DNA from: Thermoleophilum album
Lineage (GTDB): Bacteria; Actinomycetota; Thermoleophilia; Solirubrobacterales; Thermoleophilaceae
Length of the DNA: 64,000 nt
Assembly (NCBI RefSeq): GCF_028867705.1
Contig: NZ_CP066171.1
Coordinates: 1,798,001-1,862,000 of the forward strand
Reading direction: 5' to 3'
Part shown: piece after piece, positions 1-64,000 of the stretch
Position numbering within the stretch: position 1 is the stretch's first letter
How the letters are laid out: the number at the start of each line of letters is the position of its first letter
Translations under genes and position numbers: made by a program
Notes under the pieces: model-generated
Database searches by the model: none
What the model was told of the DNA's origin: nothing
Seen by the model: only the letters and a program-made list of their open reading frames with translations

Positions 1-249
1 CTCCTCCGGCGGCTGCGCTGGCCGGCGGTGGTCAACCTCGAGATCGCCGCGCTGCACTCTCCCGACCGACTTCGCCCCCGACAGGTGCGGACCCTCGTGG
101 CGGTCGGGTGGGAGATCGCGTCGCACACGCTCACGCACCCCGATCTCACACGCACAGGTACGGCCTAGCTCGAGCGTGAGCTACGCGGATCGCGACGCGC
201 GATCGCACGCCTTTTCGGTGTCCTGCCCACCGCGATCCAGTCGCGCTGA
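1..249 (+). pseudogene. Decayed C-terminal part of a polysaccharide deacetylase (NodB family)
   Basis: Reading frame 1 from the window edge encodes a NodB-like segment with the hallmark SHTLTHPDLT metal-binding motif (two His separated by three residues) at codons 41-50. The frame then hits TAG at 166-168. The same frame resumes after the stop with LERELRGSRRAIARLFGV, which is how intact deacetylases continue after this motif, and hits a second stop (TGA) at 247-249. The later part of the catalytic domain is absent. The homology running through the stop is seen; calling it a nonsense-inactivated remnant is inference. The upstream part lies outside the window, so a programmed or sequencing cause cannot be excluded. 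Confidence 0.6.
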
Positions 250-357
250 GGCGGATCATTTTCGCCCGCGACGAGCCGTTGCCGAGCCTCTTCGCGCTGC
301 TCTCACACGCTGCAGGCCGCCGCGCACCGAGCGCGGCGAGCCTGACGGCGCCTGCCT

Positions 358-1143
358 TCAGCCCTCGCGCTCGCGCATCCGCTTCAGCGCCTGGAGCAGC
401 AACTTGCGGTGCATGGCGGCGATCAGATCGTGCAGCGGATCGATGCCGGCCTCGATCAGGGCGACGGCGCTCTCGGTCGGCATCCGCCCGACCAAGCGCT
501 CCATCAGCACCGCGATCTCCTCGCGCGCGAGCTCCTCGAGCAGGCGCTTGTAGCGCAGCGTGTCGTAGACCGTGAAACCGAGGCGCTCGTCGTAGCCACC
601 GGCGCGGAAGCGGCCGATCGCCTCGACGATCTGCACATCGAGCGGCGCGTAACCCTGCTCGTCGGGCGAGAGCACACCGAGCTCGGCAAGCCGGTCCAGC
701 ACCGCGCCGGGAACGCCGTAGCGCTGCTCTAGCTCGGCACGCGACACCCGCTCGCGCTCGCCGGCGAGAGCACGCTCGAGGATGCGGTCCTCGAGTTCGA
801 CGAGCGCACGCGCCCGCTCTGGATCCTGTTCGAGCATCGCTTTGATCAACCGCAGCGGGAGGAAGCGCTCTTCCTGCAGCTGTTTGATGAGCTTGATGCG
901 GTCGACGAACTCGCGCGGGTAGTAGGCCATGTTGCGCGAGGTCTTGACCGGCTCGGGCAGCAAGCCCTCGCGCAGGTAGTGCTTGATCGTCGCGGTGCTG
1001 ACACCGCTCTCGCGCGCAAGTTCGCTGATCTTGAGCAGCCCGTCGCGCTGCGAGCGCCCGCCCGGGCGCTCGACCGCCACCCCAGCGCGCGCAGCGCGGG
1101 TCGCCTTGCTTTCCCCGTCCTTGCGCGTCGCCGCTCGGCTCAC
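358..1143 (-). CDS. MerR family transcriptional regulator
   Basis: A 261-residue protein. A MerR-type winged helix-turn-helix lies at about residues 36-105: LKISELARESGVSTATIKHY followed by REGLLPEP and a YYPREFVDRI wing. A long helical C-terminal region of about 150 residues replaces the usual short coiled coil and has no cysteine metal or redox site, so it probably senses an organic ligand such as an acyl-CoA. The start overlaps the stop of the upstream racemase-like gene by 4 bases (ATGA), making this the last gene of the crotonase-carboxylase-BKACE-racemase operon. MerR proteins in liu-type operons regulate branched-chain acyl-CoA catabolism; a local regulatory role here is inferred from position. 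The N-terminal 35 residues are basic and probably disordered. Confidence 0.85.
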   Translation of the reverse strand: MSRAATRKDGESKATRAARAGVAVERPGGRSQRDGLLKISELARESGVSTATIKHYLREGLLPEPVKTSRNMAYYPREFVDRIKLIKQLQEERFLPLRLIKAMLEQDPERARALVELEDRILERALAGERERVSRAELEQRYGVPGAVLDRLAELGVLSPDEQGYAPLDVQIVEAIGRFRAGGYDERLGFTVYDTLRYKRLLEELAREEIAVLMERLVGRMPTESAVALIEAGIDPLHDLIAAMHRKLLLQALKRMREREG

Positions 1144-2351
1144 GCGGTCGCCCGTTCGGCACTCGGCCGCGCTACGACCCCGCGCTCGCTGAGCGCCGCG
1201 ATCTCCTCTGCGCTATATCCCAGTTCGCGCAACACCTCGTCAGTATGTTCGCCGAGCGACGGTCCTGGTCCCGCGGGGGCGCCCGGCGTGCGCGAGAGCT
1301 TCACCGGGACGCCAAGCACACGCACCGGACCGGCCCCCGGTTGTTCGATCTCGACGACCATCTCGCGCTCGCGAACGAGCTCCGACGACAGCGCTTCGCT
1401 GAGCTCGAGCACCGGCTCGAGGCAGCAGTCGTGCTCGGCACCGAACTGCGCCCACTCCTCGCGCGTGCGCTCCTTGAAGATCCGCTCGAGCTCGCGCCGC
1501 GTCTCGGAGTCGGGGCCGTCGAACTGGCGCTCGATCAGGTCCTCGCGGCCGATGCCACGACAGAACGCTTGCCAGAACTTGGGCTCGAGAGCGCCCAACG
1601 CCACCCAGCCATCCTTGCACGGGTAGGGTCGGTAGCAGACGAGCCCGCCCGCCAGCTCGAGCAAGCCGCGGCGCGGCTCCTGGCCGTCGCAGAAGTAGCG
1701 CGCCGCGACCATCGCCAGCCACGACAGCGCACCGTCGGTCATCGAAACGTCGACGAACTGGCCTTCGCCCGAGCGCTCGCGCTCCCACAGCGCCGCCATG
1801 ATCCCGAACGCCGCCATCAGCGAGCCGCCGCCGATGTCGGCGATCTGCACCGCGGCCTGCACCGGCGGTCCGTCCTTGTCACCGGTCAAGCCGAGGATGC
1901 CATTGAGAGCCAAATAGTCCATGTCGTGCCCGGGGCGGTCGCGCAGCGGGCCGGTCTGTCCGTAGCCGGTTATCGCGCAGTAGACGAGGCGGGGGTTCTC
2001 GCGCCGCAAGCGCTCGTAACCGACACCCAGGCGATCCATCACGCCCGGGCGGAACGACTCGACCAGCACGTCGTACTCGCGCACCAGCCGCAACAGCACC
2101 TCGCGACCAGCCTGCTCCTTGAGGTTCAGGCGCAGCGATCGCTTGCCGCGGTTGAGAGCCAAGAACAAGGCCGACGCCGCCGACCGCTCGGCGCCCTCGT
2201 AGTGGGGCGGCGACCAGCGCACATAGTCGCCCATGCCGGTGTCCTCGACCTTCAGAACCTCGGCGCCGAAGTCGGCGAGCAGCATCGTGCAGAAACCGCC
2301 CGGCAAAAGGCGCGAGAGGTCGAGCACCTTGATCCCCGATAGAGCTCCCAT
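1140..2351 (-). CDS. Family III CoA-transferase fold protein, alpha-methylacyl-CoA racemase-like
   Basis: A 403-residue CaiB/BaiF-fold protein. The motif GHDMDYLALNG (residues 141-151) supplies His142, and ADIGGGS supplies Asp172. The pair is spaced 30 residues apart, as in the catalytic His126/Asp156 pair of mycobacterial alpha-methylacyl-CoA racemase, whereas true CoA-transferases use a single Asp. This favours epimerisation of 2-methyl-branched acyl-CoAs, which must be in the S form before acyl-CoA dehydrogenation. It sits in the operon with a carboxylase beta subunit, a crotonase and BKACE, opposite two acyl-CoA dehydrogenases, and overlaps the MerR gene downstream. The racemase assignment is inferred from the residue pair; a CoA-transferase role remains possible. 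Confidence 0.8.
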   Translation of the reverse strand: MGALSGIKVLDLSRLLPGGFCTMLLADFGAEVLKVEDTGMGDYVRWSPPHYEGAERSAASALFLALNRGKRSLRLNLKEQAGREVLLRLVREYDVLVESFRPGVMDRLGVGYERLRRENPRLVYCAITGYGQTGPLRDRPGHDMDYLALNGILGLTGDKDGPPVQAAVQIADIGGGSLMAAFGIMAALWERERSGEGQFVDVSMTDGALSWLAMVAARYFCDGQEPRRGLLELAGGLVCYRPYPCKDGWVALGALEPKFWQAFCRGIGREDLIERQFDGPDSETRRELERIFKERTREEWAQFGAEHDCCLEPVLELSEALSSELVREREMVVEIEQPGAGPVRVLGVPVKLSRTPGAPAGPGPSLGEHTDEVLRELGYSAEEIAALSERGVVARPSAERATA

Positions 2352-2393
2352 CGCTTCCCCTCCTCCGTCGCTGGTGAGTCTTGGCGGCCGGCG

Positions 2394-3314
2394 CTAGGCG
2401 CGAGCACCGCCCGCGACCTCGGCGAAGACACCGACCTCGCGCCGCGGGACGCCGAGCAGCTCGCGCGCCTCCGCCACCGTCGCCGGGCGGCGGCCGACGG
2501 CTTCGACGATCTTCCGCGCTTGCGCGATCAGATCCCCGTTGGAGCGCGCCATCTCGCCGTTCGGCAGATAGAAGTTGTCCTCGAGACCGGCACGGACGTT
2601 GCCGCCGCTCGCCGCGGCGGCGGCGATCAGCCGCCACTGGTCGCGGCTGATGCCGATCACCCCCCAGTTGTTGCGCGACTCGGCGCCACCCGGCACCTCG
2701 TCGGCCATGTAGCGCAGGTGGCGCGGTGTCGCGGGGATGCCGCCGAGCACGCCCATCACGCACTGCACCTGCAGGGGCTCCTCGACCAAGCCCATGTCGA
2801 TCAGCGGCGCGAGGCTCGCCACGTGACCGACGTCGAAACACTCGTGCTCGGGACGGATACCGAGCTCGCGCATCGCCCGGCAGAACTCGATGATGGTGTC
2901 GAACGAGTTCTCGAACACCATCTTGAAGACGAAGTCCTTGCGCCGCGGCGAGTACTTGGCGTAGTTCATCGAGCCCATGTTCAGCGCGGCGACGTCCGGA
3001 CGGAGCTCGCGCAGGTAGGCGATCCGCTTCTCGACCGGCACCCCTACCGCCCCGGTCGAGTAGTTGATGATCACGTCGCCGACCTCTTCCAGGATCGCGC
3101 GCGTAATAGCGCGGAAGTCCTCGATCTCGAAACTCGGCGTGCCGTCGGGGCGGCGGGCGTGGATGTGGATCATCGCCGCGCCCTCGTCGACCGCCCGACG
3201 TGCTTCGGCGGCGTACTCCTCCGGCGTGTAAGGGATCGCCGGACACTGCGCGCGGTTCGCCACGACGCCGGAGATCGCGCACGTGATGATGCAAGCGTCC
3301 TCGAAGCGGCTCAC
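2394..3314 (-). CDS. BKACE family beta-keto acid cleavage enzyme (DUF849)
   Basis: A 306-residue TIM-barrel protein of the DUF849/BKACE family. These zinc enzymes condense a beta-keto acid with acetyl-CoA and split it into acetoacetate and a new acyl-CoA; the founding member is 3-keto-5-aminohexanoate cleavage enzyme. The zinc-binding His-x-His motif is visible as MIHIHARRPDG (His50, His52). The segment GVLGGIPATPRHLRYM and the C-terminal GLEDNFYLPNGE are also typical of the family. The substrate cannot be read from sequence. Its place between a carboxylase beta gene and a racemase-like gene suggests it handles a beta-keto acid from branched-chain acyl breakdown and links it to CoA metabolism without thiolase. 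Confidence 0.88.
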   Translation of the reverse strand: MSRFEDACIITCAISGVVANRAQCPAIPYTPEEYAAEARRAVDEGAAMIHIHARRPDGTPSFEIEDFRAITRAILEEVGDVIINYSTGAVGVPVEKRIAYLRELRPDVAALNMGSMNYAKYSPRRKDFVFKMVFENSFDTIIEFCRAMRELGIRPEHECFDVGHVASLAPLIDMGLVEEPLQVQCVMGVLGGIPATPRHLRYMADEVPGGAESRNNWGVIGISRDQWRLIAAAAASGGNVRAGLEDNFYLPNGEMARSNGDLIAQARKIVEAVGRRPATVAEARELLGVPRREVGVFAEVAGGARA

Positions 3315-3360
3315 GTTCTCCCTCCTCCCGGTTCGCTCTCGAAAGCCCTCGCCGCCACGC

Positions 3361-3417
3361 TCAAACCGGCATCACGCCGTCAAACCGGCATCACGCCGTC
3401 AAACCGGCATCACGCCG
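3361..3417. repeat. Three perfect tandem copies of a 19-bp unit at a stop codon
   Basis: The unit TCAAACCGGCATCACGCCG occurs three times with no interruption (3361-3379, 3380-3398, 3399-3417). The copy at 3399-3417 encodes the last residues (GVMPV) and the stop of the carboxylase beta gene on the minus strand. The other two copies lie in the gap before the BKACE gene. There are no spacers, so it is not a CRISPR. Confidence 0.95.
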
Positions 3418-5087
3418 TGCTTCTTGCGCGGTCGCTCGACCCGCTTGCCCTCGGCCATCTCGAGCGCGCGGATGATCGTCGGGCGCGTCTCGCGGGGATC
3501 GATGATGTCGTCGATCATCGCGTTGCCAGCGGCGATGTAGGGATCGATCGTGCGGCGAATGCCTTCGATTAGCTGCGCGCGCGTGGCGTCGGGGTCGTCG
3601 GAAGCTTCGATCTGCTTGCGAAAGATGATGTTCACCGCGCCCTCGGGCCCCATCACCGAGATCTCGGCCGACGGCCAGGCGACGATCAGGTCGGGCTCGT
3701 ACGCCTTGCCGCACATCACGTAGTAGCCGGCGCCGTACGCCTTGCGGATGATCACCGTGATCTTCGGCACCGTCGCCCGCGAGACGGCGTAGAGCATCTT
3801 GGCGCCGTGACGGATGATCCCCTCGCGCTCGACTTTCGTGCCGACCATGAAGCCGGGCACGTCCTGGAGGAAGACGAGCGGGATGTTGAAGGCGTCGCAG
3901 AGGTTGATGAAGCGCGCTGCTTTGTCGGCGGAGTCGTTTTCGAGAATGCCGCCGAGGTGCTTGGGCTGGTTCGCGACGATGCCCACCGGCCGCCCGCCCA
4001 TTCGCGCCAGACAGGTGATGATCGTGCGCGCGAAGCGCGGCTTGATGTCGAAGATCTCGCCGTCGTCGACGATGCGACGGATGACGTCGTACATGTCGTA
4101 GGGGTGCCGCGGCGAATCGGGCAGGATGTCGAGCAGCTCCTCGTCCATGCGGTCGACGGGGTCACTCGTCTCGCGCCGCGGTGGCTGCTCGTCGCAGTTC
4201 TGCGGGAAGAACGAGAGGTAGCGCTTGATCGCGGCGATGCACTCCTCGTCGGAGGCGACCTCGAGGTCGCCGACTCCCGAGACGCGACAGTGCACCTTGG
4301 CGCCGCCTAGCTCTTCTTGCGTGACGTCCTCGCCGGTCACGGCGCGCACGAGGTGCGGTCCGGCGAGCGCCATCGAGCCGCGGCCCGACACCATCGGCAC
4401 GAAATCGGCGAGGCCGGGAATGTAGGCGGTGCCGGCCGCACAAGGTCCCATCAGGGCGGCGATCTGGGGGACCACGCCGCTCATGATCACCTCTTCGCGG
4501 AAGAGGTCGCCCGAGCCGGCGAACAGCGATCCCGCTGCCTCCTGGATGCGCGCCCCCGCCGAGTCGAGCAGCCAGATCATCGGGATCCGCTTCTCGAGCG
4601 CCATCTTGCGTAGGCGCTGCACCTTGAGCTCGCCGGTCATTCCCATCGAGCCGGCCATGACGGTGAAGTCGTAGGCGGCGCAGCAGGCAAGCCGACCGTC
4701 GATCTTGCCGAAGCCGCAGATCACACCATCGGCAGGGGCGTCCTTGCCTTCCATCGCCCGCTGCGAGAAGTGCGGGCGGCCGTGGATGCCGATCTCGGTG
4801 AAGGTGCCCTCGTCGAAAAGCAGCGCCAGGCGCTCGCGCGCCGTGAGCTTGCCCTTGGCGTGCTGTTCGGCGATCTTCTCGGGTCCGCCGCCGAGCTTGA
4901 TCCTTGCGCGCCGCTCGTGGAGTTCCTCGACGAGCGTTCGCAACGGCGGGCGAGCTACCAGTTCGCCGGCGCCGGCGCGAGCGGGCCGTTGCCCGCCCGC
5001 GCCGGCCGCAGCGGCCGAACCCGCCCCTCGTTCGCCCCCGGTTGCGGGGCGGGTGTCCTCCTCCCTCAAGCCTTGGTCAGCCATCAT
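3399..5087 (-). CDS. Acyl-CoA carboxylase, carboxyltransferase (beta) subunit
   Basis: A protein of about 562 residues of the propionyl/acetyl-CoA carboxylase beta family, which transfers carboxyl groups from biotin to an acyl-CoA. It has both crotonase-like halves. The N half contains ADGVICGFGKIDGR, SMGMTGELKVQR and DSAGARIQEAAGS; the C half contains QDVPGFMVGTKVEREGIIRHG, RKAYGAGYYVM and MGPEGAVNI, the acyl-CoA and carboxybiotin oxyanion segments. About 60 N-terminal residues are Ala/Gly/Arg-rich. ATG at 5087 overlaps the crotonase stop (ATGA) and follows an AAGGGG ribosome site, so it is preferred to GTG at 5099. No biotin carboxylase is present in the window, and the only carrier domain is the separate gene at 13556. 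The chosen substrate is unknown. Confidence 0.9.
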   Translation of the reverse strand: MMADQGLREEDTRPATGGERGAGSAAAAGAGGQRPARAGAGELVARPPLRTLVEELHERRARIKLGGGPEKIAEQHAKGKLTARERLALLFDEGTFTEIGIHGRPHFSQRAMEGKDAPADGVICGFGKIDGRLACCAAYDFTVMAGSMGMTGELKVQRLRKMALEKRIPMIWLLDSAGARIQEAAGSLFAGSGDLFREEVIMSGVVPQIAALMGPCAAGTAYIPGLADFVPMVSGRGSMALAGPHLVRAVTGEDVTQEELGGAKVHCRVSGVGDLEVASDEECIAAIKRYLSFFPQNCDEQPPRRETSDPVDRMDEELLDILPDSPRHPYDMYDVIRRIVDDGEIFDIKPRFARTIITCLARMGGRPVGIVANQPKHLGGILENDSADKAARFINLCDAFNIPLVFLQDVPGFMVGTKVEREGIIRHGAKMLYAVSRATVPKITVIIRKAYGAGYYVMCGKAYEPDLIVAWPSAEISVMGPEGAVNIIFRKQIEASDDPDATRAQLIEGIRRTIDPYIAAGNAMIDDIIDPRETRPTIIRALEMAEGKRVERPRKKHGVMPV

Positions 5088-5887
5088 CGCCCCTTCCACT
5101 GCGGCTCGCGCTTCTCGAAGAAAGCACGCACACCCTCCTGGATGTCCTCGGTCGTGAAGGCGAGCGAGAGCTGGCTGCGCAGATATTCGAGCGCCTGGTC
5201 GAGCGGCATGTCGAGCTGGCGGTACATCGCCTCCTTGCCAAGGCGCATGATCACCGGCGACTTCGCGGCCAAGCGGCCGGCCCAGTCGTCGACCACTTCC
5301 CAGAAGCGGTCGGCGGCTACGACGCGGTTGACGATGCCGAGCCGCTCGGCCTCGTGCGCGTCGATCCGCTCGCCGAGCAGCAGCAGCTCGTTGGCACGCT
5401 TGCGCGGCACGTTGCGGTAGATCAGCGCCATGATCATGAACGGAAAGGCGCCGACGTTGATCTCGGGGGTGCCGAACTCTGCTCCCTCGCGGGCGATCAC
5501 GAGGTCGCAGGCGAGCGCGAGACCGAGCGCCCCGGCGAGCACGTGACCGTTCGCGGCGCAGATCGTCGGCTTGCCAAGGCCGAGCAGGGCGCGAAAGAGG
5601 CGTGGGAAGCGTTCCGTGCCGAAGTGCTTGTGCACCAGCGGCACGTCGGCAGCGAACGCATCGAGGCTCGCGCCCGCTGAGAAGACGCGCTCGTGCGACG
5701 ACGTCAGTACTAGGCAGCGGACGGCGTCGTCACTGCGGGCGCGTGCCAGCGCGTCCTCGAGCTCGCCCATCAGTTCGGCGGTGAGGGCGTTGCGGTTCTC
5801 GGGGCTTGCCAGCGTTACGCGCGCCACACCGCGCTCGTCGACCTCGTAGCGGATCGATCGGTATCCGCCGTCTTGCTCTGCCGTCAT
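5084..5887 (-). CDS. Crotonase (enoyl-CoA hydratase/isomerase) family protein with one catalytic Glu
   Basis: A protein of about 267 residues with the crotonase fold. The CoA-binding oxyanion segment FSAGASLDAF and the helix-capping NGHVLAGALGLALACD are visible. Hydratases normally carry one Glu in the GGGxELA segment and another in a PE motif. Here the first position is replaced (AGALGLA), while the second is kept (FGTPEINVG). Single-Glu members are often isomerases or other crotonase types rather than hydratases, so the reaction is uncertain. The start at 5887 is preferred because GGAGAAGGGG lies just before the ATG; an in-frame upstream start at 5944 would add 19 unconserved residues. It is the first gene of the minus-strand operon. 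Confidence 0.82.
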   Translation of the reverse strand: MTAEQDGGYRSIRYEVDERGVARVTLASPENRNALTAELMGELEDALARARSDDAVRCLVLTSSHERVFSAGASLDAFAADVPLVHKHFGTERFPRLFRALLGLGKPTICAANGHVLAGALGLALACDLVIAREGAEFGTPEINVGAFPFMIMALIYRNVPRKRANELLLLGERIDAHEAERLGIVNRVVAADRFWEVVDDWAGRLAAKSPVIMRLGKEAMYRQLDMPLDQALEYLRSQLSLAFTTEDIQEGVRAFFEKREPQWKGR

Positions 5888-5995
5888 CCCCTTCTCCGGA
5901 AGTTGTGCTGGCTTCGCGGCCGGTTGTCGCTGACTCGCACGCACGCTGCGTGCGACTGCTGCGCCCGCACCGTACCACGAAAAGCAGAAAGTGGG

Positions 5996-6035
5996 AAGTA
6001 CGACTGTTTACTTTTCGCGCCGTTCGCGCTACCGT
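5996..6035 (+). promoter_or_regulatory. Putative promoter and inverted repeat for the acyl-CoA dehydrogenase gene
   Basis: In the divergent gap between the crotonase operon and the dehydrogenases, a −35-like TTTACT (6007-6012) lies 17 bases before a −10-like TACCGT (6030-6035). That −10 ends 7 bases before the ATG, implying a leaderless transcript. A perfect inverted repeat AAGTA-N8-TACTT (5996-6013) overlaps the −35 and is a candidate operator, perhaps for the MerR protein of the operon. The elements are seen; their function is inferred. Confidence 0.45.
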
Positions 6036-6042
6036 GCCTGCC

Positions 6043-7230
<1,188 letters not shown>

Positions 7231-8397
7231 GTGCTCGAAGGGAACGGCGAGCGCCGACCGGTCCCGCCTTTCGAGGACCGGCACGAACAGCTGCGGGCGC
7301 GGGTGCGCGAGTTCGTCGAGCGCGAACTCGCGCCCCACGCCGACGCTTGGGAGCGCGAACGGTTCTTCCCTAACTCGGTCTTTCGGCGGATGGGCGAGCT
7401 CGGGCTGCTCGGGCTCAAGTACCCGCACGAATACGGCGGCGCCGGCGGCGACTGGGTCGACGAGGCCGTCCTCTGCGAGGAGCTGGCGCGCTGCGGCTCG
7501 GGAGGAGTGGCGGCCGGTATCGGCGCGCACATCGGCATCGCCACGCCGCCGGTGTGGAAGTTCGGCAGCGAGGAGCAAAAGCGCCGCTATCTGGCCCCTG
7601 CGATCCGTGGCGAGAAGATCGCCGCGCTCGCGATCACCGAGCCCGACGCGGGCTCAGACGTCGCCGCGATCCGCACCACGGCCACGCGCACCCAAAGCGG
7701 CTGGGTGTTGCGCGGCGCGAAGACCTACATCACCAACGGCGTACGCGCCGACTACTTCGTGCTCGCCGCCCGCACGCGCCCCGAGGGCGGGCACCAGGGA
7801 CTTTCGTTTTTCATCGTCGACAGCGACCTTCCGGGCGTTTCGCGCCGGCCGCTTGCGAAGCTCGGCTGGCACGCCTCCGACACCGCCGAGATCGCGCTCG
7901 ACGACGTCGAGCTACCGGCCGACGCGCTGCTCGGGGAAGAGCACCGCGGCTTCTACTTGATCATGGCCAACTTCCAGTGGGAGCGGCTGCTGATGGCGCT
8001 GGGCGCGATCGGTTCGATGCGCGTTCTGGTCGAACGCGTGGTCGAGCGCGCGAAGTCGCGGCCGGTTGGCGGGCGCCCGCTTGTAGCTCGGCAAGCGATC
8101 CGTCACCGCATCGCTGAGATGGCGACGCTGCTTCACGCGGGCGAGGCGCTTACGTACCACGCGCTGCGCCTGTTCGCCGCGGGCACCGACGCGGTGCGCG
8201 AGGTCACCGAGGCGAAGCTGTTCACGCAACGCGCCGCTGTCCGTGTCGCCGACGCCTGCTTGCAGATCTACGGCGGCGCCGGCTACACCGGCGCCGACGG
8301 CATCGAACGGGCTCTGCGCGATCTTCGTCTCGGTCCGATCGGCGGTGGCACCGACGAGATCATGCGCGAGATCGTCGGGCGGTCGCTGGGGCTGTAG
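7231..8397 (+). CDS. Acyl-CoA dehydrogenase, isovaleryl/long-chain type (second copy)
   Basis: A 388-residue paralogue of its upstream neighbour, starting with GTG directly after that gene's TAG and so translationally coupled. It keeps ITEPDAGSD, GAKTYITNG, KLGWHASDTAEI and the C-terminal YGGAGYTGADGIERALRD. As in the first copy, the YEGT Glu is absent (GGGTDEIM), and the base is expected to be the Glu of FQWERL (Glu251). Divergence between the two copies suggests different chain lengths, or a hetero-complex as known for some actinobacterial FadE pairs; neither can be decided from sequence. There is no clear ribosome site of its own. Confidence 0.92.
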   Translation: MLEGNGERRPVPPFEDRHEQLRARVREFVERELAPHADAWERERFFPNSVFRRMGELGLLGLKYPHEYGGAGGDWVDEAVLCEELARCGSGGVAAGIGAHIGIATPPVWKFGSEEQKRRYLAPAIRGEKIAALAITEPDAGSDVAAIRTTATRTQSGWVLRGAKTYITNGVRADYFVLAARTRPEGGHQGLSFFIVDSDLPGVSRRPLAKLGWHASDTAEIALDDVELPADALLGEEHRGFYLIMANFQWERLLMALGAIGSMRVLVERVVERAKSRPVGGRPLVARQAIRHRIAEMATLLHAGEALTYHALRLFAAGTDAVREVTEAKLFTQRAAVRVADACLQIYGGAGYTGADGIERALRDLRLGPIGGGTDEIMREIVGRSLGL

Positions 8398-8486
8398 GAC
8401 CTCAGAAACGTCGAAAGCGGAGGGTGAATAGCATGCGCCGCCACCGTTTCCGAGCAAAGGCCTGAAGGAAGGGGAAGGAGCTAGAG

Positions 8487-9314
8487 ATGGGAGTCCTCGA
8501 CGGCAAGGCAGCAATCGTCACCGGTTCGGCGCGCGGTATCGGTCGTGCGACGGCAGAGCTGCTCGCCGAGCACGGCGCCAAGGTCCTGATCAACGACCTC
8601 GACGCCGACGTCGCGCAGCAGGCAGCGTCCGAGATCCAGGGCGAGACCACTGTCTTCGCCGGCGACCTGACCAAGGAGGGTGTGCCGGATCAGCTCGTCA
8701 AGAAGGCCGTCGACGAGTTCGGCCGTCTCGACATCATCGTCAACAACGCCGGTTACACCTGGGACGGCGTGCTCCACAAGATGTCGGACGAGCAGTTCCA
8801 GGCGATGCTCGACATCCACACGGTGGTGCCCTTCCGAATCATCCGCGCTGCGGCGCCCTACATGCGCGACGTAGCGAAGCAGGAGCTCGCGGAGGGCAAG
8901 GAGGTCTTCCGCAAGATCGTCAACGTCAGCTCCACCTCGGGAATGATGGGCAACGCCGGCCAGGCCAATTACTCGGCGGCCAAGCTGGGCGTTGTCGGCC
9001 TCACCAAGACGCTCGCGAAGGAGTGGGGCCAGTTCAAGATCAACGTCAACGCTGTCGCCTTCGGCTTTGTCGAGACGCGCCTCACCGCAGCGAAGGAGCA
9101 GGGCGAGAAGCTCGAGATCGAGGGCAAGGAGATCGAGCTCGGCATCCCCGAGCAGATGCGCCAGATGGCGCGAATGCTCATCCCGCTCGGCCGCCCGGCG
9201 ACGCCCGAGGAGGCCGCAGGTGTGATCTTCTTCCTCTGCTCGCCGTGGTCGAACTACGTGCACGGGCAGGTGATCAACTGCACCGGCGGCATGTTCGGCG
9301 GCATGTACTTCTGA
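8487..9314 (+). CDS. SDR family oxidoreductase, FabG-like (3-oxoacyl/3-hydroxyacyl reductase)
   Basis: A 275-residue classical short-chain dehydrogenase. The Rossmann motif VTGSARGIGRATAEL is at residues 13-27, followed by NNAGYTWDG, the catalytic Ser in VNVSSTSGM and Tyr/Lys in ANYSAAKLGVVG. An insert near residues 130-145 (KQELAEGKEVFRKI) and the C-terminal tail GGMFGGMYF are unusual for FabG and resemble short-chain 3-hydroxyacyl-CoA dehydrogenases. A strong GGAAGGAG ribosome site precedes the ATG. Behind two acyl-CoA dehydrogenases it probably oxidises or reduces the 3-hydroxy/3-keto acyl-CoA step. A rho-independent terminator follows, so it ends this transcription unit. Confidence 0.88.
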   Translation: MGVLDGKAAIVTGSARGIGRATAELLAEHGAKVLINDLDADVAQQAASEIQGETTVFAGDLTKEGVPDQLVKKAVDEFGRLDIIVNNAGYTWDGVLHKMSDEQFQAMLDIHTVVPFRIIRAAAPYMRDVAKQELAEGKEVFRKIVNVSSTSGMMGNAGQANYSAAKLGVVGLTKTLAKEWGQFKINVNAVAFGFVETRLTAAKEQGEKLEIEGKEIELGIPEQMRQMARMLIPLGRPATPEEAAGVIFFLCSPWSNYVHGQVINCTGGMFGGMYF

Positions 9315-9339
9315 GCTGCGCCAGACCTACGACTCGAGG

Positions 9340-9370
9340 GGCGGCGGCCTTAGGCCGCCGCCTTTCCTTT
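9340..9370 (+). terminator. Rho-independent terminator after the FabG-like gene
   Basis: A perfect 10-bp GC stem (GGCGGCGGCC / GGCCGCCGCC) with a TTA loop is followed by TTTCCTTT. It lies 26 bases after the stop at 9314 and closes the dehydrogenase-reductase transcript. Confidence 0.85.
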
Positions 9371-9429
9371 GCCCGCTCGACGCGCGCCCGTGAACAGGCG
9401 CCCGAGAGCGGGCGCTCGAAAGCGGACGC

Positions 9430-10272
9430 TCAGCTCCGGGAGCGCCGCTCTTCGGCGGGAGGCTTGCCGCTCTCGTCGGCAAGCCCTGGCGGCGGATAGG
9501 GGCCGAACCAGTTGTCGCGCGCACCGTCGAGGGTCAGCACCGCTCCCGAGAAGTAGTCGCCGCCTGGCGACGCCAGGAACGCCACCAGCCAAGCGAACTC
9601 CTCGGGACGCCCGAGCCTGCCGAGCGGGACGGTTTTCGCGACGCCGCGCACCACGACCTCGGGGTACTTCGTCATCAGCGTCTCGGTCGCGAAGTGCCCG
9701 GCGGCGATGGCCGTCAAACGGATGTTGAAACGCGCCCACTCGATCGATAGAACACGCGTAAGGTTCTCGACCGCGGCACGGGCCGCCGACGAGTGCGCCA
9801 TGCCCGGCAGGCCGTTGTGCGGCGACAAGGTGACGTTGCAGATCTTGCCGCCCTCGCCGCTCGGGATCATCCACTTGCTGGCCACGGCGTGCGTCATGAG
9901 CCACGTGCCTTCGACGTTCAGACGCACGACGGTGCGGAACCCTTTCGGCGTTATGTCTTCCGCCGGCACGAGGTACTGGCCGCCAGCGTTGTTGAGGAGG
10001 AAGTCGATGCGGCCGTGGCGCTCGATCACTTGGTCGACGAACGCCGCCACCTGATCTTCCTCGCGCACGTCGCACACGTGCGCCTCGACGCTGCCGGCGG
10101 GGGCTAGCGCTGCCGTCTCGTCGAGCGGTTCGCGACGGCGCCCGCAGATCGCCACCTTGCAACCCAAGCGCGCAAGCTCGAGCGCGGCAGCGCGACCGAG
10201 GCCGCTACCGCCCCCCGTGACGATCGCGACCCGACCCTCGAGCAGCCCCTCCCTGAACAGCTCCGACGGCAC
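9430..10272 (-). CDS. SDR family trans-2-enoyl-CoA reductase-like protein (PECR type)
   Basis: A protein of about 280 residues with an SDR Rossmann fold (VAIVTGGGSGLGRAAAL, NNAGG). Where most SDRs have YxxxK it reads AHSSAARAAVENL, giving Ser and Arg. This is not decay: peroxisomal trans-2-enoyl-CoA reductase has the same HSxAARAxVxNLT signature followed by LxxEWA. The likely reaction is NADPH reduction of trans-2-enoyl-CoA or a 2,4-dienoyl-CoA. GTG at 10272 is chosen because TACCCT lies 9 bases upstream and the protein then starts PSELFREGLLEGR; a TTG at 10329 would run into the divergent neighbour. The end faces the terminator at 9340. Confidence 0.82.
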   Translation of the reverse strand: MPSELFREGLLEGRVAIVTGGGSGLGRAAALELARLGCKVAICGRRREPLDETAALAPAGSVEAHVCDVREEDQVAAFVDQVIERHGRIDFLLNNAGGQYLVPAEDITPKGFRTVVRLNVEGTWLMTHAVASKWMIPSGEGGKICNVTLSPHNGLPGMAHSSAARAAVENLTRVLSIEWARFNIRLTAIAAGHFATETLMTKYPEVVVRGVAKTVPLGRLGRPEEFAWLVAFLASPGGDYFSGAVLTLDGARDNWFGPYPPPGLADESGKPPAEERRSRS

Positions 10273-10310
10273 GCGCGCTGCAGGGTACCTGGTGCGGTTG
10301 TCGAAGCGCG

Positions 10311-11210
10311 GTGAGCGTGACCGCCGCAACGCCCAAGCTTCTCGCCGAGCCGCTCGCTGGCGGGGCCACTGGGGCCGTGCTGGAACTGCACCCGCTGGTC
10401 TGCGGCACGCTCACCGCTCCGCGCCCGTTCCTGGTAGGCGAGCCCGGCGTGCGCGGACGCCTGCGCGCGCTCGGCTTGCTCGGCGCACCGCGCGTGACGA
10501 TCCCGGTGATGGCCTGGGCGCTGCGCCACCCCGGCGCCGGTTGGCTGCTCGTCGACACCGGGCTGCACCCCTCGGTGGCGTGGGCGCCGCGCCAGAACCT
10601 CGGCCGCGTCGGGGCTGCCGTCTTGCGCGGCGTGCGCCTCGAGAAAGGTTGGTCGGCCCCCGAGCGGTTGCGGGCGTTGGGAGTCGAACCGGACGCGGTG
10701 CGAGCGGTCGTCATGACCCACCTCCACCTTGACCACGCGAGCGCACTCTCGGAGTTCGACCGCGCGACCGTCGTCCTCGACCGGCGCGAATGGCAAGCGG
10801 CGTACGAAGGCAAGGCGCTGCGCGGCTACGTGCGCCGGCAGTTCGACCTCGCGTTCGACTTTCGTGTCGTCGACTTCGCCACGCAAGGGCGGTCGCACGC
10901 GACGTTCGCGCGCACGTTCGACCTCTTCGCGGACGGCTCGGTGGTTCTGGTCTCGACCCCGGGCCACAGCGCCGGGCACATCGCGGTGCTGGTGCGCACC
11001 ACCACCGGGAGCAAGCTCCTAGCGGGCGACGCGATCTATATGCGCGAGACGCTCGCGAGCGGCACTCTGCCGGCCTTCTGTGCCGACGAGCACCTCGCTC
11101 GGCGCTCGCTCCACGAGCTCCAGGTCTTCGCCCGCCAATACCCGGACGTCGAGATCCTGCCGAGCCACGAGCCCGAGCTGCTCGCCCGCTACGGAACCGG
11201 CGCCGCCTAG
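10311..11210 (+). CDS. MBL fold metallo-hydrolase, lactonase-like
   Basis: A 299-residue metallo-beta-lactamase fold protein. The dinuclear zinc motif THLHLDHAS (about residues 136-144) is followed by GHSAGH, AGDAIY and the final SHEPEL, the arrangement of AHL-lactonase-like hydrolases. No signal peptide is seen, so it is cytoplasmic. The start is GTG at 10311, diverging from the PECR-type gene with only 38 bases between them. Possible roles are lactone or thioester hydrolysis; a link to the fatty-acyl genes around it is only positional. Confidence 0.85.
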   Translation: MSVTAATPKLLAEPLAGGATGAVLELHPLVCGTLTAPRPFLVGEPGVRGRLRALGLLGAPRVTIPVMAWALRHPGAGWLLVDTGLHPSVAWAPRQNLGRVGAAVLRGVRLEKGWSAPERLRALGVEPDAVRAVVMTHLHLDHASALSEFDRATVVLDRREWQAAYEGKALRGYVRRQFDLAFDFRVVDFATQGRSHATFARTFDLFADGSVVLVSTPGHSAGHIAVLVRTTTGSKLLAGDAIYMRETLASGTLPAFCADEHLARRSLHELQVFARQYPDVEILPSHEPELLARYGTGAA

Positions 11211-11247
11211 ACGCACTTTCCGAGCGACGGGGCGAGCGCCGTGCCGG

Positions 11248-11982
11248 CTAAGAGCGGACGGCGTGCTCGGCGCGCAGCTCGCTGTGGAGCGCGCGCACCC
11301 GGTCGAAGACGATCTCCGACGCGCGCTGCGACTGGTCGCGCCGCGGGCGTTCGACGCGCTCGAAGGCCAGCGGCTCGCCGAACGCGATCGTCACCTGGGG
11401 GAAACGGAGGCGCCGCCAGTCGCGGGCGCGCTCGGTGCCGACGATCGCCGTGGGCACGACCGGCACGCCCGATTCGAGCGCCAGACGACCGAGCCCCCAG
11501 CGCGGCCGCCCGAGCTCGCCTGTGCGCGAGCGCCCCGCCTCGGCGTACATCACGACGAGGCCGCCCTGGCTGAGGACGGTGTGGGCGGTGGTGAACGCCT
11601 CTTCGTCGACCACCCCGCGCCGGATCGGAAAAGCGCCGCCGTGGGAGAGGATGAAGTCGAGCGGCGGCTTGAACAATTGCGACTTAGCGACGAAGCGCAC
11701 TTTGCGTCGCAGGTAGACGGCGATGAAAAAGTGGTCGAGGAAAGAAAAGTGGTTGGGCGCGACGATCGCGGGCCCCCATGGGGGCACGTTGGCGATGCCG
11801 CGGGCGCGGGCGCGGTAGACGCCGGCGATGTAGGGCGTGAGCACGAACCGGCAGAGCTCGTATACCCAGTCGGGCCCGCGTTCCCGGGCTCGCCGGTGGT
11901 AGCGCGCGAAGTGCTCGGCTGGCCGCGGGTCTTCGTAGACCTGCGGTTTGAGCTTGGTCTTCGGAGCTGCCTCGCGACTCAC
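11248..11982 (-). CDS. 1-acyl-sn-glycerol-3-phosphate acyltransferase family protein
   Basis: A 244-residue PlsC-like acyltransferase. The catalytic block NHFSFLDH has the His-x4-Asp charge relay at about residues 75-80. It is followed by GGAFPIRRG (glycerophosphate-binding), a MYAEAGRSRTG block III and VPVVPTAIVG block IV. These enzymes acylate lysophosphatidate in membrane phospholipid synthesis. GTG at 11982 overlaps the glpK stop (GTGA), so the gene is co-transcribed with glycerol kinase, which makes the glycerol-3-phosphate entering the same pathway. A hydrophobic segment near residues 45-60 could anchor it to the membrane face. Confidence 0.88.
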   Translation of the reverse strand: MSREAAPKTKLKPQVYEDPRPAEHFARYHRRARERGPDWVYELCRFVLTPYIAGVYRARARGIANVPPWGPAIVAPNHFSFLDHFFIAVYLRRKVRFVAKSQLFKPPLDFILSHGGAFPIRRGVVDEEAFTTAHTVLSQGGLVVMYAEAGRSRTGELGRPRWGLGRLALESGVPVVPTAIVGTERARDWRRLRFPQVTIAFGEPLAFERVERPRRDQSQRASEIVFDRVRALHSELRAEHAVRS

Positions 11983-13466
11983 GGTGCCTGCCTTTCTCTC
12001 CCGCCGCCGGCCGTCGCCGCACGGGTCGCGGCCAGGGCGCGCCGCCAGCCGGCGATCAGGCGCTCGCGCTCGGCGTCGCCGATCCGCGGCTCGAAGCGAC
12101 GACGCTCGCGCCACCGCGCCGCCGCCTCCTCGGCCGTCCAGATGCCCACGCCGACACCGGCGAGCAACGCCGCTCCGAGCGCGGTCGTCTCGCTCACTTC
12201 CGGCACGGCGACGGGGATTCCCAGCACGTCGGCCTGGAACTGCATCAAGAACGAGTTGGCGACCGCGCCGCCGTCGGCTCGCAGCACTGTCGGCGCGATG
12301 CCGGCTTGCGCACGCATCGTCTCGATCGCGTCGGCGCTCTGGTAGGCGATCGCTTCGAGCGCGGCGCGCGCCAGGTGCGCGCGCCCGCTGCCGCGGGTGA
12401 GCCCGACGATCGTGCCGCGCGCGTGCGGGTCCCAGTGGGGCGAACCGAGCCCGGTCAGCGCCGGCACAAAGTACACGCCCTCGTTGTCCTTCAGGGAAAG
12501 CGCAAGCGCCTCTGTCTCGGCGGCGTCGGCGATTACGCCGAGCCCGTCGCGCAACCACTGCACCGCCGCGCCGGTCACAAAGATCGACGCCTCAAGCGCG
12601 TAGCTCGGCCGCTCGCCGATCAGCCATGCGACGGTCGCGACCAGGCCGTGGGGCGCGCGAGGCGGCTCCGAGCCGACGTTCTCGAGCACGAAGCTGCCTG
12701 TGCCGTAAGTGTTTTTAACGGCGCCCGGCTCGAGGCAGCCCTGGCCGAACAGCGCCGCTTGCTGGTCGCCAGCGATCCCGGCGAGCGGGACGCGCCCACC
12801 GAAGACATCGGTCTCGCCGAAAACGCCGGCGCTCGGCAGCACCTCGGGCAGCATCGCCGGGTCGACACCGAACAGCGCACAGAGCTGGTCGTCGTAGCGC
12901 AGGCGGGCGATGTCGAAGAGCAGAGTGCGGCTGGCGTTGCTCGGGTCGGTTGCTGCGCGCCCGCACAGGCGCTGGCACAACCAGGCGTCGACGGTGCCGA
13001 AGCGGGCGGCACGCCCGGCCGCCCGCACCGCCTCGGCGTTACGCAAAAGCCACTCGATCTTCGTCGCCGAGAAGTAGGGATCGAGCAACAGCCCGGTGCG
13101 CTCGCGCACGAGCGGCTCGTGCCCCTCGCTGCGCAGCTCCTCACAGCGAGCGGCGGTGCGCCGGTCCTGCCAGACGATTGCGCGCGCTAGCGGGCGCCCG
13201 CTGCGCGCGTCCCACGCGACGACCGTTTCGCGCTGGTTGGTGATGCCGATCGCGCGCAGCTGCGCGCCTTCTATACCGGCTTCGCGCAAGGCGTCGCGCG
13301 CAGCGGCGAGCGCGCTCGCCAAAAGCTCCTCGGGGTCGTGTTCCACCCAGCCCGGCCGCGGATAGTGCTGGCGGATCTCGCGGTAGCCGCGGCCGCGCGG
13401 GCGCGCCTCGTCATCGAAGACGATCGCCGTCGACCCAGTCGTTCCCTGATCGATCGCGAGAATCAT
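11979..13466 (-). CDS. glpK: Glycerol kinase
   Basis: A 495-residue FGGY kinase of normal length that phosphorylates glycerol to sn-glycerol-3-phosphate with ATP. Landmarks are the N-terminal DQGTTGSTAIVFD phosphate-binding loop, NQRETVVAWD with glycerol-binding RE, the AGIAGDQQAALFGQGC segment, TYGTGSF, and ALTGLGSPHWDP in the C domain. It overlaps plsC downstream by 4 bases. No glycerol facilitator gene is adjacent, so glycerol uptake or lipid turnover must be served elsewhere. The start ATG at 13466 faces the biotin-carrier gene across an 89-base divergent gap. Confidence 0.95.
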   Translation of the reverse strand: MILAIDQGTTGSTAIVFDDEARPRGRGYREIRQHYPRPGWVEHDPEELLASALAAARDALREAGIEGAQLRAIGITNQRETVVAWDARSGRPLARAIVWQDRRTAARCEELRSEGHEPLVRERTGLLLDPYFSATKIEWLLRNAEAVRAAGRAARFGTVDAWLCQRLCGRAATDPSNASRTLLFDIARLRYDDQLCALFGVDPAMLPEVLPSAGVFGETDVFGGRVPLAGIAGDQQAALFGQGCLEPGAVKNTYGTGSFVLENVGSEPPRAPHGLVATVAWLIGERPSYALEASIFVTGAAVQWLRDGLGVIADAAETEALALSLKDNEGVYFVPALTGLGSPHWDPHARGTIVGLTRGSGRAHLARAALEAIAYQSADAIETMRAQAGIAPTVLRADGGAVANSFLMQFQADVLGIPVAVPEVSETTALGAALLAGVGVGIWTAEEAAARWRERRRFEPRIGDAERERLIAGWRRALAATRAATAGGGRERQAP

Positions 13467-13555
13467 GCTTTCTGTCCGATGGCTGGCGGAGCTGCGGGTG
13501 CGGGCGGTATCTTGCCGCGCCGCAGGGGATCCAAGGAGAGGAGGAGGACGAGTCG

Positions 13556-13768
13556 ATGCCCGAGGTTCCTGCTCACATCACCGGCACGGTCTGGAAGATC
13601 GAGTGCGAGGTGGGCCAACAGGTCGAGGAAGGCGACACCCTCGTCGTGCTCGAGTCGATGAAGATGGAGATGCCCGTCGAAGCCGAAGAGGCCGGGACGG
13701 TCAAGGAGATTCTCTGCGAAGAGGGCCAGGCCGTCTCCGAGGGCGACCCGCTGGTGATCATCGAGTGA
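13556..13768 (+). CDS. Stand-alone biotin carboxyl carrier protein (biotinyl/lipoyl domain)
   Basis: A 70-residue single-domain protein. The biotinylation motif ESMKMEMPV is at residues 33-41, with the target Lys35, framed by the two symmetric halves of a biotinyl domain (HITGTVWKIECEVGQQVEEGD and AGTVKEILCEEGQAVSEGD). It would carry CO2 between a biotin carboxylase and a carboxyltransferase such as the beta subunit at 3399. It has a strong AGGAGAGGAGGAGG ribosome site. It stands alone and its 3' end overlaps the convergent TetR gene by 11 bases. The C-terminal VIIE stop is in the usual place, so it is complete. Confidence 0.92.
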   Translation: MPEVPAHITGTVWKIECEVGQQVEEGDTLVVLESMKMEMPVEAEEAGTVKEILCEEGQAVSEGDPLVIIE

Positions 13769-14504
13769 CGGTGGCCCCGTCGCCGGCTCGCTGTCGGCGG
13801 CGCGGCGCCATCACGCCGTCCCAGATTTCGACCAGAGCGGCGACGAGGTCGGCGTCGCTGACGCCCGTCGAGCCGACGATCTGCTGGTAGCAGGCGCGCT
13901 CGACACCCCACACGAGCGCGACCGACAAGGCGCGCGCCTGGACCGGGTCGACGCCGTCGGCCACCAGCCGGCGCTCGGTGCCGGCGACGAAGCGCTCGAC
14001 GAGACCGCGCCAGAAGCGTGCCGTCGGCTCGTCGTAGGTCGACGCCTCGACCACGGCGCGCAGCAGTGCGGCGTGCTCGCGGTGCAGGCGCAAAATCGCG
14101 TCGAGTGCCTCGGCCAGCTCCTCGCGCGTGCCCTCTCCGCTCCACCACTGCTCGGCTTGCTCGTAGAGGGCCGCCGCGACCTGCTCGGTGAGCCGTTCCA
14201 GAAGCTCGCGCTTGTCGCGGAAGTAGAAGTAGAAGGCGGTGCGCGTGAGACCGGCGCGCTCGGTGATTCGGGCGACGCTCAGCTCGGCGAGCGAAGTCCC
14301 CTCGCGCAATAGCGCTTCGGCGGCTTGCAGCAGCTTCGCCTCGCCCTCTCGGGGACCGGCATCGTCGCCTCCTCGCCGCGACAGCGCGCCGCTATGGCGC
14401 TGGGTGAGCCCGCGCCGCGCTCCGACCGCTGATCCCTCGTCAGACACTCGTACCAGCGAGTCTACGCCAGGGTGCGGAGCGCAGCTTGAGGCATCTCTTG
14501 ACAC
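13758..14504 (-). CDS. TetR family transcriptional regulator
   Basis: A protein of up to 248 residues. The TetR helix-turn-helix reads LLQAAEALLREGTSLAELSVARITERAGLTRTAFYFYFRDK, at about residues 58-98 counted from GTG 14504. An all-helical ligand domain follows (HREHAALLRAVVEAS, GVERACYQQIV). The start is uncertain: GTG 14504 gives an unconserved 50-residue lead, and GTG 14447 is a plausible shorter start. It faces the R2-like oxidase gene across a gap carrying the palindrome TTGACAATGTGTCAA, a typical TetR operator, so it probably represses both itself and the oxidase. The ligand is unknown; a fatty acid or acyl-CoA is a guess from context. Confidence 0.85.
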   Translation of the reverse strand: MSRDASSCAPHPGVDSLVRVSDEGSAVGARRGLTQRHSGALSRRGGDDAGPREGEAKLLQAAEALLREGTSLAELSVARITERAGLTRTAFYFYFRDKRELLERLTEQVAAALYEQAEQWWSGEGTREELAEALDAILRLHREHAALLRAVVEASTYDEPTARFWRGLVERFVAGTERRLVADGVDPVQARALSVALVWGVERACYQQIVGSTGVSDADLVAALVEIWDGVMAPRRRQRAGDGATVTR

Positions 14505-14561
14505 TTCGCCGAGGCATCTCTTGACATCTCGCTTGACAATGTGTCAAGAACCGCCTACCTT
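14488..14561. promoter_or_regulatory. Divergent TetR operator and R2-like oxidase promoter with repeated TTGACA
   Basis: A palindrome TTGACA-ATG-TGTCAA lies at 14533-14547. Its left arm also forms a −35 for the plus strand, 17 bases before a −10-like TACCTT (14556-14561). Its right arm reads TTGACA on the minus strand toward tetR. A 16-bp direct repeat GAGGCATCTCTTGACA at 14488-14503 and 14511-14526 (23-bp period) adds two more half-sites. The whole is a plausible cooperative operator array; binding is inferred. Confidence 0.65.
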
Positions 14562-14668
14562 TGTCGCCGGGCGGCGACGGCGCCGCTGCAGTCGGAGCCG
14601 TTCCGGCGCCCGCGAGCATCGGAACGACGCTCGCGCGAGGCTTCGCGGACGACAAAGGAGGCGTCGAA

Positions 14669-15571
14669 GTGGCAAACCTGCTCGAGCTCACGCGCCAGGG
14701 CGACCCGGGAACGATCGTCGACGAGTCGCAGCTCGACAAGATCCAACTGCAAAACCCCCAGCAGCTCTACGAGCTGTGGGAGCGCCAGCACTGGTCAGCG
14801 CACGCGATCGATCTCTCCCGCGACGTCGACGACTGGCTAGCGGTACCTGACGACGAACGCGAGTACATGCTCTGGAGCTTGTCGTCGTTCTTCATCGGTG
14901 AAGAGCGGGTCACCACTCAGTTTTCCGGTCTGGTCATGGCCTATGAAGACCAATCGGAAGAGGCCTACCTCACGACCCAACAGGTCGACGAGGCTCGCCA
15001 CACGCAGTTCTTCGCCCGCTACTACGACACCGTCTTCAAGATCGGCGGCGGTATCGACGCTCAGCTCGAGCGCGTGCGCGAGCACGTCAACGATGCGTTC
15101 GTGAAGCTGTTCGACGAAGCGCTCGTGGACGCCAACAAGCGGTTGATCGCCGATCCCAGCGACCGCGACGCGAAGATCGATTTCGTCACCACCTACATGA
15201 TGGTGATCGAGGGAACCCTGGCTCTCACCGGCCAGCACACGATCACGCGCTCGCTCGAAGAGCGCGGCATCATGCCCGGGTTCGTCGAAGGGTTCCGGCA
15301 CATCGCCACCGACGAGCACCGTCACGTCGCCTACGGCACCTGGTATTTGCAACAGGCGGTCAGGCGCGACCGCTCGGCTGCCGAGCGCATCCAGGCGAAG
15401 TTGGCCGAGCTACTCCCGGTGGCAGCCGAGGTGCTGGTGCCGCCAGGGCACTCGCTCGACGAGGAGTGGGAACTCTTTGGCTTCACCCGCAGCGACGTCC
15501 ACGGATTCGCCTTCCAAGCACTGTCGCGACGGCTTAAGGTGATCGGCCTCGGGGTGCCGCAGTTGGTCTAG
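14669..15571 (+). CDS. R2-like ligand-binding oxidase (R2lox), Mn/Fe di-metal protein
   Basis: A 300-residue ferritin-like four-helix di-metal protein of the ribonucleotide-reductase R2 fold. The six metal ligands are visible: Glu78 (IGEERV), Glu108 and His111 (DEARH), Glu181 (VIEGT), Glu216 and His219 (DEHRH). Val81 and Tyr176, the pair that forms the Tyr-Val ether cross-link in characterised R2lox, sit at the matching spacings (+3 from the first Glu, −5 from the fourth). That separates it from true NrdB. R2lox binds a fatty acid and is thought to oxidise hydrocarbon-like substrates. GTG at 14669 is chosen for its AAAGGAGG site; the 5' leader is about 100 bases. A terminator follows. Confidence 0.9.
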   Translation: MANLLELTRQGDPGTIVDESQLDKIQLQNPQQLYELWERQHWSAHAIDLSRDVDDWLAVPDDEREYMLWSLSSFFIGEERVTTQFSGLVMAYEDQSEEAYLTTQQVDEARHTQFFARYYDTVFKIGGGIDAQLERVREHVNDAFVKLFDEALVDANKRLIADPSDRDAKIDFVTTYMMVIEGTLALTGQHTITRSLEERGIMPGFVEGFRHIATDEHRHVAYGTWYLQQAVRRDRSAAERIQAKLAELLPVAAEVLVPPGHSLDEEWELFGFTRSDVHGFAFQALSRRLKVIGLGVPQLV

Positions 15572-15666
15572 GGCTGCGCAGCTACCTCTACTCGATCTCG
15601 GAACAAACGAGCGCTCAAACGAGCGCCGCGACGTTCGTACCGGCACGACGTACGTGGCCTGAAGGG

Positions 15667-15711
15667 ACCGCTCCCGGCCGGGCTGGTGACCGCTCGGTCG
15701 GGAGCGGTTTT
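15667..15711 (+). terminator. Rho-independent terminator after the R2-like oxidase
   Basis: Arms ACCGCTCCCG (15667-15676) and CGGGAGCGGT (15699-15708) form a 10-bp stem followed by TTTT. This excludes the ATG at 15712 as a natural start for the next gene and separates the oxidase from the crotonase downstream. Confidence 0.85.
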
Positions 15712-15774
15712 ATGATCGGGCGCCACCCGCGGACGCGGGTTTTCGCTAACGCGCGCGATTCGCTGACAGGCTCA

Positions 15775-16584
15775 ATGGGACCGACACTGGGCGACCAGCT
15801 AGCTGGCGGAAAACTCGTCCTCGACCATCCCGACAAGGGGGTCGCGCGCATCACCATCCGTAACGAGCGCCGGCGCGGGGCGCTCGACCAAGAGATGCTC
15901 GACGCGCTCGCGACCGTGCTCGCCGAGCTCGACGCTCGTTGCCTGGTGGTCCGCGGCAGTGGCGACGTTTTCTCGGCCGGCTACGACATCGGCGATCTCG
16001 ACGGCTCCGATCTCGCGGCAGCTGCCGAGCGCCTCGTCGCCCACCCCTTCCACGCGGCGATGGAGGCGCTCGAGAACTACCCCTACCCGGTCGTGGCGCA
16101 GCTCAACGGCCACGCCATCGGCGGCGGGCTCGAGCTCGCGGTCACCTGCGACGTGCGCGTAGCGGCGAGCGGTATCAAGCTGGCGATGCCACCGGGACGC
16201 TTGGGATTGATCTACTCGCACACCGGCCTGCGCAAGTTCCTCGACGCCTGCGGCCCAGCAGCCACCGCCGAACTGTTTTTCACCGCCCGCAACATCAGCG
16301 CTGAACGCGGCCGCGAGCTTGGGCTGATCAACCACGTGGTCGCCGCGCAGGAACTCGAAGAGTTCACGCGAACGCTCGCCCGCGACATCGCCTCCTGTTC
16401 ACCGCTCTCTCTGCGCGGCAACAAGCGCATCATCCGTACCTTGCGGGCCGAGCGCTGGCGGCTCCCAGCAGACGTCGAGCAGGAGCTCGTCGCGCTGCGC
16501 GAGTCGTGCTTCCGCTCCGAAGACTTCCGCGAGGGCATTCGTGCGTTCGCGGAGAAGCGCGCGCCCCAGTGGAGCGGCCACTAG
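15775..16584 (+). CDS. Crotonase family protein, methylmalonyl-CoA decarboxylase-like
   Basis: A 269-residue crotonase-fold protein. FSAGYDIGDL and NGHAIGGGLELAVTCD form the CoA/oxyanion pocket and keep the first catalytic Glu. The second Glu site, normally PExxxG, reads MPPGRLGLIYSHTGL. That stretch resembles the SMTPVNLGVPYN region of bacterial methylmalonyl-CoA decarboxylase, including a Tyr after the Gly, more than any hydratase. Decarboxylase or another non-hydratase chemistry is therefore likelier. The gene starts at ATG 15775, because the upstream ATG at 15712 abuts the terminator of the previous gene. It precedes the biotin operon with its own promoter region. Confidence 0.8.
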   Translation: MGPTLGDQLAGGKLVLDHPDKGVARITIRNERRRGALDQEMLDALATVLAELDARCLVVRGSGDVFSAGYDIGDLDGSDLAAAAERLVAHPFHAAMEALENYPYPVVAQLNGHAIGGGLELAVTCDVRVAASGIKLAMPPGRLGLIYSHTGLRKFLDACGPAATAELFFTARNISAERGRELGLINHVVAAQELEEFTRTLARDIASCSPLSLRGNKRIIRTLRAERWRLPADVEQELVALRESCFRSEDFREGIRAFAEKRAPQWSGH

Positions 16585-16642
16585 GCGACACAATCGCAGC
16601 CGGCGCCTTATAGTGCGCGGGCGCGCCGTCCGTCCGGCGCGC
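16585..16642 (+). promoter_or_regulatory. Promoter and start-site hairpin of the bioBFD operon
   Basis: GCGACA (16585-16590) and TATAGT (16609-16614) with an 18-base spacer form a −35/−10 pair, overlapping the stop of the previous gene. Immediately downstream, GCGCGCCG-TCCGTC-CGGCGCGC (16621-16642) is a perfect 8-bp inverted repeat at the expected transcription start. It could be an operator or a leader hairpin controlling biotin synthesis. Confidence 0.55.
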
Positions 16643-16692
16643 GACGTACGGTCACTTCTAAGGGGAGCGGTCGCGCAGGAGGTGCACAGGCA

Positions 16693-17880
16693 GTGCCGCC
16701 GTTGATCACGCGGGAGGAGGCCCTCGAGCTCGGGAAGATCGAGGACCACGCCGAGATCGAGAAGCTCGTCGAACGCGCCTGGCGCGTTCGCCTCGAACGG
16801 TTCGGCGACTCCACCGATCTCTGCTCGCTCGTCAACGCCAAGTCCGGCGGCTGTGCCGAGGACTGTGGCTTCTGCGCCCAGTCGCGCTACGCGTCGGCCG
16901 ACACGCCGATGCACCCGATGATGGAGCCCGAGCAGATCCTCGAGCACGCGAAGGCCGCCGAGGCTGCCGGCGCACACCGTTTCTGCATGGTCACGCAGGG
17001 CCAAGGCTTGTCGAAGCGCGACTTCGAGAAGATTCTCGAGGGCGCGCGCTTGGTCGCCGAACACACCAACCTCAAGCGTTGCGTGTCGATCGGCCACATC
17101 TCTCCCGAGCGGGCGCGCAAGCTCAAGGAAGCGGGGGTACAGCGCGTCCACCACAACGTCGAGACCGCGCGCTCCTACTACCCCGAGGTCTCGACCACCG
17201 TCCGCTACGAGGGGCGCTTGCGCACCATCCAGGCCGTCAAGGAAGCGGGCCTCGAGACCTGTGTCGGCGGGATCCTGAACCTCGGCGAGTCGCCCGAACA
17301 ACGCGTCGAGATGGCGTTCGAACTCGCCGAGCTAAACCCGACGAGCGTTCCCATCAACCTCCTCAACCCGCGCCCGGGGACGAAGTTCGGCGATCGCCCG
17401 CTGATGGATCCCTGGGAGGCTGTCAAGTGGATCGCGATTTTCCGCTTGATCCTCCCCGACGCCCTCTTCCGTCTGTGCGGCGGGCGCAACGAAAACCTCG
17501 GCCTCGGCGAATTCCAGAAGCTGGCGGTGAAGGCGGGGCTGAACGGGGTGATGATGGGCAATTTCCTCACCACCCTCGGATCGGATCCGGCCTGGGATCG
17601 CAAGCTCTTCACCGACCTCGGCCTCAACGTGTGGCGCCAGCCCGACAACGGGTCCAACCCGCGGCCCGACAACCGCTCGGGATGGCTCGAGGGCGAGACG
17701 CCGCGCACGCCGATCGACGACCTCATCGACAGCCAGTCCGAAGCGCCGCTGTGGAACCCAGCGCGACAGCTGCGCCGGCGCAAGAAGCGCTACGTGCCGC
17801 CGCGTCCCGACGGGGCGCCGAACCGCGGCCTGCGGGTCGTCCAGGTCGAGCCCGAGCGCGAGCGGGCGGCGACCGCCTGA
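16693..17880 (+). CDS. bioB: Biotin synthase
   Basis: A 395-residue radical SAM enzyme that inserts sulfur into dethiobiotin. The [4Fe-4S] motif CAEDCGFC uses Cys54, Cys58 and Cys61. Downstream are YNLE-like HHNVETARSYY, the GGILNLGES segment and the 2Fe-2S region RLCGGRNENLG. The last 45-50 residues (after NPARQL) are a basic extension beyond the usual 320-350 residue length and have no recognised function. The start is GTG with a CAGGAGG site. bioF follows after 4 bases, so the unit is bioB-bioF-bioD. Confidence 0.96.
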   Translation: MPPLITREEALELGKIEDHAEIEKLVERAWRVRLERFGDSTDLCSLVNAKSGGCAEDCGFCAQSRYASADTPMHPMMEPEQILEHAKAAEAAGAHRFCMVTQGQGLSKRDFEKILEGARLVAEHTNLKRCVSIGHISPERARKLKEAGVQRVHHNVETARSYYPEVSTTVRYEGRLRTIQAVKEAGLETCVGGILNLGESPEQRVEMAFELAELNPTSVPINLLNPRPGTKFGDRPLMDPWEAVKWIAIFRLILPDALFRLCGGRNENLGLGEFQKLAVKAGLNGVMMGNFLTTLGSDPAWDRKLFTDLGLNVWRQPDNGSNPRPDNRSGWLEGETPRTPIDDLIDSQSEAPLWNPARQLRRRKKRYVPPRPDGAPNRGLRVVQVEPERERAATA

Positions 17881-17884
17881 GGCG

Positions 17885-19084
17885 ATGCAGAGCGAGCTCG
17901 AGCAGCGCCTCGCCGAGCTTCGCGACAAAGGTCTCTATCGCCGGTTGCGAGTGATCTCTGGCCCGCAGGGGCCGCGCGTGCTGCTCGACGGCAAGCCCGT
18001 CCTGTTGCTCTGCTCGAATAACTATCTAGGGCTTGCCGACGATCCGCGCGTGCGCGGCGCGGCCGCCGAGGCAGCGATGCGCTACGGCGCCGGCGCTGGC
18101 GCCTCTCGCCTGGTGAGCGGGAACATGACCGTTCACCGGCGCCTCGAGGAGCGCCTGGCCGAGTTCAAGGGCTACGAGGCGTGTGTCCTGTTCGGCTCGG
18201 GCTACCTCGCCAACACCGGCGTGATCCAGGCCTTAGCCCGCGCCGGCGAGGTGGTGCTCTCGGACGAGCTCAACCACGCCAGCATCATCGATGGCTGTCG
18301 CCTCGCCAAAGCCGAGCGGTTCGTCTATCGCCACTGCGATCTCGAGCATCTCGAGTGGGGTCTGCGCAAGGCAGAGGGACGAGCGAGCTTGATCGTCACC
18401 GACTCGGTTTTCTCGATGGACGGTGACGTGGCACCGCTCGCCGAAATCGTCGAGCTCGCCGAGCGTTACGACTGTCGCGTGATGGTCGACGAGGCGCACG
18501 CCACTGGCGCTCTCGGCCCCGGCGGGCGCGGCGCCGTTGCCGCCGCGGGGCTCGAGGGCGAAGTCGACGTGCTGGTCGGCACGCTCGGCAAGGCGCTCGG
18601 CTCCTACGGCGCCTACGTCTGCTGCTCGCGGACGATGGCGAAGTACCTCGTCAACACCGCACGCACGCTGATCTTCTCGACCGCTCTGCCGCCGCCGGTC
18701 GTGGCCGCCGCGCTGGCCGCGCTCGAGATCCTCGAGGAGCGCCCCGAGCGGGTCGAGCGTCTGCGGCGTAACGCTCGCATCCTGCGCTCGACGCTCGCCG
18801 ACCACGGCGTCGAGGTGCCCTCGCAGACCCAGATTCTCCCGGCGGTGGTCGGACCCGCCGCAGCAGCGACGCGAGCGTGCGAGCTCGCGCTCGAGCGGGG
18901 GGTGTTCGCGCAGGCGATCCGTCCGCCGACGGTGCCCGAGGGCACGTCGCGACTGAGGCTTACGGTGATGGCGTCGCACACCGAGGCGGAGCTCCGGCAC
19001 GCGGGACGGACGCTCGCCCAGGCGCTGCGAACAGCTCGCCAGGAGATGCGCGAGCGCACGAGCTCGGCTTTGGCCGTAGCGTGA
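17885..19084 (+). CDS. bioF: 8-amino-7-oxononanoate synthase
   Basis: A 399-residue PLP-dependent alpha-oxoamine synthase condensing pimeloyl-CoA or pimeloyl-ACP with alanine in biotin synthesis. Visible are [21 protein letters not shown], the Asp of [12 protein letters not shown] and the PLP Lys in [13 protein letters not shown]. The C-terminal [15 protein letters not shown] is typical. Length is normal with about 15 extra C-terminal residues. It is co-transcribed between bioB and bioD. Glycine C-acetyltransferase is the main alternative family member but is unlikely given the bio neighbours. Confidence 0.95.
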
Positions 19085-19093
19085 GCGGCGGCC

Positions 19094-19774
19094 GTGCGCG
19101 GGCTCTTCGTTACAGCCACCGACACCGAAGTCGGAAAGAGCGTTACCGCCGCTGCCATCGTCGCCGGGCTCGTGGCACGCGGTAAGCGGGTGGCAGCTTT
19201 CAAACCAGCGGTAACCGGCGTGGCCGACGAGCCGGGTCCGTTCGGGCGCGATCACGAGCTCTTGGCGAGCGTGGCCAACGCCGGCCAGACGCCCGACGAT
19301 GTGGCCCCGTACCGTTTCGACCCGCCGCTTTCGCCGCACCTCGCTGCCGAACTTGCGGGTGTCGAGATCGACCCGACCCGTCTCGTCGAGCACGCCCGCT
19401 CGCAGGCGGCGCGAGCCGACGTCATCGTGTGCGAGGGCGTGGGCGGCCTGTTGGTGCCGCTCACAGCCAACTATCTGGTACGCGACCTAGCGCGCGACCT
19501 CGCTCTGCCGCTGGTGGTGGCAGCGCGTCCGGGGCTCGGCACGATCAACCACACGCTGCTGACACTCGAAGCGGCGCGCGCGGCCGGGCTTACGGTGGCG
19601 GCGGTGGTGTTCACGCCGTGGCCGAACGATCCCGAGCCGATCCACCACTCCAACCGTGACACGGTCGAGCAGCTCGGTCGCGTCGCCACCTACACGCTGC
19701 CGCGCACGACGCGCGCCGAGCTCGCTGCGAGCGCCGCCGACCTTCCCCTCGACGCCTGGCTCACACCGCGCTAG
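19094..19774 (+). CDS. bioD: ATP-dependent dethiobiotin synthetase
   Basis: A 226-residue P-loop enzyme that closes the ureido ring of dethiobiotin from 7,8-diaminopelargonate, CO2 and ATP. The modified Walker A VTATDTEVGKSVTAAA is at residues 5-20, then FKPAVTG, and CEGVGGLLVPL provides the catalytic acidic segment. GTG at 19094 lies 10 bases after bioF. It is the third and last gene of the operon, and its end is convergent with the exporter gene at 19803. Confidence 0.94.
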   Translation: MRGLFVTATDTEVGKSVTAAAIVAGLVARGKRVAAFKPAVTGVADEPGPFGRDHELLASVANAGQTPDDVAPYRFDPPLSPHLAAELAGVEIDPTRLVEHARSQAARADVIVCEGVGGLLVPLTANYLVRDLARDLALPLVVAARPGLGTINHTLLTLEAARAAGLTVAAVVFTPWPNDPEPIHHSNRDTVEQLGRVATYTLPRTTRAELAASAADLPLDAWLTPR

Positions 19775-19802
19775 CGCGCCCCACGGCACGCGCGCAGCCG
19801 TC

Positions 19803-20741
19803 TCAGCCTGCGAGGGCCATCGGCACCGCCACCGCGGCAAGTAGCAGAGCCGTACCTCGGCGCAGCGCGACCTGCGAGAGCGCGCCGCAAACCCGCGCGC
19901 CCATCAGAACTCCGAGGAGAACGCCGGGCATCAGACCCGCCCAAGCCTTGAGCGGCGCCGGCTCGCCCGCAACGAGGTGGGTGCAGAGCGCCGCCCCGGC
20001 GCCCAGGCCGACGACGAGCGCTGCGGTCCCCGCAGCGGCGTGCTCGGGCAGGCGATGCAAGGCGACGAGTAGCGGCAGAGCGATGAAGCCGCCGCCGACA
20101 CCGAAGGCGCCCGCAAGCGCGCCCACGATGGCTGCGGAGACGAGCGCGGCAAGCGGGCGCACGGGTGGACAGACCTCGCTCGGCAGGGCCTTCCCAAGCC
20201 CGCTGCCGCCAACGCCGCGCCACACGATCACGGCGCCGACGACGAGCGCCCCGGCGATGCCAAGCGCGACGACCCGTGGCGGGAGTGCACGGCCGACAAG
20301 CGCTCCGCCCACCGCAGCCGCTACAACCGGCACGCCCAAGGCGACCCCGTGTCGCGGGCAAACGCGGTGCGCGCGCAGATGTGCTGGCAGCGCGACCGCC
20401 GCTGCTGCAGCCACCAGACCGAGGGCGGTGACCGCAGCGGTGTGCGGATCCTGGCCTGCCACATGAACAAGGAGCGGCAGGGCAAGCACGGAACCGCCCG
20501 CACCGGTCGCTCCCACCACAAGGCCGGTCGTAAGGCCAATGACCAGGGTCACCGCGGGCACTCCCACGACCACCGCGCCGAGGGCGCCCGCCACCGCAAG
20601 CGGCAGTGTCGGTGGGATCTCGCGACGCCCAGACGTCGCGTCCGAGCGGTCGCTTCCAGCTCTCGCGCACCTGCCGGCGTCTGGTCGCCCCTCGTGGGCC
20701 GAGAGCCTTGCCCGTGAGTGCCCGCTCACTGCACGAGGCAT
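19803..20741 (-). CDS. TauE/SafE family sulfite/sulfonate exporter-like membrane protein
   Basis: A protein of up to 312 residues with a repeated hydrophobic core of about eight membrane segments. Both halves show the family glycine motif: GLTTGLVVGATGAGGSVLALP in the first and GALAGAFGVGGGFIALP in the second. TauE/SafE proteins export sulfite or other organosulfur anions. The first 45 residues are hydrophilic and basic, so an internal start nearer residue 46 is possible. It diverges from an ArsR regulator and a persulfide dioxygenase-rhodanese gene, which supports a role in removing sulfite made by persulfide oxidation. That role is inferred from family and context. Confidence 0.85.
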   Translation of the reverse strand: MPRAVSGHSRARLSAHEGRPDAGRCARAGSDRSDATSGRREIPPTLPLAVAGALGAVVVGVPAVTLVIGLTTGLVVGATGAGGSVLALPLLVHVAGQDPHTAAVTALGLVAAAAAVALPAHLRAHRVCPRHGVALGVPVVAAAVGGALVGRALPPRVVALGIAGALVVGAVIVWRGVGGSGLGKALPSEVCPPVRPLAALVSAAIVGALAGAFGVGGGFIALPLLVALHRLPEHAAAGTAALVVGLGAGAALCTHLVAGEPAPLKAWAGLMPGVLLGVLMGARVCGALSQVALRRGTALLLAAVAVPMALAG

Positions 20742-20802
20742 CTATGCAACCACCCCCCGGCACCGATCTTCGCAGTGATTGTGCCCGCGACCACAAGCAC
20801 AA

Positions 20803-20840
20803 CTGTACTGATGTATGGCGATCGAGCTATAGTCCTTGTC
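20803..20840 (+). promoter_or_regulatory. Promoter of the ArsR-persulfide dioxygenase unit
   Basis: TATAGT (20828-20833) lies 7 bases before a GTG at 20841, suggesting leaderless transcription. ACTGTA (20803-20808) and TATAGT form an imperfect inverted repeat (5 of 6 positions) that could be the ArsR operator shared with the divergent exporter gene. Confidence 0.45.
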
Positions 20841-21452
20841 GTGAGTTCGCCCTCGCGACCAACGCCAGGAAGCCCTCTCGCTTCGCGCAACCGCAACAGC
20901 GGCGAGGGCGGGGAGCTGACCGACCACCGGCCGGGTGGTCGCGGCATCCGTAGCGGCGGCGACGTCCGTCAGAGCCGAGGTGCCCCGGCCGCTCGCGACA
21001 CGGTGACGTGGTCCCTCCCGAGCCCGCTGCCCAGACACGTCGCCGAGCTGATCGCCGCGCGCTTCGCTGCCTTCGCCGACCCGCTGCGGCTCCAGATCCT
21101 CGACGAGCTCCGCCGCGAAGGGGAACTGTCGGTCGGCGAGTTGGTGGAGCGGCTCGCTGCTACGCAACAAAACGTCTCGAAACACTTGAGCGTGCTTTTG
21201 CAACGGGGCGTGGTGTCGCGGCGCAAGCAGGGAACGCGCGCCCTGTACCGCATCGCCGACCCGTACGTGCTCGAGATGTGCGAACTCGTCTGCGGCAGCT
21301 TGCAGCGCGAGATCGACGCCCTGGTGCGCTTGGTCGCGGGCGAAAGTCGGGACGTTGCAGGCAGCAGCACGGCTAGCAGTAGGCGGCTGGCGGGCCGCCC
21401 GGCGCCACGCGCAAACGGCGAACAACCCCCAGCGGGAGGTGGTCGGCGGTGA
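20841..21452 (+). CDS. ArsR/SmtB family transcriptional regulator
   Basis: The conserved core spans about residues 65-155: FAAFADPLRLQILDEL, the recognition helix region ATQQNVSKHLSVLLQRG and the wing SRRKQGTRALYRIAD. It is a winged-helix repressor. One Cys pair candidate (Cys in EMCELVCGS) lies in the C-terminal helix, the position where persulfide-responsive ArsR proteins can hold sensor cysteines. GTG at 20841 is chosen from the −10 spacing; GTG 21003 is an alternative that would remove about 54 unconserved residues. The stop overlaps the dioxygenase start (GTGA), so the two genes are coupled. Confidence 0.8.
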   Translation: MSSPSRPTPGSPLASRNRNSGEGGELTDHRPGGRGIRSGGDVRQSRGAPAARDTVTWSLPSPLPRHVAELIAARFAAFADPLRLQILDELRREGELSVGELVERLAATQQNVSKHLSVLLQRGVVSRRKQGTRALYRIADPYVLEMCELVCGSLQREIDALVRLVAGESRDVAGSSTASSRRLAGRPAPRANGEQPPAGGGRR

Positions 21453-22846
21453 TTTTTCGTCAAGTGATGCACGACGACCTCGGTTGCGCCTCGTACCTCG
21501 TCGGCGACGAGCGCACCGGCAGGGCCGCGGTTGTCGATCCGAAATTCGAGATCGACGAATACCTGCAACTCGCTCGCTACCACGGGCTCTCGATCGAGCA
21601 CATCCTCGAAACGCACAATCACGCTGACCACGTTTCAGGGCACGGACGTCTGGCCGCCGCCACCGGTGCCACGATTCACATTCACCGGCTGGCATCGCCC
21701 GATTACGAGCACGAACCGTTCGACGATGGTTTCGAACTCTCGCTCGGCGATGTGCGCATTCGAGCCCTGCACACGCCCGGGCACCGTCCCGAGCACACCG
21801 CTTTTCTCCTCTACGACGTGCGCCGATCGCAGCAGCCTTGGGCGCTACTCACGGGCGACTCGCTGTTCGTTGGCGACATCGCCCGTCCCGATCTCGCAAT
21901 CGAGAAGCACGAGGGCGCACGCGGCATCTTCCGTTCGCTGTGGCGGATGCTCGAGCTTCCCGAGCACGTCGAGATCTGGCCGGGCCACATCGGCGGGTCG
22001 CTGTGCGGCGGCGACACAGTCGACCGCAAACCGGTGTCGACGCTCGGCTACGAGCGACTGCACAACGAGATGCTGGCCGTGACCGACGAGGACGAGTTCG
22101 TCGACCGCGCGACGCGCGATCTGCCGCCACAGCCACCTAACTTCCAGGCGATCGTGGCGCTCAACCGCGGGCCCCTGCTGATCGAGGGTGTCGAGCCGCG
22201 CCCACTGACTCCACGCCAGGTGCTGCTCAAGCAACACACGGGCGCGCTCGTGGTCGACGTACGCACAGCGCTGCAGTTCGACGAGGCGCACGTGCCCGGC
22301 GCCGTCTCGATACCGGCCACGGGAGCAGGGTTCGGCACCAAGCTCGCTTGGATCGCCGACCGCGATCAGGAGATCGTGTTCGTGGGGCGCGACGATGCTG
22401 ACGGTCGTCGCGCCGTGGCGCTCGCCGAGGCGGTCGGATTGCGCCGCATCGCGGGCTTTCTCGCCGGGGGCATGACGAGTTGGCGCGAGGAACGACGACC
22501 GGTTCGCCGTATCGAGCGCATGTCGGCGTCCGAACTGCGCGAGCGTCTCGCCACCCGGGACGCTCTTCAAGTGTTGGACGTCCGCGAACGCTCGGAGTGG
22601 CGCCGCTGCCGGATACCCGGTTCGATCAACGTTCCGTACCACGAGCTCACGAGCGTGCCGCCAGGAATCGACCTCGCGCGCCCCATCGCGACCGTCTGCG
22701 GCACGGGGTCTCGAGCCGGCACGGCTGCGAGCCTCCTCGCCCGCCTCGGGGCGAGCCGCGTGCTGCACGTCGCCGACGGCGGCGTCGCAACGTGGCGGGA
22801 GGCCGGGTGGCCGGTGGAGGGCGAGGGCGTCACGCTCCGGGCGTAG
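21449..22846 (+). CDS. Persulfide dioxygenase-rhodanese fusion (MBL fold, two rhodanese domains)
   Basis: A 465-residue protein in three parts. Residues 1-250 are an ETHE1-like metallo-beta-lactamase domain with HNHADHVSGH, a second-shell HTPGH, TGDSLFVGDIARPDL and GPGH-like WPGHIGGSLCGG. Such enzymes oxidise glutathione or other persulfides to sulfite. A first rhodanese-like domain (about 260-355) lacks the active Cys (FVGRDDADG). A second (about 365-460) has it in the loop VCGTGSRAG and can transfer sulfur. GTG overlaps the ArsR stop. With the divergent TauE-type exporter the set forms a sulfide/persulfide detoxification module. Confidence 0.9.
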   Translation: MIFRQVMHDDLGCASYLVGDERTGRAAVVDPKFEIDEYLQLARYHGLSIEHILETHNHADHVSGHGRLAAATGATIHIHRLASPDYEHEPFDDGFELSLGDVRIRALHTPGHRPEHTAFLLYDVRRSQQPWALLTGDSLFVGDIARPDLAIEKHEGARGIFRSLWRMLELPEHVEIWPGHIGGSLCGGDTVDRKPVSTLGYERLHNEMLAVTDEDEFVDRATRDLPPQPPNFQAIVALNRGPLLIEGVEPRPLTPRQVLLKQHTGALVVDVRTALQFDEAHVPGAVSIPATGAGFGTKLAWIADRDQEIVFVGRDDADGRRAVALAEAVGLRRIAGFLAGGMTSWREERRPVRRIERMSASELRERLATRDALQVLDVRERSEWRRCRIPGSINVPYHELTSVPPGIDLARPIATVCGTGSRAGTAASLLARLGASRVLHVADGGVATWREAGWPVEGEGVTLRA

Positions 22847-22891
22847 CCAGAGCTTTGCCGTCGCGTCATCACCCGGAGCCGAAGACAGGGT

Positions 22892-25432
22892 TCAGCGCTG
22901 CACGCTCTCGCGGCGCGCGCGTTCCCTGACTGGCGGATACAGCGGAAGAACAGCGGCCGCAAGGCGCCCGACTGCGACCACTCGCAATCTGGTCAGGTCA
23001 CGAGGTGAGTAACGCGTTGGCAACAGCAGGCTCCAGCCGCTCCCTAGCGCGACTCGCGTGCGCTTGTACTTGGCGATGTCGGGCCGGCGCAGGATTGGTT
23101 TTCCCGTCGCAACAGCACGCGTTCCGTCGAATACGTAGATCGCCTGGACGGGACGCCCCGAATCCGTCTCCACCGCCCAACCGAAAAGCAAAACGCCGGC
23201 GCCGTTGCGGTCTTGAATTCCATCGACGAACCCCTCGACGCCTCGAGTGCTTCCCGCAGGCAAGATCGGAACCTGGAAGCCAGGACCCCTCACCCACTTC
23301 CGACCCTGGCCCCCCACCATCCGCGCTTCCACCCGGCGGTGCAACGGAATTTGCTCGTCCAGGAGACGGCCTGTCCGCCGTTCGATCGCGCGTACCTCGA
23401 CGGTGTCAAAAGCACCGGTCTCTATGGATCGCGGCACAGGGAGCACGAAACGGCCAGCGCCTTGGTCACGAGCGACCGGAGCAGTGGCCACCACGCGCCC
23501 ATCAGCGACAAGCGCTACTCCTCCTACCCGAACGGCTTGCTCTCCAGGCAGTTGCCCACTGACGACAGGACCGTGTAGCTTCACGCGGCCAGCCCCAACC
23601 GGGCGGAGCTCACCACCGTAGTCGACCACTGCCGGCAGGGGACGGCCGATGCCGGTTCCCACCGGCGCCCCGAGGAGAGCCTCGCCCTCCCCACCGATCG
23701 CGTAGAGGCTGTCATAGCGCCCCGGGGCGGTGATCCGCGCGAGCTGTACCAACTCTCGCCTGCGTGCGGCAACAAATTCCCGAAACGGTACAGCCGTTAC
23801 GATACGTTGATACCGACTGTACGGTGACACGTATGGCATCTTGATCACACCATCTTTGGGCGCACCGTTGAGCAGCGAACGGCCGTCGATTCGCAAGGCG
23901 CTTCTCACCCCGATCGCTTCCAGCACCGTCGGCAAAATGTCCACCGTTCGCGCGAAACCGCGATCGACAGTGCCCGCTCGATCGGTCGGAATGCGGACGA
24001 ACAATGGCACGGATGCGATCCGCGCCCAGTTTTCGCGCTGCGGTACACGGCGTGACACTCCGGGCGTGAAGCTGACACCGTGGTCGGCGGTTACCACCAA
24101 AACCGCCCGCTCCCACAGTCCTGACTTCCGCAGACCGTCGATCAGCTTCCCTATCAGGCGGTCGGCATATGCGGTCTGCCACAGGTGGCGCTGCATGCCA
24201 GACAGCACCGCCCCTGGGTCGCGACTCCACTGTTCTTGGTTTAAACCCGGTATCCCGATCGCCGCGCCCGGATAGGTGCGCCCGTCAGGGAGAAACTGCC
24301 ACGGCGCGTGCGGCAGCAACAAGTGTGCGAAGTAGATCGCGTTCTTTCGCGGCGAAGCACGCTCGATCGTCCGCATCAGGCGTCCGAACACCACGAGCGG
24401 ATCGCTACCTTCCTCCAGCTTGTCGAGGTCAACACGGGCCGTGACTCTTCGTCGTGCTCCGAAGTCACTGAACCCTTGGTCAACAGCCGGTAGACGTCGC
24501 GCAAGATCGTTCGGTAGGAGTGTGTGACCGGCGATGATCGCCGAATCCGACACGAGATCCCACATCCGATGGGGCGCAGACACTGTGCGGGTTTTGCACA
24601 ACCTGACCGGGCACAGTTGAGTCACCGCCTCGAACGCATGGACGTCATACAGAGAAGACAAAAGGGTGAACAGATTGTTTGGGTGATCACCCGAATGCGG
24701 TAGCAGCTGCCTGCGCGGAATCTTCCCGTCGAGCATCGCCGGGACAGCTTGTGTGGTCCATTCGTTGACCGTCGATGCGTTCGGAAACCACCGCGAAGCG
24801 CGCGCGAGACGGGCGAAGTTGGGAAAGCGAGCAGCATCTATCCGCCCAGCAGAATCAAGCAAGAGATTCAGGTCCAACTCGTCGAAGGTGATCCACACGA
24901 TCGGGCGCAAGGCTGCCGGCGAGCTAACGGTTACACGTGAGTTTGCCCGCGCCTCCGACGATCGCACGATCAAGTCGGACACCGGCGAAACGAACACGAA
25001 CCACAGCGGAAGCACCACCAAACCGGCACTCAGGACGCTCAGCATGGCCCGCACCGGAGCGCGGCGACGGTAGAGGCGTGCGAAGGCGGTAGCAACCATG
25101 GCCGCGACCGCCAGGAGCGGTACAAGCGGCAAGGACCGTAGAAGCTGAACGACTATCAGAGCAACAATTGACCCCAAGAACAGTTCCCTGGCACGAGGAA
25201 AGTGCTTGCCGACGCGGTCGACGAGCAGCGCCAAGACGGTAGGTATCGCGAACGTGATAAGTATCACCAACAGCAGAATGTCGAGGCGTGTGTTACGGCG
25301 GGCTACGAAGAAGTCCGGAGCATCGGCAAAAACTTGATAGAGCGGCTGAGCCACAGCGAACATCCACACGGTGAGAGCGTGGAGCACAAACACGGCTCGT
25401 GCGCGCCGACGGCGTTGGACTTCAGCACTCAT
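22892..25432 (-). CDS. Large membrane-anchored sulfatase-like (alkaline phosphatase superfamily) hydrolase/transferase
   Basis: A protein of about 846 residues. Four to five N-terminal membrane segments (for example LDILLLVILITFAIPTVLAL and LSAGLVVLPLWFVFV) precede an extracellular catalytic domain. The domain has the metal Asp in WITFDELDLN, a likely Thr nucleophile region in STVNEWTTQAVP, HLLLPHAPW and the second metal site TADHGVSF. LtaS and related phosphoglycerol or phosphoethanolamine transferases share this layout. A further 300 residues follow with no recognised domain. ATG 25432 is preferred; GTG 25504 adds 24 residues. Base composition is clearly less GC-rich than the neighbours, a sign of transfer. 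The function in cell-envelope decoration is inferred. Confidence 0.82.
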   Translation of the reverse strand: MSAEVQRRRRARAVFVLHALTVWMFAVAQPLYQVFADAPDFFVARRNTRLDILLLVILITFAIPTVLALLVDRVGKHFPRARELFLGSIVALIVVQLLRSLPLVPLLAVAAMVATAFARLYRRRAPVRAMLSVLSAGLVVLPLWFVFVSPVSDLIVRSSEARANSRVTVSSPAALRPIVWITFDELDLNLLLDSAGRIDAARFPNFARLARASRWFPNASTVNEWTTQAVPAMLDGKIPRRQLLPHSGDHPNNLFTLLSSLYDVHAFEAVTQLCPVRLCKTRTVSAPHRMWDLVSDSAIIAGHTLLPNDLARRLPAVDQGFSDFGARRRVTARVDLDKLEEGSDPLVVFGRLMRTIERASPRKNAIYFAHLLLPHAPWQFLPDGRTYPGAAIGIPGLNQEQWSRDPGAVLSGMQRHLWQTAYADRLIGKLIDGLRKSGLWERAVLVVTADHGVSFTPGVSRRVPQRENWARIASVPLFVRIPTDRAGTVDRGFARTVDILPTVLEAIGVRSALRIDGRSLLNGAPKDGVIKMPYVSPYSRYQRIVTAVPFREFVAARRRELVQLARITAPGRYDSLYAIGGEGEALLGAPVGTGIGRPLPAVVDYGGELRPVGAGRVKLHGPVVSGQLPGEQAVRVGGVALVADGRVVATAPVARDQGAGRFVLPVPRSIETGAFDTVEVRAIERRTGRLLDEQIPLHRRVEARMVGGQGRKWVRGPGFQVPILPAGSTRGVEGFVDGIQDRNGAGVLLFGWAVETDSGRPVQAIYVFDGTRAVATGKPILRRPDIAKYKRTRVALGSGWSLLLPTRYSPRDLTRLRVVAVGRLAAAVLPLYPPVRERARRESVQR

Positions 25433-25555
25433 GCTGTGGGGGTGGGACCAGGAAGCGAGATGCCGGAGAGCTACGGCGGCCGCCGCCAACGAACTGCCGG
25501 CCACCGAGTTGTGAGGTTTTTCATATCAGATCCGTGACGCGTTAGCCTGGTGCGC

Positions 25556-26692
25556 GTGCAAGCGCTGACGGCACGCTCTCCCCGCTGCCTGATACTCGGC
25601 GGCGGGATCGCTGCCGCCGAGGCGGCGCTGCGCCTCGCACGCCTCGTCGGTCGAAACAGGTTGGAGACGGTCGTCCTCACGCCGCGCGCGGAACTCCTCG
25701 TGCTCGCTGAGACGGTGCGCGAGCCGTTCGCGCTGCCGGCCGCCCGACGCATCCCTTGGCAGGAGATCGGTGAACGCACCGGGGCACGCATCGTCGGTGG
25801 TGGCGCCACCCGGGTCGACTGCGAGCAGCGCGTCGTGCACACGACCGGGGACGAGTCGATCGCATGGGACGGTCTGATCGTCGCTGTCGGCGCACACGCA
25901 TCGCCCGCCTGGCCGCACGCCACGACGCTCGACCCACTCCACGCCGACCGCAGCCTGCGGGGCGTCGTGCAGGACCTCGAGGGTGGCTACTGCCGCCGCG
26001 TCGCCGTTTTGTTGCCAGAAGGGCCGATTTGGCCGCTGCCCGCCTACGAGATTGCGTTGTTGCTCGCCGGTCGTGCTCGCGAGGCCGCGCCGCGGTCGTG
26101 TTCGATCCACCTCTTCACCCCGGAGCGGCGGCCGCTCGAGATCTTCGGTGAACCGGCTAGCACGCGCGTCGCCGAGCTCGCCGCGCGGTACCGGGTCGAA
26201 TTGCACACCGCCACCGTGCCGACCGTTGGGCCCGGCGGCCTGGTGCGCACCGCCGACGGCACAGAGTTTCGGTTCGATCGCGTCGTTGCCCTCCCCCGGC
26301 TCGTCGGGCCCGCTCTGCCTGGCCTGCCGAGCGTCGAGGGCGGCTGGATACCAGTCGACTCGAGCTGTCGGATCGTCGACACCGAGGGGCACTGCTTCTG
26401 CGTCGGCGACGCCACACCGTTCCCAGTCAAACACGGTGGCCTCGCCTGCCAGCAAGCCGATGTCGCAGCCGACTGCCTAGCGACACGGCTCGGTCTCGCC
26501 GACGCCGGCTGTCGCTCCTTCCGCGCCTCCCTGCAAGCGGTGCTGATCACACCCGAGAAGCCCCTCTATCTGGAAGCCCGGCTGGTTGGCGAGCGCGCGT
26601 TCCAGGCGCGGGTCGCCGACACATCGCCCTGGGGATCCGGCGTGAAGGTTGCGGGCGAAGAACTCGCTCGGCTGCTAGCCGCGGCCGGATGA
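25556..26692 (+). CDS. FAD-dependent pyridine nucleotide-disulfide/sulfide:quinone oxidoreductase-like protein
   Basis: A protein of about 378 residues. The N-terminal FAD dinucleotide fold is CLILGGGIAAAEAALRLARL. IVAVGAHASP follows, and the C-terminal FAD site is FCVGDATPFPVKHGGLACQQAD, a segment shared with sulfide:quinone reductases and type II NADH dehydrogenases. Whether the SQR redox cysteine pair is conserved cannot be judged by eye, although several Cys are present. Nearness to the persulfide dioxygenase unit would suit sulfide oxidation, but the sulfatase lies between them. GTG 25556 follows TAGCCT by 7 bases; GTG 25550 in the same frame is the alternative. Confidence 0.78.
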   Translation: MQALTARSPRCLILGGGIAAAEAALRLARLVGRNRLETVVLTPRAELLVLAETVREPFALPAARRIPWQEIGERTGARIVGGGATRVDCEQRVVHTTGDESIAWDGLIVAVGAHASPAWPHATTLDPLHADRSLRGVVQDLEGGYCRRVAVLLPEGPIWPLPAYEIALLLAGRAREAAPRSCSIHLFTPERRPLEIFGEPASTRVAELAARYRVELHTATVPTVGPGGLVRTADGTEFRFDRVVALPRLVGPALPGLPSVEGGWIPVDSSCRIVDTEGHCFCVGDATPFPVKHGGLACQQADVAADCLATRLGLADAGCRSFRASLQAVLITPEKPLYLEARLVGERAFQARVADTSPWGSGVKVAGEELARLLAAAG

Positions 26693-26726
26693 TCTGCAGA
26701 GCGATGGAGCCGGTAGCTTCCCGGCC

Positions 26727-28088
26727 GTGACCGGGAGCGCAACCCCAGGCGAAGATGCCGCGCCGGCCGTCGATCTCGAAGCCCGTTACGCCCGACTCGC
26801 CGCCGACGACCACCGCTACATCTGGCATCCCTTCACCCAGCACTCGATCTGGGAGCGCGAAGAGCCGCTGATCATCGAGCGCGCCGAGGGCACCGACCTG
26901 ATCGACGCGCGCGGGAACCGCTACATCGACGGCGTCTCGTCGCTTTGGTGCAACGTCCACGGCCACCGCCATCCCGCGATCGATGCCGCGATCCGAGCCC
27001 AGCTCGAGCGGGTCGCACACTCGACGATGCTCGGGCTAACCCATCCCCCGGCGATCGAACTCGCTCGGCGGCTTGTGGAGATCACCCCGGCGCGCCTTAC
27101 GCGCGTCTTCTACTCCGACAACGGCGCCACAGCTTGCGAGATCGCGCTCAAGATTGCCTTCCAGTACTGGCAGCAAAAGGGCGGCGAGCATCGCCGCAAA
27201 ACGCGCTTCCTAGCGCTCCGCGAGGCGTATCACGGCGACACGCTCGGGTCCGTCTCGGTCGGCGGGATCGACCTCTTCCACTCGATCTACCGCCCGCTGC
27301 TTTTCGACGCTCTGCGTGCGGAGCCCGGCAACGCCGACGACATGGAACGTCTTCTCGCTGCCCATCGCGGCGAGGTCGCAGCGGTAATCGTCGAACCGCT
27401 CGTGCAAGGTGCTGCGGGCATGCTGATGCAACCGCCGGGGTATCTGGCTCGCGTGCGCGAGCTCTGCGATCACTACGGCACGCTCTTGATCTGTGACGAA
27501 GTCGCCACCGGGTTCGGGCGGACCGGCCGCATGTTCGCGTGTGAACACGAGAACGTCGAGCCCGACCTGCTCTGTCTCGCCAAGGGCATAACCGGCGGCT
27601 ACCTGCCGCTCGCCGCCACACTCGCGAGCGAGGAGATCTACGAGGCATTTCTCGGGGCGCCCGAGACGAACCGAACCTTCTTTCACGGTCACACTTACAC
27701 TGGAAACCCGCTCGCTTGCGCTGCCGCTCTCGCGACCCTCGAGACGTTCGAGCAAGAGCGCACTCTCGAGCGCCTGCAGCCGAAGATCGCTCTGCTCGAG
27801 CGCTGGCTAGCCGAACGCGTCGCGCCACTCGCAACCGTGCGCGAGATCCGCCAGCGCGGATTCATGGTCGGAATCGAACTGCTCGACTACGACCCCGCCC
27901 TCGTCGCCGGACACCGCGTAACGCTCGAGGCCCGCACACGCGGCGCCGTGATCCGACCACTCGGAAACGTCGTGGTGTTGATGCCTCCGCTCGCGATCAG
28001 CGCGGACGACCTCGATCGGTTGGTGACCATCACCGCCGAGGCGATCGCCGCCGCGACGCGCGACCTGCCGCTGCCCGAAAAATCCTGA
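26727..28088 (+). CDS. bioA: Adenosylmethionine-8-amino-7-oxononanoate aminotransferase
   Basis: A 453-residue class III PLP aminotransferase making 7,8-diaminopelargonate for biotin synthesis. Features are WHPFTQHSIW (substrate gate near residue 35), YSDNGATACEIALKIAFQYW, AYHGDTLGSVSVGG, the Asp of LLICDEVATGFGRTG and the PLP Lys in LAKGITGGYLPLAATL. THTYTGNP-like HGHTYTGNPLAC is also present. GTG at 26727 is 7 bases after TAGCTT, so it probably has its own promoter, although it lies 34 bases behind the flavoprotein gene. It is about 7 kb from bioBFD. Confidence 0.95.
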   Translation: MTGSATPGEDAAPAVDLEARYARLAADDHRYIWHPFTQHSIWEREEPLIIERAEGTDLIDARGNRYIDGVSSLWCNVHGHRHPAIDAAIRAQLERVAHSTMLGLTHPPAIELARRLVEITPARLTRVFYSDNGATACEIALKIAFQYWQQKGGEHRRKTRFLALREAYHGDTLGSVSVGGIDLFHSIYRPLLFDALRAEPGNADDMERLLAAHRGEVAAVIVEPLVQGAAGMLMQPPGYLARVRELCDHYGTLLICDEVATGFGRTGRMFACEHENVEPDLLCLAKGITGGYLPLAATLASEEIYEAFLGAPETNRTFFHGHTYTGNPLACAAALATLETFEQERTLERLQPKIALLERWLAERVAPLATVREIRQRGFMVGIELLDYDPALVAGHRVTLEARTRGAVIRPLGNVVVLMPPLAISADDLDRLVTITAEAIAAATRDLPLPEKS

Positions 28089-28136
28089 CGCCCACCCGCG
28101 CGGAGCCCTTGCGCGAAAGGCGCCGACTTCTGGCGC

Positions 28137-28325
28137 TTACTCTTCGAGCGGCTCGAAGTCGCGCTTGCGCGCCCCGCAGACCGGACAGAACCAGTCGTCG
28201 GGAATCTCCTCGAACGGCGTTCCCGGTGGAATACCCCCGTCCGGATCACCCTCGGCTGGGTCGTAGATGTACCCGCACGAGGTGCAGATCCACTTTTGCA
28301 GCGTTTTCGTGTCGGCGTCTCCCAC
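28137..28325 (-). CDS. Rubredoxin
   Basis: A 62-residue iron protein with the two CxxC knuckles that bind one Fe: [12 protein letters not shown] and [15 protein letters not shown]. The intervening [18 protein letters not shown] is typical of rubredoxins that pass electrons to alkane hydroxylases or other oxygenases. GTG at 28325 is chosen because TACTCT stands 9 bases upstream, and the earlier frame is unconserved. It diverges from a NUDIX gene with an identical TACTCT hexamer. No alkane hydroxylase or rubredoxin reductase is in the window, so its partner is unknown. Confidence 0.93.
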
Positions 28326-28384
28326 GGCTCGGGGAGAGTACAGGGAAATACAGGGAAAAGTGACGAACGCGGTACTCTCGTAAC

Positions 28385-28996
28385 GTGCGGTTGGACAGGC
28401 CGCCACCGGGGGAGGAGTTGCGCGGCGATGCACCTGTCGCTAAGCCGCGGCCGGCTGCGACAGTCGTAGTGGCACGAGACGCCGCCGACGGGGTCGAGGT
28501 TTTGCTCGTCCGCCGCCATCCCGACCAGCGCTTCATGGGTGGCGTTTGGGTGTTCCCCGGCGGGGCCGTCGATCGCGGCGAAACCCCTGCCCGCACCGCG
28601 ATCCGCGAGCTGCGCGAAGAAGCGGGTATCGAACTAGGCGAGGGGGCCGAGCTCGCCGAGTTCTCGCGCTGGGTGACACCCCGCGAAGTCAAGGTGCGTT
28701 TCGACACGCACTTTTTCGTCACCCCTGCACCGCCGGGCTGTCGCCCCTGCCCCGACGGCGAAGAGTGCGTAGCCGTGCGCTGGATCACGCCTCCCGCCGC
28801 ACTCGCCGAGTGGCGCGCAGGCAAGCTCGAGCTCGTGTTTCCGACCGTCAAACACCTCGAGCTGTTGGCGCAGTTCGACTCGACCGATGCGCTGATGTCC
28901 TACGCGCGCTCGGCGCGCGTCGAACCGGTGGAGCCGCGCGTGATCATCGACACTGAGGGGCCGCGTGTCGTGCTTCCCGGCGAACCGGGCTATTAG
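28385..28996 (+). CDS. NUDIX hydrolase
   Basis: A 203-residue protein with a complete Nudix box, [26 protein letters not shown], at about residues 58-83 (Gly-x5-Glu-x7-Arg-Glu-x2-Glu-Glu-x-Gly). The conserved core suggests hydrolysis of a nucleoside diphosphate derivative. FPGGAV preceded by [15 protein letters not shown] and the C-terminal [16 protein letters not shown] resemble coenzyme A or ADP-sugar type members, but the substrate is not assignable. GTG at 28385 is 6 bases behind TACTCT. The last 40 residues are a Val/Pro-rich tail. Confidence 0.88.
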
Positions 28997-29161
28997 CCGA
29001 CGCCGGAGGGCACACACGCTCGCAGCGCGCTACGCTGCCGGTCGAGCAGACGCCCCCTCTGCTCGTCAGCAAGCGTCACGAGCGCGAACAGCGACGCACT
29101 CGTGCGACACCTCACCGCACGCTAGCGGTCCGACTTAGCGCCAACGCCGGCCAACGCAGCC

Positions 29162-30217
29162 ATGGCAACCGACACCGTCAAGCGCCGTCCACAAAACGCC
29201 CAGCTAGCGGTCGCCGTAACCGGCCCAACCGGCGACCTTGGCCGCGCGCTCGTACCGGCGCTTCTGCGCAGCCGGCGGATCGCCCGGGTCGTCGGAATGG
29301 CCCGCCGCCCCTTCGATCCCAAGAGCGCGGGTTGGCAGCGCTTCGAGTACTTGCAGGGCGACGTCGCCGACCGCGACGCGGTACGCGAACTCGTCCGTGG
29401 CGCCGACGTCGTCGTGCACCTGGCATTCGCTGTTCTGTCCGCATCCGACGCAACCTGGGAGATCAACGTCGGTGGGTCGCGCACGGTCTTCGAGGAGGCG
29501 ATCGAAGCGGGCGTGCGCCGGATCGTTTACGCATCCAGTGTCGCCGCCTACGGCTTCCGCCCTGAACTGCCAGCTCGGATCGACGAAAAGCAGCCGGCGC
29601 TCGGCTCCCCCGAGCATCCCTATTCCGCGCAAAAGGCCGCGGTCGAACGCGCGCTCAACGCCCTGCTTGAAACCGCCGGCGCGCGCACCCAGGCGTGGGT
29701 CCTGCGTCCCTGCATCATCGCCGGGCCAAGAGCGCGAACGTTGATCGAGGAGCTGCCCTACGTTCGCGCAGCGCGCTCGCTACCGGGGCCGCTCGTGCGT
29801 CTCGCGCGCTCCGCCCCGCTGCTGCGACCAGTGCTGCCCGATCCCGGGGTTCCCTTCCAGCTCGTCCACGAAGACGACGTCGCTCAAGCCTTCGTCGCGG
29901 CAGTGTTCGGACATGGCGAGCCGGGCCCGTACAACCTTGCTGCACCGGGCACGCTCACGATCACAAGGCTCGCCCACGAGCTTGGTTGGCACGCCATTCC
30001 GGTGCCTCGCGCGGCGCTGATCGCGGGCGGCGAGGCCTTGCGCCGCCTCCCCGGAGCCCCCGCCGAGCTTGCCTGGGTTCACGCGTTGCGCCGCCCTGTA
30101 CTGATGCGGACGGAGCGCGCCCAGAAACTGCTCGGTTGGAAACCGCGCCACACGGCGCTACGCACACTCCGCGCAACTATCGCGGCCGCCCGTGCCGCTG
30201 GCACTCCGCTGGTGTGA
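29162..30217 (+). CDS. NAD-dependent epimerase/dehydratase family protein
   Basis: A 351-residue extended SDR. The NAD motif VTGPTGDLGRALVPALL is near residues 18-34, DVADRD marks the adenine-binding region, and the catalytic Tyr/Lys appears in HPYSAQKAAVER, with VYASSVAAYG as the Ser/Thr segment. The C-terminal half (PGPYNLAAPGTLTITRLA, KLLGWKP) is typical of sugar-nucleotide or hydroxysteroid-like epimerases. Its substrate is unknown. It stands alone; the 165-base gap upstream holds an 8-bp hairpin without a T tract (29043-29065) and no clear promoter. Confidence 0.85.
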   Translation: MATDTVKRRPQNAQLAVAVTGPTGDLGRALVPALLRSRRIARVVGMARRPFDPKSAGWQRFEYLQGDVADRDAVRELVRGADVVVHLAFAVLSASDATWEINVGGSRTVFEEAIEAGVRRIVYASSVAAYGFRPELPARIDEKQPALGSPEHPYSAQKAAVERALNALLETAGARTQAWVLRPCIIAGPRARTLIEELPYVRAARSLPGPLVRLARSAPLLRPVLPDPGVPFQLVHEDDVAQAFVAAVFGHGEPGPYNLAAPGTLTITRLAHELGWHAIPVPRAALIAGGEALRRLPGAPAELAWVHALRRPVLMRTERAQKLLGWKPRHTALRTLRATIAAARAAGTPLV

Positions 30218-30299
30218 CCCGTCGCGCTCAGGCGATTGGTGAACGGAGACAGGTCGGCCGCCACACCCTCGCCGCGGCGTTGCGGTAGGTTCAGCGCCC

Positions 30300-31334
30300 G
30301 TGCGCGCAGTCACTTTTCAGGCACCAGGGGAGGTGCGTGTCGAGGAGCGGCCGGAACCGCGCTTGACCTCCCCCGAGGAGGCGATCGTCCGCGTCGAGAC
30401 GAGCGGCATCTGCGGCTCGGATCTCCACATCTACCACGGCCGCGTGAAGATGGAGCGCGGTTTCACGCTCGGTCACGAGTTCGTCGGCACCGTCGTCGAG
30501 GCCGGCTCGGCGGTTAGCGAGGTCGCGGTCGGCGATCGTGTGCTCGGTTGTTTCTGCACGGCGTGCGGGCGCTGCTTCTTCTGCCGTCACGGCGACTACC
30601 ACAAGTGCGACCACGGCCGCGTCTTCGGGCACGGCAAGACGCTCGGCGACCTGCAAGGTGCCCAGGCCGAGCTGGTGCTCGTTCCCCACGCCAACCTCAC
30701 CCTCCGCCGCGTTCCCGCGGGGATGCCCGACGAGGTCGCGCTGTTCGCTGGCGACGTGATGGGCACCGGCTACCACGCGATCGTCGACGCGAACCTCGTA
30801 CCGGGCGAAACGGTGTGCGTGATCGGTCTCGGTCCGGTCGGCCTGTGCGCTGTGCAGGCAGCCAAGGTGTGCGGTGCTGCGCATGTTTTCGCTGTAGATC
30901 GCGTGCCCGAGCGCCTGGCGCTCGCCGAGCGCTTCGGCGCCCGCGCGATCGATCTCGAGAAAGAGGATCCGCGCGAACCGGTGCGCGCCGCCACCGGCGG
31001 GCGTGGCGCTGACGTCGTGGTCGAGGCGGTCGGTCATCCCGACGCTCTCGATCTCGCGATCCGGCTCGCACGCAAGGCGGGGCGCGTATCAGGCATAGGC
31101 GTCTACGCCGAGCGGGTACAGGTGCACATGGGGCTTGTGTGGATCAAGGCACTGTCGCTGCGCACCGGCTTCGCCAACGTGGTCGGACATCTCGACCGGG
31201 TCATCGCCCTACTCGAGAGCGGCCGTCTCGACCCGCGCCCGCTCGTAACGCACCACCTGTCGCTGAACGAAGCGCCCGAGGGCTACGCGATCTACGATCG
31301 GCGCGAGGCGCTCAAGGTCGTTCTCAAACCGTGA
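30300..31334 (+). CDS. Zinc-dependent alcohol dehydrogenase (MDR family)
   Basis: A 344-residue medium-chain dehydrogenase. Catalytic zinc ligands are in SGICGSDLH and LGHEFVG (His-Glu). The structural zinc loop is FCTACGRCFFCRHGDYHKC with four Cys, and the Rossmann motif is VCVIGLGPVGLCAVQ. The NAD- or NADP-linked substrate is probably an alcohol, polyol or threonine-like compound. GTG at 30300 is 8 bases after TAGGTT. An aldehyde dehydrogenase follows after 13 bases and a NUDIX gene overlaps that, so alcohol to acid oxidation is the likely role of the unit. Confidence 0.92.
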   Translation: MRAVTFQAPGEVRVEERPEPRLTSPEEAIVRVETSGICGSDLHIYHGRVKMERGFTLGHEFVGTVVEAGSAVSEVAVGDRVLGCFCTACGRCFFCRHGDYHKCDHGRVFGHGKTLGDLQGAQAELVLVPHANLTLRRVPAGMPDEVALFAGDVMGTGYHAIVDANLVPGETVCVIGLGPVGLCAVQAAKVCGAAHVFAVDRVPERLALAERFGARAIDLEKEDPREPVRAATGGRGADVVVEAVGHPDALDLAIRLARKAGRVSGIGVYAERVQVHMGLVWIKALSLRTGFANVVGHLDRVIALLESGRLDPRPLVTHHLSLNEAPEGYAIYDRREALKVVLKP

Positions 31335-31347
31335 GGGAGGCTTCCGC

Positions 31348-32844
31348 ATGTCGACGCAAGCACCGGCTTACGAGCTTTCCGAGGGAGTCCGCCGCTTCCT
31401 CGCTGCGCCGAAACAGCTGTTGATCGACGGCGAGTGGGTCGAACCCGTCGACGGTCGCCGCTTCGATAACCCCGACCCCTCGACCGGCGAAACGATCGCG
31501 CAGGTCGCCTTCGCGGGTCGCGAGGACGTCGACCGCGCCGTTCGCGCCGCCCGCCGCGCCTTCGAGGAGAAGCGCTGGCACGGCCTGCCGCCGGCACAGC
31601 GCGAGCGAATCCTCGCCCGTGTCGCCGAACTGATCGACGAGCACGGCGACGAGCTCGCCGAGCTAGAAGCCCTCGACTGCGGCAAGCCGGTGACGCTCGC
31701 CCGCCGCGTCGACGTACGCCTCGCCGCCCAGCACTTCCGCTACTTCGCAGGCTGGCCGACGAAGATCGAGGGGGCGACGCTGCCGGTCTCGATCCCCAAC
31801 ATGCACGTCTACACGCGTCGCGAGCCGGTCGGTGTTTGCGCCCAGATAATTCCCTGGAACTTCCCCCTGTTGATGGCGGCGTGGAAGATCGCCCCGGCGC
31901 TGGCGGCAGGCTGCACGGTCGTGCTCAAGCCGGCCGAGCAAACGCCGCTGTCGGCCCTGCGGCTCGGTGAGCTCTGTCTCGAGGCGGGTGTCCCCGCCGG
32001 TGTCGTCAACGTCGTCACCGGACCGGGCGAGACCGGCGCGGCGCTCGTCGAGCATCCGCTCGTCGCCAAGATCGCCTTCACCGGATCGACTGCCGTCGGC
32101 CGCGAGATCGGCGCCAAGGCGGGACGCGATCTAAAGCGCGTGACGCTCGAGCTCGGCGGCAAATCCCCAAACGTGATCCTGCCCGACGCCGACCTCGACC
32201 GCGCGGTCAAGGGCTCGTTTCAAGCGATCTACTACAACACCGGTCAGGTGTGCACGGCCGGTTCGCGCCTGTTCGTGCCCAAACAGCACTTCGACGATGT
32301 CGTCTCGCGCCTTGCCGAGCAGGCACGGGCCGCCAAGGTCGGGCCGGGCCTCGACCCGCAAACGCAGATCGGTCCGCTCGTCTCGCGCGAGCAAGAGCAG
32401 CGCGTGCGCGGCTACATCGAACGCGGCCTCGCCGAAGGTGCCGAGCTCGTCGCGGGAGGCGACGGGGAGAAACCAGTGGAGGGCGGCTACTACGTCAACC
32501 CGACACTGTTCGTCAGCACGCGCGACGACATCACGATCGCGCGCGAGGAGATCTTCGGCCCGGTGCTGGTCGCGCTGCCGTACGAGGATCTCGAGGAGGT
32601 GGCGCGGCGCGCCAACGCGACGGAGTACGGTCTCGCCGCCGGGGTGTGGACGCGCGACGTGGCGAGTGCGCACCGCATGGCTGCCCTGCTCGAGGCGGGC
32701 GACGTGTACGTCAACATCTGGGGGCCGAGCGACCCGTCGGCACCGTTCGGTGGCATCAAAGCTTCCGGGATCGGGCGGGAGCATGGGCGCGAAGGCCTCG
32801 ACGCCTATCTCGAGACGAAGACGGTGTGGGTGAACCTCGCCTGA
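31348..32844 (+). CDS. Aldehyde dehydrogenase family protein
   Basis: A 498-residue NAD(P)-dependent aldehyde dehydrogenase. Signatures in order are IIPWNFPLLMAAWK (catalytic Asn, about residue 170), KPAEQTPLSAL, FTGSTAVGREIG, the Glu motif VTLELGGKSPN and the catalytic Cys in YNTGQVCTAGSR (about residue 302). IFGPVLVALPYED and PFGGIKASGIGREHG close the fold. GGGAGG precedes the ATG. Paired with the alcohol dehydrogenase 13 bases upstream, it would oxidise the aldehyde product to a carboxylic acid. Betaine-aldehyde-type members share this architecture. Confidence 0.94.
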   Translation: MSTQAPAYELSEGVRRFLAAPKQLLIDGEWVEPVDGRRFDNPDPSTGETIAQVAFAGREDVDRAVRAARRAFEEKRWHGLPPAQRERILARVAELIDEHGDELAELEALDCGKPVTLARRVDVRLAAQHFRYFAGWPTKIEGATLPVSIPNMHVYTRREPVGVCAQIIPWNFPLLMAAWKIAPALAAGCTVVLKPAEQTPLSALRLGELCLEAGVPAGVVNVVTGPGETGAALVEHPLVAKIAFTGSTAVGREIGAKAGRDLKRVTLELGGKSPNVILPDADLDRAVKGSFQAIYYNTGQVCTAGSRLFVPKQHFDDVVSRLAEQARAAKVGPGLDPQTQIGPLVSREQEQRVRGYIERGLAEGAELVAGGDGEKPVEGGYYVNPTLFVSTRDDITIAREEIFGPVLVALPYEDLEEVARRANATEYGLAAGVWTRDVASAHRMAALLEAGDVYVNIWGPSDPSAPFGGIKASGIGREHGREGLDAYLETKTVWVNLA

Positions 32845-33503
32845 GCGAACAACCGCAAGGACCTGTCCTGCTCGCGCACGGCAGCTGGCTGCCAGCAGCG
32901 GTGGGCGCGAGCTGGATCGACGAGCCCTTCGCACCTCCCCCCGAGCTCGAGCACGCAGCCGATCGCGCTATTGCTGAGCTCGCTGCGCGCGGCTCGCCCA
33001 CCCACGACGGACTGGCGGCGCGTCTCGCGCGCTTCCGCGCGACGCCGGAGCGTCTCGAGCTCGAGCTGCAGCCGGCGCGCTGGTCGCTGCGGCTCGTCGA
33101 CGGCGATCGCTGCCGCTCACTGACCGCCTTGTGCGTGGTGCGAAGCGAGGACGGTCGCTGGCTGGCCGGTCGGCGCGCGAGCTGGTTGGCGACGTGGGCG
33201 GGCCGCTGGGCGCTCGGTGCCGGCGGCGCTGTCGAGGTCGGCGAGAACCCGGCCCACACGCTCGCACGCGAGCTCGCAGAGGAGTGGCGGCTCGAGCCGA
33301 TCGAGCTGCGTGTGCGCGCGCTCCTCGACCTGCCCGGTGGCATGGCGATGATCGTGGGCAGCGCAACCGTCGCCAGCGACGCCGAACCGGTGCCCGACGA
33401 GGAGCACGACGCCTTCGCCTGGTGGGATCCCGACCCCGATCGCTGGCCCGACGAGGCCGACGAGCGCCTGCGCTCGATGGCCCGCCATCTCCTCGCTCCC
33501 TAG
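32826..33503 (+). CDS. NUDIX hydrolase (second)
   Basis: A 225-residue protein whose Nudix box AVEVGENPAHTLARELAEEW, preceded by GG, lies near residues 135-155. A Trp stands where Gly usually closes the box (EEWRL). The preceding RRASWLATWAGRWALGAGGAVE and following LDLPGGMAMIVGSATV fit the fold. The first 90 residues are not recognised. GTG 32826 overlaps the aldehyde dehydrogenase by 19 bases, so translation is coupled; no other in-frame ATG or GTG start is available before the conserved part. Substrate unknown. Confidence 0.75.
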   Translation: MGEPRLSEQPQGPVLLAHGSWLPAAVGASWIDEPFAPPPELEHAADRAIAELAARGSPTHDGLAARLARFRATPERLELELQPARWSLRLVDGDRCRSLTALCVVRSEDGRWLAGRRASWLATWAGRWALGAGGAVEVGENPAHTLARELAEEWRLEPIELRVRALLDLPGGMAMIVGSATVASDAEPVPDEEHDAFAWWDPDPDRWPDEADERLRSMARHLLAP

Positions 33504-33620
33504 CGATCCCGTCGGCACAACCGGCGAGCGGCTCTCACCCGAGCCGCCGGCTTGTCTGCGCACACCGGTGGAGATCGCCTGCTCTCGCGCAGCCCGCTCG
33601 CTCTGGCGCAGGTCACTCCG

Positions 33621-34805
33621 CTAGCGACCAGCCGCGAGCCGCCACACGCCGCCTTCGAGCGAGACGACATAGATTCGACCGCGCGCGTCCTCGCCGAACG
33701 AGACGAGGCTCGGCACCCGCAGACCCGTGTAGCGCACGCTCGGCCGGCGTCCGCGGGGAAGCGCGGCGAGCCGGATTCGCGAGTCGCACAGATCGCCGTA
33801 GACGTAGCGACCCCGGAAGCGCCCGAGGGCAGGATCACGAATCACGTACCCGCCGATTATCGAGCACACCGGCAGCCGCGAGTGGAGCTCTTGCACTACC
33901 GGTCGGACGTAGCGGCCGGGACCGCGCAAGCTCTCTTTCGTGCGGTAGCGCAACAACCCCTCGAAGACCGGCCAACCGAAGTTGACGCCGCCGCGCGGCG
34001 GACGCCGGCCCCCGGGCGAGCGCAGGATGTTCAGCTCCTCGGCAGCGTCCTGTCCGACGTCCGGGATCAGCAAGTGACCGCGCAAACGGTCGAACGAGAA
34101 GCGGTACGGGTTGCGCAATCCGTAGGCATAGATCTCGTCGCGACCCGTGCGGCCCACGAACGGGTTGCTGCGCGGCACCGTGTACCCGCCCTGTGACCGC
34201 GGCTTTATGCGCAGCAACTTGCCGAGGAGCGTGCCGAGGTTCTGGGCGTTGTCGTCGGGGTCGCCGCCACCGCCGCCGTCGCCGAACGCAGTCCACAAGT
34301 AACCGTCGGGGCCGAACAGGATCTGCCCACCCTTGTGGTTGGCACGAAAGTGCGGCTGGACGATCACCGGGCGGCGCGAGCCTGCAAGCGCCCGGTCGGG
34401 GTCGCGGGGATCGCTCTGGAACTGGTCGATCGTGATGTAGCCGCGACGATCCGTGTAGTAGACGTAGAAGCGCCGCGAGCGGCGGTAGTCGGGGGCGAAG
34501 GCGAGCGAGAGGAGCCCGCCCTCGCCCTCGGTCGAGACGCGGTTGCGGATGTCGAGGAACGCGCGCGGGAGCTTGCGCCCGCGCTTGACGATCCGCACGG
34601 TGCCGGCGCGCTCGGTGACGAACACGCGCGCGTAGTCTCCTGGCGGAGCGGTGACGTAGGTCGGCGCGGCGAACCGCCCGACCGCCACCAGACGCAACGT
34701 TTGGGCGGCGATGACTGCCGGCCCGCCGGGTTTCGGAGCCGAAGCACACGCCGACCAGGGGATCCCCGCGACGACTAGCAGCGCGGCGAGCGCGAGCACC
34801 GGCAC
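33621..34805 (-). CDS. PQQ-dependent sugar dehydrogenase family lipoprotein
   Basis: A 394-residue beta-propeller of the glucose/sorbosone dehydrogenase (GSDH) family. The first 22 residues form a signal peptide ending in a lipobox-like WSAC, so it is probably a lipoprotein on the outer face of the membrane. Family motifs are GLLSLAFAPDY, HKGGQILFGPDGYLW, GDGGGGGDP (calcium loop), GLRNPYRFSFD and IIGGYVIRDP. It would oxidise an aldose in the cell envelope with PQQ. GTG 34805 is chosen because the open frame upstream runs through a tRNA gene on the same strand, ending 16 bases before it. Confidence 0.85.
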   Translation of the reverse strand: MPVLALAALLVVAGIPWSACASAPKPGGPAVIAAQTLRLVAVGRFAAPTYVTAPPGDYARVFVTERAGTVRIVKRGRKLPRAFLDIRNRVSTEGEGGLLSLAFAPDYRRSRRFYVYYTDRRGYITIDQFQSDPRDPDRALAGSRRPVIVQPHFRANHKGGQILFGPDGYLWTAFGDGGGGGDPDDNAQNLGTLLGKLLRIKPRSQGGYTVPRSNPFVGRTGRDEIYAYGLRNPYRFSFDRLRGHLLIPDVGQDAAEELNILRSPGGRRPPRGGVNFGWPVFEGLLRYRTKESLRGPGRYVRPVVQELHSRLPVCSIIGGYVIRDPALGRFRGRYVYGDLCDSRIRLAALPRGRRPSVRYTGLRVPSLVSFGEDARGRIYVVSLEGGVWRLAAGR

Positions 34806-34821
34806 CGCCGCGGAACGGCGA

Positions 34822-34895
34822 TCGGGCTGGCCGGATTTGAACCGGCGACCTCTCCGACCCGAACGGAGCGCGCTACCAGGCTGCGCCACAGCCCG
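34822..34895 (-). tRNA. tRNA-Pro, anticodon CGG
   Basis: The minus strand folds as a full cloverleaf. The acceptor is CGGGCTG paired with CAGCCCG, the D stem is GCGC/GCGC, and the anticodon stem CTCCG/CGGAG carries the loop TTCGGGT, giving anticodon CGG (reads CCG, proline). The T arm is GCCGG-TTCAAAT-CCGGC, with discriminator A at 34822. The 3' CCA is not encoded. The PQQ-dehydrogenase lipoprotein gene begins 16 bases downstream and may share its transcript. Confidence 0.96.
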
Positions 34896-34975
34896 TCGGA
34901 GAAAGCCTACCGCGCGGCCACCACCACCCGCTCGCCCCCCACTACCTGCGCTGTCGATCCAATCGTCGATCTCGT

Positions 34976-35305
34976 TCACCCTGCCACCGCGTTGTAGTAG
35001 CGCAGCGCAAGCCCGGTGAGCAGCGTTTCGAAACACTGTTCGACGGGCAGCCCCTCGCGGCGCGCGTACTCGCTTAAACCCACCCGCTCGATCTCGTCGC
35101 TCTCGGCGATCACCTCGTCGACAAGCTCGGGATGGCGGTCCGAGAAGTAGGCGCCGATCGAGTAAAGGCTCGTCTCCATCAGCGATCGGAGGAACTGCTC
35201 GTCACCTGCGCTGGGCTGGGCGGCGACGTGTTCCGACGCGCTAGCGAGCCCCCCACCACGGGAAGCGCCCTCGTCGCGGCGATCGGCTCGGCTTCTCCGG
35301 ACCAT
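34976..35305 (-). CDS. Small acidic protein of unknown function
   Basis: A 109-residue protein not recognised from any family. The first 35 residues are basic and low-complexity. The remainder (DEQFLRSLMETSLYSIGAYF, HPELVDEVIAESDEIERVG, EQCFETLLTGLALRYYNAVAG) looks like three amphipathic helices of a soluble folded domain. ATG 35305 stands 9 bases after TAAGGT, matching the −10-to-start spacing of other genes in the window, which supports it being real. It lies 80 bases upstream of tRNA-Pro on the same strand. Confidence 0.6.
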   Translation of the reverse strand: MVRRSRADRRDEGASRGGGLASASEHVAAQPSAGDEQFLRSLMETSLYSIGAYFSDRHPELVDEVIAESDEIERVGLSEYARREGLPVEQCFETLLTGLALRYYNAVAG

Positions 35306-35471
35306 CGTTCTGCGACCTTACATCGCCGGTACGTTCGAGAGCGCCAGCGGATGTGGGCAGAGCTGCGGATGCGGGCGCACAACGCGTGTGCCCGTTGCCG
35401 ACCCGCTGCTGGCGAGCGCGGGTTCGTAGCGTAAGGCGGGAGCGGATCGCCGACGGGACCGTCGCTAGCGG

Positions 35472-37076
35472 TCAGCGCGAGCCGCCGAGCAGCCCGCCGA
35501 CCGCTCCGCTCGCACCCTCGACCGCACCGCCGAGGCCGCCGGTCACGCTCCCAACCGCACCGCCGACACCCTGCACGACACCCTCGACGACGTCCCCCAA
35601 CCGGCCGACGCCTTCGCCGAGGCGCTCGTTACCGGTGGCATCGCCGAGAACGCCACCGACACCGCGCACGGTTCCGCCGAGCGCACCGCCGACCGAACCT
35701 GTCACGCCGCCGAGCGTCTCGCCCGTTTGCGAGACGGTGCCGCCGACCGTGCCGCCGGCGCCGCCGACGACCCCGCCGAGCGTGCCGCCGACCGTGCCGC
35801 GCGTGGTTTCGGTGACGCCCCGGGTGGCCGGCAACTCGACGCTTACCGGTCCGCCTCTGCGCCGCTGAGTAGCGCCGGGCCACGGTGCCGGGCGGTCGGC
35901 TGCGCCGCTCGCGGCGCCGCTCTGGCGCAGGCGTTCGGAGCGTGCCGCCCGGTCGTCGCCCCGGCCAGCGCGGCGCTCGTCGCCACGGTCGCGCTCCATC
36001 CTCGTCGCGTCGTCACGCGAGCGCCGCGCGGCGCCGCTGACGGCACCCCGGCCGCCGCTCTCCGCAGAGCGCTCGGCGCCGCCGCTCGCAGCCGGTGCGA
36101 CGACGGCCGGGCCGCTAGCTATGGGAGCCCGATCGCCGTCGAAACTCACCGCCGACCCGAGCGCAGCGAGCGCGGCTGCTGCCGCCGCAACGCTCTTCGC
36201 GCCCAGCGCCGGAAAGTCCGGAAGGGCCGGCACACCCCCGCCCGCTAGCCGGCCGAGCAGCCGCTCGATCGCGAGCGGGATCGGCGACAGCGCAGCGGCG
36301 ATGCGGTCGCGAAGCGTGCGCAGCGGCTCGACACCCTGGGCCCGCGCATAGCGTCGGCACGTGGCACAGCGCCGACAGTGGCGGGCGAGCAGCTGCTCGT
36401 CGCTGCGCCGGGGACGCCCCGCCGCCACGCGCAGTACCGCCTCGCGCGTGGTCCTGCAGCGCGTGCCGTCGGCGAGACGCTCGTACTCGCGTTCGAGGCG
36501 CCGGCGCGCGCGGAAGATCGTGCTCTCGACTGCCGAGCGCGACAGCGCCAGGCGTTCGGCGATCTCCTCGTAGCTGCAGCCTTCGAGCTCGCGCAGCACC
36601 AGCGCTCGTGCCTGTTGGTCGGGTAGCTCGTCGAACGCCCCCCGCAACAGCTCGAGCCGTTGCCGGGCGACCACAGCCGCCTCCGGTTCGCCGGCCGGCT
36701 CGCGTTCGCTTTCGCTAAGACGCTCTAGCGGCACCTCGCCAGCGCGGTTGGCGCGCCGCCAAGCGTCGATCGCGGCGTTACGAGCGATCTCGAACAACCA
36801 CGACTTGAGCGCCAGCTCCTGGTCGCTGGCCCGGATCCGGCGCAAGGCCGAGATGAAAGTCTCTTGCAAGAGATCCTCGGCGCGGGCCTCGTCGCCCGTG
36901 AGTCGGCGCAGAAAACCGAGGATCTGCGGCGCATAGCGGCGGTAGAGCTCCTCGAATGCACGATCATCGCCGGCGCGTACACGCGCAACGAGGTGCGCCT
37001 CCTCCCGACCGCCGGCCCACGGCGACGGCGTGCTCACGCAGCGCGCATTTTCGGTTCTTGCCGTCGCGACGCTCAT
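35472..37076 (-). CDS. ECF-type sigma-70 factor fused to zinc finger, membrane segment and glycine-zipper tail
   Basis: A 534-residue protein, more than twice the usual ECF length. Region sigma-2 is at about 26-108 (RAFEELYRRYAPQILGFLRR, DLLQETFISALRRI), and sigma-4 at about 140-200 (LPDQQARALVLRELEGCSYEEIAERL). A zinc-finger like that of anti-sigma factors follows (His233, Cys237, Cys240), then a short hydrophobic stretch (293-311, KSVAAAAAALAALGSAVSF), a charged linker, and a Gly/Val-rich tail from 427 to the end with repeated GGxxGGxxGG spacing. The fused zinc finger suggests self-contained anti-sigma control. The ATG follows a GGGGCAGGG site. The signal sensed and the regulon are unknown. 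Confidence 0.85.
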   Translation of the reverse strand: MSVATARTENARCVSTPSPWAGGREEAHLVARVRAGDDRAFEELYRRYAPQILGFLRRLTGDEARAEDLLQETFISALRRIRASDQELALKSWLFEIARNAAIDAWRRANRAGEVPLERLSESEREPAGEPEAAVVARQRLELLRGAFDELPDQQARALVLRELEGCSYEEIAERLALSRSAVESTIFRARRRLEREYERLADGTRCRTTREAVLRVAAGRPRRSDEQLLARHCRRCATCRRYARAQGVEPLRTLRDRIAAALSPIPLAIERLLGRLAGGGVPALPDFPALGAKSVAAAAAALAALGSAVSFDGDRAPIASGPAVVAPAASGGAERSAESGGRGAVSGAARRSRDDATRMERDRGDERRAGRGDDRAARSERLRQSGAASGAADRPAPWPGATQRRRGGPVSVELPATRGVTETTRGTVGGTLGGVVGGAGGTVGGTVSQTGETLGGVTGSVGGALGGTVRGVGGVLGDATGNERLGEGVGRLGDVVEGVVQGVGGAVGSVTGGLGGAVEGASGAVGGLLGGSR

Positions 37077-37245
37077 CCCTGCCCCCGCCGCACGCGGCGC
37101 AACTCGACCTTCCCTTCAGCTCCCTCTGCCCGTGGGGTCGAAGCCATGCTACAGGCTGCTAGGCGATTTCGCCAGCGCGTCCGCCCGCGATCGCGGCCAC
37201 GCGGCGGACGCGCCGGAACGCGCCGCCAGCTAACGTCGCCGGCAT

Positions 37246-38010
37246 ATGCCCACCGTCGAAGAGATCGTCGACTTCCTCGACGACCTTCTCGATTCGCGGT
37301 CGTTCGCCGACTGGTGTCCGAACGGGCTCCAGGTCGCAGCGAGCCCCGGACGCACCGTCGAGCGCGTGGCGACTTGTGTGTCGGCGCACGCGGGAACGAT
37401 CGAGCAGGCGATCGCGATCGGCGCCAGCTTGATCGTCGCCCACCACGGACTTGTCTGGGGTTCGCAGCCGCAGCCGATCGTCGGACCCGCGCGCGAGCGC
37501 TTGCGGCTGCTGTTGTGCGCGGACGTAGCTCTCGCTGCCTACCACCTGCCCCTCGACGCCCATCCCGAGGTCGGCAACAACGCCCTGCTGGCGCGAGCTC
37601 TCGGCCTCGCCGTCGAGGGTCGTTTCGCCGACGTGCGCGGCCACGAGATCGGCGTCGTCGCCACCGTCGAGCGCGCGCTCGCGCCAAGCGAGCTCGCCGA
37701 GCGCGTCCGGCGAGCTACGGGCCGCGACCCGCTGCACTTGCCCTTCGGCCCGCCCGAGGTGCGACGAGTGGGGATCGTGAGCGGGGCGGGCGCCGACGCG
37801 CTCGGCGAAACCAAGGCACGGAAGCTCGACGCGCTCGTGACGGGGGAGCCACGCGAGGCGGCCTTCGCGGACGCGCGCGAGCTCGGCGTTCACTTCTTCG
37901 CTGCCGGCCACTATGCGACCGAAAAGTTCGGCGTCCGCCGCCTCGGCGAGTTGGTAGCCGAGCGGTTCGGGGTCGAGCACACGTTCATCGACTTTCCCAA
38001 CCCCATCTAG
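37246..38010 (+). CDS. Nif3-like dinuclear metal center protein (GTP cyclohydrolase 1 type 2 family)
   Basis: A 254-residue member of the Nif3/YbgI family, which forms hexamers around a two-metal site. Metal-binding motifs are VAHHGLVWG (residues 64-72), DAHPEVGNN and the C-terminal HFFAAGHYATEKFGV with His and Glu. The internal VERALAPSELAERVRRATG is also characteristic. The reaction in bacteria is not established. TAACGT lies 9 bases before the ATG. It diverges from the sigma factor gene across 169 bases. Confidence 0.9.
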   Translation: MPTVEEIVDFLDDLLDSRSFADWCPNGLQVAASPGRTVERVATCVSAHAGTIEQAIAIGASLIVAHHGLVWGSQPQPIVGPARERLRLLLCADVALAAYHLPLDAHPEVGNNALLARALGLAVEGRFADVRGHEIGVVATVERALAPSELAERVRRATGRDPLHLPFGPPEVRRVGIVSGAGADALGETKARKLDALVTGEPREAAFADARELGVHFFAAGHYATEKFGVRRLGELVAERFGVEHTFIDFPNPI

Positions 38011-38120
38011 CTTCTCCATCCCACCCTGCCCCCGGGAGCCTGAGCGGCTACGACCGGCACCGATGTTGGATCTCCGGCCACGGCGCGGATGTCGCGGGCA
38101 GCCGCCTCGCCATATGACGT

Positions 38121-38172
38121 TTGCAACGTCCCCGGCTGAGGGTACTTTGGTTGTGACAGCTGTTTCACACAA
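38121..38172 (+). promoter_or_regulatory. Promoter and inverted repeat of the small DNA-binding-like gene
   Basis: TTGCAA (38121-38126) and TACTTT (38143-38148), 16 bases apart, form a good promoter. An inverted repeat TTGTG-N12-CACAA (38151-38172) starts right at the expected transcription start, before the GGAGGAGG ribosome site. It could be an operator for the encoded protein or for another regulator. Confidence 0.5.
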
Positions 38173-38192
38173 TCCGGAGGAGGAGCGGCTAG

Positions 38193-38387
38193 ATGGCGAC
38201 GCACTTGACGCCCACCGAGCTCGGTCGTGAAACCGGGATGCACCGCCGGGAGGTGATCCGCAAGTGCATGCAGCTTGGGGTGCCGATCCTCCACGGCAGG
38301 ATCGACAAGCAGTTGTTCATCGAATCGCTCCGTGACGAACAGCGTCGTGTGGCGCCAGAGCGCATGGGCGCTCCTGTGAAGGTGTAG
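38193..38387 (+). CDS. Small protein with a helix-turn-helix-like fold, unknown function
   Basis: A 64-residue protein. LTPTELGRETGMHRREVIRKCMQLG resembles the helix-turn-helix of excisionase/MerR-like DNA-binding proteins, and VPILHGRIDKQLFIESL looks like a wing and following helix. It has a strong GGAGGAGGAG ribosome site and its own promoter. No partner is obvious: an acyl-CoA ligase follows after 188 bases and Nif3 precedes it. The predicted DNA-binding role is inference from the pattern alone. Confidence 0.7.
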   Translation: MATHLTPTELGRETGMHRREVIRKCMQLGVPILHGRIDKQLFIESLRDEQRRVAPERMGAPVKV

Positions 38388-38575
38388 GTCGAAGCGGCGC
38401 CCTAGCGACAACGCAAGGCGCGCCGGCTGTTCGTGCGGGCGCGCTGCGGGTCCCGAGCGCGCAGAGCCGGAGGTGACTGCGCCCCAGCTCGTTCGCACTC
38501 CATACAATCCGCGCAAGGGGTGGATCAAGCCGCTGTCGAGGCGACTCGCAGCGGTAGTGCAAGGAGGAGGATCCG

Positions 38576-40381
38576 ATGGAGGCTCGCAGCGCGGAGACCA
38601 AGCTCGGCACCGGGTCGCGCACGATCGCCGATCTCGTACCGCTCGCTGCCGAACGCTACGGCGACAAGACCGCGCAACGCTTCAAGAGCGGCGATTCTTG
38701 GCAGGACGTCAGCTACCGGGAACTCGGTGAGCGCGTGCGCGAGGTCGCGCTCGGTCTGATCTCGCTGGGCATAGAACCGGGCGACAAGGTCGCGATCCTC
38801 TCGCACACGCGGCCCGAGTGGACCTACGCCTGTTTCGGCATTTCTGGCGCCGGGGCGACCTTCGTCACGATCTACCAGACGAACTCGGCCGAGGAGTGCG
38901 AGTACGTGCTCGCTCACTCCGACTCGCGCGCCGTTTTCGCCGAGGACGCCGAACAGCTCGAGAAGATCCGCGCCGTGCGCGAGCGCCTGCCCAAGCTCGA
39001 GCACGTCATCCTGTTCGACCCCTCGGGTGCCGAGGGTGACGACTTCCTCACGCTCGACCAGCTGCTCGAGCGTGGCCGCGCAACCGAGCCGAGCGCGTAC
39101 GAGCGCCGCTACCGCGCGGTCACGCGCGACGACATCTGTCTCTACATCTACACCTCGGGCACCACGGGCCCGCCCAAGGGCTGCCTGCTGTCGCACGGCA
39201 ATTACCGCGACATCACTGACGCGATCATCAGCCAGGCGGTCCTCGAGCGCGACGACGTCGCCTATCTCTTCCTGCCGCTGGCGCACGCCTTCGCGATCCT
39301 CATCCAGTTCGCGTCGATCGATCTCGGCGTGACGCTCGCCTACTGGTCGCGCGACCCCCAGAAGATCCTCCAAGATCTCCAAGAGGTGCGGCCCACCTAC
39401 CTGCCCTCGGTGCCGCGCATCTTCGAGAAGATCTACGCGCTCGCCTCGGCGATCGTCCAGGACCCGGCGAAGCTCAGGCAAGCCACCGAGCTAGGCGTGA
39501 AGGTGCGCCTCGCCCAGCAACGCGGCGAGCCGGTGCCGCCGGAGCTCGAGCAGGCTTTCGCCCGCGCCGAAGAGGAGCTCTACAGCAAGGTGCGCGGCCT
39601 GTTCGGCGGTCGCCTGCGCCAGGCGGTGACCGGCGCGGCACCGATCGCCAAGGAGATCCTCGAGTTCTTCTACGCCTGCGGCGTGCCGGTAATGGAGGGC
39701 TACGGCATGACCGAGACGGCTACGGTGGCCACGGTCAACGAGCCCGACGACTTCCGCTTCGGATCGGTGGGCAAGCCGCTGCCGGGCGTCGAGGTAAAGA
39801 TCGCCGAGGACGGCGAGATCCTCGTCCGCGGCCCGAACATCTTCCAGGGCTACTACAAGGACGATGAGGCCACGCGCCGCGCGATCGACAGCGACGGCTG
39901 GCTGCACACGGGCGACCTGGGCCACATCGACGAGGACGGGTTCCTCTACATCACCGGTCGCAAGAAGGACATCATCATCACCGCTGGCGGCAAGAACATT
40001 ACCCCGGCGAACATCGAGAACCGTCTCAAGCAGAGCCCGTGGATCTCGCAAGCGGTGCTGATCGGAGACCGGCGGCCTTACCTGGTGGCGTTGATCACGC
40101 TCGACCCCGAGAGTGCGCCGCAGCTGGCGGCCAAGCTCGGGATCGACGAGACCGACCCGGCTAAGCTCGCGGCCGACCCGCGTGTGCGCGATGAGATCCA
40201 GAAGGTCGTCGACGAGGTCAACTCGCACTTCGGGCGTGTGGAGCAGGTCAAGAAGTTCGCGATCCTGCCCCACGATTTCTCGCAGCCGACCGGCGAGCTC
40301 ACACCGACGCTCAAGGTCAAGCGCAACGTCGTTCAGGAGAAGTACGCGCACGTGATCGATGGGCTGTACGGCGACAGCTGA
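38576..40381 (+). CDS. Long-chain fatty acid-CoA ligase (AMP-dependent)
   Basis: A 601-residue adenylate-forming enzyme activating fatty acids to acyl-CoA. The ATP loop YTSGTTGPPKG is at about residues 194-204, then the PLAHAFA substrate region, GYGMTETATV, the YxxxD-like WLHTGDLGHIDEDGFL with the ribose Asp, and the hinge GRKKDIIITAGGKNI. Length and the late KRNVVQEKY match the FadD15/Faa-type long-chain ligases. A GGAGGAGG site precedes the ATG. It could supply acyl-CoAs to the dehydrogenases at 6-8 kb. Confidence 0.94.
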   Translation: MEARSAETKLGTGSRTIADLVPLAAERYGDKTAQRFKSGDSWQDVSYRELGERVREVALGLISLGIEPGDKVAILSHTRPEWTYACFGISGAGATFVTIYQTNSAEECEYVLAHSDSRAVFAEDAEQLEKIRAVRERLPKLEHVILFDPSGAEGDDFLTLDQLLERGRATEPSAYERRYRAVTRDDICLYIYTSGTTGPPKGCLLSHGNYRDITDAIISQAVLERDDVAYLFLPLAHAFAILIQFASIDLGVTLAYWSRDPQKILQDLQEVRPTYLPSVPRIFEKIYALASAIVQDPAKLRQATELGVKVRLAQQRGEPVPPELEQAFARAEEELYSKVRGLFGGRLRQAVTGAAPIAKEILEFFYACGVPVMEGYGMTETATVATVNEPDDFRFGSVGKPLPGVEVKIAEDGEILVRGPNIFQGYYKDDEATRRAIDSDGWLHTGDLGHIDEDGFLYITGRKKDIIITAGGKNITPANIENRLKQSPWISQAVLIGDRRPYLVALITLDPESAPQLAAKLGIDETDPAKLAADPRVRDEIQKVVDEVNSHFGRVEQVKKFAILPHDFSQPTGELTPTLKVKRNVVQEKYAHVIDGLYGDS

Positions 40382-40524
40382 CGGCTGTCGGTGGTGGTAG
40401 GTCGGCACCAGCGGCGGGTAGGTGCCGCCTATCGTCGCCGGTAGCAGGCGAAGCTGCCGATCACGAGCGGCGCCGGTCGCTCGCGGCTTTAGCCTTGTAG
40501 GCAGTCTCGTCCTCGCGACCGTCG

Positions 40525-41004
40525 ATGCCGAAGACCGACCCGACCGAAACCGGTGGCCTGTTCATTGGGCGACGCCCCGGTGTCGGCGGTACCGGCCGCT
40601 ACCGGGTTGCCGGCGCGGAACGGTCGCGCGGTGGGCGCCTGCTCGACTCGCTCCTAGCAGCCCTCTTGCTAGTGCTCGAAGTGGCGCTTTGCTTGAGCGT
40701 GCTAGGACCGCAGCCGCTCGCTTGGCTGTGGTTGGGATCGCAGTTCGAATACCTGAGCGGTAGCGCCCTGGCCGGCATCGTGCTCGCGGTCGTCGGCACG
40801 CTGCTGTCGCTGCTCGTCACGCTCGCTGTCGCGCGGCGCGTCGATCACGCCTGGAAGCTCGTTCGACGTGCCGCCGGCTACCGCCAGGATCGCGGCGTCC
40901 TCGAGGCGGTGTTCGCGCTGTCGGTGGTGGCCGCCGCGATCGTCTTCTGCATCTGGTTTTTGATCATCCAAGGCCCGGGGCCGCAGCTCGCGCCGCAGCA
41001 GTGA
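40525..41004 (+). CDS. Small membrane protein of unknown function
   Basis: A 159-residue protein with a 40-residue Gly/Arg-rich cytoplasmic lead followed by three hydrophobic segments: LLAALLLVLEVALCLSVLG, LAGIVLAVVGTLLSLLVTL and AVFALSVVAAAIVFCIWFLI. A basic loop (RRVDHAWKLVRRAAGYRQDR) lies between the second and third. It is not recognised as a family. Its last bases overlap the GTG of the aminotransferase (GTGA), so the two are co-translated. The gap from the ligase holds a 7-bp hairpin (40403-40427) with no T run. Confidence 0.75.
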   Translation: MPKTDPTETGGLFIGRRPGVGGTGRYRVAGAERSRGGRLLDSLLAALLLVLEVALCLSVLGPQPLAWLWLGSQFEYLSGSALAGIVLAVVGTLLSLLVTLAVARRVDHAWKLVRRAAGYRQDRGVLEAVFALSVVAAAIVFCIWFLIIQGPGPQLAPQQ

Positions 41005-42083
41005 GTTTCCTGCGTCGATACCACCAGTACGACGACGTCCCGCTCGAGGAGCTCGTCGCCCAGGCGGAGCGCGACCGCGAGCGTCGGCGACGTGACCTTG
41101 CTCGTGTCGACGTCCTCGATCTGGCGCGCACCGAGCGTGTCGACCTTCCGGATTCCGAGGTCGTGAACGCCGCGATCGCGGCGCTGCGCGGCCCGATCAA
41201 CCTTGTGCCCGACCGCCACGCCAGCGATCTGCGTTCCGCTCTTGCCGAGGACCTGCGCGTCGACGCGTCGCGGATCGTCGTCGGCGCCGGCGTGAGCGAG
41301 CTCGTCGAGCGAACCGTCGCGGCTCTGGCACGCTCTGCGACCGTCGCGATCCCCTGGCCTTCGCATCCGCTGCTGCCAGTGGCGGTCGAGCGCGCGGGCA
41401 AGAAACCGCTGCCGATCAAGCGCGAGCGCGAGGAGATCGTGGCGGCCGCGAAGGCGGGGCACGATCTCCTCATCTGCAACCCCGACGACCCTACCGGACA
41501 CTACTTCTCCGCCGACGAGCTACGTGCAATCAGCGAAAGTCTCGCGCCCGAGCGCCTGCTCGTCATCGACGAGGCGCTTGTCGACTTTCAGAGCGCCGAG
41601 CCGCGCGACGCGGTCCTGCGTCTCACCGACACCCGTCCCGTCGTGTGCCTGCGGAGCTTCTCGAAGGCGTTCGGTCTTGCCGGCATGCGCGTCGGCTACG
41701 CCGTGCTTCCGCCCACCTATGCCGATCGAGCGTCTGCGCTCGCGCCCCTGCTCGGTGTGTCCGTCGCCGCGGTAGCGGCGGCGCGGCACGCGCTCGCCCG
41801 CCGCGTGCTCGTTGAGGCGTACGTCGAGCAAGTGCGGCGCGAGCGCGAGCGCCTCAGCGCCGAGCTGCGGCGACGCCGGTTCGAGGTCGCGCCGAGCGAA
41901 ACGAACTTCCTCTGGGTGGCGCCGCCCGACGGCGACGGCACCTCGTTCGCCAGGCGACTCGACCGGCTCGGCATCCGTGTCACCCCGGGTGTCGCCCTCG
42001 GCGATGGTCGCAGGGTGCGGATAGCGGTACGCGACCGCGCCACAAGCGAGCGCCTGCTGCAGGCTCTCGATCGGATCGACTAG
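41001..42083 (+). CDS. PLP-dependent aminotransferase, histidinol-phosphate aminotransferase-like
   Basis: A 360-residue fold-type I aminotransferase. Visible are GAGVSELVERTVAAL (phosphate-binding Gly-Ala), ICNPDDPTGHYF (Asn of the pyridine site), LVIDEALVDFQ (Asp) and the PLP Lys in RSFSKAFGLAGMRVGY. The C-terminal NFLWVAPPDG and RLGIRVTPG agree with HisC/CobD-like enzymes. Histidine, tyrosine or threonine-phosphate substrates are all possible. No other his gene is nearby. The start overlaps the membrane-protein gene, and the stop overlaps the convergent patatin gene by 4 bases. Confidence 0.86.
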   Translation: MSFLRRYHQYDDVPLEELVAQAERDRERRRRDLARVDVLDLARTERVDLPDSEVVNAAIAALRGPINLVPDRHASDLRSALAEDLRVDASRIVVGAGVSELVERTVAALARSATVAIPWPSHPLLPVAVERAGKKPLPIKREREEIVAAAKAGHDLLICNPDDPTGHYFSADELRAISESLAPERLLVIDEALVDFQSAEPRDAVLRLTDTRPVVCLRSFSKAFGLAGMRVGYAVLPPTYADRASALAPLLGVSVAAVAAARHALARRVLVEAYVEQVRRERERLSAELRRRRFEVAPSETNFLWVAPPDGDGTSFARRLDRLGIRVTPGVALGDGRRVRIAVRDRATSERLLQALDRID

Positions 42084-43396
42084 TGACCGCGGCCGGCGAG
42101 GGCGCGCCCAGCTCGCGCCGGGATCGCGGCGATGCGCCCGAGCGCCGAGCGGCGGTCACGCGAGGCGCTCAGGTCGAGCGCCTCGCGCAAGCGTGTCGGC
42201 TCCGGCTCCAACCCGTGCCGCTGCCACAGCGGAGCGAGCTCGCGGTGGGCGGCGAGCAGTTGCTCTCCCACCGTGAGCAGCGCACGGCGCGCGACCGCGC
42301 GGGCTCGGGCGAAGTCGAGGATGTGGGTTTCGAACAGCAGTCGGTCGTCGGGCGCCGGTTCGACGAGCACGATGTCGACGCCCGGGAACCGCTCCTGCCA
42401 GCTGTGTACCGCACGGTGCAGTCGTTCGTAGGCGAGCATGCGAAACGCCTGGTAGCCGATCGGCAGAAAGCCACGCTGGCCGAGCGAGCGCCCGGTCTCT
42501 GCGTCGGGGCGCCGGAACGGAACGAGCGGGTTGATAACGACGACGAGGTCGGCGCCGTGCTCGACAGCGACGTCGATGTTGGTCGTCGAGACGATGCCGC
42601 CGTCGACGAGCGTGCGCCCCTTGATGCGTCGGGGCACGTAAACCATCGGTAGCGCAGCCGAGGCGGCTACGGCTTCCGAGATCGGAACGTCGTCGAACTC
42701 AGGCTCGCCGAAGACGATGCGTTCGCAGGTGTCGATGTCGGTCGCTGGCAGGTACAGCTCCGTCCCAAGCTCACGGAAATCGTTCGTACGCTGGCGCTCG
42801 CGGGTGAGTACGCGCCGCACGTAGGCTTCAATCCCGGAACCGTCGTAAACACCGCTCGGCAGTGCCTCGGCGACACCGAATATCGCGTCAACGAGAGATG
42901 TCGCGCGGGGATGGCGCGCGAAGCGCAGAGCGGTGCCGGCGACCGCCAACGGAACCTTGTACGCAGAAATCAGAAGCCCGCCGAAGTTGAGCCGCAGCAG
43001 GGTGTCGTGGGCGGGACGGTCAACGGTGATCGCGGTCGGCCGTCCTTCGAGGGCGTCGCGAAGATCGTCGGCCGAGATGCCGTTGGCGACGAGCGCCGCC
43101 AGGAACGCTCCGGCGCTCGTCCCCACGTAGACGTCGAAACGGTTTGCGCTGCCGGGCCCGAGCAGCAGGTCGAGCGCCTGCAGGGCACCGATCTCGAACG
43201 CACCACCGGTGAACCCGCCGCCGCCGAGAACCAGCGCGGTGCGCGTGCGCCGTGCCCGGCCGCTCGTACCGGCCGACGCTCGCTTGGCTGTCCGTGCGGC
43301 TGACTCTCCACGTCCCCGACGCTGTTCCCCCGCACGCGCTCTCGGGCGCGCCCTGCCCGAGGCGTGGCCTCCTGCCACCGCGATCACTTTGCCCAT
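42080..43396 (-). CDS. Patatin-like phospholipase
   Basis: A 438-residue protein with a patatin domain: the oxyanion GGGGFTGG loop (residues 58-65), nucleophile elbow GTSAG with Ser94, and the catalytic Asp in TLVDGGIVSTTN. It would hydrolyse acyl esters of lipids. The first 50 residues are Arg/Ala/Gly-rich and unconserved, and the last 80 residues form an unrecognised helical extension. No signal peptide is seen, so it is probably cytoplasmic or membrane-face. It is a single gene whose 5' end faces a 272-base gap with a short tetranucleotide repeat. Confidence 0.88.
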   Translation of the reverse strand: MGKVIAVAGGHASGRARPRARAGEQRRGRGESAARTAKRASAGTSGRARRTRTALVLGGGGFTGGAFEIGALQALDLLLGPGSANRFDVYVGTSAGAFLAALVANGISADDLRDALEGRPTAITVDRPAHDTLLRLNFGGLLISAYKVPLAVAGTALRFARHPRATSLVDAIFGVAEALPSGVYDGSGIEAYVRRVLTRERQRTNDFRELGTELYLPATDIDTCERIVFGEPEFDDVPISEAVAASAALPMVYVPRRIKGRTLVDGGIVSTTNIDVAVEHGADLVVVINPLVPFRRPDAETGRSLGQRGFLPIGYQAFRMLAYERLHRAVHSWQERFPGVDIVLVEPAPDDRLLFETHILDFARARAVARRALLTVGEQLLAAHRELAPLWQRHGLEPEPTRLREALDLSASRDRRSALGRIAAIPARAGRALAGRGH

Positions 43397-43418
43397 CTGT
43401 CAATCAGGAGCTTACTTG

Positions 43419-43437
43419 GCCAGCCAGCCAGCCAGCC
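43419..43437. repeat. Tetranucleotide (GCCA) tandem repeat
   Basis: Four complete GCCA units plus GCC lie in the gap upstream of the patatin gene (on its 5' side) and before dacB. Such short tracts can vary by slippage. Otherwise this 272-base gap shows no gene or convincing signal. Confidence 0.8.
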
Positions 43438-43668
43438 GTTCGGCGAGCCAGCGGGCCAGAGCGTCAACTGACCGCGTGCGCCTAGACGCGATCGGCGGAC
43501 GAGCAGCGCAAGCGAGCGGCCAAGCGAGTGGAACCCTCGCGAGCAGCCGCTGTCGCCGAGCCGCAACCTCGGGCGGAGGAAGCTGTTCGTGAATCTGGAG
43601 GCGATGGACATGGCTGCACCGCCAGTCGCTTCGCCGACGGCACCGACTAGTGCGGGAAGCTCTAGGTC

Positions 43669-45048
43669 GTGGAAAGCCTGCGACTACAGGGGTTGACGGC
43701 CGCGGCGCGTGTTGCGCGGCTCGTGGGCCTGATCGTGATCTGCGCCTCCGCGACCGCGGTGCCGGCGCTCGCGGGTGGTGGCGCCACCGCGCCGCAGGCA
43801 AGCGCAGGTGGCGCGCCAGACACACCGAGCAACGGCACGCGCGGCGCTGGCACCGGGCCAGTAGCGACAAGCGAAGCTCCCAAGGCGCCCGCGAGATCCC
43901 GGCTGCGCCGCAGGATCCTCGAGGTCGCCCGCAACCTCGGTCGCACGGCTGGCGTGCTCGTGGTCGACGACGCCGGCGACACCATTGCCACCCTGCGACC
44001 GCGCCTGGCGCTGGTCCCCGCCTCGAACGTCAAACTCTTCACCACCGCCGCCCTGCTCGAACGCTACGGGGCGGATTTTCGGTTGCGCACGCGCGCGCTG
44101 ACGGCGACAGCACCGGACGATCAGGGGGTGGTCGCAGGCGACCTTTACCTGGTGGGCGACGGCGACCCGTCGCTGTCGACACAGCGCCGTGCCCGCCTGT
44201 GGTACCCACGAGCGGCGACGGTCGAGGCGTTGGCGGCGGCGGTGCGCGCGGCGGGAGTGCGACGCATCGAGGGCGACATCGTCGGCGACGAGACCCTGTT
44301 CGACAGCCGGCGCGGCGGCCCCGGCTCGCGCTGGCGCACGAGTCCCTGGGTGGGACCGATCTCGGCGCTGATCGTCGACCGCGGTCTCGCCGGCGACGGG
44401 CGCTCGTACGTCGTCTCGCCCGCGCGTGCCGCAGCAGCGGCCCTGCGGGCCGCGCTCCGCCGGGCAGGCGTGCGCGTCATAGGCCGCTCTACTTCCGGTC
44501 GCGCGCCGCGCACAGCGGGCGAGATCGCTTCGATCTCGTCGATGACCATCGCCGAGCTCGTGCGCATCGTCAACCGCGACTCCGACAACCTCTTCGCCGA
44601 AGTCCTGCTCAAGCGCCTGGCCACCTCGGTGCGGCGACCGGGAACGACAGCGACCGGTGTCGCGACAGTCCGCGCCCTGCTGCGGTCGCTCGGCGTCCGC
44701 CCCCGCATCGTCGACGGGTCAGGTCTCTCGCGTGCCAACCGGGCCGACGCAGCCATGATCGTGCGCCTGTTGCGGACGGCTGGCGCGCGGAGGTGGGGCG
44801 CCGCCTGGCTGCGTTCACTTCCACTTGCCGGCCGCGAGGGAACACTCGCGTGGCGCTTGCGCTCGGGGCCAGCGCGGGGTCGCTGCCGAGCCAAAACGGG
44901 AACGCTCAGCGGCGTCGCAGCGCTGAGCGGCTACTGTCGTGCCCGTAGCGGCGCCCGCTACTGGTTCTCGCTGCTCGCCAACGGTGTAGCGGTGCCGCGC
45001 GCGCGAGCGCTGCAGGACGCGATCGTCCAGGCGATCGCTGGCAGCTAG
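43669..45048 (+). CDS. dacB: D-alanyl-D-alanine carboxypeptidase/endopeptidase (PBP4 type)
   Basis: A 459-residue class C low-molecular-mass penicillin-binding protein that trims peptidoglycan stem peptides and cross-links. A signal peptide covers about residues 12-36 (ARLVGLIVICASATAVPALA). The three active-site motifs are SxxK in PASNVKLFTT, SxN in RDSDNLFAE and KTG in CRAKTGTLSG. The large insert between the first two motifs (VVAGDLYLVGDGDPSL, GDIVGDETLFDSRR) is typical of PBP4. The start GTG is weakly supported. It acts outside the membrane. Confidence 0.92.
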   Translation: MESLRLQGLTAAARVARLVGLIVICASATAVPALAGGGATAPQASAGGAPDTPSNGTRGAGTGPVATSEAPKAPARSRLRRRILEVARNLGRTAGVLVVDDAGDTIATLRPRLALVPASNVKLFTTAALLERYGADFRLRTRALTATAPDDQGVVAGDLYLVGDGDPSLSTQRRARLWYPRAATVEALAAAVRAAGVRRIEGDIVGDETLFDSRRGGPGSRWRTSPWVGPISALIVDRGLAGDGRSYVVSPARAAAAALRAALRRAGVRVIGRSTSGRAPRTAGEIASISSMTIAELVRIVNRDSDNLFAEVLLKRLATSVRRPGTTATGVATVRALLRSLGVRPRIVDGSGLSRANRADAAMIVRLLRTAGARRWGAAWLRSLPLAGREGTLAWRLRSGPARGRCRAKTGTLSGVAALSGYCRARSGARYWFSLLANGVAVPRARALQDAIVQAIAGS

Positions 45049-45062
45049 CGGCGCGCGAGGCG

Positions 45063-48040
<2,978 letters not shown>

Positions 48041-48087
48041 CGCCCCGAGGATACGCGCCACCGGCCGCCGCTCGGGGTGACATGCGA

Positions 48088-48807
48088 CTAGTAGCGAACC
48101 GCTTCCAGGTAGAGTCCCTCCGCGGGAGCGGTCGGCCCCGCCTCGCTGCGCGGACGGCCGGTGAGCAGGCGAGCGATCCGTTCGGGACCTTCGCCGCGGC
48201 GCGCCCACTCGACCATCGTGCCGACGAGCGTGCGCACCATGTGGCGCAGGAAGGCGTCGGCCTCGATCGAGAAGGTCAACACCCACTCGCTCTCGCGCCG
48301 CCACTCGGCCGCGAAGACAGTACGCGTGAAGAAAACGTGGTCGCTGGCGGTGGGTGTGAAGGCGGTGAAGTCGTGCCGCCCGACCAGAGTTTCGGCGTAG
48401 GCCGCGAGCAGTTCCTCGTTGGGGGCGAAGCCGAGCTGCCAGGCGCGGCCGTTCTCGAACGGGCTGCGACAGCTGCGCGTGAAGAGGCGGTAGCGGTAGC
48501 GTCGGGCACGGGCATCGCGCCGGGCGTCGAAACCCTCCGGCGCGGGATCGGAGGCGATCACGCGAACGTCCTCCGGCAGGCGAGCGTTGATCGCTGCCGC
48601 TGGCAAGGGATGCCCGGGGTGGCTTGCGACCTGTCCCAGCGCGTGCACACCGGCGTCGGTACGGCCGGCACAGACTGTCGGCACCGGCTCGCCGGCAAGG
48701 TCGGCGAGCGCGTCCTCCAGCACTCCCTGCACGGTGCGCAGAGCCGGTTGGCGCGCCCAGCCGTGGAAGCGCGAGCCGTCGTACTCGAGCGTCAGGCGAG
48801 CGGTCAC
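48088..48807 (-). CDS. truA: tRNA pseudouridine synthase A
   Basis: A 239-residue enzyme converting U38-U40 of tRNA anticodon stems to pseudouridine. The catalytic Asp is in AGRTDAGVHALGQV (about residue 51). RRYRYRLF, the C-terminal HMVRTLVGTMVEWARR and GPTAPAEGLYLEAVRY match the family. Length is slightly shorter than the E. coli enzyme. It starts at GTG, 33 bases after rplQ, continuing the alpha operon, an order common in Gram-positive and actinobacterial genomes. Confidence 0.94.
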   Translation of the reverse strand: MTARLTLEYDGSRFHGWARQPALRTVQGVLEDALADLAGEPVPTVCAGRTDAGVHALGQVASHPGHPLPAAAINARLPEDVRVIASDPAPEGFDARRDARARRYRYRLFTRSCRSPFENGRAWQLGFAPNEELLAAYAETLVGRHDFTAFTPTASDHVFFTRTVFAAEWRRESEWVLTFSIEADAFLRHMVRTLVGTMVEWARRGEGPERIARLLTGRPRSEAGPTAPAEGLYLEAVRY

Positions 48808-48840
48808 CGCTGCCCGTGAAGGTGGCCGCCCGTAGCGGCG

Positions 48841-49194
48841 CTAGACGAGTTCGAGAAGAACGAGCTCGGTGGCGTCGGAGCGCCGCGGGCCGAGCTTGAG
48901 AATGCGCGTATATCCGCCCGAGCGCTCGCGGTAGCGCGGCGCCACTTCCTCGAACAGCCGGTAGACGAGGAACTTGTCCTGGCCTAGGCGCGCCATCGCC
49001 TGTCGGCGAGCGTGCATATCGCCGCGCTTGGCGAGCGTTATCAGCCGCTCGAGCTCGGGGCGCGCCGCCTTGGCCTTGGCTTCGGTCGTGCGGATGCGTC
49101 CGTGCTCGATCACCTCGCGGCAAAGGTTCATTATCAACGCCCGCCGGTGGGCGGAGTCGCGGCTGAGCTTGCCTCGCTGTTTGCGGTGTCTCAT
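48841..49194 (-). CDS. rplQ: 50S ribosomal protein L17
   Basis: A 117-residue protein of the large subunit near the exit tunnel. The N-terminal MRHRKQRGKLSRDSAHRRAL and IEHGRIRTTEAKAKA are diagnostic, and the C-terminal GYTRILKLGPRRSDATELVLLEL is intact. It follows rpoA by 34 bases as the last ribosomal gene of the alpha operon before truA. Confidence 0.97.
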   Translation of the reverse strand: MRHRKQRGKLSRDSAHRRALIMNLCREVIEHGRIRTTEAKAKAARPELERLITLAKRGDMHARRQAMARLGQDKFLVYRLFEEVAPRYRERSGGYTRILKLGPRRSDATELVLLELV

Positions 49195-49228
49195 GACGGT
49201 GCCCGAGAGGGTACGCCTTCGCCGACCG

Positions 49229-50194
49229 CTAGCCGTCGCGCAGCGACAAACCGCGGGCGGCGAGCGTCTCCTTGACCTCCTCGATCGACTTGCGACCGAA
49301 GTTGGGGATGGCGGCGAGTTCGGCCTCGGTCTTCGAGATCAGCTCGCCGATCGTCTGGATACCAGCACGCTTGAGGCAGTTGTACGAGCGCACACCGAGC
49401 TCGAGTTCCTCGATCAGGATGTCGTCCATCGCGCTACCGGTGCCCGCCGCCCCCGAACCGTTGCCGGACTCGGCCGCGAGCGCCGAGCCCTCGCGGCGCA
49501 GCTCCTCGACGCGGGTGGCGTCGGTGAAGATCGCCAGGTAGCGGATGAGGATCTCGGCCGCTTCGCGCAGCGCCGATTCGGGGTCGAGCGAACCGTCGGT
49601 TTCGATGTCGAGGATCAGCTTGTCGTAGTCGGTGCGCTGGCCGACGCGGGCAGCCTCGACCCGGTAGCTGACGCGCTTGACAGGCGAGAAGATCGAATCG
49701 ATCGGGATCACGCCGATCGGTTGGTCGGGCTGCTTGTTCTCCTCCGCGGGCGCGTATCCGCGACCACGCCCGATCGTGAGGTACATCTCGAGGTTGGTCT
49801 TCTTCTCGAGCGTCGCGATGTGCAGGTCGGGGTTCAGCACCTCGACACCGGCAGGCAGGTCGATGTCGCCGGCGCGCACCTCGCCCGGACCGGTCGCGAC
49901 CAACGGCGCCTCGATCTCGTCGGCGTCGGTGTGCATCCGGCAGACGATCTCTTTGAGGTTGAGGACGATGTCGGTGACGTCCTCCTTCACGCCGGGAATG
50001 GTCGAGAACTCGTGCGCCACGCCCTCGATGCGCACGCTCGTAACCGCGGCACCACCGAGAGAGGTGAGCAGAACACGCCGCAGCGAGTTACCGAACGTGT
50101 AGCCGAAGCCCTTGTCGAGCGGCTCGATGACGAACCGGCCGCGTCGATCGTCGGCTTTCTCGACTGAGATCTGCGGTGTTTGGAACTCGTTCAT
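49229..50194 (-). CDS. rpoA: DNA-directed RNA polymerase subunit alpha
   Basis: A 321-residue subunit with both domains. The N-terminal domain (FVIEPLDKGFGYTFGNSLRRVLLTSLGG) dimerises and assembles beta/beta'. A Gly/Ser-rich linker (about 235-250) precedes the C-terminal domain (LELGVRSYNCLKRAGIQTIGEL, IPNFGRKSIEEVKETL) that contacts UP elements and activators. It lies between rpsD and rplQ, the conserved alpha-operon order. Confidence 0.97.
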   Translation of the reverse strand: MNEFQTPQISVEKADDRRGRFVIEPLDKGFGYTFGNSLRRVLLTSLGGAAVTSVRIEGVAHEFSTIPGVKEDVTDIVLNLKEIVCRMHTDADEIEAPLVATGPGEVRAGDIDLPAGVEVLNPDLHIATLEKKTNLEMYLTIGRGRGYAPAEENKQPDQPIGVIPIDSIFSPVKRVSYRVEAARVGQRTDYDKLILDIETDGSLDPESALREAAEILIRYLAIFTDATRVEELRREGSALAAESGNGSGAAGTGSAMDDILIEELELGVRSYNCLKRAGIQTIGELISKTEAELAAIPNFGRKSIEEVKETLAARGLSLRDG

Positions 50195-50260
50195 GGCGGG
50201 CTTCCTTGTCGGGTCGGTCCGGGCGCCGGCATCGCAAGCGCCGGCACGCGGAGCGAGTGC

Positions 50261-50881
50261 TTACTTCGAGTAGAGCTCGACGATCAGCTGCTCCTGAACC
50301 GGAGCGGGGATTTCGTCCCGCTCGGGCCAGCGCAGCACCTTGGCCGTGAGGCCGTCGTGATCGGCCTGCAGCCAGGCGGGAACGGCCGAGGTCAGTTCCG
50401 TGGCCTCGCGCACAACAGGCTCAGCGGGAGAGCCCGGCTTGAGAGTGATGACGTCGTCGGGACGCACCTGGTAGGACGGAATGTCTACGCGACGGCCGTT
50501 GACCAGCCAGTGACCATGCCGCACAAGCTGGCGCGCCTGGCGTCGCGATGCTGCGAAACCGAGTCGCACCAGCACGCTGTCGAGACGCGTCTCGAGGAGC
50601 CGCAACAGGTTCTCGCCGGTCGCGCCCGGTAGGCGGCTGGCCTTCTCGTAGTAGTTGCGGAACTGGCGCTCGAGCACGCCGTAGTAGCGGCGAGCCTTCT
50701 GCTTTTCCCGCAGCTGGAGGCGGTACTCGGACTGCCGCACTCGTGTGCGACCGTGCTGCCCCGGCGGATAGTTGCGGCGCTCGATCGCGCACTTGTCGGT
50801 GAGGCAACGCTCCCCCTTGAGGAACAGCTTCTCGCCCTCGCGGCGGCAGAGCTTGCAGACGGGACCGGTGTAGCGCGCCAA
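50261..50881 (-). CDS. rpsD: 30S ribosomal protein S4
   Basis: A 206-residue primary rRNA-binding protein. The N-terminal zinc knuckle is kept ([12 protein letters not shown] and CLTDKC), so this is the zinc-containing form. The S4 RNA-binding domain is [32 protein letters not shown]. It is placed 3 bases after rpsK, whose stop lies at 50885. S4 is the classical autoregulator of this operon in other bacteria. Confidence 0.97.
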
Positions 50882-50884
50882 GGC

Positions 50885-51280
50885 TCAGACCCTCCGCCGC
50901 TTCTTCGGTCGACAACCGTTGTGCGGATGGGGCGTGACGTCGCGTACGGAGATGATCTCGAGCCCCGCCGCCTGCAACGAGCGGATCGCTGTTTCGCGCC
51001 CCGATCCGGGGCCCTTGACGAACACCTCGACCTTCTGCACGCCGTGCTCCATCGCCTTTTTCGCGGCGCCGTCAGCGGTCACCTGTGCGGCGAACGGCGT
51101 CGACTTGCGCGAGCCGCGAAAGCCGGCCGACCCCGCGGACTCCCAGGCGATCACGTTGCCGTCGCGATCGGTGATCGAGACGATCGTGTTGTTGAAGCTG
51201 GTCTTGATGTGGGCCTGGCCGACCGGCACGTTCTTGCGTGCCTTGCGGCGACCGCGCTGCTTCGTCGACTTCGCTGCCAT
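50885..51280 (-). CDS. rpsK: 30S ribosomal protein S11
   Basis: A 131-residue platform protein of the 30S subunit. [23 protein letters not shown] and the C-terminal [18 protein letters not shown] are diagnostic. It follows rpsM by 30 bases and precedes rpsD by 4 bases. It is full length with a basic N-terminal tail ([18 protein letters not shown]). Confidence 0.97.
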
Positions 51281-51310
51281 ACGTCAGATTCGATCCAGAA
51301 TCCGTTGCCC

Positions 51311-51700
51311 TCAGTGCTTTCGCACCTTTTTCTTGCCCGCGCCTGCCGCGCTGCCCTTACGAGGACCTTTGCGCGTCCGTGCGTTGGTCTTGGTGCGCTG
51401 ACCGCGAACCGGCAGGCCACGCCGGTGACGCAGCCCCCGGTAGCAGCCGATCTCCATGAGCCGCTTGATGTTTTGAGCGCGCTCGCGCCTTAGGTCACCC
51501 TCGACGACGAGCTCGCTATCGATGATCTCGCGCAACCGACGCACTTCGTCGTCGGTGAGATCTTTCACGTACGTGTCGGGGTCGACACCTGCCTGCGCAA
51601 GCACGCGGCGAGCCGTCGAACGACCGATCCCGTAGATGTACGTGAGTCCGATCTCGACCCTCTTGTTGAGGGGGATGTTGATGCCTGCGATGCGCGCCAC
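51311..51700 (-). CDS. rpsM: 30S ribosomal protein S13
   Basis: A 129-residue head protein contacting tRNA and the 50S bridge. [21 protein letters not shown] and the helix-turn [17 protein letters not shown] are diagnostic. [25 protein letters not shown] forms the rRNA/tRNA-binding tail. It starts 8 bases after rpmJ ends and opens the alpha-operon block. Confidence 0.97.
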
Positions 51701-51708
51701 GGTGCGGC

Positions 51709-51822
51709 CTACCCTTGCCGCTGCTTATGGCGCGGGTTTTGACAGATCACGAGCACCGCGCCGCGGCGCTTGATGACCTTGCACTTTTCGCACATCGGCT
51801 TGACCGAGGGTCGGACCTTCAT
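51709..51822 (-). CDS. rpmJ: 50S ribosomal protein L36
   Basis: A 37-residue protein: [20 protein letters not shown] followed by [17 protein letters not shown]. Cys11, Cys14, Cys27 and His32 form the zinc ribbon, so this is the zinc-containing paralogue. It lies between map and rpsM. The 80 bases upstream contain no infA, although infA usually stands here. Confidence 0.95.
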
Positions 51823-51902
51823 CGCTCCGTGATCTGTCGCCTACTCGAGAGGAACCGCGCGAAGCCCAGGAGACGGCCTCGCGCCAGCGGGCAAGCCTAG
51901 CA

Positions 51903-52739
51903 TCATTCGCGCTGAGCTTGCGCCGAGACCCTGGCTGGATGGATGGCTTCTGCATCCCTCCCGGTGACGGCCAGCCATTGCGGTGCCTGGTCATCCCAGG
52001 GGGTGAGAACGAGGGGTCCTTCCCGGGTGACGGCAACCGTGTGTTCGAAGTGGGCTGCGAGCGAACCGTCGCGCGAGTAGACCGCCCAGTTGTCCGCGCC
52101 CAGCTCGACCTCGTGCCCGCCGGCATTGACCATCGGCTCGATCGCGAGCACCATCCCTTCCTCGAGCCGCGGGCCGGCCCCAGGCGACCCGAAGTTGGGG
52201 ATCTGGGGATCTTCGTGCATGGCGCGGCCGACACCGTGCCCGACGAGCGAACGAATGACCGAAAAACCGGCTTCTTCGACGCGTCGCTGCACGGCATGAG
52301 AGATGTCTCCGAGGCGGTTACCTGGTCGCGCTTGAGCGATGCCGTCGTAGAGCGCCGCGCGTGTGGCGTCGATCAGGCGCCGTGCCAGCGGGCTCGCTTG
52401 GCCGACCACGACGGTCAGCGCGGCGTCCGCTATCCAGCCGTCGAGCTCGACACCGACGTCGATCGAGAGCACGTCGCCATAGGCGAGCTCGTAGTCGTCG
52501 GGGATCCCGTGTACGACGAGCGAGTTCGGCGACGCGCAGATCGAGGCGGGATAGCCGTGGTAACCCTTGAACGCAGGCCTGCCGCCGCGCGCACGGATCA
52601 AGCGTTCGGCGATGGCGTCGAGATCGCGCGTGCGCACACCGGCCCGAGCGTGGCGCCGAAGCTCGCGCAGACACTCGGCGACGATCTCGCCGGCGGCGGC
52701 GATCTTGGCGACCTCGGCCGGGGTCTTGCGTACGATCAC
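51903..52739 (-). CDS. map: Type I methionine aminopeptidase
   Basis: A 278-residue metalloprotease that removes initiator Met. Metal ligands are in SIDVGVELDGWIADAALT (two Asp), GHGVGRAMHEDPQIPNFG (His), LAIEPMVN (Glu) and HFEHTVAV (Glu). The substrate His is in NSLVVHGIP. It carries about 25 extra C-terminal residues. GTG at 52739 is 10 bases after adk; adk-map is the usual end of the spc operon. Confidence 0.95.
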   Translation of the reverse strand: MIVRKTPAEVAKIAAAGEIVAECLRELRRHARAGVRTRDLDAIAERLIRARGGRPAFKGYHGYPASICASPNSLVVHGIPDDYELAYGDVLSIDVGVELDGWIADAALTVVVGQASPLARRLIDATRAALYDGIAQARPGNRLGDISHAVQRRVEEAGFSVIRSLVGHGVGRAMHEDPQIPNFGSPGAGPRLEEGMVLAIEPMVNAGGHEVELGADNWAVYSRDGSLAAHFEHTVAVTREGPLVLTPWDDQAPQWLAVTGRDAEAIHPARVSAQAQRE

Positions 52740-52749
52740 GCGCCTGAGG

Positions 52750-53424
52750 TTAAAGCTCGGCCTCGAGCCGCAGGGTGGCGAGCGTGGCGCGGATGTGGCG
52801 GTGGACCTCGTCAGGCGACCTGGTGCCGTCGAAGCGGCGTAGCAAACCGCGCTGCTCGTACCAGGCGACGAGCGGCTCGGTCTCGCGGTGGTAGACCTCG
52901 AGGCGGCGTCGGATCGTCTCGGGCTTGTCGTCGTCGCGTTGAATCAGGCGGGAACCGTCCTGGTCACACACGTCGGGGTTTTTCGGCGGGTCGAACTCGA
53001 CGTGGTAGACGTGCTGGTTCTTTACGCAGATGCGGCGCCCCGACAGGCGCCGAACCACCTCGTCGTCGGGAACATCGATCACAAGCACAGCCGTCAGCTC
53101 GCGGTCTCGAGCAGCCAGCGCGTCGTCCAGCACCTCGGCCTGGCGAACCGTGCGTGGAAAGCCGTCGAGCAGGAAACCGTCGCGGGCGTCGGGGTCGTCG
53201 AGCCGCTCCATGATCAGGTCGCAAACGAGCTCGTCGGGCACGAGCTCACCGCGATCCATGTAGGCCTGCGCTTTGCGACCGAGATCGGTGGCGTCGCGCA
53301 CAGCGGCCCGCAGGATGTCGCCGGTGGCGAAGTAAGGGATCTCGAAGTCCTCGCGCAGCCGTTCAGCTTGTGTGCCCTTGCCAGCGCCGGGAGGCCCCAG
53401 TAGGACGAGATTGAGTGGCTTCAT
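52750..53424 (-). CDS. adk: Adenylate kinase
   Basis: A 224-residue long-lid adenylate kinase (ATP + AMP to 2 ADP). The P-loop is LLGPPGAGKGTQA, followed by ATGDILRAAV, LDGFPRTVRQAEVL and RLSGRRICVKNQHVYH. The lid normally holds four Cys for zinc; here only one Cys of each pair remains (CVKN and CDQD), so zinc binding by four Cys is lost. The ATG overlaps the secY stop (ATGA). Confidence 0.95.
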   Translation of the reverse strand: MKPLNLVLLGPPGAGKGTQAERLREDFEIPYFATGDILRAAVRDATDLGRKAQAYMDRGELVPDELVCDLIMERLDDPDARDGFLLDGFPRTVRQAEVLDDALAARDRELTAVLVIDVPDDEVVRRLSGRRICVKNQHVYHVEFDPPKNPDVCDQDGSRLIQRDDDKPETIRRRLEVYHRETEPLVAWYEQRGLLRRFDGTRSPDEVHRHIRATLATLRLEAEL

Positions 53425-54680
53425 TTCAGGAACCGTTCGTAGTTGCGCATCATCAGCTGTGCCTCGAGTTGCTTCATCGTGTCGAGAGCGACACCGACGA
53501 CGATCAGAAGCGACGTGCCACCGAACGCGAAGTTTGTCGCTGTCTGGTTCGCGAGGACGGTCGGCATCGCCGCGATCGCGGCGAGATAGATCGCGCCGGG
53601 CAGGGTGAGCCGCGCGAGGATGCGATCGAGGTACTCGGCCGTGGGCCGGCCGGGACGAACACCGGGGATGAAGCCGCCGTACTTCTTGAGGTTGTCGGCC
53701 TGTTCGACCGGATTGAAGGTGACTGCGGTGTAGAAGTAGGTGAAGAGGATGATGAGGAGCGACTCCCCGATCAGGTAGGGAGCTCCGCGATAGTCGAAGA
53801 AGGCGGAGAGGTCGCGCGCCCACGCCGCGTTCGAGATCTGCCCGATCGTCGGCGGAAACGCCATCACCGAAGCGGCGAAGATGACCGGGATCACGCCCGC
53901 CATGTTGACCCGCAGCGGCAGGTAGGTGGATCCGCCGGACTGCATGCGCTCGCCGAGCGTGCGCCGGGCGTACTGAACGGGTATGCGCCGCTGCCCCTCC
54001 TGGACGAACACGACGGCTGCGGTCACGGCAAGCACCAGGAACGGTGCGATCACTTGGAAGACACGGTCGGGACTCGTCCACCACGACTGCACACCCTGGG
54101 GCAGGCCGGCGATGATGCTGGCGAAGATCATCAGCGAAATGCCGTTGCCGATCCCACGCTGCGTGATCAGCTCGCCCAGCCACATGACGAGCACGCAGCC
54201 GCATGTCAGCGTCGCGACGATCACGATCACGCGACCGAGCGTGAACCCCTCGATGATGTCGGCGCTCTGCGTGCGGTAGATGAAGATGAACCCGATCGAC
54301 TGTAGGAAAGCGAGCCCGACGGTGAGATAGCGCGTGTACTGGGTGATCCGCTCCTGGCCGACCTCGCCCTCCTTGCGCAACTTCTCGAGCGAAGGCACGA
54401 CCACAGTCAGAAGCTGAAGCACGATCGAGGCGGTGATGTAGGGCATGATGCCGAGCGCGAAGATCGAGAAGCGCGACAGCCCGCCGCCGGTCAAGAGGTT
54501 CGCGAGCCCGAGCGCGCCAGCAGCTTGGAAGCGCCCTTGGATCTGCTCGAGTACGTCGGTGTTGATGCCGGGCGTTGGGATCTGCGAGCCGAGCCGGTAG
54601 AGGGCCAGCATCGCCGCGGTGAAGAGCAGCTTTTTGCGGATCTCGGGGACCCGCAGCGCTGCTGACACCATCCCGAGCAT
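53421..54680 (-). CDS. secY: Preprotein translocase subunit SecY
   Basis: A 419-residue channel protein with ten membrane segments. RLGSQIPTPGIN, the plug region LLTGGGLSRFSIFALGIMPYI, WLGELITQRGIGNG and the late IPGVRPGRPTAEYLDRILARLTLPG are diagnostic. It forms the SecYEG protein-conducting pore. It starts 5 bases after rplO and overlaps adk by 4 bases, as in most spc operons. Confidence 0.97.
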   Translation of the reverse strand: MLGMVSAALRVPEIRKKLLFTAAMLALYRLGSQIPTPGINTDVLEQIQGRFQAAGALGLANLLTGGGLSRFSIFALGIMPYITASIVLQLLTVVVPSLEKLRKEGEVGQERITQYTRYLTVGLAFLQSIGFIFIYRTQSADIIEGFTLGRVIVIVATLTCGCVLVMWLGELITQRGIGNGISLMIFASIIAGLPQGVQSWWTSPDRVFQVIAPFLVLAVTAAVVFVQEGQRRIPVQYARRTLGERMQSGGSTYLPLRVNMAGVIPVIFAASVMAFPPTIGQISNAAWARDLSAFFDYRGAPYLIGESLLIILFTYFYTAVTFNPVEQADNLKKYGGFIPGVRPGRPTAEYLDRILARLTLPGAIYLAAIAAMPTVLANQTATNFAFGGTSLLIVVGVALDTMKQLEAQLMMRNYERFLK

Positions 54681-54685
54681 TGGCG

Positions 54686-55171
54686 TCAGCGTTCGATCAG
54701 CTCGACAGTGCCCTGGGCGGCCTCGATCTTCTTACGCGCCGAAGCCGACACGGCGTGGACGCGAACCGTGAGCGGCTTGGAGAGCTCGCCTACCCCCAGC
54801 ACCTTGACGGGCACACCCTTGCGCTTGGCGAGCCCACGAGCGCGGAGCGTCGACGGCGTCACCTCCTCGCCCGCTTCGAAGCGCTGCTCGAGGTCACGGA
54901 CGTTGACGGCCTGGGTGACGGTGCGACCGAACGCTTCGAAGGGCATCGACTTCTTCATGTGCGGGCCGCGCAGCTTGCGCAGACGCATGTGCAAGGGGTT
55001 CTGGCCACCCTCGTACCAGGCGCGCCGCTTGTTGCCCGAGCGGGCGCCAGCGCCCTTCGTGCCACGCCCGGCGGTCTTGCCGGTTCCCGATCCCTCGCCG
55101 CGCCCGACGCGCTTGCGTGCGCGTCGAGATCCGGGGGCGGGAGTGAGGTTGTGAAGCCCAGGTTCGCTCAC
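54686..55171 (-). CDS. rplO: 50S ribosomal protein L15
   Basis: A 161-residue protein. The N-terminal LHNLTPAPGSRRARKRVGRGEGSGTGKTAGRGTKG is typical of L15 and extends through the 50S core, and VPVKVLGVGELSKPLTVRVHAVSASARKKIEAA forms the globular C domain. It overlaps rpmD upstream by 4 bases. Confidence 0.96.
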   Translation of the reverse strand: MSEPGLHNLTPAPGSRRARKRVGRGEGSGTGKTAGRGTKGAGARSGNKRRAWYEGGQNPLHMRLRKLRGPHMKKSMPFEAFGRTVTQAVNVRDLEQRFEAGEEVTPSTLRARGLAKRKGVPVKVLGVGELSKPLTVRVHAVSASARKKIEAAQGTVELIER

Positions 55172-55365
55172 CGCGCCGCTGCCACCTCCTCGATCTCGAC
55201 CAGATGACGCACTGTCCGCAGCTGACCGCGAACGGTGGCGGTGTCAGGCCGTTCGGCCGTACGACCGATACGCCCAAGGCCCAGCGCTCGCAGCGTAGCG
55301 AGCTGACGACGGTCGGCGCCGTTCGCGGACCGAACCTGGCGGATGACGAGCTTCGCAGCGCTCAC
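55168..55365 (-). CDS. rpmD: 50S ribosomal protein L30
   Basis: A 65-residue protein. [37 protein letters not shown] matches the L30 fold. It overlaps both neighbours (rpsE by 4 bases, rplO by 4 bases), so the three are translationally coupled. Confidence 0.94.
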
Positions 55366-55916
55366 GACTCCACCTCCGAGCCAGCGGCTTGGCCGACCGG
55401 CTCGAGACCGAGAACCTGGCGCACGGTGAGACCGCGCAGCTGCGCAACCTCCGCGGGATCACGTAGCTTGCGCAGCGCGTCGACAGTCGCTTTGACGACG
55501 TTGATCGGGTTCTGGCTGCCGAACGACTTGGAGAGCACGTCGTGCACGCCGGCAAGTTCGAGCACCGCCCGCACCCCGCCGCCGGCGATAACGCCGGTAC
55601 CGGGCGCGGCGGGTTTGAGCAGCACGCGCGAAGCGCCGTGCTCGCCGATGACGTCGTGCGTGATCGTGCTGCCGTGCATCGGCACACGGAACATCGCTCG
55701 GCGCGCCTTCTCGACAGCCTTCTGGATCGCCAGCGGCACCTCTTTCGCCTTGCCGTAGCCGACCCCTACGTGGCCCGCCTCGTCACCGACCACCACGAGC
55801 GCGGTGAAGGAGAAGCGGCGGCCGCCCTTGACGACCTTCGCCACGCGGTTGATTTCGACGACGCGCTCCTGCAGCTCCGTCGCGCTCGCCGTGCGCGTCC
55901 TGTCCCTGGTTGCCAT
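55362..55916 (-). CDS. rpsE: 30S ribosomal protein S5
   Basis: A 184-residue protein. The double-stranded-RNA-binding N domain contains [27 protein letters not shown], and the C domain contains [21 protein letters not shown] and [29 protein letters not shown]. It affects decoding fidelity. It follows rplR after 70 bases, a longer gap than most in the cluster. Confidence 0.97.
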
Positions 55917-55986
55917 CGCGTCCTGACCCTAGTCGATGGTTTCGGTCGCTTACCTCTCGCTTGCCTTCGCGCTCGCCTGCTCGTCG

Positions 55987-56352
55987 CTAGAAGCGCAGCC
56001 CGCCCTCACGCGCACCCTCAGCGAGAGCGCGCACGCGCCCGTGATAGCGGTAGCCGTTGCGGTCGAAGACGCACGCCTCGATCCCCTTGGCGCGGGCGCG
56101 TTCCGCCAGCAAGCGCCCGGCGGTTCGCGCCTGTTCCATGCGCGGGAGGTCGCGCAGCTCGGGCTCGGTCCAGACGACGTGAGCAAGCGTGTGGCCGGCG
56201 TCGTCGTCAATCAGCTGCGCCTGGATACCACGGTTCGACCGAAATACCGACAGCCGAGGCCGCTCCGCGGTGCCATGGATCCGTGCGCGCACACGGCGCC
56301 GGCGACGCGCCCGCCGGATGCGCTTCATCCGCCTTTCCTTGGACTCGATCAC
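55987..56352 (-). CDS. rplR: 50S ribosomal protein L18
   Basis: A 121-residue protein that binds 5S r[33 protein letters not shown] and [22 protein letters not shown] are diagnostic. Its ATG overlaps the rplF stop by 4 bases. Confidence 0.96.
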
Positions 56353-56882
56353 GTCCGCTTGCCTACCTTCCTCGCGACGTACTCGCCCTGGTAGCGGATG
56401 CCCTTGCCCTTGTACGGCTCGGGCGGTCGGACCTTACGAATCCGCGCCGCGATCTCGCCAACGAGCTGCTTGGAGATCCCCTTGACGACGATCTGGGTCG
56501 GTTGCGGTACCTCGAACTCGATCCCTTCGGGCGGTTCGATCTCTACCGGGTGCGAGTAGCCCACCTGGAGCACCAGCTTGCGGCCCTGCAGCTGGGCGCG
56601 ATACCCGACGCCCTGGATCTCGAGCCGCTTTTCGAAGCCTTTGGTGACGCCCTCGACCATGTTCGCGACGAGGGTCCGGGTGAGGCCGTGCAAAGCCTTG
56701 TGCTCGCGCCGGTCGGTGGGGCGTCGCACGACCAGCGAACCGTTCTCTTCGACCACCTCGATGTCGCGGGCGACCCGCTCGCTGAGCTCGCCCTTCGGCC
56801 CCTTGACGCGGACTAGTTCGGCCTCGATCTGCACCTCGACGCCGTCGGGCAGGGGTATGGGCTGTTTTCCGATGCGGCTCAC
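56349..56882 (-). CDS. rplF: 50S ribosomal protein L6
   Basis: A 177-residue protein with two related domains. [19 protein letters not shown] opens it, and [25 protein letters not shown] and [23 protein letters not shown] close it. GTG at 56882 is 10 bases after the rpsH stop; a longer open frame upstream is unconserved. Confidence 0.96.
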
Positions 56883-56892
56883 CTGTCGCTCC

Positions 56893-57291
56893 TCACCAAA
56901 CCTTGGCGACCAGCTCGCCTCCGACGCGCAGGCGGCGCGCGTCGTGATCCGACAACAAGCCGCGCGACGTCGAGACGATTGCGATGCCGGTGCCACCTTG
57001 CACTTTGGGGATGCGGTCGACCGGAACGTACTGGCGGCGGCCGGGTTTCGAGACGCGCTCGAGACCGCTGATGGCCGAGCGGCGGTCGGCTGTCCAGCGG
57101 AGCTTGATGCGCAGCGTCTGCCCGACCCGCGCCGGTTCGACGGCATAGTCGTCGATGTAGCCCTGCTCTTTGAGGATCCGCGCGAGCTCCGCCTTGAACT
57201 TCGACGAAGGCATGGCGACCTCGCCGTGACCGGCGTTGATCGCGTTCCGAATCCTCGTGAGGAAGTCGGCGACGGGGTCGGTGAGCGTCAT
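56893..57291 (-). CDS. rpsH: 30S ribosomal protein S8
   Basis: A 132-residue protein. The N-terminal [17 protein letters not shown] and the C-terminal [26 protein letters not shown] are diagnostic of S8, which nucleates the central 16S domain. It lies 7 bases after the rpsZ-type S14 gene. Confidence 0.97.
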
Positions 57292-57298
57292 CGTGGTG

Positions 57299-57484
57299 TT
57301 ACCAGCTCGCCTTCGTGAGACCCGGGATCATGCCTTGGTGCGCCAGTTGCCGCAGGCAGATCCGGCAAAGGCCGAACTTGCGCAGGTATGCCCGCGGCCT
57401 ACCACACCGCCGGCAGCGGTGGTAGTGGCGCGTCGAGTATTTCTGGGGACGTTGCTGCTTGACCCACTGGGATTTCTTGGGCAT
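57299..57484 (-). CDS. rpsZ: 30S ribosomal protein S14, zinc-binding type Z
   Basis: A 61-residue protein of the short zinc form. Two CxxC pairs ([17 protein letters not shown] then [13 protein letters not shown]) bind zinc. The C-terminal [10 protein letters not shown] is conserved. It sits between rplE and rpsH. Confidence 0.97.
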
Positions 57485-57504
57485 CGCTAGTGCACCTCGT
57501 TACG

Positions 57505-58104
57505 TCAGGAAGACTGGTTCTGGTTCTCAGCGGCGGGAGCAGCAGTTTGCCGGAACGGCATGCCGAGCTCGGCGAGCAGGGCGTACGCTTCCTCGTCGGT
57601 CGCCGCGGTGGTGACGATCGTTACGTCGAGACCGCGAACCTGGTCGATCGAGTCGTAATCGACCTCGGGGAAGATGATCTGCTCGCGGATCCCGAACGAG
57701 TAGTTGCCGCGACCGTCGAACGAGCGCGGATCGAGACCACGGAAGTCGCGGATACGGGGAATCGCGATCGTGGTCAACCGGTCGAAGAACTCCCACATCC
57801 GGGCTCGCCGGAGCGTGACCGTGACGCCCACAGGCATCCCCGCGCGCAGCTTGAACCCGGCGATGGAGCGCTTCGCACGCCTCACCGCTGGGCGCTGGCC
57901 GGCGATTTGCGCAAGTTGGGCGATCGCCGACTCGAGAACGTTGGCGTCCTGCTTGGCTTCGCCCACACCCATGTTGAGGACGATCTTCTCGAGCTTCGGC
58001 ACCTGCATTGGGTTGCGGTAGCCGAAGCGCTCCTGCAGACGCGGTCGCACCTCGCGCTCGTAGCGCTCGCGCAGTCGGGGCTTGACAGCGACGCTGGCTT
58101 CCAT
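57505..58104 (-). CDS. rplE: 50S ribosomal protein L5
   Basis: A 199-residue 5S rRNA-binding protein. [41 protein letters not shown] and [17 protein letters not shown] are diagnostic. The last 20 residues are an Ala/Gln/Asn-rich tail. The first base of its start codon is shared with the rplX stop (TGATG-type overlap). Confidence 0.97.
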
Positions 58105-58439
58105 CAGTCGATCTCAGCTCCGCTGCGCTTGGCGATACGTACACGGCGTCCGTCGCGCCGCACGACGCCGACCCGTGTCGGCTGGCCGCTTTTGGGATCG
58201 ATGAGCATCACGTTCGAGATGTGGACGGGCCCCTCGCGTTCGAGCACCCCGCCCACCTGCTGCTGGCGCTGGACGTCGCGCAGCGTGCGCGGCTTGAGGT
58301 GCTTCTTCTGGATGTTCACGCCCTCCACCCAGACCCGCTGCGTTTTCGGGTCGACGCGCACAACACGCCCCGTCTTGCCGCGATCGCGGCCGGAGATGAC
58401 GCGCACCATGTCGTCTTTGCGGATGCGCAGGCGAGCCAT
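58104..58439 (-). CDS. rplX: 50S ribosomal protein L24
   Basis: A 111-residue protein with a KOW motif, [23 protein letters not shown], at the N terminus, then [11 protein letters not shown] and [15 protein letters not shown]. It is one of the assembly initiator proteins of the 50S subunit. Confidence 0.96.
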
Positions 58440-58443
58440 CTCC

Positions 58444-58812
58444 TCAGAGCACCTCCGGAGCGAGCGAGATGATCTTCATAAAGTTGCGATCGCGCAGCTC
58501 GCGGGCTACCGGACCGAAAATGCGCGTGCCTCGCGGGTTGTTCTGGTTGTCGATGAGAACGGCAGCGTTCTCGTCGAAGGCAATGTAGGTGCCGTCCTCG
58601 CGGCCGTACTCCTTGCGAGTGCGGACGACTACCGCCTTGACAACGTCGCCCTTCTTGACCGAGCCGTGCGGCGTGGCCTGCTTGACCGTCGCCACGATCA
58701 CGTCGCCGACGCGCGCGTAGCGCCGATGGCTTCCGCCAAGAACGCGGATGCAGAGGATCTCGCGTGCTCCCGTGTTATCGGCGACCTTGAGTCTGGACTC
58801 CTGCTGGATCAT
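58444..58812 (-). CDS. rplN: 50S ribosomal protein L14
   Basis: A 122-residue protein. [20 protein letters not shown] and [31 protein letters not shown] are diagnostic and full length. Its ATG overlaps the stop of rpsQ by 4 bases. Confidence 0.97.
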
Positions 58813-59249
58813 CTTGCTCGCTCGAGGATCTCGACGAGTCGCCAGCGCTTGAGGCGGCTGAGCGGCCTCGATTCAACGATTCGCACGACGTCGCCTTCCC
58901 GCGCCTCGTTGCGCTCGTCGTGCGCATGGAACTTCTTCGAAGTGCGGACGATCTTGCCGTAGACCGGGTGGGGCTGCTGCCTTTCGACCCGAACGACGAT
59001 CGTCTTGTCGGCGCGGGCCGAGGTTACCACCCCCTCGCGTACCTTGCGTCTGCCACGCGGGCGTGCTTGGGGGCCCGCGCTGGCGGGCGCAGCTCCCGCG
59101 CCAGTCGCGGCCTGCTTGCGCCGCGCGCGCTCGCGGAGCCGCCAGCGCCGCCTGGCAGCCTTCTTGCGTCGCCGCGCCTCGGCCTTCGCGGCCGCTCGTT
59201 GGGCGGCGCGCTCGCGCTTCGAAATCGTGGCGTCGTCGCCTGCGCTCAC
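58809..59249 (-). CDS. rpsQ: 30S ribosomal protein S17 with long basic N-terminal extension
   Basis: A 146-residue protein whose conserved S17 OB-fold occupies only residues 67-146: [20 protein letters not shown] and [19 protein letters not shown]. The first 65 residues are Arg/Ala/Lys-rich (for example [24 protein letters not shown]) and have no counterpart in the usual protein of about 85 residues. No well-placed internal start exists; a GTG at the domain boundary lacks a properly spaced ribosome site. The extension could run across rRNA on the 30S surface. Confidence 0.93.
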
Positions 59250-59261
59250 AACAACCTCCGA

Positions 59262-59501
59262 CTAGTTCCTTTGCGCGCGTTCACGGCGCAGCGCTGCGAG
59301 CTCGCGCTCGACGTCGATACCGCGCTCGCGTGCCACCGTCAGTCCACGCGCGATGTCCTTCTTGACCTGCTTGATCCGCGCGGTGTTCTCGAGCTGACCG
59401 ACCGCGTGCTGGAAACGCAGGTTGAACAGCTCCTGACGCGCCGAATCGATGAATTCGACGAGCGCCCGATCGTCGAGCTGCCTGACCTCGGCAGGTTTCA
59501 A
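59262..59501 (-). CDS. rpmC: 50S ribosomal protein L29 (TTG start)
   Basis: A 79-residue two-helix protein. [43 protein letters not shown] is the L29 core. The only suitable start is TTG at 59501, overlapping the rplP stop (TTGA) and preceded by GGAGGGGG. It is about 12 residues longer than usual at the C terminus. Confidence 0.93.
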
Positions 59502-59917
59502 TGCTCCGCCCCCTCCCGCACGACGAACTTCGTTTTGATCGGGAGCTTGTGTCCGGCGAGGCGCATCGCTTCGCGCGCCAACGGCTCGGGCACACCGGCG
59601 AGCTCGAACATCACACGCCCAGGCTTGACGACGGCGACCCAACCTTCGGGCGATCCCTTGCCCGAACCCATCCGCGTCTCAGCGGGCTTCTTCGTGTATG
59701 GCTTGTCGGGGAAGATGTTGATCCAGACCTTTCCACCGCGCTTGATCTTGCGGGTGATCGCAACGCGCGCGGCCTCGATCTGACGGTTCGTGATCCACGC
59801 CGGTTCGAGCGCCTTCAAGCCGTACTCGCCGAATTGGACGCGCGTTCCGCCCTTCGACACGCCGCGCATGCGGCCGCGGTGATGTTTACGGTGTTTGACC
59901 TTGCGTGGCTGGAGCAT
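59498..59917 (-). CDS. rplP: 50S ribosomal protein L16
   Basis: A 139-residue protein near the A-site finger. The N-terminal [19 protein letters not shown] and [25 protein letters not shown] are diagnostic. [24 protein letters not shown] carries the Arg hydroxylation-type loop of the family. It overlaps rpmC. Confidence 0.97.
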
Positions 59918-59920
59918 CGT

Positions 59921-60661
59921 TCAAGCCTCCTGCCCGACTGGGCGGCGTTCGTCGCTGCGACGCCCACCGTTGCGGCCACGCCCCGGGCCGACGGCACGCG
60001 GCGCCTCCACTTCCGTGAGGTCCTGTGCGAAACCTTGGGGCATGATCTCGCCCTTGTTGATCCACACCTTCACGCCGATGCGGCCGAAGGTGGTGTGCGC
60101 CTCGTGGAAGCCGTAATCGATGTCAGCCCGCAGGGTGTGCAGCGGCACGCGGCCGTCGGAGTACCACTCGGTTCGCGCCATCTCGGCACCGCCGAGGCGG
60201 CCAGACACCTGGATCCGCACCCCCTTCGCACCCGAGCGCATCGCCGAGGTGAGCGCACGCTTCATAGCACGCCGGAAGGCGACACGGTTCTCGAGCTGTT
60301 CTGCGATCGATTGGGCGACTAGCTTGGCGTCGAGCTCGGGGCGCTTGATCTCGAGAATGTTGACCTTGACGGCCTTCTTGGTGAGGTCGTGAAGCTCTTT
60401 GCGCAACGCCTCGACTTCGCTTCCGGACTTGCCGATGACGATCCCCGGACGCGCGGTGTGGATGTTGACCTCGACCTCGTTCTTGTTCTTCTTGATGATG
60501 ATGTCGCTAAGACCAGCGTGCGCGAGTTTGCCGACGATGTGCTGACGGATACGGACGTCCTCCAGCAGGTAGTCGGCGAAGTCGCGCTCGCTAAACCAGG
60601 TCGACTTCCAATCGTGGATGTAGCCGACCCGAAGTGCCTCGGGATGAACTTTCTGCCCCAC
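59921..60661 (-). CDS. rpsC: 30S ribosomal protein S3
   Basis: A 246-residue protein at the mRNA entry site. The KH domain contains [26 protein letters not shown]. The C domain contains [21 protein letters not shown] and [24 protein letters not shown]. The last 25 residues are an Arg/Gly tail. It follows rplV by 3 bases. Confidence 0.97.
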
Positions 60662-60664
60662 GCT

Positions 60665-61258
60665 TTACCTCCCGCCCACGATCGGCTCGAGCTCAACAGT
60701 GATGTGGCTTGTGCGCTTGTCGATGCGCGTGGCGCGACCGAAAGCGCGCGGACGCCAGCGCTTGATAGTCGGCCCTTCGTCAGCCCAGATGCGAGCGACG
60801 CGCAGCTCCTGTGGCGTGAGCTCGTGCTGGTTCTCGGCGTTGGCCACCGCCGAGTCGATCAGTTTGAGAACGTCGCGGGCCGCGGCGCGCGTGGTGTTGC
60901 GCAGCAGCGCGCGCGCCTCCTCGACCGGCTTACCGCGCACGTGGTCGATCACAAGCCGAACCTTGCGTGGGGTGCGACGCACATAGCGCGCCCGGGCCCG
61001 GACCACGACGCCTTCGCGCACGGCGCGCTTGCCCGGTCGCTCCGTGGCTCCGGTCGCGCCCACTGTGCTTGACCGTTCACCTTCGGAATCGGCGGGACTG
61101 CTGCTTGCCGCTCCCTCGGTGGCCTCGCTGGCAGCCTCGGCGCCTACCGCGCCCTTGGGCGCGTCCGCATCGGCAGCCGAGGTCTTGTCGTCTCCGGCTG
61201 CGGTTTCGGCAGCCTCGGCGCTCGGCTCGCGCTCGCGCTTTTCGCGTTCTTCGCTCAT
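60665..61258 (-). CDS. rplV: 50S ribosomal protein L22 with long acidic N-terminal extension
   Basis: A 197-residue protein. The L22 core is at about residues 83-197 ([49 protein letters not shown]). The first 80 residues are Ala/Ser/Glu/Asp-rich and probably disordered, absent from the usual protein of about 110-115 residues. The ATG overlaps the rpsS stop (ATGA), which supports this start. L22 lines the exit tunnel, with its N terminus on the outer surface. Confidence 0.94.
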
Positions 61259-61533
61259 CGACCCTTCACCTTCTCGCTACCTGCGTGGCCGCGATACGTG
61301 CGCGTGGGCGCGAACTCGCCGAGCTTGTGCCCCACCATCGCTTCGGTGATGAAGACCGGCACGTGTTTGCGACCATCGTGGACCGCGATGGTGTGCCCAA
61401 CCATCTCGGGAAAGATCGTCGAGTCGCGCGACCAGGTCTTGATGATCTGCTTCTCGCCGCGCTCGTTGAGCTCTTCGATCCGCCGCATCAGGCGCTCGTC
61501 GACGTAGGGTCCCTTTTTCGTCGAGCGACCCAT
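61255..61533 (-). CDS. rpsS: 30S ribosomal protein S19
   Basis: A 92-residue head protein. [21 protein letters not shown] and [17 protein letters not shown] are diagnostic. Its start ATG at 61533 shares a base with the rplB stop. It is full length. Confidence 0.97.
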
Positions 61534-62384
61534 CAGCGGTTACCTCCCTTCTTGCGCCCGCGACGACGACCACGAACGATCAGGCGGTCGGACGCCTTGC
61601 GCTTCTTGCGCGTGCGGTAACCAAGCGTCGGAACGCCCCACGGTGTCACCGGGTGCCCGCCCGGCGTGTGATGAGCCTCGCCGCCACCGTGCGGGTGGTC
61701 GACCGGGTTCATGGCGACACCACGCGTCTGGGGTCGACGACCTAGGTGGCGCGAGCGGCCCGCCTTGCCGAGCGTGATGTTGGCGTGCTCGGCGTGACCG
61801 ATCTGGCCGACGGTGGCACGGCATTCGGCGAGCACCATGCGCATCTCGCCCGACGGCAAGCGCAGCGTTGCATAGCGGCCTTCCTTCGCCACCAGCTGCA
61901 CGGCGGCGCCAGCGGCGCGGCCCAGTTGGCCGCCACGGCCAGGCGTCAGTTCGACGTTGTGGACGGTGGTGCCGGTCGGGATAGCCCGCAGCGGCAGCGC
62001 GTTGCCGACGCGAATCTCGGCGTCCTCGCCGGACATCACCGTGTCGCCTACCGACAGCCCCTCGGGCGCGAGGATGTAGCGCTTCTCGCCGTCGGCATAG
62101 TGCAGCAAGGCGATATGGGCGCTGCGGTTCGGGTCGTACTCGATCGCAGCTACGCGCGCCGGCACGCCGTCCTTGCGGCGCTTGAAGTCGATCAAGCGGT
62201 ACTTGCGTTTCGCACCCCCGCCGCGGTGGCGCGAGGTGACCCGACCGTAAGCGTTGCGACCGCCGGTCTTTTTGTGGCCACGGGTGAGCGACTTTTCGGG
62301 CCGATCGCGTGTGACCTCGTCGTGGGTCGAGTAGGTCGCGAAGCGACGGCTCGGGGTTACCGGTTTGTGCTTTTTGATCGCCAT
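61533..62384 (-). CDS. rplB: 50S ribosomal protein L2
   Basis: A 283-residue protein needed for peptidyl transfer. [42 protein letters not shown] and the C-terminal [26 protein letters not shown], with its conserved His, are diagnostic. It follows rplW by 1 base. Confidence 0.98.
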
Positions 62385-62385
62385 C

Positions 62386-62682
62386 TCAGTCGCTGGCCTG
62401 GCCTTCGAAGAGTTCGATTGAGTCTTCCGGGTGCAGCGTCACGATCGCTTTCTTCCACCGTCGCCGGTGGCCGGCGTAAAGGCCCCGGCGCTTCGGCTTG
62501 GGCTTCACCCAAGCAGTTCTGACGTCGCGTACGCGCACACCGAACTGCTGCTCGATCGCCTGGCGGATCTGGACCTTCGTGGCCTGCTCGTGAACGCGGA
62601 ACGTGTACTTGTTTGCCGCGAGCAGCGCGTAGGTCTTCTCGCTCAGGACGGGCTCGATGATGATCGTTCGTGGATCGGTCAC
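62386..62682 (-). CDS. rplW: 50S ribosomal protein L23
   Basis: A 98-residue protein at the tunnel exit that docks trigger factor and [44 protein letters not shown] is diagnostic. Its start overlaps the rplD stop by 4 bases. Confidence 0.97.
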
Positions 62683-63350
62683 GAACGCTCCTCCTCGCTA
62701 GCACCGATGCGCGTGCGTTGCTGCGGCGGTCGCGCGATGCGCGTGAGATAGTCGAGAGCAACGGGTGTGAGCACGAGGCGGGCGCTGCGCAGAAGGTCGT
62801 AAACGCCAACCCGTCCGGGCTCGGCGGTATCGCACTCGGCGATGTTGCGGAACGACTTCGTGCACGCCGCAGCCTCGGCCTCGGCGACGACGAGCACACG
62901 CCCTTCCCCTGGGAAATGGGAGAGCGCGTCGACGCCGTCGCGCGTCCGCGGCTGGCTGAATGCATCGGGATCGACGAGCCGCAGCGAGCCGCGGCGCGCG
63001 TGCAGCGACAGGACGCTGCGCAACGCGGCGCGGCGCACCTTGCGGTTGACCTTCTTCACGTACGAGCGCGGCTTCGGTCCGAAGGCGACGCCGCCGCCGC
63101 GCCGGTGGGGCGTCGAGAGCGGACCGACGCGCGCCCGCCCCGTTCCTTTCTGCCGCCAAGCCTTGGCGCCGGTCATTGCGACTTCGCCACGCGTCTTGGT
63201 GGAGTGGGTGCCGCGACGACGGGCCGCGAGCTCGGCGACGACGGTCTCGTGGACGACCGGTTCGTTGAAGTCGCAGTCGAAAACGGCCGGGTCGAGCTCG
63301 ACCGCGGGCTTGTCGCTGTTGAGGAAGGCAGCGGTGAGATTGGCGCTCAT
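62679..63350 (-). CDS. rplD: 50S ribosomal protein L4
   Basis: A 223-residue protein with a tunnel loop. [48 protein letters not shown] is the conserved loop region. In some bacteria L4 autoregulates the S10 operon; no evidence for that is visible here. It overlaps rplC by 4 bases. Confidence 0.97.
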
Positions 63351-63967
63351 CGCTCCCTCCGCACCTCGACGTAGCTTCCTCGCGGACCGGGAACCGACCC
63401 GCGCACGAGCAAGAGGTTGTCCTCAGGGATCACGTTCACGACACGCAGTCCGCGCTGCGTGACACGGCGACCGCCGGTGCGTCCAGCCATGCGCAGCCCC
63501 TTGAACACACGCGACGGGTCGGCGGCGGCACCGATCGATCCCGGCTTGCGGATGTTGCGCGAGCCGTGCGTCTCCGGGCCGCGCTGGAAGCCGTGGCGCT
63601 TGATCGTTCCCTGGAAGCCCTTACCGATCGAGGTGCCCGACACCTTGACGACCTGACCGGGCTCGAAGACCTGTTCGACGCGAACCTCTGCCCCCACCTC
63701 GAGGCCCTCGACAGGACAGCGAAACTCGCGCAGAAGCCGCAGTGGCGGAACTCCCGCCTTGCGCAGGTGACCGAGCCGCGGCTTGTTGAGAACCTTCTCG
63801 CGCACCGGGTCGTAACCGAGCTGAACGGCCTCGTAGCCGTCGCGATCGGACCGGCGCAATGCCGTGACCCAGCACGGGCCAACCTCGAGCACCGTTACGG
63901 GCTCGACGCGACCGTCGTCGTCGAAGAGCTGGGTCATCCCGAGTTTCCGACCGAGTAGCCCGTTCAT
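63347..63967 (-). CDS. rplC: 50S ribosomal protein L3
   Basis: A 206-residue protein near the peptidyl transferase centre. [29 protein letters not shown] opens it. [36 protein letters not shown] contains the conserved loop with the glutamine that is methylated in other bacteria. It follows rpsJ by 7 bases. Confidence 0.97.
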
Positions 63968-63974
63968 CGCCGTC

Positions 63975-64000
63975 TCACACGAGCTGGATCTGGATGTCGA
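63975..64000 (-). CDS. rpsJ: 30S ribosomal protein S10, C-terminal end (partial)
   Basis: Only the last codons are in the window. They read DIQIQLV-stop, matching the C terminus of S10 (…GVDIQIQL), and lie immediately before rplC as expected. The rest of the gene is past the window edge. Confidence 0.8.

What the first reader, a model, noticed from the sequence alone, without database searches (positions are those of the whole stretch)
14488..15571. R2lox oxidase under a palindromic TetR operator whose arms serve as −35 boxes in both directions
The oxidase keeps all six metal ligands (Glu78, Glu108, His111, Glu181, Glu216, His219) and the Val81/Tyr176 pair that cross-links in studied R2lox. 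Between it and the divergent tetR lies TTGACA-ATG-TGTCAA, its left arm a −35 for the oxidase and its right arm a TTGACA for tetR, plus a 16-bp direct repeat adding two more TTGACA half-sites on a 23-bp period. R2lox has no settled physiological role, so a dedicated regulator with a readable operator is a handle on the inducer.
Basis: partly seen in the sequence, partly recalled or inferred. Interest (0 to 1): 0.66.

Follow-up and report, generated by a model that had tools for sequence, protein, structure and literature searches.

The report
EthR-type switch controlling an R2lox oxidase
A metal-dependent oxidase of the little-understood R2lox group sits next to its own repressor gene, and the repressor's likely DNA-binding site recurs in related bacteria in front of other genes for oxidising long-chain fats and alkanes, which points to what this kind of oxidase does in the cell.

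Summary
The finding is real, and better supported by relatives than by the sequence alone. The 300-aa oxidase (GTG 14669) has all six metal ligands and the Val81/Tyr176 pair, invariant in 35 ortholog rows. It is a deep sister clade of canonical R2lox (about 31% identity; Gln at a second-sphere position that is Tyr in studied R2lox). The divergent regulator is EthR-like by sequence and fold. The operator YTGACA-N3-TGTCAR is in the oxidase upstream region of 16 of 16 genomes with an adjacent tetR, against 1 of 12 without (Fisher p = 6e-7). The left arm is a plausible -35 for the oxidase here (TTGACA-17-TACCTT); the right arm is not supported as a -35 for tetR.

New: the exact motif occurs 42 times in 18 such genomes, against 0 for the reversed control. 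Many sites lie just before P450, alcohol oxidase/SDR, aldehyde dehydrogenase, acyl-CoA ligase, ferredoxin reductase and desaturase genes. In this genome the only other good site precedes a flavin monooxygenase. Best reading: a lipid- or alkane-responsive EthR-type repressor controls R2lox as an aliphatic hydroxylase. The pairing arose separately in mycobacteria with an unrelated TetR. Binding, inducer and substrate are inferred.

The parts
13758..14447 (-). tetR, EthR-like repressor; most likely GTG start at 14447 (open frame runs to GTG 14504, inside the first repeat)
   Evidence: Pfam TetR_N and EthR_C; EthR best in sequence and fold searches; start chosen by codon scoring
14488..14509 (.). 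first copy of the 22-nt direct repeat, with half-site TTGACA 14498-14503
   Evidence: HR41 has only one copy
14511..14532 (.). second copy of the repeat, with half-site TTGACA 14521-14526, 12 bp from the palindrome
   Evidence: 12-bp and 22-bp spacings of extra sites recur in relatives
14533..14547 (.). operator palindrome TTGACA-ATG-TGTCAA
   Evidence: conserved as YTGACA-N3-TGTCAR upstream of orthologs that have the tetR
14533..14538 (+). left arm as -35 of the oxidase promoter (inferred)
   Evidence: TAnnnT at spacing 16-19 in 7 of 18 loci
14556..14561 (+). -10-like TACCTT, 17 bp after the left arm (inferred)
14654..14661 (+). ribosome-binding site AAAGGAGG
   Evidence: sequence
14669..15571 (+). 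R2lox-like oxidase, 300 aa, GTG start
15667..15711 (+). likely intrinsic terminator (ACCGCTCCCG ... CGGGAGCGGT, 22-nt loop, TTTT), separating the oxidase from the next gene

Best explanation
An EthR-type TetR repressor, transcribed divergently from an R2lox-like dimetal oxidase, binds a 15-bp palindrome (YTGACA-N3-TGTCAR) plus neighbouring half-sites that overlap the oxidase promoter and keeps it off. A hydrophobic long-chain ligand (alkane, alcohol, acid or acyl-CoA) releases it. The oxidase then uses O2 at its dimetal centre to hydroxylate a long aliphatic substrate. In relatives the same operator also stands before P450s, alcohol and aldehyde dehydrogenases, a ferredoxin reductase and acyl-CoA ligases, i.e. 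alkane or lipid to alcohol to aldehyde to acid to acyl-CoA. Shown by comparison: the gene pair, the operator and its recurrence, the residues and folds. Inferred: binding, repression, inducer, substrate, metals. Rough confidence: repressor-operator pairing 0.9; long-chain aliphatic oxidation 0.55; alkane specifically 0.35.
For: Operator at 9/10 or better in 16 of 16 tetR-adjacent ortholog loci (0.045 expected in shuffles) and 1 of 12 without tetR, Fisher p 6e-7; also in three near-identical loci, one of which was seen to keep the same TetR about 4 kb away. tetR is the only neighbour shared across contexts. 42 exact sites in 18 genomes versus 0 for the control, many 5-150 bp before GMC oxidase/SDR, P450, FadD11-like ligase, FA desaturase, ferredoxin reductase and aldehyde dehydrogenase genes; the commonest regulated P450 is closest to CYP125 and to CYP124, a lipid omega-hydroxylase. 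In this genome and HR41 the second-best site, TTGACATGGTGTTAA, is about 195 bp before an FMO gene. TetR is nearest EthR, then FasR (acyl-CoA). R2lox fold, ligands and tunnel Ala185 present. R2lox in Rhodococcus plasmids sits with NDMA-alcohol dehydrogenase, FAD reductase, ferredoxin, aldehyde dehydrogenase, and in R. opacus an SCP2 protein and fatty acid-CoA ligase. GkR2loxI alkane activity and hexadecane induction of an archaeal R2lox gene: PMC10867098.
Against: No binding, expression or activity data. Some genomes carry further EthR-type TetRs beside sites of the same sequence (G017 P450, G212 sulfatase), so the other sites may belong to paralogs. The FMO site is absent in the congener G115 and most other genomes. 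12 of 31 ortholog loci have no neighbouring tetR. No electron-transfer gene is linked in this genome. GkR2loxI activity was measured with crude enzyme and cell lysate. A P450 and FMO set also fits branched-lipid or terpenoid oxidation.
Confidence: 0.6

Rival explanations
1. Same repressor and operator, but the oxidase acts on another hydrophobic compound: fatty acid, branched lipid, terpenoid, sterol side chain or a xenobiotic. The regulon is then for that compound, not for n-alkanes.
For: Regulated P450s are nearest CYP125 and CYP124; SDR, FMO and sulfatase are in the set; studied R2lox binds fatty acids (PMC6399176).
Against: GkR2loxI alkane activity (PMC10867098); the FadD, aldehyde dehydrogenase and alcohol oxidase set matches a terminal-oxidation route.
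Confidence: 0.3
2. The operator is real but is bound by another TetR; the adjacent tetR is incidental or is one of several paralogs sharing the motif.
For: Other EthR-type TetRs lie beside such sites in G017 and G212; G218 has a 9/10 site with no tetR nearby.
Against: Strict co-occurrence of this TetR and the site at the R2lox gene over many contexts; only one exact site in the window genome.
Confidence: 0.06
3. The palindrome is only a strong -35 box that happens to be symmetric; no repressor binds.
For: 7-bp arms at gap 3 occur in 3.6% of shuffles; TTGACA-17-TACCTT is promoter-like.
Against: In seven relatives the palindrome lies 24-37 bp before the start codon, mostly without a -10, yet is conserved in both arms; some relatives have CTGACA...TGTCAG, which keeps symmetry but weakens the -35.
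Confidence: 0.02
4. The oxidase makes a precursor for biotin, since bioB, bioF and bioD follow it.
For: bioB 16693, bioF 17885, bioD 19094 downstream.
Against: The neighbourhood is kept only within the genus; a likely terminator separates them.
Confidence: 0.02

Closest known systems
R2lox (R2-like ligand-binding oxidases): M. tuberculosis 3ee4/4ac8, S. erythraea 7qbp, GkR2loxI 4hr0
   Same: Fold (best Foldseek hits are all R2lox, ahead of RNR R2), six metal ligands, Val/Tyr cross-link pair, Ala at the tunnel position that is Phe in RNR R2
   Different: About 31% identity; separate clade (98/99 support); Gln189 invariant where studied R2lox has Tyr175; below NCBIfam cut-offs
GkR2loxI alkane monooxygenase (PMC10867098)
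   Same: R2lox superfamily; proposed aliphatic hydroxylation
   Different: That gene lies in a cluster with alcohol and aldehyde dehydrogenase genes; here a single gene plus tetR, with candidate pathway genes scattered under a shared operator. The word 'regulator' does not occur in that paper's main text
EthR-ethA of M. tuberculosis
   Same: TetR with EthR_C domain and EthR fold, divergent from an oxygenase gene (ethA arrangement from my own knowledge); EthR has been crystallised with hexadecyl octanoate and octamerises on its operator (cited in PMC5895659)
   Different: Partner is a dimetal oxidase, not the flavin monooxygenase EthA; about 25% identity; a clean 15-bp palindrome
Mycobacterial tetR-R2lox pair (M. 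yongonense plasmid pMyong1 and four genomes of its relatives)
   Same: A TetR gene next to R2lox
   Different: Co-directional, a TetR that does not match this one at E 0.01, and no TGACA palindrome: separate origin

Membership tests
R2lox | four Glu and two His metal ligands | tested here: met
   invariant in 35 ortholog rows and 2 paralogs
R2lox | cross-linking Val and Tyr present | tested here: met
   V81 and Y176 invariant, aligned with the Val and Tyr of the M. tuberculosis protein
R2lox | Ala at GkR2loxI position 171 (Phe in RNR R2) | tested here: met
   Ala185 invariant; rule from PMC6399176
R2lox | fold closer to R2lox than to RNR R2 | tested here: met
   34 best Foldseek hits are R2lox, E 8e-13 to 8e-10, RNR from 4.5e-8
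R2lox (canonical) | passes an NCBIfam R2lox equivalog cut-off | tested here: not met
   best 157.9 bits against 194; hence filed as a sister clade, not canonical R2lox
R2lox (canonical) | Tyr at GkR2loxI position 175 | tested here: not met
   Gln189, invariant in all 31 rows including both paralogs
R2lox | Mn/Fe centre, bound fatty acid, actual ether bond | not testable with these tools
   needs purified protein
EthR-like TetR | TetR_N plus EthR_C domains | tested here: met
   35.4 and 33.7 bits, both over cut-off
EthR-like TetR | EthR is the nearest solved relative | tested here: met
   2.5e-28 against 3.6e-11 for the next; 25 best fold hits are EthR
EthR itself | divergent ethA-type flavin monooxygenase | tested here: not met
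   the neighbour is the dimetal oxidase; an FMO gene carries a candidate site elsewhere
EthR itself | cooperative multimer on a long operator | not testable with these tools
   extra half-sites at 12 and 22-23 bp are compatible

The most novel reading that the evidence does not exclude
This R2lox clade is the missing primary hydroxylase of long-chain alkanes in Thermoleophilum-like bacteria, which lack AlkB, and one EthR-type operator ties it to the rest of the terminal-oxidation pathway across Thermoleophilia.
Probability: 0.28. Interest if true: 0.85.

Novelty: new variant of a known kind. Interest (0 to 1): 0.62.

Why it matters
R2lox enzymes have good structures and a debated function. A conserved operator shared with other genes gives an independent, genome-encoded statement of what the enzyme works with, and a short list of inducers to test. 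The TetR-R2lox pairing arose at least twice with unrelated TetRs, which suggests that substrate-gated expression is a general need of these enzymes. If the alkane reading holds, it would help explain how a lineage whose type species is reported to grow only on n-alkanes does so without AlkB.

Tried and rejected
Biotin link (bioB/F/D next door): conserved only in the genus. tetR -35 in the right arm: no -10, 1 of 18 loci. The exact operator sequences in the literature: six papers on unrelated vertebrate work, chance matches. Rv0232/Rv0233 in open papers: none. AlkB in this genome: the single PF00487 hit is desaturase-like; two P450s and five luciferase-like proteins were not excluded as CYP153 or LadA. 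Paralogs at 319778 and 1934657 have no operator. The tandem R2-like row in the tree (L008_tandem) was probably translated in the wrong frame and is ignored.

Full report
WHAT IS THERE. The oxidase runs 14669-15571 (GTG start, AAAGGAGG 14654-14661), 300 aa; the longer open frame starting at 14561 is not needed. It matches Pfam Ribonuc_red_sm and R2lox structures best. All eight are invariant in 35 ortholog rows and in the two paralogs of this genome. The regulator is on the opposite strand, 13758 to about 14447; the alternative start at 14504 would lie inside the first repeat. Between the two start codons lie the 22-nt direct repeat (14488-14509, 14511-14532) and the palindrome 14533-14547. The exact 15-mer occurs once in the 2.11 Mb genome.

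IS IT MORE THAN CHANCE. By itself the palindrome is modest evidence: 3.6% of shuffles of the intergenic sequence give a 7-bp-arm palindrome with the same gap, though none of 3000 gave four TTGACA/TGTCAA hexamers. Comparison settles it. A survey of 399 genomes of the class found a clear ortholog group (53% identity or more) well apart from paralogs. Of 31 genomes examined (30 from that survey plus HR41), 16 have the tetR adjacent, 15 divergent and one (G093) co-directional. All 16 have the motif TGACA-N3-TGTCA at 9/10 or better within 300 bp (0.045 expected). Of 12 genomes with no tetR nearby, one has it (Fisher p = 6e-7; related genomes are not independent, so the p is optimistic). Three near-identical genomes (G124, G172, G382) have the site, and in the one examined more widely (G124) the same TetR lies about 4 kb away behind a transporter gene. 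The consensus over 20 sites is YTGACAcnnTGTCAR. Second sites recur at 22 bp (G226, G270, G298, G017) and at 12 bp (G314, G270, G304, G375, G212) from the first, close to the 23- and 12-bp spacings of the window.

PROMOTER CLAIM. On the oxidase side TTGACA is followed at 17 bp by TACCTT, and 7 of 18 loci have TAnnnT at 16-19 bp against a background of 1.4%, so the left arm probably is the -35 in those genomes. In seven other loci (G314, G047, G226, G270, G298, G017, G212) the palindrome sits 24-37 bp before the start codon, where, with one exception (G017, possibly a leaderless start), no -10 fits; there it would block the start region instead. On the tetR side the -10 is missing here and found in 1 of 18 overall, which is no more than chance allows. 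The operator is conserved; its use as a -35 in both directions is not.

THE OXIDASE. A model built from 31 sequences (pLDDT 92) matches R2lox structures first (7qbp, TM 0.79), then RNR R2. The tunnel Ala that separates R2lox from RNR R2 (PMC6399176) is Ala185, invariant. But the clade is distinct: about 31% identity, a separate branch (98/99), Gln189 where studied R2lox has Tyr175, and no NCBIfam R2lox cut-off reached. I file it as a sister clade of canonical R2lox. This genome has two more: one at 319778, and one at 1934657 that is fused to an SCP2 lipid-binding domain.

THE REGULATOR. TetR_N and EthR_C domains; EthR by far the nearest solved relative (2.5e-28, next 3.6e-11); the AlphaFold model's 25 best fold matches are all EthR, followed by FasR, which binds acyl-CoA. 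EthR controls a monooxygenase and has been crystallised with hexadecyl octanoate (cited in PMC5895659). This makes a long-chain lipid-like inducer the first guess; it is inference.

THE SHARED OPERATOR. In 18 genomes of the group the exact 13-mer motif occurs 42 times, the reversed control 0 times. Besides the R2lox sites, it lies close to the start of: GMC alcohol oxidase and divergent SDR (G226, G270; SDR in G298), P450 (G226, G270, G314, and G017 with an EthR-type TetR beside it; a second G314 site lies 345 bp from a partly called P450), FadD11-like acyl-CoA ligase (G226, G270, G212), ferredoxin reductase (G017), fatty acid desaturase with divergent P450 (G017), aldehyde dehydrogenase (G212), an SDR pair (G093), and a sulfatase with EthR-type TetR (G212). 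Several other sites fall inside genes or before genes of unclear role (L139, L141, L146, L148, L152-L156, L160). The commonest of these P450s is nearest CYP125 and CYP124, a lipid omega-hydroxylase. Together these are the steps from alkane or lipid to acyl-CoA. In the window genome the only other good site, TTGACATGGTGTTAA (374819-374833), lies about 195 bp before an FMO gene; it is kept in HR41, and FMO orthologs of G270 and G298 have 9/10 sites at -63 and -64, but G115 and most others do not. Caution: paralogous TetRs may share the motif, so 'regulon' here means shared operator, not proven control by one protein.

COMPARISON OUTSIDE THE GROUP. In Rhodococcus plasmids canonical R2lox sits in a cluster with NDMA-alcohol dehydrogenase, FAD reductase, ferredoxin and aldehyde dehydrogenase, plus an SCP2 protein and fatty acid-CoA ligase in R. 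opacus. In M. yongonense and four other genomes a TetR precedes R2lox co-directionally, but that TetR does not match this one and the TGACA palindrome is absent. So two R2lox lineages acquired different TetRs.

WHAT IT PROBABLY DOES. GkR2loxI was reported to oxidise C10-C22 alkanes in crude preparations, and an archaeal R2lox gene to be induced by hexadecane (PMC10867098). Thermoleophilum album, a named member of what is probably this lineage, is reported to use only n-alkanes, with a rubredoxin and FMO-type genes listed as its alkane genes (PMC6741124). The window genome has one rubredoxin (at 28155, in the window), FMO-type genes, and no AlkB found. The identity of the genome is not known; its nearest named relatives are HR41 and Thermoleophilaceae MAGs. 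I therefore favour aliphatic hydroxylation under an EthR-type repressor, with alkanes one candidate among several.

CONFIDENCE. TetR acts on this palindrome: 0.9. The oxidase acts on long-chain aliphatics: 0.55. Specifically on alkanes: 0.35.

Noticed in passing
L011:8622-9890 (+), genome 1934621-1935889: A second R2lox-like protein of this genome is fused to a C-terminal SCP2 lipid-binding domain (422 aa); matches with similarly long open frames recur across the class. In Rhodococcus opacus SCP2 is a separate gene of the R2lox cluster.
   Followed up: partly
L010:8704-9618 (+), genome 319703-320617: A third R2lox-like protein (44% to the window's) without the operator, about 4 kb before a run of Mce/MlaD-like genes.
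   Followed up: no
window 28155-28295 (-): The only rubredoxin found in the genome, a possible electron donor for an alkane hydroxylase, 13 kb from the oxidase.
   Followed up: no
genome 374819-374833, L102:1486-2859: Operator-like TTGACATGGTGTTAA before a flavin monooxygenase gene; kept in HR41, not found in G115.
   Followed up: partly
L058 (G093) and L008/L067 (G375): A second, shorter R2-like gene lies close downstream of the oxidase; in G093 a ferredoxin-reductase-like gene lies between them. A similar reductase carries the operator in G017 (L145).
   Followed up: partly
L057 (G124), L143 (G314), L078 (M. yongonense plasmid): BtrH_N-type genes recur near R2lox or next to the operator in unrelated genomes, in the first two beside a thioesterase-like gene.
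   Followed up: no
window 16693-19774: bioB, bioF, bioD in a row downstream of the oxidase, kept only within the genus.
   Followed up: yes
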